Source: a virus. Taken from it: 31,633 bases of DNA. Under the pieces are notes generated by a model, which was not told the origin of the DNA, ran no database searches, and saw only the letters and a program-made list of their open reading frames with translations. Shown one piece after another: positions 1-31,633 of the stretch (its first letter is position 1; every line of letters starts with the position of its first letter). The DNA lies in IMG/VR virus record IMGVR_UViG_3300042934_000853, positions 1 through 31,633 of that record; one strand, written 5' to 3'. The position numbers were made by a program, and so were the translations under genes.

Positions 1-283
1 CTCAAAGCCATGTGGCTCAAGGGGTTTCAGCAAATCTATTTGATTAATATTGTTCCATGTATTGATCGCGTTCCCATGGGTGTACCTGAGTACGGAACAA
101 GACATTTAGGAACAAACGTTTCCAAACGATGATGAAAATGCCGCCAAATCAACGTTTTTCAATTTACCGATTTCATACTTTGACAGTAACTTTTGAAATT
201 AGCGGTCAAGAAACGGTCAAAAAAGCGGTCAAATACACATGCATAAAAATCCCTCTATATCAACAATTATGGAGGATAAAATA
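1..283. other. Left edge, no confident gene; CGGTCAA direct repeats
   Basis: A plus-strand frame is open from the window edge to a TGA at 130-132 (43 codons, containing PMGVPEYGTRHLG). It could be the 3' end of a gene that starts outside the window, but I do not recognise it. From about 203 to 232 the heptamer CGGTCAA occurs three times (203, 214, 226), spaced 11 and 12 bp. This is close to one helical turn and is a possible protein-binding array upstream of the small gene at 284. A TTGACA hexamer lies at 180-185, but no good -10 follows at the usual distance. No RNA gene or att site could be recognised. Confidence 0.3.
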
Positions 284-463
284 ATGAAAAAATGGAATGC
301 AGTTGATGCATTAATTGAAGAAAACAACCGTAGCCTAATCGACCTCAGAAAATATGCAGACGAGCATCGATACAGCTTTAAGGACCGTGCCGTATACTAC
401 GCGGTCGAGAATGAAATCGAGCGACTTGAGAAGCAAAATAACTGGCTTGCTGAGCGGTCTTAA
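284..463 (+). CDS. Small hypothetical protein (59 aa)
   Basis: The frame is open from 239, but the start is set by GGAGG at 271-275, eight bases before the ATG at 284. The product begins MKKWNAVDALIEENN and is charged and helical, with a likely short coiled coil (NEIERLEKQNNWLAERS at the C-terminus). There is no membrane segment and no cysteine motif. Small proteins of this kind are common in phage and plasmid accessory regions. I do not recognise the family. It is followed after 47 bp by the next rightward gene and may be co-transcribed with it. Confidence 0.6.
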   Translation: MKKWNAVDALIEENNRSLIDLRKYADEHRYSFKDRAVYYAVENEIERLEKQNNWLAERS

Positions 464-510
464 GTGGTAAAATAAAGAAAATTGTTCTTCCTATATAAAG
501 AGGCGATCAT

Positions 511-942
511 ATGGCCAGATTGCATTACAATAAACGGATCCCGATTATCAAGAACCTGCTTTACTTGAACTTTAGCACCGGCCGTGGCTGGTCTCTTTCG
601 TTCGGACCTCCTGGTGCAAAAGTAAATTACGGCATTAACGACCATAAAAAACAGGTTTCTTTTGGTAAAGGCGGATTCCGGTATCGAAAAACTTTATCAA
701 ATGGTCGGTCAGCCGCCCAAACAGAAGCATACGTGAACCGCCGACCACCTGAAGAAAAAATTGATCACATGATCAGTAAGTATGTAAAGAAGCACTATGA
801 CCTCACCACTTGCACGATGCAGTCATTCAACTTTGAAGCATCAGCATGGCCACACGGCATCCAGATCACGCAGCAGGATGGCCGTAAGGAAATGGTTTAC
901 TGGGATTATAATGTAAATATTATTAGTGTGTACAACTTCTAA
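511..942 (+). CDS. DUF4236-like small protein
   Basis: This 143-aa protein starts at an ATG preceded by AGAGGCGATC. The N-terminal 60 residues carry the pattern of DUF4236-type domains: a basic start, then SLSFGPPGAKVNYG, then KQVSFGKGGFRYRKTL. These are short beta-rich repeats with conserved Gly, Ser and aromatic positions that family members use near the N-terminus. The rest (about 75-143) is of unknown nature, with an acidic/aromatic C-terminus (MVYWDYN). The function of the domain is not known. The gene ends four bases before a strong hairpin terminator. The assignment rests on motif resemblance only. Confidence 0.55.
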   Translation: MARLHYNKRIPIIKNLLYLNFSTGRGWSLSFGPPGAKVNYGINDHKKQVSFGKGGFRYRKTLSNGRSAAQTEAYVNRRPPEEKIDHMISKYVKKHYDLTTCTMQSFNFEASAWPHGIQITQQDGRKEMVYWDYNVNIISVYNF

Positions 943-946
943 TTCG

Positions 947-984
947 AAAACAGCTGAGTTCAGAGATCTGAACTCAGCTGTTTT
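947..984. terminator. Bidirectional Rho-independent terminator
   Basis: A perfect 17-bp inverted repeat (947-963 and 968-984) with a 4-nt loop (AGAT) is flanked by AAAA on the left and TTTT on the right, so it works in both directions. It separates the rightward gene ending at 942 from the leftward operon ending at 1016, which converge here. Confidence 0.9.
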
Positions 985-1015
985 AACTAAAATATTCATA
1001 AGTTAATTAATTTAC

Positions 1016-1624
1016 TTAAAGTTCTTTTCTCATCAGATCGTTGTTGATAAGTTTAATTGACTTGTCTAACACACCTATCAATTCTAAATATTTGTTCTCA
1101 TTCATGGTATAGCCCTTATCAGCAATTAATTTGATTAATCTGTAGGATGCCATTATTTTTTCTAGTGTACCTTCGCTTGTCTCTATGCCAATCATAGTTT
1201 TGCAATCATTCCAATTATCAACACTTAGATATGTAATAAAAGATCTATTGCTATTTTCTAGATAGTCGCTCTTACAGCTTTCAATAATTTTTTTGTTTGC
1301 TGACAATTCATTTTTAATTAATCTTAAAATGGCTGAATTACCTGCCTGACTTTTATTTTTTTCAAGATAAAATGTATTTTGAACCTGGTATGCTGCGACG
1401 ATATATGCAACAATCCCACCAATAATCCCACCAATAATATTTCCAATAGTTGAAACTAGATCTCCAGCATATGATACTTTCAAACTTTTTAAACTAAAAA
1501 AAAGTATACCTGAAAATGATGAGAGTAATCCTAAAATATAGCATAGAATAAGCATCATCAAAATTGATTTAATGGAAAATCCAACTTTATATTTTAGCCA
1601 TTTATTTTTCAACCCTATTTCCAC
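1016..1624 (-). CDS. Two-TM membrane protein, third gene of AT-rich cassette
   Basis: The product is about 200 aa. Two hydrophobic helices are visible: residues about 17-44 and 55-80, the second rich in small residues (GNIIGGIIGGIVAYIV). A largely helical, charged cytoplasmic-type domain follows (about 85-202). The topology resembles membrane effectors of phage-exclusion and abortive-infection systems, but I recognise no named family. The annotated start is a GTG that directly abuts the TAG of the upstream gene. A TTG at 1612 lies eight bases after AGGTGG and could be the true start (four residues shorter). The gene is AT-rich, the last gene of a three-gene leftward operon, and ends at the bidirectional hairpin. 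Confidence 0.75.
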   Translation of the reverse strand: MEIGLKNKWLKYKVGFSIKSILMMLILCYILGLLSSFSGILFFSLKSLKVSYAGDLVSTIGNIIGGIIGGIVAYIVAAYQVQNTFYLEKNKSQAGNSAILRLIKNELSANKKIIESCKSDYLENSNRSFITYLSVDNWNDCKTMIGIETSEGTLEKIMASYRLIKLIADKGYTMNENKYLELIGVLDKSIKLINNDLMRKEL

Positions 1625-2146
1625 CTACTTCATTAAATCAAACAAATCAGTTTTTAGCCTTCGAACATCTGAACTCGAAGATTTTTCGATATCAGACATC
1701 CGAAGGCTTGCAGCTTTTTTTGAAAAATTATTTCCTTTATAAAGTGCCGAATTGTTGTCAAAATTAATGTTTCGAGGCTTCTTTAGTAAAATGAAATAAA
1801 TTTCCGTTGATTCTCGAATTACATTTTCATTCAATTTAAAGCCACATTCTTTACAAGTAAGTTCTAAATTTTTCGGTTCAATATAACTATCCACTATCTT
1901 ATGTGAGCATATTGGACAATCAATGATGTATCTTGGTTTTAATAATTTTACATCAAATCGATACACACCTGCTGTAAATAAATCCAATGTATGTTCTAAA
2001 CTAATGTCGCAGTCAATACTAAATTGTAACGGATTAATGGTTTTTAAAGTATTTGATCTTCTCGTTCCTAGCCACCAATCCAGTATATCTACTGATTTAT
2101 CCGGAAATTTCGCCTTCTTTAAATTGTTTAAACAAGGAAAGAACAT
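1625..2146 (-). CDS. Zinc-ribbon protein, middle gene of AT-rich cassette
   Basis: This 173-aa protein has four cysteines in two CxxC pairs (C77/C80 in DCPIC and C98/C101 in CKECGF), a clear zinc ribbon. The N-terminal part (about 15-75), with DILDWWLGTRR, looks like a compact helical, possibly winged-helix domain leading into the ribbon. The tail (about 125-173) is basic and serine-rich. The start is well supported: AAGGAGG lies inside the upstream gene, eight bases before the ATG, so this gene overlaps the 3' end of the 399-aa gene by 50 bp. That arrangement suggests fixed stoichiometry. A role as an adaptor or nucleic-acid-binding subunit between its neighbours is inference. Confidence 0.75.
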   Translation of the reverse strand: MFFPCLNNLKKAKFPDKSVDILDWWLGTRRSNTLKTINPLQFSIDCDISLEHTLDLFTAGVYRFDVKLLKPRYIIDCPICSHKIVDSYIEPKNLELTCKECGFKLNENVIRESTEIYFILLKKPRNINFDNNSALYKGNNFSKKAASLRMSDIEKSSSSDVRRLKTDLFDLMK

Positions 2147-3296
2147 AGTCTTGATCCTCCTTAGACATCATTTGAACATTTTGAAACAAAATAATTATTC
2201 TCTCATTAGTAACTTCAATTTTCGTTTCAACTTGTTTAACTTCGCCATCATCACGAATAAACCATCTGATCCACAGCTTATTCAGTTGTTTTTGCTCATC
2301 AAGGGTCTCTCTTGTATCAAAATAAATATCAGCAATTTCGATGCCCTCATTATGAGATAGAGCATTTACTTTTGCACCAGACTGATCGGAAAAGTCGATT
2401 CTATCAACAATACCGTATTTATCATCTTGATATGACATGTATTCGTCTATATTTTCTAAAATAAGTGCCCTTTCAAGTAATCTGGCAACTCGATTAGGAA
2501 CATCAACCTGAACTTTATAGTCATTTAATCCGATCTTTTTAGAAAGATTCTTCACATAATTTTCAATATCTGGCATTATATCATTTGTTTTCTTTCTATA
2601 CGAGGCTTCTGCACGATCAGTCATCAATTTAAAAATATTATATAAAGTTTCTTTTTCACCATCCATGCTGAGGTAACTAATTCCGAAAGTTTTTTTCAAA
2701 AATATTTGATAATAGTTGAACACATTACTACTGTGTGATTGATCAACCAAAAAATTGTTTATTGGTCTTGTCTTAATTAGCATGTAGTTTTCACGAGGGA
2801 AAATATCAACCCAATCATAGTCATATAAAGTGTTAGTTATAATTCCTCTATCCTCATCTTCGACTTGTATATCATATGGACGTTTTATAGCCATTGATAT
2901 ACGGATAGTTTCGTCAGCTTCAGAATCAACGTTCAAATATACTAATTTCCCATTTTGAATATCTTCATCGTCGATAATAGCATTGTTAAAATCTTCGAAT
3001 GGCAGCCCGCTTTTTTGTAACTGTTGCCTCACTAACGCTTCACTACCGATAATTTTCAAACTTTCGATTGAAAAATCGCACCAAAATATTTGTCTATTTT
3101 TACTACTACTTAACTCATCAACAACAAATTGATTAAATTTTTCCAACAATATTTGATCATTATTGATATATTCTTCCACTCTATGAAAAGCATCCCCGCT
3201 AAATGGCTTACCATTTTTTCTTAAAAATGCTTGGCATCTATATTTAAAGACGAATTCCTTAATACCTCTAGATAAAGAAATCCTTGTGCTTGGCAT
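2097..3296 (-). CDS. Unknown 399-aa protein, first gene of AT-rich cassette
   Basis: I do not recognise this protein. It has no signal peptide, membrane segment, Walker motif or HNH/PD-ExK signature that I can see. The N-terminus (LSRGIKEFVFKYRCQAFLRKNGK) is basic. The middle is mixed alpha/beta with many acidic and aromatic residues (YDYDWVDIFPRENYMLIKTR). The C-terminal 130 residues look beta-rich (LWIRWFIRDDGEVKQVETKIEV). GGAGGAG sits five bases before the ATG. Leftward promoter elements are probable in the AT-rich 3300-3420 stretch. It is the largest member of a tightly packed three-gene operon (50-bp overlap, then abutting genes), consistent with a multi-subunit complex. As first gene it would be the sensor or enzymatic subunit (inference). 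Confidence 0.75.
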   Translation of the reverse strand: MPSTRISLSRGIKEFVFKYRCQAFLRKNGKPFSGDAFHRVEEYINNDQILLEKFNQFVVDELSSSKNRQIFWCDFSIESLKIIGSEALVRQQLQKSGLPFEDFNNAIIDDEDIQNGKLVYLNVDSEADETIRISMAIKRPYDIQVEDEDRGIITNTLYDYDWVDIFPRENYMLIKTRPINNFLVDQSHSSNVFNYYQIFLKKTFGISYLSMDGEKETLYNIFKLMTDRAEASYRKKTNDIMPDIENYVKNLSKKIGLNDYKVQVDVPNRVARLLERALILENIDEYMSYQDDKYGIVDRIDFSDQSGAKVNALSHNEGIEIADIYFDTRETLDEQKQLNKLWIRWFIRDDGEVKQVETKIEVTNERIIILFQNVQMMSKEDQDYVLSLFKQFKEGEISG

Positions 3297-3423
3297 AAAT
3301 TCTCCTCCACATTAGAAATTCAAAGTTAACTTAAATATACACCAAATGGAGAAAAATAGAGAATCCTTTTTTATCTTTTTTAATTATATGTTCCACAGCA
3401 TTGCCACAGCCAGACTGTCTCAA

Positions 3424-3606
3424 TTATTCTTTCTTTACTCGTTCAATCATCTCATCAATAATACTCCATCCGACCATGTGAAGCTGATGAATCGCTCTTT
3501 GCTGTTCTTCCTTGGTAGTGGTCGGCTCAACAACATGGATCATTGTATTGCCAATAATATATGTAACAGCATATTTTCCATTATTCCTAATTTTAAGTAT
3601 TACAAT
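3424..3606 (-). CDS. Small hypothetical protein (60 aa), probable ATT start
   Basis: A leftward frame encodes about 60 residues with good coding character (GKYAVTYIIGNTMIHVVEP, then a helical end MVGWSIIDEMIERVKKE). A near-perfect Shine-Dalgarno AAGGAGG (3611-3617) lies four bases upstream of an ATT codon at 3604-3606. No ATG, GTG or TTG exists in frame near it, the frame is closed upstream by a TGA, and the first in-frame ATG lies deep inside. The best reading is therefore initiation at ATT (as known for infC) or a mutated start codon. It resembles short phage proteins with a beta hairpin and a C-terminal helix, function unknown. It lies 127 bp upstream of the three-gene cassette and may be co-transcribed with it. 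Confidence 0.55.
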   Translation of the reverse strand: MVILKIRNNGKYAVTYIIGNTMIHVVEPTTTKEEQQRAIHQLHMVGWSIIDEMIERVKKE

Positions 3607-3708
3607 AACACCTCCTTGTTTTATCGTATATGTTCAGGGCGTCGGCGTAAATAAGTGATTATTGGTAACTATTTTAATATTTAGTAGTTAATGTTTTTAA
3701 AATAATTG

Positions 3709-3714
3709 TATAAT
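3709..3714 (+). promoter_or_regulatory. -10 element for the HIRAN-like gene
   Basis: A perfect TATAAT lies 22 bp before the ATG of the next gene, in an AT-rich stretch. The -35 region is weak (TTAATG-like at 3688-3693, spacing 15). The divergent leftward small gene starts about 100 bp away, so this is probably a divergent promoter region. Confidence 0.45.
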
Positions 3715-3735
3715 TCAATATAAGGGAGGAATTTT

Positions 3736-4257
3736 ATGATTGAGAAAAGAAAATTGATCAGAGAAACGCCTTTTTCCAAAGTCTTTGGAGATAGCACTGG
3801 AACATATGAATATATTGATTTCAAAGTAGCCGGGACATCTTTCAGACAAAAAGAAATAAAAAAAGCCATTCGCGAAGAAAAAGATATGGGGCTGCTTGAT
3901 GACCCATATCAAGGCATGACAAATAAAGAAATAAAAGAAATAACATTTGATGAACCAGTTTTTCAATATGACGGTCTTACTTTTAGCAAATGTGAATTGA
4001 AACTAGAACCTGATAATGATGTTGATAAAAAAGCTATCGCTGTCTACGTTAATGAATACAAAGTTGGGTTTGTTCCCCTTAAAGGGTTTAAAAAAGGTAA
4101 AGACTACTTATATGAAAAGTTGACAATGCAAACTAACATGAATTTCATGGTGGATTTACACGGTGGAAAATACAAAATAAATAGAGACGATGAACATATA
4201 GAAACCGGTCAATCTGATTACAAATTGTCTGCAGATGTGATCATAACATTAAAATGA
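3736..4257 (+). CDS. HIRAN-domain-like protein
   Basis: This 173-aa protein starts at an ATG six bases after AGGGAGGA. Two blocks match the HIRAN pattern: a start strand KVAGTSF (about 30-36) and the diagnostic LKLEPDNDVDKKAIAVY followed by YKVGFVP (about 88-114). The core has the form L-x-x-(E)P-x-N-x-x-D-x-x-A-I-x-V plus VGxVP. HIRAN domains bind DNA 3' ends or damaged DNA, and occur alone or fused to helicases and nucleases. Here the domain stands alone, with a roughly 45-residue insertion (about 40-85) between the first strand and the core. A role in DNA repair or defence is inference. It has its own promoter and is transcribed away from the phage late genes. Confidence 0.65.
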   Translation: MIEKRKLIRETPFSKVFGDSTGTYEYIDFKVAGTSFRQKEIKKAIREEKDMGLLDDPYQGMTNKEIKEITFDEPVFQYDGLTFSKCELKLEPDNDVDKKAIAVYVNEYKVGFVPLKGFKKGKDYLYEKLTMQTNMNFMVDLHGGKYKINRDDEHIETGQSDYKLSADVIITLK

Positions 4258-4716
4258 ATGGCATTTTTGAGAAATTGAGTAAATAGTTTTTCGTAATGGC
4301 TTAATCCCATGTTAAAAAATGTTAAAATTTATGAAGTATGTATTCTCCGATTGACTACTCACTCAGCATGCCTAGGATAGCTGAACTTTTGTCAATCAAT
4401 CAACAGCATTCGGAGAAGATGCCTTTTCAGTTAGCCATGTCTCGCGAAAACAAGACCATCCTATTGATTGATTTTGATCATGGTGAACCAGGCGTGGATT
4501 TGCACCACACAAAATGGCCGAGCAATTCCATCTCACGAGTTTTATTCAGAATAGATTGGACATCAGGAACGACTTAGAAACGCAAAAAAATTAACGACAC
4601 GACAATACAACGTGAAGGAAAACAACGATCACATCTGAATAATTACGGGTTCACTCCCGATGCTCCTATGCAAAGCACATGATAAGCGTCTACCTATTCC
4701 GCCACTGGTTCATAGA
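4258..4716. other. Region without a confident gene
   Basis: The stretch between the HIRAN-like gene and the 3' end of the sigma-like gene holds one rightward open frame, 4338-4577 (79 codons). Its composition looks partly coding (ENKTILLIDFDHGEPGVD), but it has no ribosome-binding site and no recognisable family. I read it as a possible gene fragment, not a live gene. At its right end (about 4640-4712) is the tRNA-like sequence listed separately. The expected tail-tip and lysis genes of the phage are not here. Confidence 0.4.
4640..4712 (-). other. tRNA(Leu)-like fragment, degenerate
   Basis: On the minus strand, 4710-4686 reads CCAGTGGCGG then AATAGGTAGACGC. This is a close match to the T8-G9, D-stem and GG-containing D-loop of bacterial leucine tRNAs. 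About 25 bases further on is a GC-rich hairpin CGGG-(6 nt)-CCCG (4646-4659), where a T-arm would sit. However, the T-loop sequence is wrong, no acceptor-stem complement or CCA is found downstream, and no clean 5-bp anticodon stem forms. It is best read as a tRNA relic or tRNA-mimicking attachment/regulatory sequence. The short hairpin followed by TAATTATT might also act as a weak terminator for the sigma-like gene. Confidence 0.3.
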
Positions 4717-5574
4717 TTAAGATAATTTGTATGTCGTTACCTCACTAGGTAGCCGTTCAGGATATTTCTTTCTGCAATATTTAATTGCCTTTTTTTCAAT
4801 TGTCGGATCAGGTTCTGCTAATAAATATTTAGCTGTTGGATAATCCAAGAACGTCGATAATGCATACGGCCAAATGCCTAATATTCTCGCAATATCATGT
4901 CTCTTTAAAAAGTCAAAATTTAAAGTTAAATATTTAATTTTTCCGTAATAAGATGCGTTAATGTTCTGCATTTTGGCTTCTACTTTTTTATTCGGGCAAC
5001 CATTGAAGTAAGCATCTGAAATAATATCGTTATTTACAAGCCACTGCTTTATTAATGCCTCCCCACGTTTTATATCCTTACTCACTTTACCAACAGGTTG
5101 ATTACACCGTTTAGAAATTTCTTGTTTGTCCTTGTCGTGAACATAATAATCTAAAATAATCTCTCTGAATACATCATTTTCATGGAATATTGCTTCTTCA
5201 ATTATTTTTATAATTTCTTTGTCTGAAACACCCAGTCCCTTGTGATCAGGAATCAAATCTTGAAAGTCAGTAGTTTTATCATCTTTACCTATTTGCGTTT
5301 GGAGACTAATCCATGAATTACAGCATTGTTTTGATTTTTTATAATGGCTATATAATGCTTGTTTCATTGCAGGAAACGCAATGGTAGAAAACTTAAATTC
5401 GGGCTTTGTCTCATAAATCCTAATTGCTTCTGCCAAACCTAAAAAACACCACCCTAGAATTTCTTCAAAATCATTATCAAAAAATCGAAAACGGTTTGCG
5501 ATGTAATATACCATCTTCTTTGAAGACTTAACCAGATCATTCATCCAATCATCTTCTTGAGTGATATTGCTCAT
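4717..5574 (-). CDS. Sigma-70-family protein with C-terminal extension
   Basis: This 285-aa protein has sigma region 2 at about 14-82: YYIANRFRFF, then DFEEILGWCFLGLAEAIRIYE and FKFSTIAFPAMKQALYSHY. This follows the core-binding and -10-recognition layout of sigma factors. After the typical linker (DLIPD at 106-110) comes a region-4-like HTH at about 124-179 (QEISKRCNQPVGKVSKDIKRGEA). A further 105 residues contain another HTH-like stretch (HDIARILGIWPYALSTFL). GGTGG precedes the ATG by nine bases. The gene lies 15 bp behind the repeat-protein gene, so the two form one unit. It probably directs RNA polymerase to specific promoters, possibly late ones, but this phage also has an ArpU/Xpf-like regulator. 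It is AT-rich compared with the capsid genes, suggesting separate acquisition. Confidence 0.75.
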   Translation of the reverse strand: MSNITQEDDWMNDLVKSSKKMVYYIANRFRFFDNDFEEILGWCFLGLAEAIRIYETKPEFKFSTIAFPAMKQALYSHYKKSKQCCNSWISLQTQIGKDDKTTDFQDLIPDHKGLGVSDKEIIKIIEEAIFHENDVFREIILDYYVHDKDKQEISKRCNQPVGKVSKDIKRGEALIKQWLVNNDIISDAYFNGCPNKKVEAKMQNINASYYGKIKYLTLNFDFLKRHDIARILGIWPYALSTFLDYPTAKYLLAEPDPTIEKKAIKYCRKKYPERLPSEVTTYKLS

Positions 5575-5589
5575 AAATACGTACCACCC

Positions 5590-6423
5590 TTACTTTTTTA
5601 TTTTCCTAAATTTCTTGTATCCTTCCAATGCTTGTTGTCTTCTTTCTTCATTGAGAAATTCACCATGAGGGAGACTTGGAATAGTGGCTGCTTGCTCTTT
5701 CGCCCAACCAAGTTTGTTAATTCTTGAACGATACGTTCCATAATTAATGCCACTTTTCTCCGCTTTCCGTGCAAACTCACTCTTACCACGCTTAACAGTT
5801 GCGAGAGCTGATAAAATTGGTGGCCATCCTCTACTAACTCTTGAAATGAGTGTCTTCTTTTTAATTCCATTCTTCTCAGCAAGATCTAAATAATTCGTAT
5901 AATTTGTTTCCTGTTTAATTCTGCACTTAACAGCAGGAATTGTTATCGCTTCTTGAACAGTCCATCCCGAACGATACACTCTTGATTTCATCGTGTTTTT
6001 TGATATCTCATTTTGCTCTGCAATTTTTTTGTGATCTGTTGTTATATGAAATAAATTGTTTTTATCATTCAGAATGCGTTTGTTGACAGTCTTTCGATAC
6101 GCTTTCCCTTCTTCAGCCGCCAACTTTAAGGCATCTTCTTTTGACATTATTGGTATTGTTGCCGCATCGTGTGGATCCCATAAGTTATCATGAATACGTG
6201 CATAGAGACACTTATAGTTAATACCATTTTGTTCTGCTAATTCAACAATTTCTTCGCTTATAACTTTAAATGGTCTTTTTGGACGTTCTGCTGCTTCTCT
6301 AAGACTCCAGCCGCTTCTAATTACTCTGTCCCTAAACACTTGGCGAGATATTCCATTTTCATTTGCACGTTTAAGCCATTTTTTCCAATCGGAACTGTTC
6401 AAACATAGGAATTGACTACTCAC
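5590..6423 (-). CDS. Tandem modular DNA-binding repeat protein
   Basis: This 277-aa protein consists of about six repeats, starting near residues 20, 63, 101, 135, 182 and 221. The unit is roughly A-E-x-N-G-I-x-x-x-T-x-x-x-R-(V/I)-x-x-x-G-W-x-x-x-x-A-x-T-x-P. Clear copies include ENGISRQVFRDRVIRSGW and KSGINYGTYRSRINKLGW. The third is degenerate. Such helix-turn-helix units ending in W-x-x-x-x-A-x-x-x-P occur as DNA-binding modules attached to phage HNH/homing endonucleases. No nuclease domain is visible here, and the protein ends in a basic tail. The start is a GTG 16 bp after the Dit stop, with a weak AGGACGG site. It is followed directly by the sigma-like gene. A specific long-site DNA binder working with that sigma protein is plausible; a homing-element remnant is the alternative. 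Confidence 0.7.
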   Translation of the reverse strand: MSSQFLCLNSSDWKKWLKRANENGISRQVFRDRVIRSGWSLREAAERPKRPFKVISEEIVELAEQNGINYKCLYARIHDNLWDPHDAATIPIMSKEDALKLAAEEGKAYRKTVNKRILNDKNNLFHITTDHKKIAEQNEISKNTMKSRVYRSGWTVQEAITIPAVKCRIKQETNYTNYLDLAEKNGIKKKTLISRVSRGWPPILSALATVKRGKSEFARKAEKSGINYGTYRSRINKLGWAKEQAATIPSLPHGEFLNEERRQQALEGYKKFRKIKK

Positions 6424-6441
6424 GCATATTCACCGTCCTAA

Positions 6442-7266
6442 TCACAGATAATAAGTTGGAAACTCAAACTTAATCGTAAACGGGTCACTTGCTCCTGTGA
6501 TGCGAAAATCATTTTTGCCATTTTTTATTGTTATGAGATTATGGTTTGTCTCGCCAAAAATCGAGAAGCCATTTTTTCGGCTAAACACTCCATCAAGAGT
6601 AATTTCATCGCCCGCAGTGCTTAAACCGGTATATTGCCAAACATCGCCTGTTGTCAGGTTCTCAATCTTGAGATTGCTTGATGCACCTTTGAATTTAATT
6701 AACAAATCGTGGATTCTTGGATCAATCGTCGTATCCCCGATATTCCAAATTGAGAATGAATTGGTATCTCGCGTATAATTTACGCCATCCAAGGGAATGC
6801 CTTGCTGTGCCGCTTGCACACTGATATCCCTGGCAAATCGAGCATATGGATAAAATGACATCAATGGAATGGTTACTGCTGCATCAATAGAACCCGGCTG
6901 TTTTTCAACTGTTATTTTCCCCGATAGTTTTACTCTCTCCCATTGAAGACTTGGATGAAGTTCATCAAAGAGATGAAAATAGTCTTTGCTATCTACTAGA
7001 ATATTTAATTGATGTAAAAAATCTGCAAACTGTGATTCGTTTCCTGCAAATAACAAAAAGCGAGCCGTCATGGCTCGCATTCCATATGTTGTTCCCTTGT
7101 CAATCGCACCGTCAACATTGGAAACAGTTCCTGTAAGCGTTATTGGCTCGGGAGGATCAATAACAAAGTCAGAAAATATAAGTCCCTTGTTCTCATCAAG
7201 CCTGACTTTTTCTTTTCCCTCACGCTGAATCAGCAACGTCCTCTCGTTCATCTTGTTAATGACCAT
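6442..7266 (-). CDS. Distal tail protein (Dit), Sipho_tail family
   Basis: This protein of about 274 aa has the layout of siphophage distal tail proteins (PF05709). The N-terminal half forms a ring-type beta domain (LTGTVSNVDGAIDKGTTYGMRAMTARF is the typical glycine-rich segment; note the VSKDYFHLFDE-like block). The C-terminal half (about 165-274) is a galectin-like beta domain ending FEFPTYYL. Dit forms the hexameric hub between the tail tube and the tip. The ATG at 7266 overlaps the tape-measure TGA (TGATG); a GTG one codon earlier is possible. Normally the tail-tip (Tal) gene follows, but here the next gene is the repeat protein. Confidence 0.85.
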   Translation of the reverse strand: MVINKMNERTLLIQREGKEKVRLDENKGLIFSDFVIDPPEPITLTGTVSNVDGAIDKGTTYGMRAMTARFLLFAGNESQFADFLHQLNILVDSKDYFHLFDELHPSLQWERVKLSGKITVEKQPGSIDAAVTIPLMSFYPYARFARDISVQAAQQGIPLDGVNYTRDTNSFSIWNIGDTTIDPRIHDLLIKFKGASSNLKIENLTTGDVWQYTGLSTAGDEITLDGVFSRKNGFSIFGETNHNLITIKNGKNDFRITGASDPFTIKFEFPTYYL

Positions 7267-10200
7267 CACCCCATTATCGCATCATCTCGAACTTGCTTTG
7301 TAAATTCACGATTTACCGCTTCAGCGAGGACCCTACTATTTAATTTTATTGTCGTATTCTTTTGTGCAATTAATTCTAACAGTTGGTTAGTACGTTCCGA
7401 TTTATTAATTAACTGTCCGATAAGAGAAATGAGTGCTGAGTTGTCATTGTTCTTATCATTTCCATTCTCAGATCTTGAAGAATCACCCGATAGATAATCA
7501 AGAACCTGATACATTAATTGAATGGCTCTGTTCGTGTTGGTTAATGGAATAATAGCTTCAGGTTTATTTCCTTCTGCAATATGGGCATATTGTTCTGTTG
7601 AAACAATGGCTCCGTTTGCATATCCATGCCCTTTGCCCAATGCAGATAATGATGGACCATAGCGATGCTTCGCATAATTCAATGCAGCGAGTAAATTATC
7701 AAAACCACTGAAGATATTCCCATGCCCTGAAAACTTATAGGCATTAAATGTTGCGGAAATCGTCTGCATTAACCCTTTGGCTAGGTCTCCACTCAAGGTG
7801 TTTACATCTGTATAGCCATGTTGTACGGCATGTGGGTTGCCACCGGACTCCGTAGCAATCTGACGGAGCACTTTGCTGACCATGGATCCGCTAGTAGACA
7901 AATCATTCATGGACAACGCTCGAATGACATAAGGCCGCCAACGCTCGACACCGCTTCCACCCGGTTCATCAGCAAGTGTTAACTTCTCTTTAATCCAGTT
8001 CAAGGCTTCCTTCGTGGCATAAGTAACTGTTCCCTTGGCCATATCAGCAATGGTTCCGCTCAGCCCGGACAGATCGGTAAACTTATCGACAGCAGTAGCC
8101 AACAATTGTGATGGATGAGTAACTGCATTCCAGAAACTATTCGCTCCCTTTGAAATAGCCGAGAATCCACCTTTAACGAAGTCCATAGCAGAACCTAGCC
8201 AGTTTCCCACACCGAATTGAGGTATTATTCCTGCTTTCATCAGAGATTCAGTCTTGTCGCCGCCCAAGATGCGAACCGGCTGTTTGAAATTGTAAAGCGT
8301 AGCCTTGTTCGGACTGACTTCAATGCGACCGTCAGGATGTTTGATCAGTTCATGTTTCCCTTTTTCGCCAACAATGGCAAGCCCCTGAGCAGAACCGCCT
8401 TTGGCGTACTGGGGAACGTCCCATTTCTTGATTTTTGGGGCATGCACTTTACCAAGTACCCAGTTGATCCCACCGATAACCCCGTTGACACCTTTTCCAA
8501 TGCCGGAGAGCATGCCATTGCCGAGATCAACAAACGCCTGTTTGATTGCATCCCAACCATTTTTAATACCGCTCGCCATGCGGTGGGGCAACTTTTTAAA
8601 GTAATCGACGATCTTCCCACCGATTGACTTCACTTTGTCGAGCATGTCGCCAAGGCGGCCACCCGTTAAGTCATTTAAAGTATTGTAGCCTGTCTTGAAA
8701 TAGCTTTTGACTGTGCCCATGGCACTTTTACTCGTTTTCTTCATGTCACTGCCGAGTTTTGACCATTTGCCGTGAATCAGATCTTTGAATGTCTGCGTCG
8801 CGTCTTCCATGGTTCTGTGTCCGTTTTTAAAGGTCTTTTTTAAACCAGTGAACATGGTTGAAGCGGCACCGTTTGTGTGTTTGTTCAACCAACTATGTTT
8901 GTCCGCAACCTGGTCAGCCATCTTTTTCGTTGCATCGACAGACCATTTTTTCATGTCATTGAACTTATCCTTGGCGGCGTTAGCCATCTTCTTGGCGTGA
9001 TCGCTGACGCCTTTTTTCATATCACCGAATTTATCTTTAATTCCACCAGCGAATTTTTTAACGCCGTCAGTGATCCCATTCCAAATCCCTTTAAACCACT
9101 TACCCATACTGCCAAAAATTTTCTTGATATTGGACCATATTCCATTAACAAAATCTCTGAATTTCTCATTATGCTTATATAGGGCAACGAATCCGGTCAC
9201 TAAGAGTCCGACTGCAGTGATAATGAGTCCGATGGGATTCGCTTTCAAGGCAAGGTTCAATGCTTTTTGAGCGAACGTCCAAGCCTTGGTAGCACTGGTA
9301 ATAATTTTTTGTCCAGCTGCAATGGCTACCGCTTTTGCTTTTGTCAGGAAACTTTTACTTAAGGATCCGACCCATTTAGCTGAGTCTTTGGCTGCCGATC
9401 CGACGCCTTTAATACTAGAAGTAATCGCTGTGCCCGACCACTTGCCAATGCCTTTGATTCCTTTGCCGAGCCCTGTGACCGCTTTATGGCCAATCGTGCT
9501 TTCACTCCGCATGTAGGCAATTGATTTTGAGGTAGCTGAGAATCCTTTACCGGCAAGCGACAGTGCCGGATTAAGCAGACTCATTGCCTTGTTCATCAGC
9601 AACATGCCTGTGGCTAGTTCCGCAAACTGCTTCGGATGCTCCGCAATGAGGTTAAGCACCGGCTTTAGCACCTTATTCAACGTCTTCGCTGTTTCTGATA
9701 CGGCCGGTCCTACTTTCTTAAAGGTATCGGCGAATGTTGTGGCGAACGCTCCGGCTTGCTCCTTGGCTTTATTGAAGAACTTTACGATGTCTCCTGCGTG
9801 ATCCGCAATGAAGTTGCTGAATCGTGTGATGCCCTTGGTCAACGCGTTAACGGCCGCATCTGCAGTATGGGTCGCTCCCTTGGAGCCAAACACCTTACCA
9901 AACGCATTCAAAATGGTCGTCATGCCCTTGGAGGCTGCGTCGCCCATCTTTGAAAATTCTTTCTCAGTCGTTCCACTGCTTACCCATTTTGACATCACGC
10001 CAAACAAATCAGCCTGAGCCTTCTGAAATGGTTTTTGAAAGGCACCGATCAGTGCCGGCACTCTTGATTTCACAATACGTTCCATACCGGGTAGAGTCTT
10101 CATCATGTTTTCAGAAGCTTTGGCGTACTTGTCGCCTAAAGACTCCATAACTGCTTCAGCGTCTTTTGCACTGATCTTGCCGGCAGACATTTCTTTTCGC

Positions 10201-11480
10201 AATTCAGCCATCGTCAGCTTGCTATTTTTTTGAACTTTACGTTCGTACTCTAACAGCTGTTCCCCATACATTGGCAGCTGATCGGTGATGTTATTAAAGT
10301 CCTCAAGCTGCATCATGCCCGAGCCTAACATGTGTGTGAAGTTTAGGCCTAACCGTTGCAAATCAGCAGCACTCATGCCGAGCGTATCGCCTAACGTCAA
10401 AACGGATTTCGTCAGCTTTTCCGTTCTCGGCTGGTTTTCAAACACGTGATAGAACTGTTGATCCAGTTCATTCACAAGATCCGCGGATTGGCCAAAGGCC
10501 ACAGACATCTGATTGACGCTGTCCACCATGGCCTTGCCTTTTTTTGCTGAGTCCGTAAGGGTTTTCCAGGTTGCGTTCATGACCTGCTGTTGTTTGTTAT
10601 ATTCAGATCCTGCCTCTCCCGCCTGATGGAGTGCAGAGGTGATTCGGGTAAACCCGGCAATAATCCCACTCGCAACGAGGTTGGCTCCAATCAGTTTGGC
10701 AAAGATACCTCGGGTCTTCTCGGCACGTGTCGAGAGTCCATCCAAACTTTTTGAAATCGAAGAAAAAGAAAAGCGAGGCTTCTTGGCCATCGCTTCATTC
10801 AAATCGTTAAATTCATTTTTGGTGTGTCCGATCTTTCCCGCCAGTTCATTCACACGAATGGCCTGTTGCCGGTATTCACGAGAGTTTTCACCGGATTCAG
10901 TCTTAATCCGTTCAAGCAGTGTCTGCTCTTTACTCTGAATCTCGGTCAGCTGTTCAATCTCTGCCCGCAGTCCCTTAGCTTTCGCCTGATTCGCTTCCTG
11001 CTCTTTTCCTTGAGCCCGGTACATCTTCACCGTCGATTCCATCTCACGTTGGAGAAGGGAGAGTTCCTGCTTATTATCGCGAATGCCGGTCTTCTCAAAT
11101 TCGTACATACGGCCGGCTTTCTGCTGTTGCTCAACCAATGAAGCCAGTTTGTTGGCATTCAAATTGATCTGTGCGGTGAGTTTATCGTAAGAGGCTGCGT
11201 TCTCAGATGTCCGTTGACCCATCGCCTTCAGTTGGCTCCGTTGTTCATCGACAACGTTGTTCTGCCGCTTGATCGATTCAGTCAGACCATCATATTTCGA
11301 TTTGGCAGCCCCGACATGGTCACCCAGTTGATTAAAGATCGCAAATTGTGCCCGCCATTGCGTAGTTGCCGCACGTACGCTGTTCTGCATTGCTTTTAAG
11401 CCGACTGATACCTTGCTGTCGTCCAGTCCGACATGCACAACGAGATTGGCAATTGCTTGAGCATTTAATGATCCTGCCAT
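7266..11480 (-). CDS. Tail tape measure protein with transglycosylase domain
   Basis: This 1404-aa protein sets tail length and enters the tube lumen. Residues 1-250 are long coiled coil. About 270-560 hold the tape-measure core (AGSEYNKQQQVMNATWKTL and FNNITDQLPMYGEQLLEYE), and hydrophobic helices lie near 740-790. Repeated WKGIWNGITDGVKKFAGGIK-like amphipathic segments follow. At about 1190-1280 is a lytic transglycosylase (SLT) domain: QIATESGGNP with catalytic Glu near 1211, then KGLMQTISATFNAY and LAALNYAKHRYG. The end has the common PEAIIPLTN motif. It is preceded by the chaperone G/GT genes; its ATG lies within the end of the frameshifted T reading frame. The SLT domain is the only cell-wall hydrolase seen in the window. 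Confidence 0.95.
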   Translation of the reverse strand: MAGSLNAQAIANLVVHVGLDDSKVSVGLKAMQNSVRAATTQWRAQFAIFNQLGDHVGAAKSKYDGLTESIKRQNNVVDEQRSQLKAMGQRTSENAASYDKLTAQINLNANKLASLVEQQQKAGRMYEFEKTGIRDNKQELSLLQREMESTVKMYRAQGKEQEANQAKAKGLRAEIEQLTEIQSKEQTLLERIKTESGENSREYRQQAIRVNELAGKIGHTKNEFNDLNEAMAKKPRFSFSSISKSLDGLSTRAEKTRGIFAKLIGANLVASGIIAGFTRITSALHQAGEAGSEYNKQQQVMNATWKTLTDSAKKGKAMVDSVNQMSVAFGQSADLVNELDQQFYHVFENQPRTEKLTKSVLTLGDTLGMSAADLQRLGLNFTHMLGSGMMQLEDFNNITDQLPMYGEQLLEYERKVQKNSKLTMAELRKEMSAGKISAKDAEAVMESLGDKYAKASENMMKTLPGMERIVKSRVPALIGAFQKPFQKAQADLFGVMSKWVSSGTTEKEFSKMGDAASKGMTTILNAFGKVFGSKGATHTADAAVNALTKGITRFSNFIADHAGDIVKFFNKAKEQAGAFATTFADTFKKVGPAVSETAKTLNKVLKPVLNLIAEHPKQFAELATGMLLMNKAMSLLNPALSLAGKGFSATSKSIAYMRSESTIGHKAVTGLGKGIKGIGKWSGTAITSSIKGVGSAAKDSAKWVGSLSKSFLTKAKAVAIAAGQKIITSATKAWTFAQKALNLALKANPIGLIITAVGLLVTGFVALYKHNEKFRDFVNGIWSNIKKIFGSMGKWFKGIWNGITDGVKKFAGGIKDKFGDMKKGVSDHAKKMANAAKDKFNDMKKWSVDATKKMADQVADKHSWLNKHTNGAASTMFTGLKKTFKNGHRTMEDATQTFKDLIHGKWSKLGSDMKKTSKSAMGTVKSYFKTGYNTLNDLTGGRLGDMLDKVKSIGGKIVDYFKKLPHRMASGIKNGWDAIKQAFVDLGNGMLSGIGKGVNGVIGGINWVLGKVHAPKIKKWDVPQYAKGGSAQGLAIVGEKGKHELIKHPDGRIEVSPNKATLYNFKQPVRILGGDKTESLMKAGIIPQFGVGNWLGSAMDFVKGGFSAISKGANSFWNAVTHPSQLLATAVDKFTDLSGLSGTIADMAKGTVTYATKEALNWIKEKLTLADEPGGSGVERWRPYVIRALSMNDLSTSGSMVSKVLRQIATESGGNPHAVQHGYTDVNTLSGDLAKGLMQTISATFNAYKFSGHGNIFSGFDNLLAALNYAKHRYGPSLSALGKGHGYANGAIVSTEQYAHIAEGNKPEAIIPLTNTNRAIQLMYQVLDYLSGDSSRSENGNDKNNDNSALISLIGQLINKSERTNQLLELIAQKNTTIKLNSRVLAEAVNREFTKQVRDDAIMG

Positions 11481-12027
11481 GGTTTCACCCCCTTCTTGAT
11501 CAGATCAGCAACAGAAATCTTATCTTGTTTCTCTGTGAACAGCTCACAGAGCTCGTAATAATCTGATTCATCAACGTCGTTCAGCGTCCAGCCAAATAAT
11601 TCCTTGATGAGACCCTTTTTTAACTTTCGAATCCCCTCAAGAGCCTCATCAAGACTTACTTTTTTCCTTCCGCTGCACCTTCATCATCAATGTGCAAAAT
11701 ACCGTTGATCAGCTTGAAAAGCAGGGATTGAAAGTCATCGTAAAGCAGATTGTCTTTCAGAAAATCAACGGTAATCGTCTCACTGTTAACCATGTCAGCA
11801 ATGTACTCCGCAACCGCATTAAGGTTGTCAAGATTAGATTGGATGGTTTCCGTGATCGATGGCATTGCCGATGCATTGAGTTCCTCTGCATCAAAACTCT
11901 TGGCCGCTTCATCTGCTTTTCCTGCAAGACTCAGGAATTTCTTCTGAATAATATAGGTCTTTTCCACATTGCGTACTGTTTCTTTTACGGTGTACTCTTT
12001 ACCTTTGATGCGAACTCTAACGGACAT
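11465..12027 (-). CDS. Tail assembly chaperone G-T, -1 frameshift fusion
   Basis: Ribosomes shifting -1 at the slippery A AAA AAG (11665-11659) continue past the TAA of the short product. They read 64 more codons (VSLDEALEGIRKLKKG, then KELFGWTLNDVDES to KPWQDH) and stop at 11465-11467, just inside the tape-measure gene. The product would be 187 aa. The extra part is well-coded and has no start or ribosome-binding site of its own, which supports frameshifting. In lambda-like siphophages the G and G-T proteins bind the tape measure and recruit tail-tube subunits; the T part contacts the tube protein. The spacing and order (major tail protein, G/GT, tape measure) are canonical. Confidence 0.85.
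11656..12027 (-). CDS. Tail assembly chaperone G (TAC family)
   Basis: This 123-aa protein starts with a small beta segment (VRVRIKGKEYTVKETVRNVEKTY), followed by helices, the usual build of Firmicute phage tail assembly chaperones (Phage_TAC_12-like). It is the unshifted product of the G/GT pair and ends EGAAEGKK at the TAA immediately after the slippery sequence. It coats the tape measure before tube polymerisation and is absent from the finished virion (family knowledge). The gene lies 24 bp after the head-fibre-like gene. Confidence 0.85.
   Translation of the reverse strand: MSVRVRIKGKEYTVKETVRNVEKTYIIQKKFLSLAGKADEAAKSFDAEELNASAMPSITETIQSNLDNLNAVAEYIADMVNSETITVDFLKDNLLYDDFQSLLFKLINGILHIDDEGAAEGKK
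11659..11665 (-). promoter_or_regulatory. -1 ribosomal frameshift slippery site
   Basis: The heptamer A AAA AAG in the reading frame of the chaperone gene is immediately followed by its TAA stop. It matches the X XXY YYZ rule and joins exactly to the 64-codon -1 frame downstream. The position, overlapping the last two codons of G, is typical. Confidence 0.85.
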
Positions 12028-12051
12028 TTCATTTCACCTCATCATAAAAAA

Positions 12052-12294
12052 TTAGCTTCCGGAAATAATTCCAGAAGCAATCAATGCTGTTACAATTTGT
12101 TCAGCGGTTGCAGTTGCTGGGTCAATATGGGCAGCTTGCTTTACCATTCCCGCGGTATCCGTAGTTGATGGACCCAGGTTGATGGTTGTTCCATCTTTAG
12201 TGATTTTCCCTGATCCTTGAAAGGCAAGCTCTCCGCCAATGACTAAGCGGCTTCCACTTTGATCGCTATAATTTTTAGTCGTATTCAATGGCAA
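12052..12294 (-). CDS. Head-fibre-like small structural protein
   Basis: This 80-aa protein begins with SRLVIGGELAFQGSGKIT, a beta strand pair, and ends TATAEQIVTALIASGIISGS. That pattern (gGeL.i.g.g.i... then helix with iv.aLiasGii) resembles phage head-fibre proteins (Phage_fiber_2, phi29 gp8.5-like) and trimeric decoration tips. It lies between the major tail protein and the tail chaperone, so it may decorate the tail tube instead of the head. A virion surface role is inference. No membrane segment is visible. Confidence 0.55.
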   Translation of the reverse strand: MPLNTTKNYSDQSGSRLVIGGELAFQGSGKITKDGTTINLGPSTTDTAGMVKQAAHIDPATATAEQIVTALIASGIISGS

Positions 12295-12311
12295 TTAGAT
12301 CATCCCCCTCA

Positions 12312-13145
12312 TTAAGCTGCTGTGACTGTAACATTGGCAATGGCTTTCTTCGTGTTATCGGCACTAGATGTGGCAGTAATTGTTACTGTACCAGCGGCCA
12401 CCCCGGTAACTTTTCCTGTTGAATCAACGGTTGCGATCGCTTGAGCAGAGCTTGTCCAATCGATATTCTTGTCTGTGGCATTTGCCGGAAGAACTGTAGC
12501 CGCCAGTTGAACCGTGGAGCTGACCGCAACGGATGCTGTCGTTTTATCCAAGAACACACCTTCAACCGGTACGTTTACCGCTGTCGTTCCTGGGAACACC
12601 AATCCTTGCCAGTTCGTCAGCGAGAATTCCGAATCAGCTTCATAACCTTCAGAATAGACAAGGCTGTCAGAAAGCCGTGTAACAGCCGTGAAGGTCAATG
12701 CATCCGTTGAATCTGTTTCCTGTGCTTGGTTTGTTTGTGGGTTGCGGTCTGGATAACCGAATTGTCCCTTAACCAAAGCAAGAAAGGCTTGTTTACCGTC
12801 GGAATCATGGCTCATTGCTTCAATAGAGCAGTAAGGAGCTACAGTATCCTTGGTCAATTGATAGATACCGTTTATTTTTTTTGCTCCGGTAATCTTGTTA
12901 ACCAAATCAAACGGAAGGTTTAGAGCAGTAAGAGCAGCGGTAACTGCTCCTGTCCCTTTTCCTGCAATACGAACTACTTGGTCACCGCCATACTGCGGTG
13001 TTGTCCCGTAATTCAAGTTCTGGATGTTCAACCCCTGGGGACCACCGCTTTTTGCCAAGACCGTATAAATATTTTCCGGTTCAATCGTTTCATCTTTGAA
13101 ACTGTTATAAATACCAATTCGTAGTCGTTCAAAACCAACTAACAT
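12312..13145 (-). CDS. Major tail tube protein with C-terminal Big_2 domain
   Basis: This 277-aa protein has residues 1-190 as the tube-forming beta domain (FERLRIGIYNSF at the start; the GKQAFLALVKGQFGYPDRN block is typical of Firmicute siphophage tail tube proteins). Residues about 197-277 are an Ig-like Big_2 domain: VFLDKTTASVAVSSTVQLAA, WTSSAQAIATVDSTGKVTGV, AAGTVTITATS. Such C-terminal Ig domains project from the tube and are thought to aid weak binding to the cell surface. AGGAG precedes the ATG by ten bases. It is the likely most abundant tail protein. Confidence 0.9.
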   Translation of the reverse strand: MLVGFERLRIGIYNSFKDETIEPENIYTVLAKSGGPQGLNIQNLNYGTTPQYGGDQVVRIAGKGTGAVTAALTALNLPFDLVNKITGAKKINGIYQLTKDTVAPYCSIEAMSHDSDGKQAFLALVKGQFGYPDRNPQTNQAQETDSTDALTFTAVTRLSDSLVYSEGYEADSEFSLTNWQGLVFPGTTAVNVPVEGVFLDKTTASVAVSSTVQLAATVLPANATDKNIDWTSSAQAIATVDSTGKVTGVAAGTVTITATSSADNTKKAIANVTVTAA

Positions 13146-13151
13146 AGTCGC

Positions 13152-13529
13152 TCACACTCCTAATTCTTGTTTTGAATACTGCATCGTAAAAAACAGCTCC
13201 GATGTATCGGGATCTTCATCGATTCCGCCATCGTAGCTGTTAAACCACTGATTATCTTCCAGTACTTGATTCATTTGTTTTTGAAATTCGTCGATCACAT
13301 CATGATCCGGACTGAACCATGCTTGAATCTGCACAGTACGGTATCTTCCTTGTGCATGATTCCCACCAAAATTGGTAAAAGGAGCACGCACATCGGTGAC
13401 GAGTAAACACTCGGCATTATCTTGCATCTCCTTTGGGAGATTAAAAGACTTCATGTTTTCAGAAGGAATGATCTGCGTCAGTTCAGATGAGCCACGCAGA
13501 AGATCCCGTACCTGATTCGGCGAGGACAT
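13152..13529 (-). CDS. Tail terminator / DUF806-like tail component
   Basis: This 125-aa protein follows the gp10-like gene and precedes the tail tube gene, the fixed position of the tail terminator that caps the tube at its head end. The sequence has the family pattern: an N-terminal helix (NQVRDLLRGSSEL), a strand with RTVQIQAWFS, then DEFQKQMNQVLED and a C-terminal strand (LFFTMQYSKQ). The start is the ATG at 13529, eight bases after AAGGAG, a site formed by the last codons of the upstream gene. Longer starts (GTG 13538, ATG 13535) are too close to that site. Confidence 0.75.
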   Translation of the reverse strand: MSSPNQVRDLLRGSSELTQIIPSENMKSFNLPKEMQDNAECLLVTDVRAPFTNFGGNHAQGRYRTVQIQAWFSPDHDVIDEFQKQMNQVLEDNQWFNSYDGGIDEDPDTSELFFTMQYSKQELGV

Positions 13530-13534
13530 AGGCA

Positions 13535-14002
13535 TCACTCCTTGAGTACGTCATACATCGCTTGTTTCATGGCACCTTGTGCCTGGTCAAAGCTGTGTTC
13601 CATGAAGTGCAGACCTTGGACTTGTTTCGTTCCATTGTTAGCCGTTTTGATCGAAGTGGTCGTTGCTCTTTTCTTCCCCACGGCCTTGCCTTTTTTACGA
13701 ATTTCATAATGATAACCTGCAGTTGTCTGATGCCCATTATTGAGGAAACGCCCATAATATCCATCCTCAGCAAAACCGACATCTGTGGAACCATCCGGAT
13801 ATTGATTAGGTTTATAGGTCACCGTATCCCTCAAGTGCTTCCCTGTCTTTTTCTTTTCATCATAGGGAATATTTGGCTTCAGATGATCAATGAATACGTC
13901 AGCGGCCGCGTTAACCGCTTGGACACGTTTCTCTTTTGGAATGATCATCTTGTCTAAATTCTTGAAGAAATCATCCATGCCGGTAATCTCTGTATCAACC
14001 AT
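13535..14002 (-). CDS. HK97 gp10-like head-tail component
   Basis: This 155-aa protein has the HK97-gp10 pattern: EITGMDDFFKNLDKM at the start, a helix (VQAVNAAADVFIDHLKPNIP), TGKHLRDTVTYKP, then a YGRFLNNGHQTTAGYHYE segment that gives the consensus Y-x-x-F-x-x-x-G-x, and a helical end. It acts at the head-to-tail joint. It overlaps the upstream head-closure gene by eight bases, and its 3' end contains the ribosome-binding site of the next gene, so translation is coupled. Confidence 0.85.
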   Translation of the reverse strand: MVDTEITGMDDFFKNLDKMIIPKEKRVQAVNAAADVFIDHLKPNIPYDEKKKTGKHLRDTVTYKPNQYPDGSTDVGFAEDGYYGRFLNNGHQTTAGYHYEIRKKGKAVGKKRATTTSIKTANNGTKQVQGLHFMEHSFDQAQGAMKQAMYDVLKE

Positions 14003-14345
14003 TTTTACCCACCTTCTTCAATGTGACTGTGTCATATCCAATTGGATTAGCGGATTCATCCGGATTGACGTTCAGGAGGTTGTAGGTAACTCCGTCCAGT
14101 GTCGCCTGCAGGCTATCGTTTACCGCAGGGTTATGACGAATAACGACCGTTACCGTGTCCTGGTACTCCGTACCGATCAGCGAATAGGTTTGGCTCAATG
14201 ATCGCACCCACTTCTTACACCAAACGGAGAACTGTGGAACAAAAGTTGGCTTATTCACACCGCTTGGCAATTCAATCGACTGAACCGTGCCAAAGGTAAT
14301 CCGCTTATTCAGTTCCGATGGATCCCGAATCAGCGCCACTATCAT
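13995..14345 (-). CDS. Head closure protein (phage head-tail joining family)
   Basis: This protein of about 116 aa has the SPP1-type head-closure/HK97 gp7 pattern: LNKRITFGTVQS, then FVPQFSVWCKKWVRSLSQ, VVIRHNPAVNDSLQATLDGVTYNLLNV. The conserved W-A/K-x-V-x-x-L block followed by an R-x-x-P-x-I/V-x-x-x-x-x-V-x-x-G-x-x-Y-x-I signature is visible in slightly altered form. The start is ambiguous (GTG 14348, ATG 14345 or GTG 14339); GGGGCGG lies just upstream. It overlaps the connector gene by about 40 bases. Confidence 0.8.
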   Translation of the reverse strand: MIVALIRDPSELNKRITFGTVQSIELPSGVNKPTFVPQFSVWCKKWVRSLSQTYSLIGTEYQDTVTVVIRHNPAVNDSLQATLDGVTYNLLNVNPDESANPIGYDTVTLKKVGKNG

Positions 14346-14664
14346 CACCGCCCCACATCATGCCTCGTAGTGAATTAATAATCATCTCAACCCCATAAGG
14401 AAGAACGGCCATTGGCACCTGTGTCACCGCCAGACGATTAAAGAACCAACTTCCAGCTAGCAGTGAGACGGCTCGGACAAACATAGGACGCTCATAATAT
14501 TGAGCTGTCTCAATGGTTGAATCCACACTATGCATGATCACGTCCTCTGCTTGCTCAACAAGCTGACCGAGATATGCGGCGTCGCTTTCTGCATCGATAC
14601 GTAGATCATCCTTCATCTGTTCAACCAGACTGTCCGTATCACTTGGCGTTTTACGTTCTGTCAT
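14305..14664 (-). CDS. Head-tail connector (gp6-like)
   Basis: This protein of about 119 aa is helical in the manner of Phage_connect_1 / HK97 gp6 proteins: a D-L-R-I-D-x-x-x-D-x-x-x-L-x-x-L-V-E-x-A start (LRIDAESDAAYLGQLVEQAE), then VRAVSLLAGSWFFNR and a C-terminal loop and helix ending in a charged tail. It sits directly behind the major capsid gene, the usual place for the adaptor that binds under the portal. The ATG at 14664 follows GGCGGTGAT; a start nine bases earlier is possible. Confidence 0.85.
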   Translation of the reverse strand: MTERKTPSDTDSLVEQMKDDLRIDAESDAAYLGQLVEQAEDVIMHSVDSTIETAQYYERPMFVRAVSLLAGSWFFNRLAVTQVPMAVLPYGVEMIINSLRGMMWGGDDSGADSGSIGTE

Positions 14665-14679
14665 CAGGATCACCGCCGA

Positions 14680-15903
14680 TCATGCGAATTTCAGGGTGAC
14701 GAACTTGCCGGCATCCGGATCGGCTTTTTTGAAATCGGCACGGAAGTACACGTAGAAGTTCACGCCGTAGACATCGTTTTGTACCCACTTCGCTGTTGCA
14801 TCGGTTCGCATCGCTTCTAGTACAAATGACTTCGGATCACCCACAAACACTTTAGAATCACCGGCTGCACCCAGCACCTCATCTTCGACAATCGTTACTG
14901 GAGCACCAAGAATGATCTTACCGGACGATGCAGTGATCGAGTCCTGAAGCAGGTATCGGCCATTACCATCTTTCAGCTTATCCAAGACTGCATAAGCCGA
15001 TTGCGAGACAATGAACTGTTTCGAATAGCCGATTGGGATCTGCACATTGAAAATGTCTTTAATTTCGTCGAGTGAAGTAGCTGGTAAAGCCGTAGCTGTT
15101 GCCAGTACGCCGCCAATCTTTCGTTGTTCCGTCAAATTGCGAGCATCATGAACAAACTCAGATACAAGTGCGTCAATATTCACCTGTCCATCGTCCAGGG
15201 ACTCCTGAGAAACCGGAAGCTTACCGCTATACGTTTGCACCTGGTAAGGCACCGGAATAAACTGAGGAGCGTCAATGCCCGGCACATTGGCCAGTTCTTC
15301 TTTTGTGACGAGCCCCGCCCCTTGCTTTTTCAGAATTGGCAACGTACCGGCAGGAAGTGAAACGGTCTGCTTGTTGACGAGTGTCGACAGCTGATTTGTT
15401 TTCGGTGGCTGTTTGTACAAATCCATAACCGCTTTTGGAATCGTGACTTCGGTGCCTGTCGTTGTCAGACCGTCACGAGTTTCACCACGCGAACGCATAT
15501 ATTGATCAAACGCTCTGACTTCTTCATCAGCATTTTTGTTAGACACGGTTCGCGTATTCGGAACCACGCTGATAGAAGGAAGCTTACCTTTAAGGGAGCG
15601 AGTTTCCGCCTGTTGGTGTGGATCGTTTCGTTCTGTATTCGTCGGATCTGTCTCCGTATCTGCCGATTCATCATCGTTGGTTTCCGTCAATCCACATGCC
15701 TCCGCCAACGTCGCAATGTCTTTGTCCAGTTTATCAATATCGCTCTGCAGTGTCTTGCAGGCATCCACGCACGCCTGCATATCGCCCATTTTTGCACCTC
15801 CACCATCTGTTAGAGCACGGGTCTCTTTGATCTTCGCTTTCAACTGTGCACGTTTTTCATTACGTTCTTTTTTGGCTTTTTCGAGCACTTCTTTTAGTGT
15901 CAT
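14680..15903 (-). CDS. Major capsid protein, HK97 family
   Basis: This 407-aa protein has residues 1-85 as a coiled-coil delta domain (KEVLEKAKKERNEKRAQLKA onward) that serves as scaffold and is removed by the protease. An acidic linker (about 73-100) precedes the capsid fold, with VRAFDQYMRSRGETRD, GTEVTIPKAVMDLYKQPP and a C-terminal KVFVGDPKSFVLEAMRTDAT block and ADFKKADPDAGKFVTLKFA end. The start overlaps the protease stop (TAATG), linking the two translationally. Length and domain order are standard for the family. Confidence 0.95.
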   Translation of the reverse strand: MTLKEVLEKAKKERNEKRAQLKAKIKETRALTDGGGAKMGDMQACVDACKTLQSDIDKLDKDIATLAEACGLTETNDDESADTETDPTNTERNDPHQQAETRSLKGKLPSISVVPNTRTVSNKNADEEVRAFDQYMRSRGETRDGLTTTGTEVTIPKAVMDLYKQPPKTNQLSTLVNKQTVSLPAGTLPILKKQGAGLVTKEELANVPGIDAPQFIPVPYQVQTYSGKLPVSQESLDDGQVNIDALVSEFVHDARNLTEQRKIGGVLATATALPATSLDEIKDIFNVQIPIGYSKQFIVSQSAYAVLDKLKDGNGRYLLQDSITASSGKIILGAPVTIVEDEVLGAAGDSKVFVGDPKSFVLEAMRTDATAKWVQNDVYGVNFYVYFRADFKKADPDAGKFVTLKFA

Positions 15904-16493
15904 TAATCTAATGCCTCCTCAGCGATTTCCGCTAATTGTAATTGCAACTTGATCTTCTCAAGCTGCTGATTTCTTACCTCATTCTTGTGCTGCTCAAGCG
16001 AGCGTGTTGCGGTGACCGTGGTATCGGCATACGCGGGCACGCACGTCAGAGAGATTTCAAACAGCTGGTCGATCTTGCGGACCAGCCGAGTATCCTTGCC
16101 TTCCTCGTTTGTGTTCCACTGGTCTTCCGCAACGGTAAAGCCAAAACTCATGCCCTGTACGTTGCCGTTACGGACATTTTCAAAGACATCACTGCCAAGC
16201 GTTGTGTGCGGGATCGTGCAGTCAAAGTGCAGTCCCTTTTTATCCACCCTGAGAAGCAGCGTTTTCGTGTCCGTCCGTGCGAGCACATTCGCCCAGTCGT
16301 GGTTGTAGAGACAGAACACGTTGCTTAAATCAACCTCATCCAACGCATGGGGATCTATCGTTTCAATAAACCCCAAGTCATTCGACGGTTGATTGAAGGC
16401 CAACGCATAACCGCTGACAATGTGCCCGTTCTGTCCATTCTCCCGAACCTCGACCTTGACCGGTACCGAACGAATCTCTTTTTTCTTCGCCAA
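15903..16493 (-). CDS. Prohead protease, HK97 family (S78-like)
   Basis: This 196-aa protein shows the family start (IRSVPVKVEVRENGQNGHIVSGYALAF), the catalytic histidine block (VFCLYNHDWANVLAR) and the catalytic serine block (GNVQGMSFGFTV). The end (LTCVPAYADTTVTATRS) is a strong family motif. It removes the capsid delta domain during maturation. Its neighbours are the portal upstream and the capsid downstream, with overlapping stop/start. Confidence 0.95.
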   Translation of the reverse strand: MAKKKEIRSVPVKVEVRENGQNGHIVSGYALAFNQPSNDLGFIETIDPHALDEVDLSNVFCLYNHDWANVLARTDTKTLLLRVDKKGLHFDCTIPHTTLGSDVFENVRNGNVQGMSFGFTVAEDQWNTNEEGKDTRLVRKIDQLFEISLTCVPAYADTTVTATRSLEQHKNEVRNQQLEKIKLQLQLAEIAEEALD

Positions 16494-16500
16494 TTTGCCA

Positions 16501-17610
16501 TCACCCCCTTATCGCATTGGCCAGAATTTGCTGGGCTTGGTCTTGCGAGTACAATCCGTTTTTTACTGCTGTACTCATTCGGCCTTCGAGAGCGGAACCG
16601 TCCGGGTCAATCGCCGGTTCAATGTCGAGACCAAAGCTTTGACCTGGCAGACAAAGTTTGCTGGTCAATTCACTGGTAACTGGGTTGGTGTACCGCGTCA
16701 GGCACGTCGCATAAAGTCCGCGGATCTGATCAATATTGCTGTGTTCGGATTCCGCATCCAACATGTCCTTCGGCACCGCAAACACTTTGGCAATCTGTTG
16801 CCGCGTCCAATCGACACCGGACAGAATCTTGAGAACATCCGCATCGATTCCTGACGAAGAATCGTAAGTCATGGTACTGTCAAGCACCAAGAGACGGCCG
16901 GCATTAACACCCGTATTGGCTTTCTCAAATTCTGTACGGATGTTGTCCTTAGCTTCTTTGTCAAGCAGCCCTTTTGCCACTGTCAACCTGCCGCTTGGGT
17001 TGATGCTTTGCATGAGTGTCGTCATCAGCAGCTTATCGGTTTGATTCTGCAGTTTCACTTCACTGGCCAGAGCCAGCAGCGGTGAAAGACCGATTACTCC
17101 GCCATCTTTCGAGAGCAGCCGAAAGTGCAGCACGTCTTTACTTCTCAATACCACCGGTGAACGTCCATCATTGAAGATGAATTGATAGAACAGCTGCTGA
17201 CTGTCGTCGGTCATCAGGACATTGGTTTGGGCGTTCGGCACGAATTCAAGTTTCGTTGGTCGCCCGTCATTGGTTCGCCAAATACCGCAGTAGGAGTTCC
17301 CATTCAACAGGAGATTCAAGACCACGGATTGCCAAAAGGTAAACGCGTTGGTCAGTTGATTCGGGTGCCTCCCGACTAAATTCAATAAAGGATCATCTTG
17401 CAACCCTTTCAAAATGAATCGAGCACTGGACACATCACTGGCAATCAAGTTTGCACAGGAGAAAATGTCCGAATTTCTTAAAGCGGCATCCGTTGAAATC
17501 GCATCCGTTGACATGGTTAGCTGTCCGTTGCTGTTAAACCCAAGAAAGACGTTCCCGCCACCGCTACCAAGGTTCTGCATCCGTTGTTCCCCGCGTTTTC
17601 CAAAGAGCAT
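16501..17610 (-). CDS. Portal protein, HK97/lambda-type
   Basis: This 369-aa protein is typical of phage_portal family proteins: the N-terminal segment NSDIFSCANLIASDVSSARF, the wing region FWQSVVLNLLLNGNSYCGIWR, the LRSKDVLHFRLLSKDGGVIGLSPL block and the stem/clip VDWTRQQIAKVFAVPKDML. The dodecameric ring is the DNA gate of the head. GGAGGTGAT lies shortly before the ATG. The protein is slightly short at the C-terminus compared with 380-420-aa relatives. Confidence 0.95.
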   Translation of the reverse strand: MLFGKRGEQRMQNLGSGGGNVFLGFNSNGQLTMSTDAISTDAALRNSDIFSCANLIASDVSSARFILKGLQDDPLLNLVGRHPNQLTNAFTFWQSVVLNLLLNGNSYCGIWRTNDGRPTKLEFVPNAQTNVLMTDDSQQLFYQFIFNDGRSPVVLRSKDVLHFRLLSKDGGVIGLSPLLALASEVKLQNQTDKLLMTTLMQSINPSGRLTVAKGLLDKEAKDNIRTEFEKANTGVNAGRLLVLDSTMTYDSSSGIDADVLKILSGVDWTRQQIAKVFAVPKDMLDAESEHSNIDQIRGLYATCLTRYTNPVTSELTSKLCLPGQSFGLDIEPAIDPDGSALEGRMSTAVKNGLYSQDQAQQILANAIRG

Positions 17611-17616
17611 CGCTTA

Positions 17617-17814
17617 TCACCTCCCACCCGGTGACTTACCGTCAGAAAGAACAGCCACTACCATAAGGGCAACGGATAAGGCAAAAAGTCCCGCAGTTTG
17701 GTTGATACAGAACGTGGCGTAAACAAAAACACCTAGCCCAATGAGAAAGAGCAAGGTGTGCACATTCGATAGAATAAAGGTTGTTAGTTTCGTTAAGTTC
17801 AAGGTTTCATCCAC
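17617..17814 (-). CDS. Small membrane protein, DUF1056-like
   Basis: This 65-aa protein has two hydrophobic helices (about 17-38, TLLFLIGLGVFVYATF; about 39-57, AGLFALSVALMVVAVL) with a short turn and a polar tail ending GGR. DUF1056 proteins of lactococcal and related phages sit between TerL and portal, as here. The function is unknown; proposed roles include anchoring of head assembly. It overlaps nothing and ends seven bases before the portal start. Confidence 0.75.
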   Translation of the reverse strand: MDETLNLTKLTTFILSNVHTLLFLIGLGVFVYATFCINQTAGLFALSVALMVVAVLSDGKSPGGR

Positions 17815-17819
17815 CCCCT

Positions 17820-19565
17820 TTAAAAACTGAATCGATTACTTTTAAAAAAGTCATTGAGGTCATCATCACTCATGCGATCTAATTCGCTCTTGCCAGCTTC
17901 ATCCTCAAAATAGAACATCGCCTGATAATGTGCGTCCATCGCAGCATCGACAACATCAATACGTTCGGTATTTTTGTCCTTGTCGATCTTGATCCCATTG
18001 TTATCCGTCAAGATGACCGCATTCGCAAACGCGACCTCCATGATACGATCCGGATCATGCGTGATGTTTCCCGATAAGACTTTCAATCTAAAATCTCGTG
18101 TTGGCGAATTAAGCGACTTAGTCCCTTGACGGATAGCCACGAGATTCCACTCTGTATTGTTTTCAATCATCTTGATGATCTTGTCAGCATGCCATTGATC
18201 GTAGAGAAAACCCAAGACCTTAAGCCCGTTTTTCTCAACGTAAGTCATGATCCAATCGTATACTTGGCCATCATTGATGATCCCGCTCTTTTCTTTCGTG
18301 ATCGTGCACTCGCCTTTCTTTTCGAGTTCACGGTACGGGATATTGTCCATCTTTTCTTTTTCCTCAATACCGCCTGCATACCGCGTTGGCACAAAGGAAT
18401 GTTGCCTAATATGAAACATCTGCTGACCGTCATCGGAAAGATAGGGGAATTCAAAAACAATCCCCACATCGTCATTAGACATTGACACATCAAGGCCAAT
18501 GAAGACGTCACGACCAGTACTATCAAACCCAGATCGTTCCGTCGCTTTCCAACTCTTCGCATCCATGTACGAGTTTTCTTTGGCCGACATCCATAGATTC
18601 ATATTTTTAACAAGAAACGCATTGACCCGTCCAGTCGCAATTGCCTGATCACGTTCGCTGATAATGCCCTTGGTGAGTGATCGCCGTTTCGGTGGAAAAG
18701 CCATCAGCGGATTTGATTTCTCCCAGCTGGTCGGATCATTCATTTCTTCCGAATCATCCTGCTCAAAAACAGCAGCAAAATAATCGTCCATCTGCAGTTG
18801 ACCATCTAGCACCTTACTGATCATCACATATTCCTCATAAAGTGGAACTTTCAAATCAGTTCCGGCTGTTGACGACTGCAGAAGTAACGCTTCCTCATTA
18901 GCAACCATGCCGGAACTCACCTTTGAGAGAAACGAACGATCCGTGCATTGATGCGTTTCGTCCAGACAAGCCAAAGTCGCGTGAATGGAGTCAATGCCCT
19001 TCGTATCGGTTGAGATCCGTTTGATGAACGTTCCGGATTTTTTGATGCGGATCTCATTAAACAAAACGTCCGCGACTTTATTAACTTCCGGATCCATACT
19101 TTTCAGCTTCTCAATCGTTAAGCTGTTGTACTGAAACAAGCGGTCTGCCTGATCGATGCTGTTAGCTCCACATACAATCTGTCGGTTATTCTTTGGCGTT
19201 CCAAAAAAGAAGTCGTACACGCATAGCCACGAATCAATCTGTGTTTTACTGTTGGTTCGAGCCATACTGATCAAGCCTTTTTTCCAACGCTTACCACCAT
19301 CTTTTCGTCGCCAAGCGTGAATCATACACACCAGCCATTTTTGAAACGGCATCGGTGTGATGCGTTCGCCTGTATCAATATCCGGAAGAAACGAAATAAA
19401 TTGGACGATCTTATCAGCGATTGCCTCATCATAGAAGTAGGGAAAATCATCATCCTTCACACGCTTCAAATCATTAAGATGCCGCTGGCACGCTTGTTGA
19501 ATCTTTTTACAGGCAAGGATTTTTCCCTGCAACACGTCACGGCAATATTGTGTCCCTGCATCCAT
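17820..19565 (-). CDS. terL: Terminase large subunit
   Basis: This 581-aa protein is the DNA-packaging motor. The Walker-A-like motif is ARTNSKT (about 102-108) and the Walker B and catalytic acid are ACLDE (D202, E203). The coupling motif lies near LLLQSSTAG (about 226-234). The C-terminal RNase-H-fold nuclease begins with VFIGLDVSMSNDD (acidic D359) and ends with the IDVVDAAMDAH block. The family is Terminase_1 (HK97-like). Its start overlaps the TerS stop (TAATG). Length and motif spacing are normal, so it is probably functional. Confidence 0.95.
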   Translation of the reverse strand: MDAGTQYCRDVLQGKILACKKIQQACQRHLNDLKRVKDDDFPYFYDEAIADKIVQFISFLPDIDTGERITPMPFQKWLVCMIHAWRRKDGGKRWKKGLISMARTNSKTQIDSWLCVYDFFFGTPKNNRQIVCGANSIDQADRLFQYNSLTIEKLKSMDPEVNKVADVLFNEIRIKKSGTFIKRISTDTKGIDSIHATLACLDETHQCTDRSFLSKVSSGMVANEEALLLQSSTAGTDLKVPLYEEYVMISKVLDGQLQMDDYFAAVFEQDDSEEMNDPTSWEKSNPLMAFPPKRRSLTKGIISERDQAIATGRVNAFLVKNMNLWMSAKENSYMDAKSWKATERSGFDSTGRDVFIGLDVSMSNDDVGIVFEFPYLSDDGQQMFHIRQHSFVPTRYAGGIEEKEKMDNIPYRELEKKGECTITKEKSGIINDGQVYDWIMTYVEKNGLKVLGFLYDQWHADKIIKMIENNTEWNLVAIRQGTKSLNSPTRDFRLKVLSGNITHDPDRIMEVAFANAVILTDNNGIKIDKDKNTERIDVVDAAMDAHYQAMFYFEDEAGKSELDRMSDDDLNDFFKSNRFSF

Positions 19566-20062
19566 TAAGCACCACCGCCAAACATTTGAAAGAAGCCGGA
19601 TGGTTCTTCATTATCCTTTTTCTTTGTGGGCAACATGCTTGATCGTGAAGCATAGGTCAAACCCAACTCTCGGGCACACTGTTTAATTTGTACCGAAGAT
19701 TCTTTCATGACCGTAAATGCCGGATTCTTATGTATACCATCCGGAGCGATACCTTGCTTTTTCACATCACGAGTCGCCCGAATCCACGTATCATAAAAGG
19801 TGCACATCAATTCTAGAACAGATTGATCGATCTCTTTCAGTAAATGAAGTTGCTTGAGTTGCGGCACCAATTTTTTCCACAGTTTTTTCCCATAGGTCGG
19901 AATATACGCAGGCGGATCATCAGGCAAATCATCCAGAACGCTCATCTGTTCTTCAATGGATTCCAGTTCCTCGCGTTCTTCCGGACGCACATATGATTTT
20001 CTGCCGTCAATTGGTTTCAAACGTCGTCCGCCTTGGTTGTTTGAACCCTTCGGAGCCCCCAT
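19565..20062 (-). CDS. terS: Terminase small subunit, P27 family
   Basis: The frame is open from 20110, but the ATG at 20062 follows GGGGGAGGG by seven bases and starts the typical MGAPKGSNNQGGR basic arm. The product is 165 aa. It has the P27 pattern: an N-terminal DNA-binding segment, AYGKK-like PTYGKKLWKKLVPQLKQL, LLKEIDQSVLELMCTFYDTW and a conserved end SVQIKQCARELGLT. It recognises the packaging site and recruits TerL. The GC-rich stretch just upstream is a candidate packaging/cos region. Confidence 0.9.
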   Translation of the reverse strand: MGAPKGSNNQGGRRLKPIDGRKSYVRPEEREELESIEEQMSVLDDLPDDPPAYIPTYGKKLWKKLVPQLKQLHLLKEIDQSVLELMCTFYDTWIRATRDVKKQGIAPDGIHKNPAFTVMKESSVQIKQCARELGLTYASRSSMLPTKKKDNEEPSGFFQMFGGGA

Positions 20063-20164
20063 TTTTTGCCCTCCCCCAAAAAATTTTAGAAAAAACACTT
20101 TTATACACACGCGAACACCTAGCTACATCGTTCCTCCCTAAGAGGATGAGGCCCCCCGTCAAAA
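20063..20164 (-). other. Candidate cos / packaging region
   Basis: This noncoding gap between the 51-aa gene and TerS contains a run of C/G (GGCCCCCC near 20147-20155) beside an A/T-rich stretch. In HNH-plus-P27-terminase phages the cohesive-end site usually lies next to the HNH/terS pair, often at a GC-rich patch. The sequence alone does not show the cut position. Confidence 0.35.
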
Positions 20165-20320
20165 TTATTTTTCACTCATAGTCTCTTCAATTGCATTGAT
20201 AACATTGGATATTCGGTCAATGACCATGTCATTTGGTCCTAATACATTGACCCCTGACTTCCTCAGTTGGATTAATTGATCCAAATAGTTCAATTGAGCA
20301 TCAAATTTGTTTTTATTCAA
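20165..20320 (-). CDS. Small hypothetical protein (51 aa)
   Basis: A leftward frame of 51 codons starts at TTG 20320, overlapping the last codons and TAA of the HNH gene. AGAAGG lies nine bases upstream. The product is MNKNKFDAQLNYLDQLIQLR, a coiled helix, then KSGVNVLGPNDMVIDR, and ends IEETMSEK. The even coding composition and tight coupling support a real gene. It fills the space between HNH and TerS. The function is unknown. Confidence 0.6.
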   Translation of the reverse strand: MNKNKFDAQLNYLDQLIQLRKSGVNVLGPNDMVIDRISNVINAIEETMSEK

Positions 20321-20762
20321 CGCTTTTCGCCTTCTTTTTAGCCTGTATTGCCTTCCACTTCTCTGCCTTGGTCTTCCGGTTGTGACAAGTCGGGCATAGA
20401 TACTGAAGGTTCGTCACGTCGAGTCTTGAATCCCAATTCTGTTTCAGCGGTTTGATGTGATCGACGATCTTCCCTTGTCGGATCCGTCCATACTTCAAGC
20501 AGCTCTCACACAATCCATTCGCTCGAGCCACCACATAACCCCTTGTCTTCTTCCATGCAGTTGATTTATAAAACTCCGTGAACAGAGCATTATCATCGCT
20601 GTATCGTTGCTTGTTATATTGTCGATCACGAATCTTCTTCCGCACATCGTTGCCGTTACTTGTGGTTCGTTTAACGGTCATCGAATGTTTTTCGCAATAA
20701 TACTGACTGGTCGGAATCAATTCATGACACGTTGGATAATGGCATTGTCTAAGTCGTGGCAC
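20313..20762 (-). CDS. HNH endonuclease next to terminase
   Basis: This 149-aa protein has an N-terminal zinc knuckle (C7, C12, C23, H26) and a C-terminal HNH core: CESC (85-88), IVDHIKPL with D101/H102, N118 in VTNLQYLC, and CPTCHNRK (C123, C126, H127, N128). In HK97-like phages such an HNH protein, encoded beside TerS/TerL/portal, is required for specific cos cleavage and DNA packaging. All catalytic and zinc residues are present. Confidence 0.93.
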   Translation of the reverse strand: MPRLRQCHYPTCHELIPTSQYYCEKHSMTVKRTTSNGNDVRKKIRDRQYNKQRYSDDNALFTEFYKSTAWKKTRGYVVARANGLCESCLKYGRIRQGKIVDHIKPLKQNWDSRLDVTNLQYLCPTCHNRKTKAEKWKAIQAKKKAKSVE

Positions 20763-20771
20763 GTAATCACC

Positions 20772-20975
20772 TCAGTATCCAAACGGTCCAATACGCCTAA
20801 TCCTTTTCTCCATATAAGCAAAACGTTGATCAAACGTTTTGACCTTATCTTGAAATCTCATCCGTTTAATTAGGGACACCGCATTAGTCAAGTCATCTGT
20901 ACTCATACCGTTGTTCTCTGCAAATTCCGCAATCATTTGTGCATGCTTAAGTGATCTGGCTATTGGTTTAATCAT
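20772..20975 (-). CDS. Hypothetical phage protein (67 aa)
   Basis: The frame is open from 21125, but the ATG at 20975, eight bases after GGAGGGC and overlapping the upstream stop (ATGATTAA), is the likely start. The product MIKPIARSLKHAQMIAEF is helical and basic, and ends RIRRIGPFGY. It is not recognised. It is the second of two small genes opening the late operon. Confidence 0.65.
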   Translation of the reverse strand: MIKPIARSLKHAQMIAEFAENNGMSTDDLTNAVSLIKRMRFQDKVKTFDQRFAYMEKRIRRIGPFGY

Positions 20976-21405
20976 GATCCTCGCCCTCCAGTCCAGCTGC
21001 AGTAATGCTCCAGCCACCAGGTAAAACAGCAATCTTATTTTCAGGAAACACTTTTCTGAAACGTGCTTCGATATCATCGATCTGTAATTTGGAGATATTC
21101 CCCAGATAATTTGTATAGACGACAATCACATCATCTCGATGAACAATCATCCGGCCAACATCGACGATTGGCAATCCTGCCTTGTCCAGTTCATTCAATG
21201 CGTGTGTCGTTTCCTTTGCTTCGCGACGCAATGCTTTCATGGCTTTTAGAACATCACTGCAGTCAGCACCGATTTTCACTGTTAAATCATTTGGCTTGCT
21301 CTGATCGGCTTTTGATTTTGCTTCCTGCAACGCATCAATATAAGTCTTGCGTGCTTCATCGGGCATCGATTCTTTTTCGATATAACCGCGATTGTCTTTT
21401 GCCAT
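20968..21405 (-). CDS. Hypothetical phage protein (145 aa)
   Basis: AAGGAGG precedes the ATG. The protein is acidic in its first third (charged helices, residues 1-80), followed by a compact alpha/beta part: VDVGRMIVHRDDVIVVYTN, LQIDDIEARFRKVFPENKIAVLPGG. That tail resembles small phage proteins with a beta-alpha sensory or regulatory fold, but I cannot name the family. It is the first gene after the terminator at 21432-21463 and therefore opens the late transcription unit. Confidence 0.65.
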   Translation of the reverse strand: MAKDNRGYIEKESMPDEARKTYIDALQEAKSKADQSKPNDLTVKIGADCSDVLKAMKALRREAKETTHALNELDKAGLPIVDVGRMIVHRDDVIVVYTNYLGNISKLQIDDIEARFRKVFPENKIAVLPGGWSITAAGLEGEDHD

Positions 21406-21431
21406 CCCTGCACAACCTCCTTAAATTTGGG

Positions 21432-21463
21432 CATAAAAAATAGAGCACCGTTTGAGTGCTCAT
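21432..21463 (-). terminator. Leftward hairpin terminator before the late operon
   Basis: Read leftward, GAGCAC-(7 nt)-GTGCTC (21461-21443) is followed by TATTTTTTATG. It ends transcripts from the HTH gene pair. A weak leftward promoter (TTGTCA at 21483-21488, then 17 bp, TTATGA at 21460-21465) overlaps the hairpin, so the stem might also be a leader structure of late mRNA. Confidence 0.7.
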
Positions 21464-21503
21464 AACGTATTCAATATATATATGACAATTCGTAAGACAA
21501 AAA

Positions 21504-21683
21504 TTATTGATTCGTTTCCTGATTCTTAATCCACTCATCAATTCGTTCTTTCGAAAACATTATTTGACTTCTTACTCGCCAATGCGGAATCTCTTTGTTC
21601 CTTACCATCGTGTAGATTGTGGAACGGCTGACGCCAATGTACTCTGCACATTCAACTGTAGTCATCCGATCATGGTTAATCAT
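21504..21683 (-). CDS. Excisionase-like HTH protein 2
   Basis: The start at 21683 overlaps the stop of the upstream paralogue (ATGA), giving 59 aa. The body is a MerR/HTH_17-type winged helix: TTVECAEYIGVSRSTIYTMV, then NKEIPHWRVRSQIMFSKERIDEWI. Such proteins act as excisionases or small regulators. It is clearly homologous to the preceding gene (EIPHW, SKxxIDEWIK shared), so the pair arose by duplication. Confidence 0.75.
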   Translation of the reverse strand: MINHDRMTTVECAEYIGVSRSTIYTMVRNKEIPHWRVRSQIMFSKERIDEWIKNQETNQ

Positions 21684-21877
21684 GCTTTTATTTCTCGTGA
21701 AATGCTTAAAACTTTCTGTTTTTTTATCCATTCATCAATCGATGTTTTGGAAAAACGAATTTCATGTCCAATATGCCAATGTGGAATTTCTTTTTTCCTA
21801 ACCTTCCTATAAATAGTTTCACGGTGACAGCCAGTATACCCCGTAGCTTCTTTAGCATTACGCTCTCCATCATTCAT
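21680..21877 (-). CDS. Excisionase-like HTH protein 1
   Basis: The 65-aa protein starts at ATG 21877, nine bases after GGAG; a longer frame starts at 21916 but lacks a site. It has the HTH_17 body: EATGYTGCHRETIYRKV, then KKEIPHWHIGHEIRFSKTSIDEWI. Cys replaces the usual Val/Ser in the turn (GCHRET). It is translationally coupled to its paralogue downstream. It could control late expression or excision. No integrase is adjacent. Confidence 0.7.
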   Translation of the reverse strand: MNDGERNAKEATGYTGCHRETIYRKVRKKEIPHWHIGHEIRFSKTSIDEWIKKQKVLSISREIKA

Positions 21878-21979
21878 GTTACCAACTCCATTTATCCATA
21901 ATAGAGATTTTTCCACAGATAGTAGAGATAGTCCTGCTATAAAAAAGTTTTTAGAATTGAAAAAGGGTGGTTTAACTAA

Positions 21980-23380
21980 TTACCTTGACTCGTATTCTCT
22001 TGAAACTTCTCTGAGTTCTGTCAGTTCTTTTCTACTGTACTTCTTACCTCTCTCTTTAAGGTAAGACTTTAAATCTTTTTCATCAAAATTTTCAAGATTA
22101 AATATTTGTATTTTATATTGATTAAAAAAGTCAATGAGTGGCGTTACATAAACCATTTGCTCTTTATTATCGTAAATATCAATTTCTCCCAATTCAATAT
22201 AATCCACTGTCTCATTGTTAAGCAAAGAAAAAATATTTACTTTTTTTAGTTGTTCTCCAATTACATCAATTATTTTTGATAACGTACTCGAATCAGAATA
22301 AGTACTTATTCTAACAATGTTCTTTAAACTAACTTTTGCGTTGTACTTGCTATCACCAACTAAGATCCATCCATAACAAGATAGTATGTCCTTGAATTTT
22401 GAAAATAACTTGATGGATGAATTCTTGTATGGCTTAATGACGAAACCGTTTTTTTCAAAATTGCAATGAACAATCATGACATTAATGTCGTCAAAAATAA
22501 AATTAAGTCTGTCAACAATAGAAGTAATAAAATTGTGTTCATATATCATTGATATTGTTTTAGAGTCAATAAAACCATCTCTCTTTAAATAGTCTAAAGT
22601 TTGAAGATCATTTCTTTTTCTGAGCCATTTGACAATATTACGGGTTACTACAAACTCACTTTCCCTATTCTCCTCAACATACTCACCTATTGCACAATCA
22701 CATTTTTCTGCTTCAACCAAAAGTGAATTGATTAAGTCCATTCTATCTTCTACGCTACGGTCACTTTTGTAATCCTCAATTATATCTTTAATTTTTTCTC
22801 CTATTTCTAGATATGGATTGACTAAGTCATTTGTAATTAGTATTTCATAATTGTTAACTTGACTATCCCAATTTTCGATTTTTTTTAGAATACCTGGATA
22901 ATAATGCGTAACCTGCTTATTCCATGCAAGCCTTTCCGCTTCTTTTTGAAGCTGTGATCTTGTTTTTCCCCTTCTTAATTCTATGGAAGGGAATTCATCG
23001 ATGCAAGTACTACCGACGTTCATCTTTTTTCCATTGATTTTATTTCGAATATTAAATACCCATTTGTTATTTGGTTGATTACAAAGTGAGCAATGTTTTC
23101 TCTTTGATTCGTCCTCAATAATTTCAACAGGATTATTACCGCCAATCCATTCATCTTTACAAAGATTGACTACGCCTTGTAACATTTCATTTAAAGTATT
23201 AGTCTCATCATCATCAAGTTTTTCTAATTCAAGATCTATTTCATCAGCACTTTTATCCAAGTTTTTTACCATGAACTCAAATATTTCAGGTAAGTTTCCT
23301 TTGCACGACTCACTATTTACAATAAGCGATCTGTTTTTCCTATCTAAAATGAGCTTCCTACATAGCTCGGATAATCCCAA
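21980..23380 (-). CDS. AT-rich 466-aa protein with CxxC...GxxC zinc motif
   Basis: I do not recognise this protein. After a charged helical N-terminus (1-90) comes a putative treble-clef zinc site: HCSLCNQPNNKWVF (C97, C100), about 25 residues, then VGSTCIDEF (C126). A helical middle (140-290) and an alpha/beta part (about 300-430; FVIKPYKNSSIKLFSKFKDI, IDYIEL) follow, and the protein ends in a basic tail. The start is TTG 23380, just after GGGGATGGGG. The gene is far more AT-rich than its neighbours and separates the late regulator from the HTH pair, the signature of an inserted accessory (moron) gene. A role in defence or superinfection exclusion is inference only. Confidence 0.7.
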   Translation of the reverse strand: MGLSELCRKLILDRKNRSLIVNSESCKGNLPEIFEFMVKNLDKSADEIDLELEKLDDDETNTLNEMLQGVVNLCKDEWIGGNNPVEIIEDESKRKHCSLCNQPNNKWVFNIRNKINGKKMNVGSTCIDEFPSIELRRGKTRSQLQKEAERLAWNKQVTHYYPGILKKIENWDSQVNNYEILITNDLVNPYLEIGEKIKDIIEDYKSDRSVEDRMDLINSLLVEAEKCDCAIGEYVEENRESEFVVTRNIVKWLRKRNDLQTLDYLKRDGFIDSKTISMIYEHNFITSIVDRLNFIFDDINVMIVHCNFEKNGFVIKPYKNSSIKLFSKFKDILSCYGWILVGDSKYNAKVSLKNIVRISTYSDSSTLSKIIDVIGEQLKKVNIFSLLNNETVDYIELGEIDIYDNKEQMVYVTPLIDFFNQYKIQIFNLENFDEKDLKSYLKERGKKYSRKELTELREVSREYESR

Positions 23381-23452
23381 TATGCCCCATCCCCCATAGC
23401 TAATTTATATAACTATAGTATTCGATTCAATTACCTAAAATACCTTCTGAAA

Positions 23453-23935
23453 TTACATATTTATACAAAAAATGCTAGTTAGTTTCCTTATTTCAATCTT
23501 TTTATTTGCTCTTTCCATATATGACTGAACCGTTCCCTTGCTGATCTCCAACAATTCAGCTATTTTGCCATAAGAATAAAGTTCACCTATCGCCAGTATG
23601 TACACTTGCCGCTCCTTCTCTGTCAACTCACACAGGACATCTTCGATCTGTTCCTTCTCTGCTTGGCTCAAATCTCCTTTCGGTGCTTTGTGCAGGACTT
23701 CATGCCTAACCGCGTCCAGTGTTAACGGATCAGATGGATATAATCGGTTACGTTCCGCATTCATATAATGACTGCCGGGATCCCGTCCTGTCTTGAGCCA
23801 TCTCACCGCATACCGCATATCTCGAATCATTCTGCCAATGATCTCTTTATCTTCTTCAGACGCCTCAGAATAGGCTTTCTCAGCGATCCGTATAGAGTTC
23901 CGATAGTCAATTACCATTCGACTGAAACTGCTCAT
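23453..23935 (-). CDS. ArpU/Xpf-like late transcription regulator
   Basis: This 160-aa protein has an N-terminal helical part with RYAVRWLKTGRDPGSHYMN (the conserved phage late-regulator segment) and a C-terminal sigma region-4-type HTH: LTEKERQVYILAIGELYSYGKIAELLEISKGTVQSYMERANKKI. PBSX Xpf and ArpU-like proteins act as positive regulators of late genes and lie between early and late clusters, as here. The probable job is to switch on the leftward late operon from 21405. Confidence 0.85.
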   Translation of the reverse strand: MSSFSRMVIDYRNSIRIAEKAYSEASEEDKEIIGRMIRDMRYAVRWLKTGRDPGSHYMNAERNRLYPSDPLTLDAVRHEVLHKAPKGDLSQAEKEQIEDVLCELTEKERQVYILAIGELYSYGKIAELLEISKGTVQSYMERANKKIEIRKLTSIFCINM

Positions 23936-23989
23936 TCTCCGCCATCTCCTTTTCCAATCACACCCAATTCCTTTAAGGAATTCAGTTCA

Positions 23990-24118
23990 TCACTTCTGTT
24001 TCAACGCCCCACCCTTGGTTCTCTTGTAAACGGAGTCATGAGCACCCATCAGTTCCTCAAGTTGCCACTGCTTCATAGGCTTGTCTTTTTTGATCTTTTT
24101 GGGTTTGTTCGTTTTCAC
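23990..24118 (-). CDS. Small hypothetical phage protein (42 aa)
   Basis: The GTG start at 24118 follows GGGGGAAACGAC. The product is very basic (KTNKPKKIKKDKPMK) and ends with QLEELMGAHDSVYKRTKGGAL. The C-terminal motif (L-x-x-L-M-G-x-x-x-x-x-Y-K-R) is one I have seen in short Firmicute phage proteins of unknown function beside the late regulator. It lies between the terminator at 24141 and the ArpU-like gene. Confidence 0.5.
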   Translation of the reverse strand: MKTNKPKKIKKDKPMKQWQLEELMGAHDSVYKRTKGGALKQK

Positions 24119-24140
24119 GTCGTTTCCCCCAATCTCTAAT

Positions 24141-24189
24141 AAATAAAAGAGGCACCTACTCTCGCATCTCTGCAAAAAGTAAGTGCCTC
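24141..24189 (-). terminator. Leftward Rho-independent terminator closing early genes
   Basis: An 11-bp stem with one G-U pair (24179-24189 with 24149-24159) and a 19-nt loop is followed, leftward, by TTTTATTTATT. It lies between the small early genes and the late-regulator unit. Confidence 0.75.
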
Positions 24190-24233
24190 CGTTCTCTCCG
24201 GTTAGGCATTATTATTTAATTATCCAAAGATTC

Positions 24234-24371
24234 TCATGAAAGTAGTTTTAATAATATGGTCATGAAGACAACCGCTTCAAATAATCCTGTCCCTACTATC
24301 CAGCATATAATTTCACGACGGTATTTTACATGTTCGTCATGAATTTCTTTAGCCATGTCATCAAATTTCAT
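24234..24371 (-). CDS. Small single-TM membrane protein (45 aa)
   Basis: This short leftward frame starts ATG 24371, after GGTGAAG. The product begins with a charged helix (MKFDDMAKEIHDEHVKYRRE), then has one membrane helix (IICWIVGTGLFEAVVFMTIL) and ends LKLLS. It is the kind of small membrane protein common in early phage regions. Holin-like activity is not indicated, and the function is unknown. Confidence 0.6.
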   Translation of the reverse strand: MKFDDMAKEIHDEHVKYRREIICWIVGTGLFEAVVFMTILLKLLS

Positions 24372-24394
24372 TGAACTTCACCATCACAATGCAA

Positions 24395-24610
24395 TTATTT
24401 TTCAGCAAACAAATGATACTGTGGATGATCCACCTGAGCATGATGACATTTGATTTCTACCGTGCCGAACTCTGGTAGTGGGTACATCACAACTTTTCCC
24501 TTACTTACAATATAAATCTTTCCGTCATCCTTTGCATTAACTGTGGCAGATAATGTTTCAGAATCGACTGGGATTTCCGTCTTCTCTATTCTCAACTGGT
24601 TTCTTGTCAT
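24395..24610 (-). CDS. Hypothetical phage protein (71 aa)
   Basis: The ATG follows AAAGGGGAATG. This is a small all-beta protein (IEKTEIPVDSETLSATVNA, KIYIVSKGKVVMYPLPEFGTV) ending HPQYHLFAEK. It has a general resemblance to small phage proteins of the XtrA kind, but I cannot confirm that. It is followed by the 45-aa membrane protein after 23 bp. Confidence 0.6.
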   Translation of the reverse strand: MTRNQLRIEKTEIPVDSETLSATVNAKDDGKIYIVSKGKVVMYPLPEFGTVEIKCHHAQVDHPQYHLFAEK

Positions 24611-24636
24611 AATAAATTCATTCCCCTTTGTTCTGT

Positions 24637-24963
24637 TTATGGGCTAGGAACCAATCTATTTCCCCTGTAGTAAGGTCGAAATTGACTTTGATCATCAACC
24701 CAATCAATCAAAGACCAAATTGGCACACACTTTTTCCCAACATTCCGCACACGCGGAAAACCTTGAATGTTCATGATCCGGCTTGCTGTCGGTTGGCTGC
24801 ATCGGAAAAATTTCATAATGTCATGATAATCGAGCATTGCTGGCCACTGTGAAGCAACCGCATATTTTGCTGATAATTCTTTTACCACTTGCTTGGTAAT
24901 TTGATTCGACAGCTGATTAATAAATTCTTGATCAATCTCTAATTTGATCATTTGAGACACCAT
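24637..24963 (-). CDS. HTH_17/excisionase-like DNA-binding protein
   Basis: This 108-aa protein has an N-terminal helix (IDQEFINQLSNQITKQVVKEL) as an oligomerisation part. The HTH winged domain follows at about 44-95: DYHDIMKFFRCSQPTASRIM, then FPRVRNVGKKCVPIWSLIDWV. It belongs to the phage HTH_17 family found near DNA replication genes. The start at 24963 or the ATG at 24951 are both possible; AAAGGA lies between. Confidence 0.7.
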   Translation of the reverse strand: MVSQMIKLEIDQEFINQLSNQITKQVVKELSAKYAVASQWPAMLDYHDIMKFFRCSQPTASRIMNIQGFPRVRNVGKKCVPIWSLIDWVDDQSQFRPYYRGNRLVPSP

Positions 24964-25013
24964 CCTTTGAAGTTTTATTCCCCTCTTCTTCAGATAGATG
25001 CCTTAATCCTGCT

Positions 25014-25400
25014 TCAAAAGTTAACTTCTTTGGCAATGGATAGAAGGTCATTCACAGCATCTGTCTTAGAATACATGTCATCATCAATCAACGTTCGTGC
25101 GATGGTTAAAACAGATTTACGAACATATGCATTGTGTTCTAGCATCCATAATCTTTCTGAATCAATTTTCTGTTCACCATATTTTAATGGCTTATCTTGC
25201 TGCATCTTGAGAATATGCCGCAGTTCCTTAATTTCCTTGTTCTGCCACTGCTCTCGCTTCATCTGATCAAGAGCCGTATACTTTTCCTGGATCGTTTTCA
25301 GTTGACCTCTAAGAGCCTCTATGGTTGCATCCTTAACCTTTTCATCTGCCTGAAACTTTGCTAATGATAACACCGCACCTACATTCTTTTCTTCGATCAT
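25014..25400 (-). CDS. Hypothetical coiled-coil protein (128 aa)
   Basis: The start overlaps the dnaB stop (ATGA). Residues about 15-75 are a long coiled coil (KDATIEALRGQLKTIQEKYTAL...), then a helical C-terminus (RKSVLTIARTLIDDDMYSKTD). It is not recognised. Position and coupling suggest a partner of the replication helicase or an accessory replication protein (inference). Confidence 0.6.
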   Translation of the reverse strand: MIEEKNVGAVLSLAKFQADEKVKDATIEALRGQLKTIQEKYTALDQMKREQWQNKEIKELRHILKMQQDKPLKYGEQKIDSERLWMLEHNAYVRKSVLTIARTLIDDDMYSKTDAVNDLLSIAKEVNF

Positions 25401-26692
25401 TGTAAAACCGCTCTCCTTTCAAGATCGCAAAATTTTCCGTACTCCTTGAGAAACGCCAATTCAATGGTTCCCGTTGGTCCATTCCTTTGTTTACTTACAA
25501 TCACTTCCGCAATGTTCTGCTTGTCCGTCTGACGGTTGTAATACTCATCCCTGTATAAAAACATGATCACGTCTGCATCCTGCTCAATATTGCCGCTGTC
25601 CCTCAAGTCGCTCATCATTGGACGCTTGTCCTGCCGCTGCTCTACTCCGCGTGATAACTGGCACAAGAGCAGGACGGGAATGTTATACTTCCGGGCGATC
25701 TGCTTCAGTCCCTTGGTAATGGATCCAATCTCTTGATCACTACGATCAAACTTTCCAAGAGCTTTGACATACCCGAGATAGTCAATAATTAGCAAATGCC
25801 TTTGATTCGGATTATCTCTCATGGCTTTCCGGATCACTGATCGGATACTCAAAACTGTTTGAGACGATTCATCATGGATCTTGATGTTCATCTGAGAATA
25901 AATACCGATTGCCTTGGTGATCCGTTGAACGTCCTCGTCATTCATCAACCGCTTCGGATTTCGCCACTTACCGTTATTCACACGCCCTATGGCTGATATA
26001 GACCGTTGAAGAACTGTTTTCTTTGGCATCTCCATACTGAATAAATCTACTGCCGTGCCCTTCTGTGCGGCCGCGAGAGCCACGTTTATGGCGAATGCTG
26101 ATTTACCTACAGAAGGACGTGCGGCAACCACAATCAAATCTGAATCCTGCAATCCGTTTGTCATCTCATTGAGTGCGTGTGATCCAGTTGTAATGCCTGA
26201 CAGGTCACCTTGATCCGTTCCCAGGGATTCCATCAGGTCAACCAATACTTCTTGATCTGATCGCCCCTCACTTGCCGCAGCCGATTCGTTTACAACGCTA
26301 TCAATCTCTCGGGCTACGTTCGCTAGATTATCTTCATCGGGATTTTGTATAAAGCCGGACATGACCTCTTGCAGTTTTCGCTGCTGGTAGTTGTAATGGA
26401 CAAGTCTTTGATTCATTTCGAAGTCAGCGGTTGTCGGGATAGAATTAAGCAACTCCATCAGGTAGCCGGTACCGCCGATCTCAGCCAATCTATCTCCGCC
26501 TAGTTCTTGAAACACAGTTGCTGGTTCAATGCGTATGCCTCTCTTATCCAAGTCCCTGAAGGCCTTGAATAAGATCTTATGCCGTGCGAAGGTGAAATTT
26601 TCGACACTAAGCGTGCATTCGTCAATGAGCTCTGGCTCGCTCAGAATCGATCCGATCACGGTTTGTTCTGCTAATTCGTTCTCTATCTGCAT
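25397..26692 (-). CDS. dnaB: Replicative DNA helicase, DnaB family
   Basis: This 431-aa protein starts at ATG 26692, eight bases after GGGAGG. The N-terminal collar domain (ENELAEQTVIGSILSEPELID) precedes the RecA-type motor: Walker A ARPSVGKS (about 191-198), the MEMPKK block and Walker B LLIIDYL (D304). Arginine-finger-region motifs follow (QLSRGVEQRQDKRPMMSDLRDSGNIEQDADVIMFL). The protein is complete and probably active. With the upstream gene as loader and the DnaD-like initiator it forms the phage replication module. Confidence 0.95.
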   Translation of the reverse strand: MQIENELAEQTVIGSILSEPELIDECTLSVENFTFARHKILFKAFRDLDKRGIRIEPATVFQELGGDRLAEIGGTGYLMELLNSIPTTADFEMNQRLVHYNYQQRKLQEVMSGFIQNPDEDNLANVAREIDSVVNESAAASEGRSDQEVLVDLMESLGTDQGDLSGITTGSHALNEMTNGLQDSDLIVVAARPSVGKSAFAINVALAAAQKGTAVDLFSMEMPKKTVLQRSISAIGRVNNGKWRNPKRLMNDEDVQRITKAIGIYSQMNIKIHDESSQTVLSIRSVIRKAMRDNPNQRHLLIIDYLGYVKALGKFDRSDQEIGSITKGLKQIARKYNIPVLLLCQLSRGVEQRQDKRPMMSDLRDSGNIEQDADVIMFLYRDEYYNRQTDKQNIAEVIVSKQRNGPTGTIELAFLKEYGKFCDLERRAVLQ

Positions 26693-27026
26693 CAAGGACG
26701 CCTCCCATCTTCACCCGCTTGAGAAATTCATTGAACCGTTCCCAGTCCGGGGGATTTGCCCTTGCCTGCTCTTCCCAACCCTTTATGTTCTCTTTCTCTT
26801 GATCGAAGCCGTCTTTCTCCGGACGGACAAGAATATCACCGGGCAATGGCGGGCGACGTGTGTTGGCTGGGTTGTTCACATAGTCATAAAAACGCTGAAG
26901 CGTTGGCTTGAACTCTGCATCCTTGGCTGCATTCTTCCAGACGCCCATGTATGTGGCATCGTTAACCACGTAGGTATACATCCGGGCGATCTGTGTGGTT
27001 AATTTTGCTATTTCAGCTGGTGTCAT
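26622..27026 (-). CDS. Probable helicase loader / G39P-like protein
   Basis: This 134-aa protein starts at ATG 27026 (AGAAGG eight bases before). The N-terminal half fits the helical DnaB-loader pattern: TPAEIAKLTTQIARMY, GVWKNAAKDAEFKPTLQRFYDYVNN, RRPPLPGDIL. This resembles SPP1 G39P-type helicase loaders/inhibitors. The C-terminal half (80-134) is charged and poorly conserved in look, and its last 23 codons overlap the start of dnaB. The placement between initiator and helicase fits a loader, but the family call is tentative. Confidence 0.55.
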   Translation of the reverse strand: MTPAEIAKLTTQIARMYTYVVNDATYMGVWKNAAKDAEFKPTLQRFYDYVNNPANTRRPPLPGDILVRPEKDGFDQEKENIKGWEEQARANPPDWERFNEFLKRVKMGGVLDADRERISRTNRDRIDSERARAH

Positions 27027-27843
27027 TGGCTTCACCTTCTAGGAATTTATTGATTTCTTGCTGCTCTGCTTCAAGTCTTCTAGGAACAGCGGGAGACGCA
27101 TTATTCTGCCGCTCCGCTCTTTCATGCTGCTTAGTGATGATCCCAACAAGTTGGACATATTTCTCTCTTAGCTTGCGTGTAGAAAGAATGTTGTTGCACC
27201 AAAAAGAATCTTTCTGTGACCACTTGATAACGTATTCTATCTGCTCTTTGGTTCTGTTGTCTTGCTCCATCATGAGACGTATATCGTTTGCCCATGACTC
27301 AATGTTTGAAGGATCGTTTGCTGCTGGGTTATTTTGCTTTATGAGATTGGCTAGTAATTTTGCTAACCCCATTTGAGTGTCGTCAAATTTATTTGCACGA
27401 CGTTTATTCTTTTTCTTTACTTCTTTAGTTCTTACATTCTTGTTAGCTGTTAGTTGCCTGTTAGTCGCCTGTTGATTGCCTGTTGCCTCGTCTGTTGATT
27501 CACTTTCCTTTGCCTGATATAATCCCCAATTTACAATGGTTATCAGCCTGTTTTGGTTTGTTGACTGATCTGTTAGAAATCCATATGAACCAAACCTGCT
27601 CAAGGCAGTGCGTACATTCTGAATTGAGACACCTTTTCCGCACTTTTCGGCGATTTTAGGCAGACTTGTGATCATCTGTCCCGGCTTCGCCATGAACTTT
27701 TCCCCATGGAACTCCCAACTTTTTTCTTCATGGTTTGCCATGCAAAGTAACGTGATTAGAATGGTTTTCTGCTCAGGGGTAGACTCCACCCATATTGGCT
27801 TGTCAATCAATTCACGGTATATTTTTATCCAACCTCCGGGCAT
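27013..27843 (-). CDS. Phage replication initiator / replisome organizer-like (DnaD-like)
   Basis: The ATG at 27843 follows AGGTGAT, giving 276 aa. The N-terminal winged-helix part contains GWIKIYRELIDKPIWVESTPEQKTI (typical of phage replication initiators), then IAEKCGKGVSIQNVRTAL (HTH). The middle is low-complexity and polar (STDEATGNQQATNRQLTANK), encoded by iteron repeats. The C-terminal DnaD-type block is EQIEYVIKWSQKDSFWCNNILSTRKLREKY. It probably binds its own gene at the iterons and recruits the helicase through the G39P-like loader. Confidence 0.8.
   Translation of the reverse strand: MPGGWIKIYRELIDKPIWVESTPEQKTILITLLCMANHEEKSWEFHGEKFMAKPGQMITSLPKIAEKCGKGVSIQNVRTALSRFGSYGFLTDQSTNQNRLITIVNWGLYQAKESESTDEATGNQQATNRQLTANKNVRTKEVKKKNKRRANKFDDTQMGLAKLLANLIKQNNPAANDPSNIESWANDIRLMMEQDNRTKEQIEYVIKWSQKDSFWCNNILSTRKLREKYVQLVGIITKQHERAERQNNASPAVPRRLEAEQQEINKFLEGEANDTS
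27441..27503 (-). repeat. 11-bp iterons, candidate phage replication origin
   Basis: Plus-strand TGTTAGTTGCC (27448), TGTTAGTCGCC (27459) and TGTTGATTGCC (27470) follow head to tail at 11-bp intervals. Shorter TGTTAGC (27441) and TGTTGCC (27481) copies flank them, with another TGTTGATT at 27493. The unit is not a multiple of three, so protein constraint does not explain it. Iterons inside the initiator gene mark the origin in many siphophages. Confidence 0.65.
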
Positions 27844-27892
27844 TGCTATCACCTGATTTCATTTCTGATCGTGATTTTCTGCCGTCACTGTG

Positions 27893-28234
27893 TTATAATG
27901 ACGGGCGAAGTATTTCTTTGACATCATCATGAACTTTGCTGAACAGGAATTCCGATACGTTGGTGGGGCCAACGGGTTTTCCATTCTCAGCAAGCCATGT
28001 CGTGATGAACTGATCAAAGTATTTATATTGTTTTTTTACCGCTCGTTCGGCTAATTCCGGACGATTTTCTTTTTTAAACACCAACTCTGCAAATACGCAG
28101 TAATTAAACAGCTTGGACAATTCATTGGCCGTTCTGATTAGTCCAACCGTCTTGCCTTCTACATACACCGATATCATTTTTCCGTTTGGTCCTGGCTGCT
28201 CGCCTACTTTGATGTGCTCAACAATTGGGATCAT
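27893..28234 (-). CDS. Hypothetical early phage protein (113 aa)
   Basis: The ATG at 28234 follows AAGGAG by eight bases; the frame reaches back to 28294 but without a site. N-terminal beta strands (IVEHIKVGEQPGPNGKMISVYVEGKTVGLI) precede helical segments (RTANELSKLFNYCVFAELV, YKYFDQFITTWLAENGK). It may be a regulator, but I do not recognise it. It lies downstream of the promoter/operator at 28297-28318 and ahead of the replication genes. Confidence 0.6.
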   Translation of the reverse strand: MIPIVEHIKVGEQPGPNGKMISVYVEGKTVGLIRTANELSKLFNYCVFAELVFKKENRPELAERAVKKQYKYFDQFITTWLAENGKPVGPTNVSEFLFSKVHDDVKEILRPSL

Positions 28235-28296
28235 TGAATTCAACTCCTTAAAATTTTTAGTAGAATCTACTACCTGTATCGCCTGAAGAACCACTT

Positions 28297-28318
28297 ATTA
28301 TACTTGTCTCATAGACAA
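28297..28318 (-). promoter_or_regulatory. Leftward promoter with perfect inverted repeat
   Basis: A perfect TATAAT (28297-28302) is preceded directly upstream by the palindrome TTGTCT-ATG-AGACAA (28318-28304). The repeat lies where a regulator would block or bend the -35/-10 spacer. A TTGGAA lies 19 bp above the -10. A further GTAGATTCTAC palindrome lies near 28257-28272. It probably drives the 113-aa gene and the replication block. Confidence 0.55.
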
Positions 28319-28346
28319 TTATTCCAAAGTAGATTCATAGACTGTT

Positions 28347-28622
28347 CTACCTCCTTCTTTGTTCATCGAGCCATTTGAGAAGGAATATCCGTGTTTCACG
28401 TGCTGGGAAGTACCATTTCTGGCCAATCTTGTATTTTTTCAATCGGTCATCTCGAAAGAAAGTGTTCTGAACAGTTCCCCAGCTCATGCATGTTCGCTTG
28501 CACAATTCCTTCGAATCCCAGTAGACAAGCTCGCCATCGATTTTTTTGAGGTGTTCCTCAACTTTCTGAAGAAACAATTCACGTGTTTCGGATTCATCAA
28601 TTTCAACACTGACCATGGACAT
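28347..28622 (-). CDS. DUF771 family protein
   Basis: This 91-aa protein starts at ATG 28622, seven bases after AGGAGG. The C-terminal half has the DUF771 signature: VYWDSKELCKRTCMSWGTVQ, RDDRLKKYKIGQKWYFPAR and ETRIFLLKWLDEQ, a winged-helix-like fold. DUF771 proteins are early genes in Lactococcus, Bacillus and Staphylococcus phages, function unknown, probably DNA-binding. Confidence 0.85.
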   Translation of the reverse strand: MSMVSVEIDESETRELFLQKVEEHLKKIDGELVYWDSKELCKRTCMSWGTVQNTFFRDDRLKKYKIGQKWYFPARETRIFLLKWLDEQRRR

Positions 28623-28642
28623 CTTTATCGCCTCCTTTTTTC

Positions 28643-28670
28643 GTTATACGTTATTAAAAGCACTTGAAAA
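28643..28670 (-). promoter_or_regulatory. Leftward promoter of the DUF771 gene
   Basis: TTTTCA (28670-28665), a 16-bp spacer and TATAAC (28648-28643) precede a strong AAGGAGG and the ATG at 28622. It is moderate in match and well placed. Confidence 0.45.
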
Positions 28671-28729
28671 GAATTTATAACTTAATCACTCAAAGAACAT
28701 GTTCGACCCCTGCTTTACCTCTGATGAAT

Positions 28730-29362
28730 TTATTTCACCCTTCGAATCCATTTAGGCTTGCGTTTACGCGGTACGACTTTAGCAATCTCACCTGTTTTCT
28801 TATTTTGCATGTACTGCCCGGAACCGTCTGAAAAGGATTCAAAGAGTGTCAGATTGCTTTCTTCTGCAAATTGCTCAAACCAGTCTTTTTCTCCTCTTGC
28901 TTTTTGGAGATGTCCAAGTGCGACCATCTTCAAAGCAGAATATGAAAATATGGTTTTGTTATTTACATACTCCCAAAGGAATTCAGACAGACCTTCTCTG
29001 CCAATTGGCTTGTCCATATCAACCGATTTCAAATAGTTCATGGTGTAAAAGTAATCTTTAATTCCATATTTTTCACCGTCATACGTTTTATCAACCGGAA
29101 AAACCTGAATAAATTCACGTGGCGTAAATTGGCCAAGATAATTATCAACCATAAAGATAAAATTCATTGTATCCTCGGCTTCTTTTGCTGAAGGGTTCTT
29201 TAGCTCCTTACGGCTGAGCAAATATTTAACAGACAGAATAGCCATTTTCTTTTTTTCTTCACGAGTATAATCATTCTCGCCTTTCTCATAAGCCGCGTTA
29301 ATCAATCTTCCTAAGGCTCTTAGATAAACGTTGGGTATTCCTTTAACCGGCACGCTTTTCAA
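28730..29362 (-). CDS. Hypothetical early phage protein (210 aa)
   Basis: The TTG start at 29362 follows AGAGGGGATG. The protein is mostly helical (KMAILSVKYLLSRKELKNPSAKEAEDTMNF, FMVDNYLGQFTPREFIQVFPV) and ends in a very basic tail (RKRKPKWIRRVK). A short beta hairpin, GQYMQNKKTGEIAKVVPR, precedes the tail. I do not recognise a family; such proteins occur next to antirepressor genes in Bacillota prophages. A nucleic-acid-binding role would fit the basic end (inference). Confidence 0.6.
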   Translation of the reverse strand: MKSVPVKGIPNVYLRALGRLINAAYEKGENDYTREEKKKMAILSVKYLLSRKELKNPSAKEAEDTMNFIFMVDNYLGQFTPREFIQVFPVDKTYDGEKYGIKDYFYTMNYLKSVDMDKPIGREGLSEFLWEYVNNKTIFSYSALKMVALGHLQKARGEKDWFEQFAEESNLTLFESFSDGSGQYMQNKKTGEIAKVVPRKRKPKWIRRVK

Positions 29363-29376
29363 ATTGACATCCCCTC

Positions 29377-29634
29377 TCAGTAAACTGAATTATCGTCACG
29401 ATCACTTTCTACTCCAGTTTCGTCTGTGATCTCTTCCATCAGATTTGTAATTTGTGTTTCTGCAAAATCGATGGTATTGCTTAACCATTCCTCACGGCTC
29501 ACGATGTCTGATACTTCACCCTCAGAACTAATTGTCTTAATGACAAGGAGGCCTTTTTTGGATCTCATGCACTCCATATCTTCGCTGAGCTGATCAAGAC
29601 GATTTTGGATCTTTTTAAGAAGCTGATGATTCAT
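29377..29634 (-). CDS. Hypothetical coiled-coil protein (85 aa)
   Basis: The frame is open from 29823, but the upstream part overlaps the antirepressor-like gene. The ATG at 29634, preceded by GGCGGAAG, starts MNHQLLKKIQNRLDQLSEDM. It is acidic and helical, ending in an Asp/Glu-rich tail. It overlaps the 3' end of the regulator gene by 20 bp. The function is unknown. Confidence 0.55.
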   Translation of the reverse strand: MNHQLLKKIQNRLDQLSEDMECMRSKKGLLVIKTISSEGEVSDIVSREEWLSNTIDFAETQITNLMEEITDETGVESDRDDNSVY

Positions 29635-30493
29635 TTGTTTCTTCCGCCTTTCGATAGTTAACTGTATAATTTTTATTTGCACCTTTGATCTGAGTCGGAT
29701 AACCTTGATCATCAAGCCACTGGCTGACCTTTGTGACAACCGACGGGGCGTACTTCTCAACCGTTCCCTGCCACCCATCACGGCTTTGTAGGAACGTCTT
29801 TGATTCATTATCGAGAACATCAATATAGCCCTTTATAAGCTGACTCACAGCCGTTGTTGCAGGTTTGCCTGTTTTGGTGTACATGCCTAACTCGCGTGCA
29901 ATCTGAGCCGTGTCCAAATACTTTTCTTGCGATGCAACCGGAAAAGGTAAATCAATTCCTCCAGTTTTATAAATGGATTTGATTGTGGCTGCCTTTACTT
30001 CAGGTGAGAGCCCCAATGCATCCATGTAAGGACCGACAATTTTCACTGTGTTATTGAGACTGCCTATTGGGGCTTTGATTGCCTTTACTCTCGCTCTCTT
30101 TGGAGTTGCTTCTTCGAGATTTAACAGATAAGTTCGCACTTGTTTGGCAACCTCGCTGTCACGGAGCATCATCCCCATCCGGAGAACGGCCCGACGAGGG
30201 ATGATGGTTAAACTACCGGCACGGCTGCTTATCTGACTCTCCTTCTTAAAGGAGGAGAGTTCATCACCCGTTAAAACTCTTAAACCGTCCGATTCCAGTT
30301 CATCTTTATTGTCAAAAATTAAGCTCTCAATAGTCTTATCGCTTACTTCAAAATACTCGGCTGCCAGCTGAATAGTAATGTGAAGATCATCTGGCAACAT
30401 GACCAGTCCTTTCACCTTGTCCAATACTTCTGTGTGTCTGATCACCGACTCACGCAATGATTTACTTTCGATAAATGCATCTGATTTGGTCAT
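29615..30493 (-). CDS. Antirepressor-like DNA-binding regulator
   Basis: The ATG at 30493 follows GAGGGGC, giving 292 aa. The N-terminal half (about 20-130) holds the widespread phage domain: VKGLVMLPDDLHITIQLAAEYFEVSDKTIESLI, then LTIIPRRAVLRMGMMLRDSEVAKQVRTYLLN. It combines a DNA-binding helix set with the RAVLRMGMLLRDS-like motif of Rha/antirepressor-type regulators. The C-terminal half (150-292) contains a winged helix (DTAQIARELGMYTKTGKPATTA). It lies directly behind cro, overlapping it by 32 bp, and is expressed at induction. It probably counteracts the repressor. Confidence 0.7.
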   Translation of the reverse strand: MTKSDAFIESKSLRESVIRHTEVLDKVKGLVMLPDDLHITIQLAAEYFEVSDKTIESLIFDNKDELESDGLRVLTGDELSSFKKESQISSRAGSLTIIPRRAVLRMGMMLRDSEVAKQVRTYLLNLEEATPKRARVKAIKAPIGSLNNTVKIVGPYMDALGLSPEVKAATIKSIYKTGGIDLPFPVASQEKYLDTAQIARELGMYTKTGKPATTAVSQLIKGYIDVLDNESKTFLQSRDGWQGTVEKYAPSVVTKVSQWLDDQGYPTQIKGANKNYTVNYRKAEETNESSAS

Positions 30494-30692
30494 TTTGCTG
30501 CCCCTCTCTTTCGTCTTCAAGTTTAATGTCTAGCATTTCAGCAATCCGTTTCTTCTGTGCTTCTGCCTTTCTGTTTCCGCGGAGTATATCAGATAGATAT
30601 GCATTGGTAATTCCTAAATCATCGGCGAGTGAACGCATTGATTTGTCTTTTTCCAACAGCTTGATTCGCACCGCCATGCCAAAGTTTGTCAT
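30462..30692 (-). CDS. Cro-like XRE-family regulator
   Basis: The ATG at 30692 follows GGGAGG by eight bases, giving 76 aa. It has a compact helix-turn-helix: TNFGMAVRIKLLEKDKSMRS, LADDLGITNAYLSDILRG and KRIAEMLDIKL. It is the first gene of the leftward lytic operon and is transcribed from the strong promoter at 30869-30897. It would bind the same operators as the repressor. Confidence 0.85.
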   Translation of the reverse strand: MTNFGMAVRIKLLEKDKSMRSLADDLGITNAYLSDILRGNRKAEAQKKRIAEMLDIKLEDEREGQQNDQIRCIYRK

Positions 30693-30957
30693 TTTGTGAC
30701 CTCCCATTTTAGATTATAAGTTGATATTTTTATCTCTTATACATTTACACAAATGAGATAATATGCTAATATATAAGCGTAGAAATAGTAAGCAAACACA
30801 TTATTTCCTAGGTCCGCCAAGACTTTATTAGGTTATTATGTTTGCTTTTCGTATCAGCTTACAGGATTAGTATAACGGCTAATAATCTGTTTGTCAAACC
30901 AATAAGCAGATTATTGTCTCACCTGTAAGCAAAAAATAGTTGTGAATGGGTGATATA
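30693..30957. promoter_or_regulatory. Divergent immunity region: PL-type promoter, operators, leader stem
   Basis: A near-consensus leftward promoter, TTGACA (30897-30892), 17 bp, TATACT (30874-30869), drives cro. Two perfect 9-bp inverted repeats surround it: GCTTACAGG (30857-30865) with CCTGTAAGC (30922-30930), and inside it AATAATCTG (30881-30889, in the spacer) with CAGATTATT (30907-30915). These are likely repressor/Cro operators. The leader between promoter and cro, about 170 nt, has a third repeat, AAGCAAACA (30790-30798) with TGTTTGCTT (30839-30847), which can form a stem in the mRNA. A rightward repressor promoter is less clear (AATAAT at 30881-30886 is a candidate -10). Confidence 0.75.
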
Positions 30958-31290
30958 ATGCCGCTAGTTGAAAAAATTAAAGAACTCGCGAAAATCAAAG
31001 GTACTACGATTGCTGAACTCGAACGAAAGCTTGATTTCGGTAACAGTACTATACGAAAATGGTCAACCCAATCTCCCTCTGTGGAAAGGCTTCAAAAAGT
31101 TGCTGACTATTTTAATGTACCAATTGACTATTTACTGAATGACGATTTTTCAGCAGCAAATGAATCAAAATCGTGGTTACGTGCCGATCCAGATCTCTCT
31201 AAAGAAGAGCAACTAACCATTGCCTCTGAAATGGCCGACTATTACGAAATGCGTAAAAGAAGATATTTAGAGCGTCAAAAGAGGAAGTGA
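30958..31290 (+). CDS. CI-like XRE-family phage repressor
   Basis: The ATG at 30958 follows GGGTGAT; an in-frame ATG at 30946 lacks a site. The product is 110 aa. The HTH at about 15-65 reads KGTTIAELERKLDFGNSTIR and SVERLQKVADYFNVPIDYLLN. It ends in a helical charged tail and has no LexA-type peptidase, so inactivation should come through the adjacent ImmA protease, as in ICEBs1 (ImmR/ImmA). It is transcribed away from the lytic genes. Confidence 0.88.
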   Translation: MPLVEKIKELAKIKGTTIAELERKLDFGNSTIRKWSTQSPSVERLQKVADYFNVPIDYLLNDDFSAANESKSWLRADPDLSKEEQLTIASEMADYYEMRKRRYLERQKRK

Positions 31291-31296
31291 CGATGT

Positions 31297-31633
31297 GTGA
31301 ATATTAATCGAAAAAAAGAAGTGATTTTAGTAGCTTATTCAATATTTCAAATGTTTCCGATCAGAAATCCATTACGATACAATCCACAAGTTACTTTATC
31401 TTTTCTAACAAGTAAAAATGACATCGATGTTGATATGATAAATATTACTTCTGATTCGGTAAGCGGAAAATTAGACATTGATTTATTTGGAATTTCAATC
31501 CTAATAAACAAGAATATGATTGCACCAAGAAGATATTTTACCCTGGCACATGAATTGGGTCATTTCTATCTACACCGAGATAAGAAATCTCAAAGCCCTC
31601 AAACTTTTCGTGATACCAGAAAAAGTATTATTG
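31297..31633 (+). CDS. ImmA/IrrE-type metallopeptidase (partial, 3' cut)
   Basis: A GTG start at 31297 follows GAGGAA. The frame stays open to the window end (112 codons seen). The zinc motif HELGH (H85, E86, H89) lies in FTLAHELGHFYLH, typical of the ImmA/IrrE family. It follows the repressor gene by six bases. It probably cleaves the repressor upon a DNA-damage or other signal and thereby induces the prophage. Confidence 0.9.
   Translation, partial: MNINRKKEVILVAYSIFQMFPIRNPLRYNPQVTLSFLTSKNDIDVDMINITSDSVSGKLDIDLFGISILINKNMIAPRRYFTLAHELGHFYLHRDKKSQSPQTFRDTRKSII

Follow-up and report, generated by a model that had tools for sequence, protein, structure and literature searches.

Switching on the late genes is a defining step in temperate phages. 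The late regulators of Gram-positive temperate phages that are closest to the locus described here, those of the RinA, LlgA and Ltr families, are phage-encoded and expected at the boundary between early and late genes, upstream of the terminase. Each of them is one small protein of about 130 aa (PMC13123087). Here we analyse a 31.6 kb phage or prophage contig from an IMG/VR virus record (hereafter “the window”), in which, in contrast, a region-2-containing sigma-like protein (285-299 aa in its two known forms) is encoded next to a repeat protein. In a second phage, G001, the same pair lies at the early/late boundary upstream of terS, the location expected of Ltr proteins, while the pair of the window follows the distal tail protein gene; the G001 pair and a tRNA-like RNA described below occupy the region where late regulators are expected. 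The pair is probably a phage gene switch that has so far not been described.

The gene pair in the window

The window carries the gene set of a temperate phage, with a repressor, an anti-repressor, replication genes, HNH and a late-regulator candidate of phrog_1190 with sigma region 4 (23453..23935, minus strand), which is in the usual position of such regulators upstream of HNH and terminase. Genes for terminase, portal, protease, capsid, tail, tape measure and Dit are also present, mostly on the minus strand. A 466-aa ORF (21980-23380, minus strand) separates the late-regulator candidate from the terminase region; it gave no significant match to Pfam, PHROG or PADLOC.

The last identified structural gene encodes the distal tail protein Dit (6442..7269, minus strand; phrog_33, E 5.9e-36), and after a gap of 18 bp it is directly followed by the genes of the repeat protein P0002 (5590..6423) and the sigma-like protein P0001 (4717..5574). 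Both ORFs are intact, on the minus strand and 15 bp apart. Genes for tail-tip, receptor-binding, holin and endolysin functions were not found among the window ORFs tested; in the relative L002, whose Dit is 56% identical, the place of the pair after Dit is taken by a tail-tip-like gene (1447 aa) together with an endolysin-like one. The pair is AT-rich, with a GC content of 32% and 37% versus 46% for the structural genes of the window. The missing tail-tip and lysis genes together with the AT-rich pair fit a recombinant or defective prophage, and a chimeric assembly is possible.

Near the phage end, three further AT-rich genes of unknown function (1016-3296, minus strand) encode a membrane-like protein, a zinc-ribbon protein and a 399-aa protein. 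They look like accessory or defence cargo; PADLOC gave no match for them, and the search returned no convincing defence-system match. A HIRAN-like protein (3736-4257, plus strand) scored marginally below the Pfam cut-off. Promoter and terminator scans gave results at chance level.

Conservation of the pair in a second phage

In phage G001 (L014), the two genes recur with order and strand unchanged, with the repeat proteins 39% and the sigma proteins 35% identical (E 2.7e-44 for the latter), and in this phage the two genes overlap by about ten codons. Elsewhere, the similarity between the window and G001 is weak and confined to TerL, protease and HNH. The gene order in G001 is a phrog_1558 HTH-like protein, the pair, an excision factor (phrog_478), HNH and TerS/TerL. 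The preliminary description of the locus was to be refuted if the two genes never occurred together elsewhere; here they do so a second time, in a genome that is otherwise largely unrelated. Among the 37 repeat-bearing viral records, G001 is the only one in which a region-2 sigma gene adjoins the repeats. Single-protein scans with P0001 and P0002 in viral contigs and with P0001 in genome contigs gave no match, as did a TerL scan of genome contigs; P0001 and its G001 homolog found no convincing match in phage and plasmid records, and the only true relative to emerge from four more viral scans, run with sigma alignments and motifs, was G001.

The sigma-like protein

P0001 (285 aa) is, by its sequence, a diverged sigma-70-like protein, an assignment that is above chance. 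It comprises region 2 (residues 12-84), a region-4-like HTH (121-182) and a C-terminal domain (208-283). Region 2 narrowly passes the Pfam threshold (Sigma70_r2, PF04542; 24.6 bits versus a cut-off of 24), which the G001 homolog does not reach (16.7 bits). A match to the NCBIfam sigma70-ECF model (E 2.4e-10 over residues 12-177) is slightly below the cut-off of that model; a phrog_351 sigma family matches with E 1.9e-10, and the alignment with SigW covers residues 9-177, including the region-4-like part. Region 4 itself is weak (PF08281, 16.5 bits versus a cut-off of 25.7). Of the sigma-region-2/4 protein with an extension that had been described, region 2 (just over the Pfam cut-off) and the extension are retained, and region 4 only in weak form. 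The C-terminal domain of about 75 aa has no PHROGs match, and it is the best conserved part of the two sigma homologs (47% identity vs. 35% overall). An AlphaFold2 model of P0001 was of low confidence (pLDDT 40) and not usable. Family membership and linkage lead us to infer that P0001 may act as a dedicated sigma factor for P0002.

The repeat protein

P0002 (277 aa, GTG start) consists of HTH-type repeats of the phrog_1065 family (E 6.7e-55), a conserved spacer and a C-terminal helical tail. A repeat HMM that was trained on proteins excluding P0002 and its G001 partner detects five significant repeats, at residues 14-51, 57-96, 130-166, 178-202 and 219-251 (domain E 1.7e-19 to 9e-12); for the G001 protein the count is seven. 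Six tandem repeats had been proposed for P0002; the apparent sixth, at residues of about 97-128, is a non-repeat spacer, and the G001 protein has this spacer as well. P0002 aligns collinearly with repeats 3-7 of the G001 protein, and therefore may be N-terminally shortened relative to it.

In the AlphaFold2 model of P0002 (mean pLDDT 79.5), three short helices of HTH type are seen per repeat, so that each repeat is modelled as a three-helix HTH-type unit. A comparison of the repeats with the PDB (Foldseek/VIA) returned no fold of any significance, the matches being weak with Z of about 2-3. Repeat positions 14, 15, 18, 19, 22 and 23 are highly variable and cluster on the second (putative recognition) helix, whereas scaffold positions are not, the invariance of the positions A, N/S, G/E, I/V/L and R being partly a matter of seed selection, since the seed regular expression fixes them. 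Variability at these second-helix positions is as would be expected for base contacts.

HNH-type phage proteins bear this repeat at their C-terminus. Lactobacillus phage phiadh ORF188 and proteins of phage DSL-LC06 and Xanthomonas phage LucasX combine an HNH-like N-terminus with one or two C-terminal repeats, the HNH part being assigned by PHROG family, by record annotation (in two of them) and by a visible motif, with no score in Pfam. P0002 matches the C-terminal part of the phrog_3377 HNH endonuclease family (E 1.1e-14); its best stretch covers family positions 96-182, which is the repeat part, and Pfam, NCBIfam and PHROG gave no match to a nuclease domain in P0002. These results agree with the earlier proposal that the repeats are DNA-binding modules of homing endonucleases without the nuclease. 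In L016, L017, L018, L021, L025 and L034, several successive genes each consist of these HTH repeats, so that proteins of the phrog_1065 type are locally expanded.

A tRNA-Leu-like RNA downstream of the pair

A tRNA-Leu-like RNA (4484..4712, minus strand) starts 4 nt past the stop codon of P0001. It has a perfect 8-bp closing stem, a D-arm (GTGGCGGAATAGGTAGACGC) and a T-arm with the loop TGCAAAT; about 180 nt replace the anticodon arm, and CCA follows. According to BLAST, both halves of the RNA are present in Latilactobacillus phages, where they are closer together. All 17 pairs hold in three sequences, with four compensatory changes in the closing (acceptor) stem. The covariance model built from these three sequences (R1) matches phage phi3T (E 7e-10) and Listeria phage B025 (E 1.5e-8), both of which had been left out of the building and have different but complementary closing stems and T-stems. 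The other copies (L091 2496-2577, L092 2496-2600, L093 1494-1684 and L094 1512-1648) are unannotated in their records. In general, the D-arm and T-loop are conserved, the acceptor stem covaries and the insert is variable, with a total length of 82 to 229 nt.

Rfam and ARAGORN at default settings found no RNA, and the output of ARAGORN at relaxed scores was noise. The RNA of the window does not stand out in its overall folding energy (z -0.76); the case for it rests on covariation and on homologs found independently. Ahead of the G001 pair there are about 630 noncoding bases (L014 4351-4986), of which 4660-4960 fold unusually well (z -3.9); a tRNA-like shape without an anticodon arm that was picked out there by eye (about 4898-4950) was not found by R1.

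In two Latilactobacillus phages and in Listeria phage B025, the RNA is placed a short way downstream of a gene of the late-regulator type, in the slot near terS that has been described for late regulators (PMC13123087); the phi3T copy is near yonN and not beside an obvious late regulator. Since the RNA also follows P0001, its position suggests that P0001 occupies a late-regulator slot. As an element common to phages of Lactobacillales, Listeria and Bacillus, with no Rfam match in the window, it is a second lead from this locus.

Possible functions of the pair

Could the two proteins together switch on phage genes? We give about even chances to the hypothesis that, in temperate Firmicutes-type phages, they form a two-protein module for transcription activation, with late transcription as the likeliest target, which was moved to its present place by recombination. 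P0001 would dock on host RNA polymerase via region 2 as a phage sigma-like factor, while the array of HTH modules in P0002 would bind a long specific DNA site and bring the sigma-containing polymerase to a phage promoter, most probably a late one. The two proteins might contact each other via the conserved C-terminal domain of P0001 or the tail of P0002. A recombination or deletion would have put the module and the tRNA-like RNA behind Dit, removing the tail-tip and lysis genes. Binding of polymerase, DNA and partner, the late-promoter target and the recombination history are all things that we infer. If the hypothesis is true, the sigma-like factor and its dedicated, modular DNA-binding partner would be a new way to pick promoters, and the specificity of the repeats might be decoded.

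Linkage and gene order, conserved in two phages, and the location of the G001 pair at the early/late boundary argue for the activator module. So do the reading frames of both genes, which are still open at 35-39% identity, the variability on the putative recognition helix of the repeats, and the place of the tRNA-like RNA. Against it, a further regulator candidate occupies the late-regulator slot, or a place close to it, in both phages (phrog_1190 in the window and phrog_1558 in G001), and therefore the pair need not control late genes; in addition, the pair of the window would be transcribed together with the very late genes whose expression it should turn on. The pair is known in two instances, region 4 of P0001 is weak and its model of low confidence, and the phi3T copy of the RNA has no obvious late regulator beside it. 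Neither a target site nor a promoter motif was detected for the pair. Earlier, a hijacking of the late operon had been considered, which fits only the position behind Dit in the window; because the G001 pair is at the early/late boundary, the location in the window looks secondary.

It is rather unlikely that P0001 is an ordinary diverged phage sigma factor or late regulator and P0002 an unrelated free-standing DNA-binding protein, which share an operon by common descent of a gene block and do no joint work. Proteins of phrog_1065 are indeed widespread in early regions without a sigma gene, and the pair is known in two instances. However, order and spacing are kept in genomes that are otherwise largely unrelated, each P0001 homolog comes with the partner, and the best match of P0002 is by far the G001 protein (E 3e-63 vs. 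1e-24). That the repeat protein is a selfish or relic module, left over from a homing endonuclease, hitch-hiking beside a regulator and carried into the tail operon, seems improbable. The repeats on HNH-type phage proteins and the mosaic phage genes in both contexts would suit such an origin, but neither copy has a nuclease domain, and neither an insertion target nor an empty site was identified, which also leaves the mobile unit of the preliminary description without direct support. Moreover, five to seven repeats are conserved, and since both reading frames are open at 35-39% identity, both genes appear to be under selection.

We see an equally small likelihood that the two proteins are antagonists, with the repeat protein as an anti-sigma-like or repressor partner that controls P0001. 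Genes for sigma/anti-sigma pairs are typically closely spaced or overlapping and co-transcribed, and the genes do overlap in G001; the repeats, on the other hand, are HTH-type modules shared with nucleases, which known anti-sigma folds do not resemble. Going beyond the activator module, one may picture a protein-addressed sigma system, which we regard as unlikely: an HTH array from homing endonucleases, with one base-contact segment per repeat, would read a long site, and a new C-terminal domain would serve it to recruit a sigma factor of its own; promoters would then be chosen by the array and not by -10/-35 motifs. The tRNA-like RNA may take part in it.

Comparison with known systems

In nuclease-dead Cas12f systems with an ECF sigma factor, a DNA-binding effector is paired with a sigma factor. 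The logic of a separate DNA binder that recruits a sigma factor may be shared by analogy, with a protein HTH array here in place of the RNA guide, and we claim no homology. In a TALE-like code, variable base-reading positions stand in an otherwise fixed repeat; the repeat positions listed above are highly variable, the fold matches were weak, and the repeats may or may not follow such a code.

With the sigma-70 superfamily (ECF, WhiG/SigW-like) P0001 shares region 2 and a region-4-like HTH over residues 12-177; it differs in its weak region 4, in the conserved C-terminal domain of unknown family and in having a repeat-protein partner in both known cases. P0002 has the same repeat (N-G-I...R...G-W....A-A-T-x-P) as the phrog_1065 / PVL ORF-50-like proteins and the C-terminal modules of HNH phage endonucleases, which in this analysis have no sigma partner. 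The HNH-type proteins carry their one or two repeats behind a nuclease-like N-terminus, whereas P0002 has five and no nuclease.
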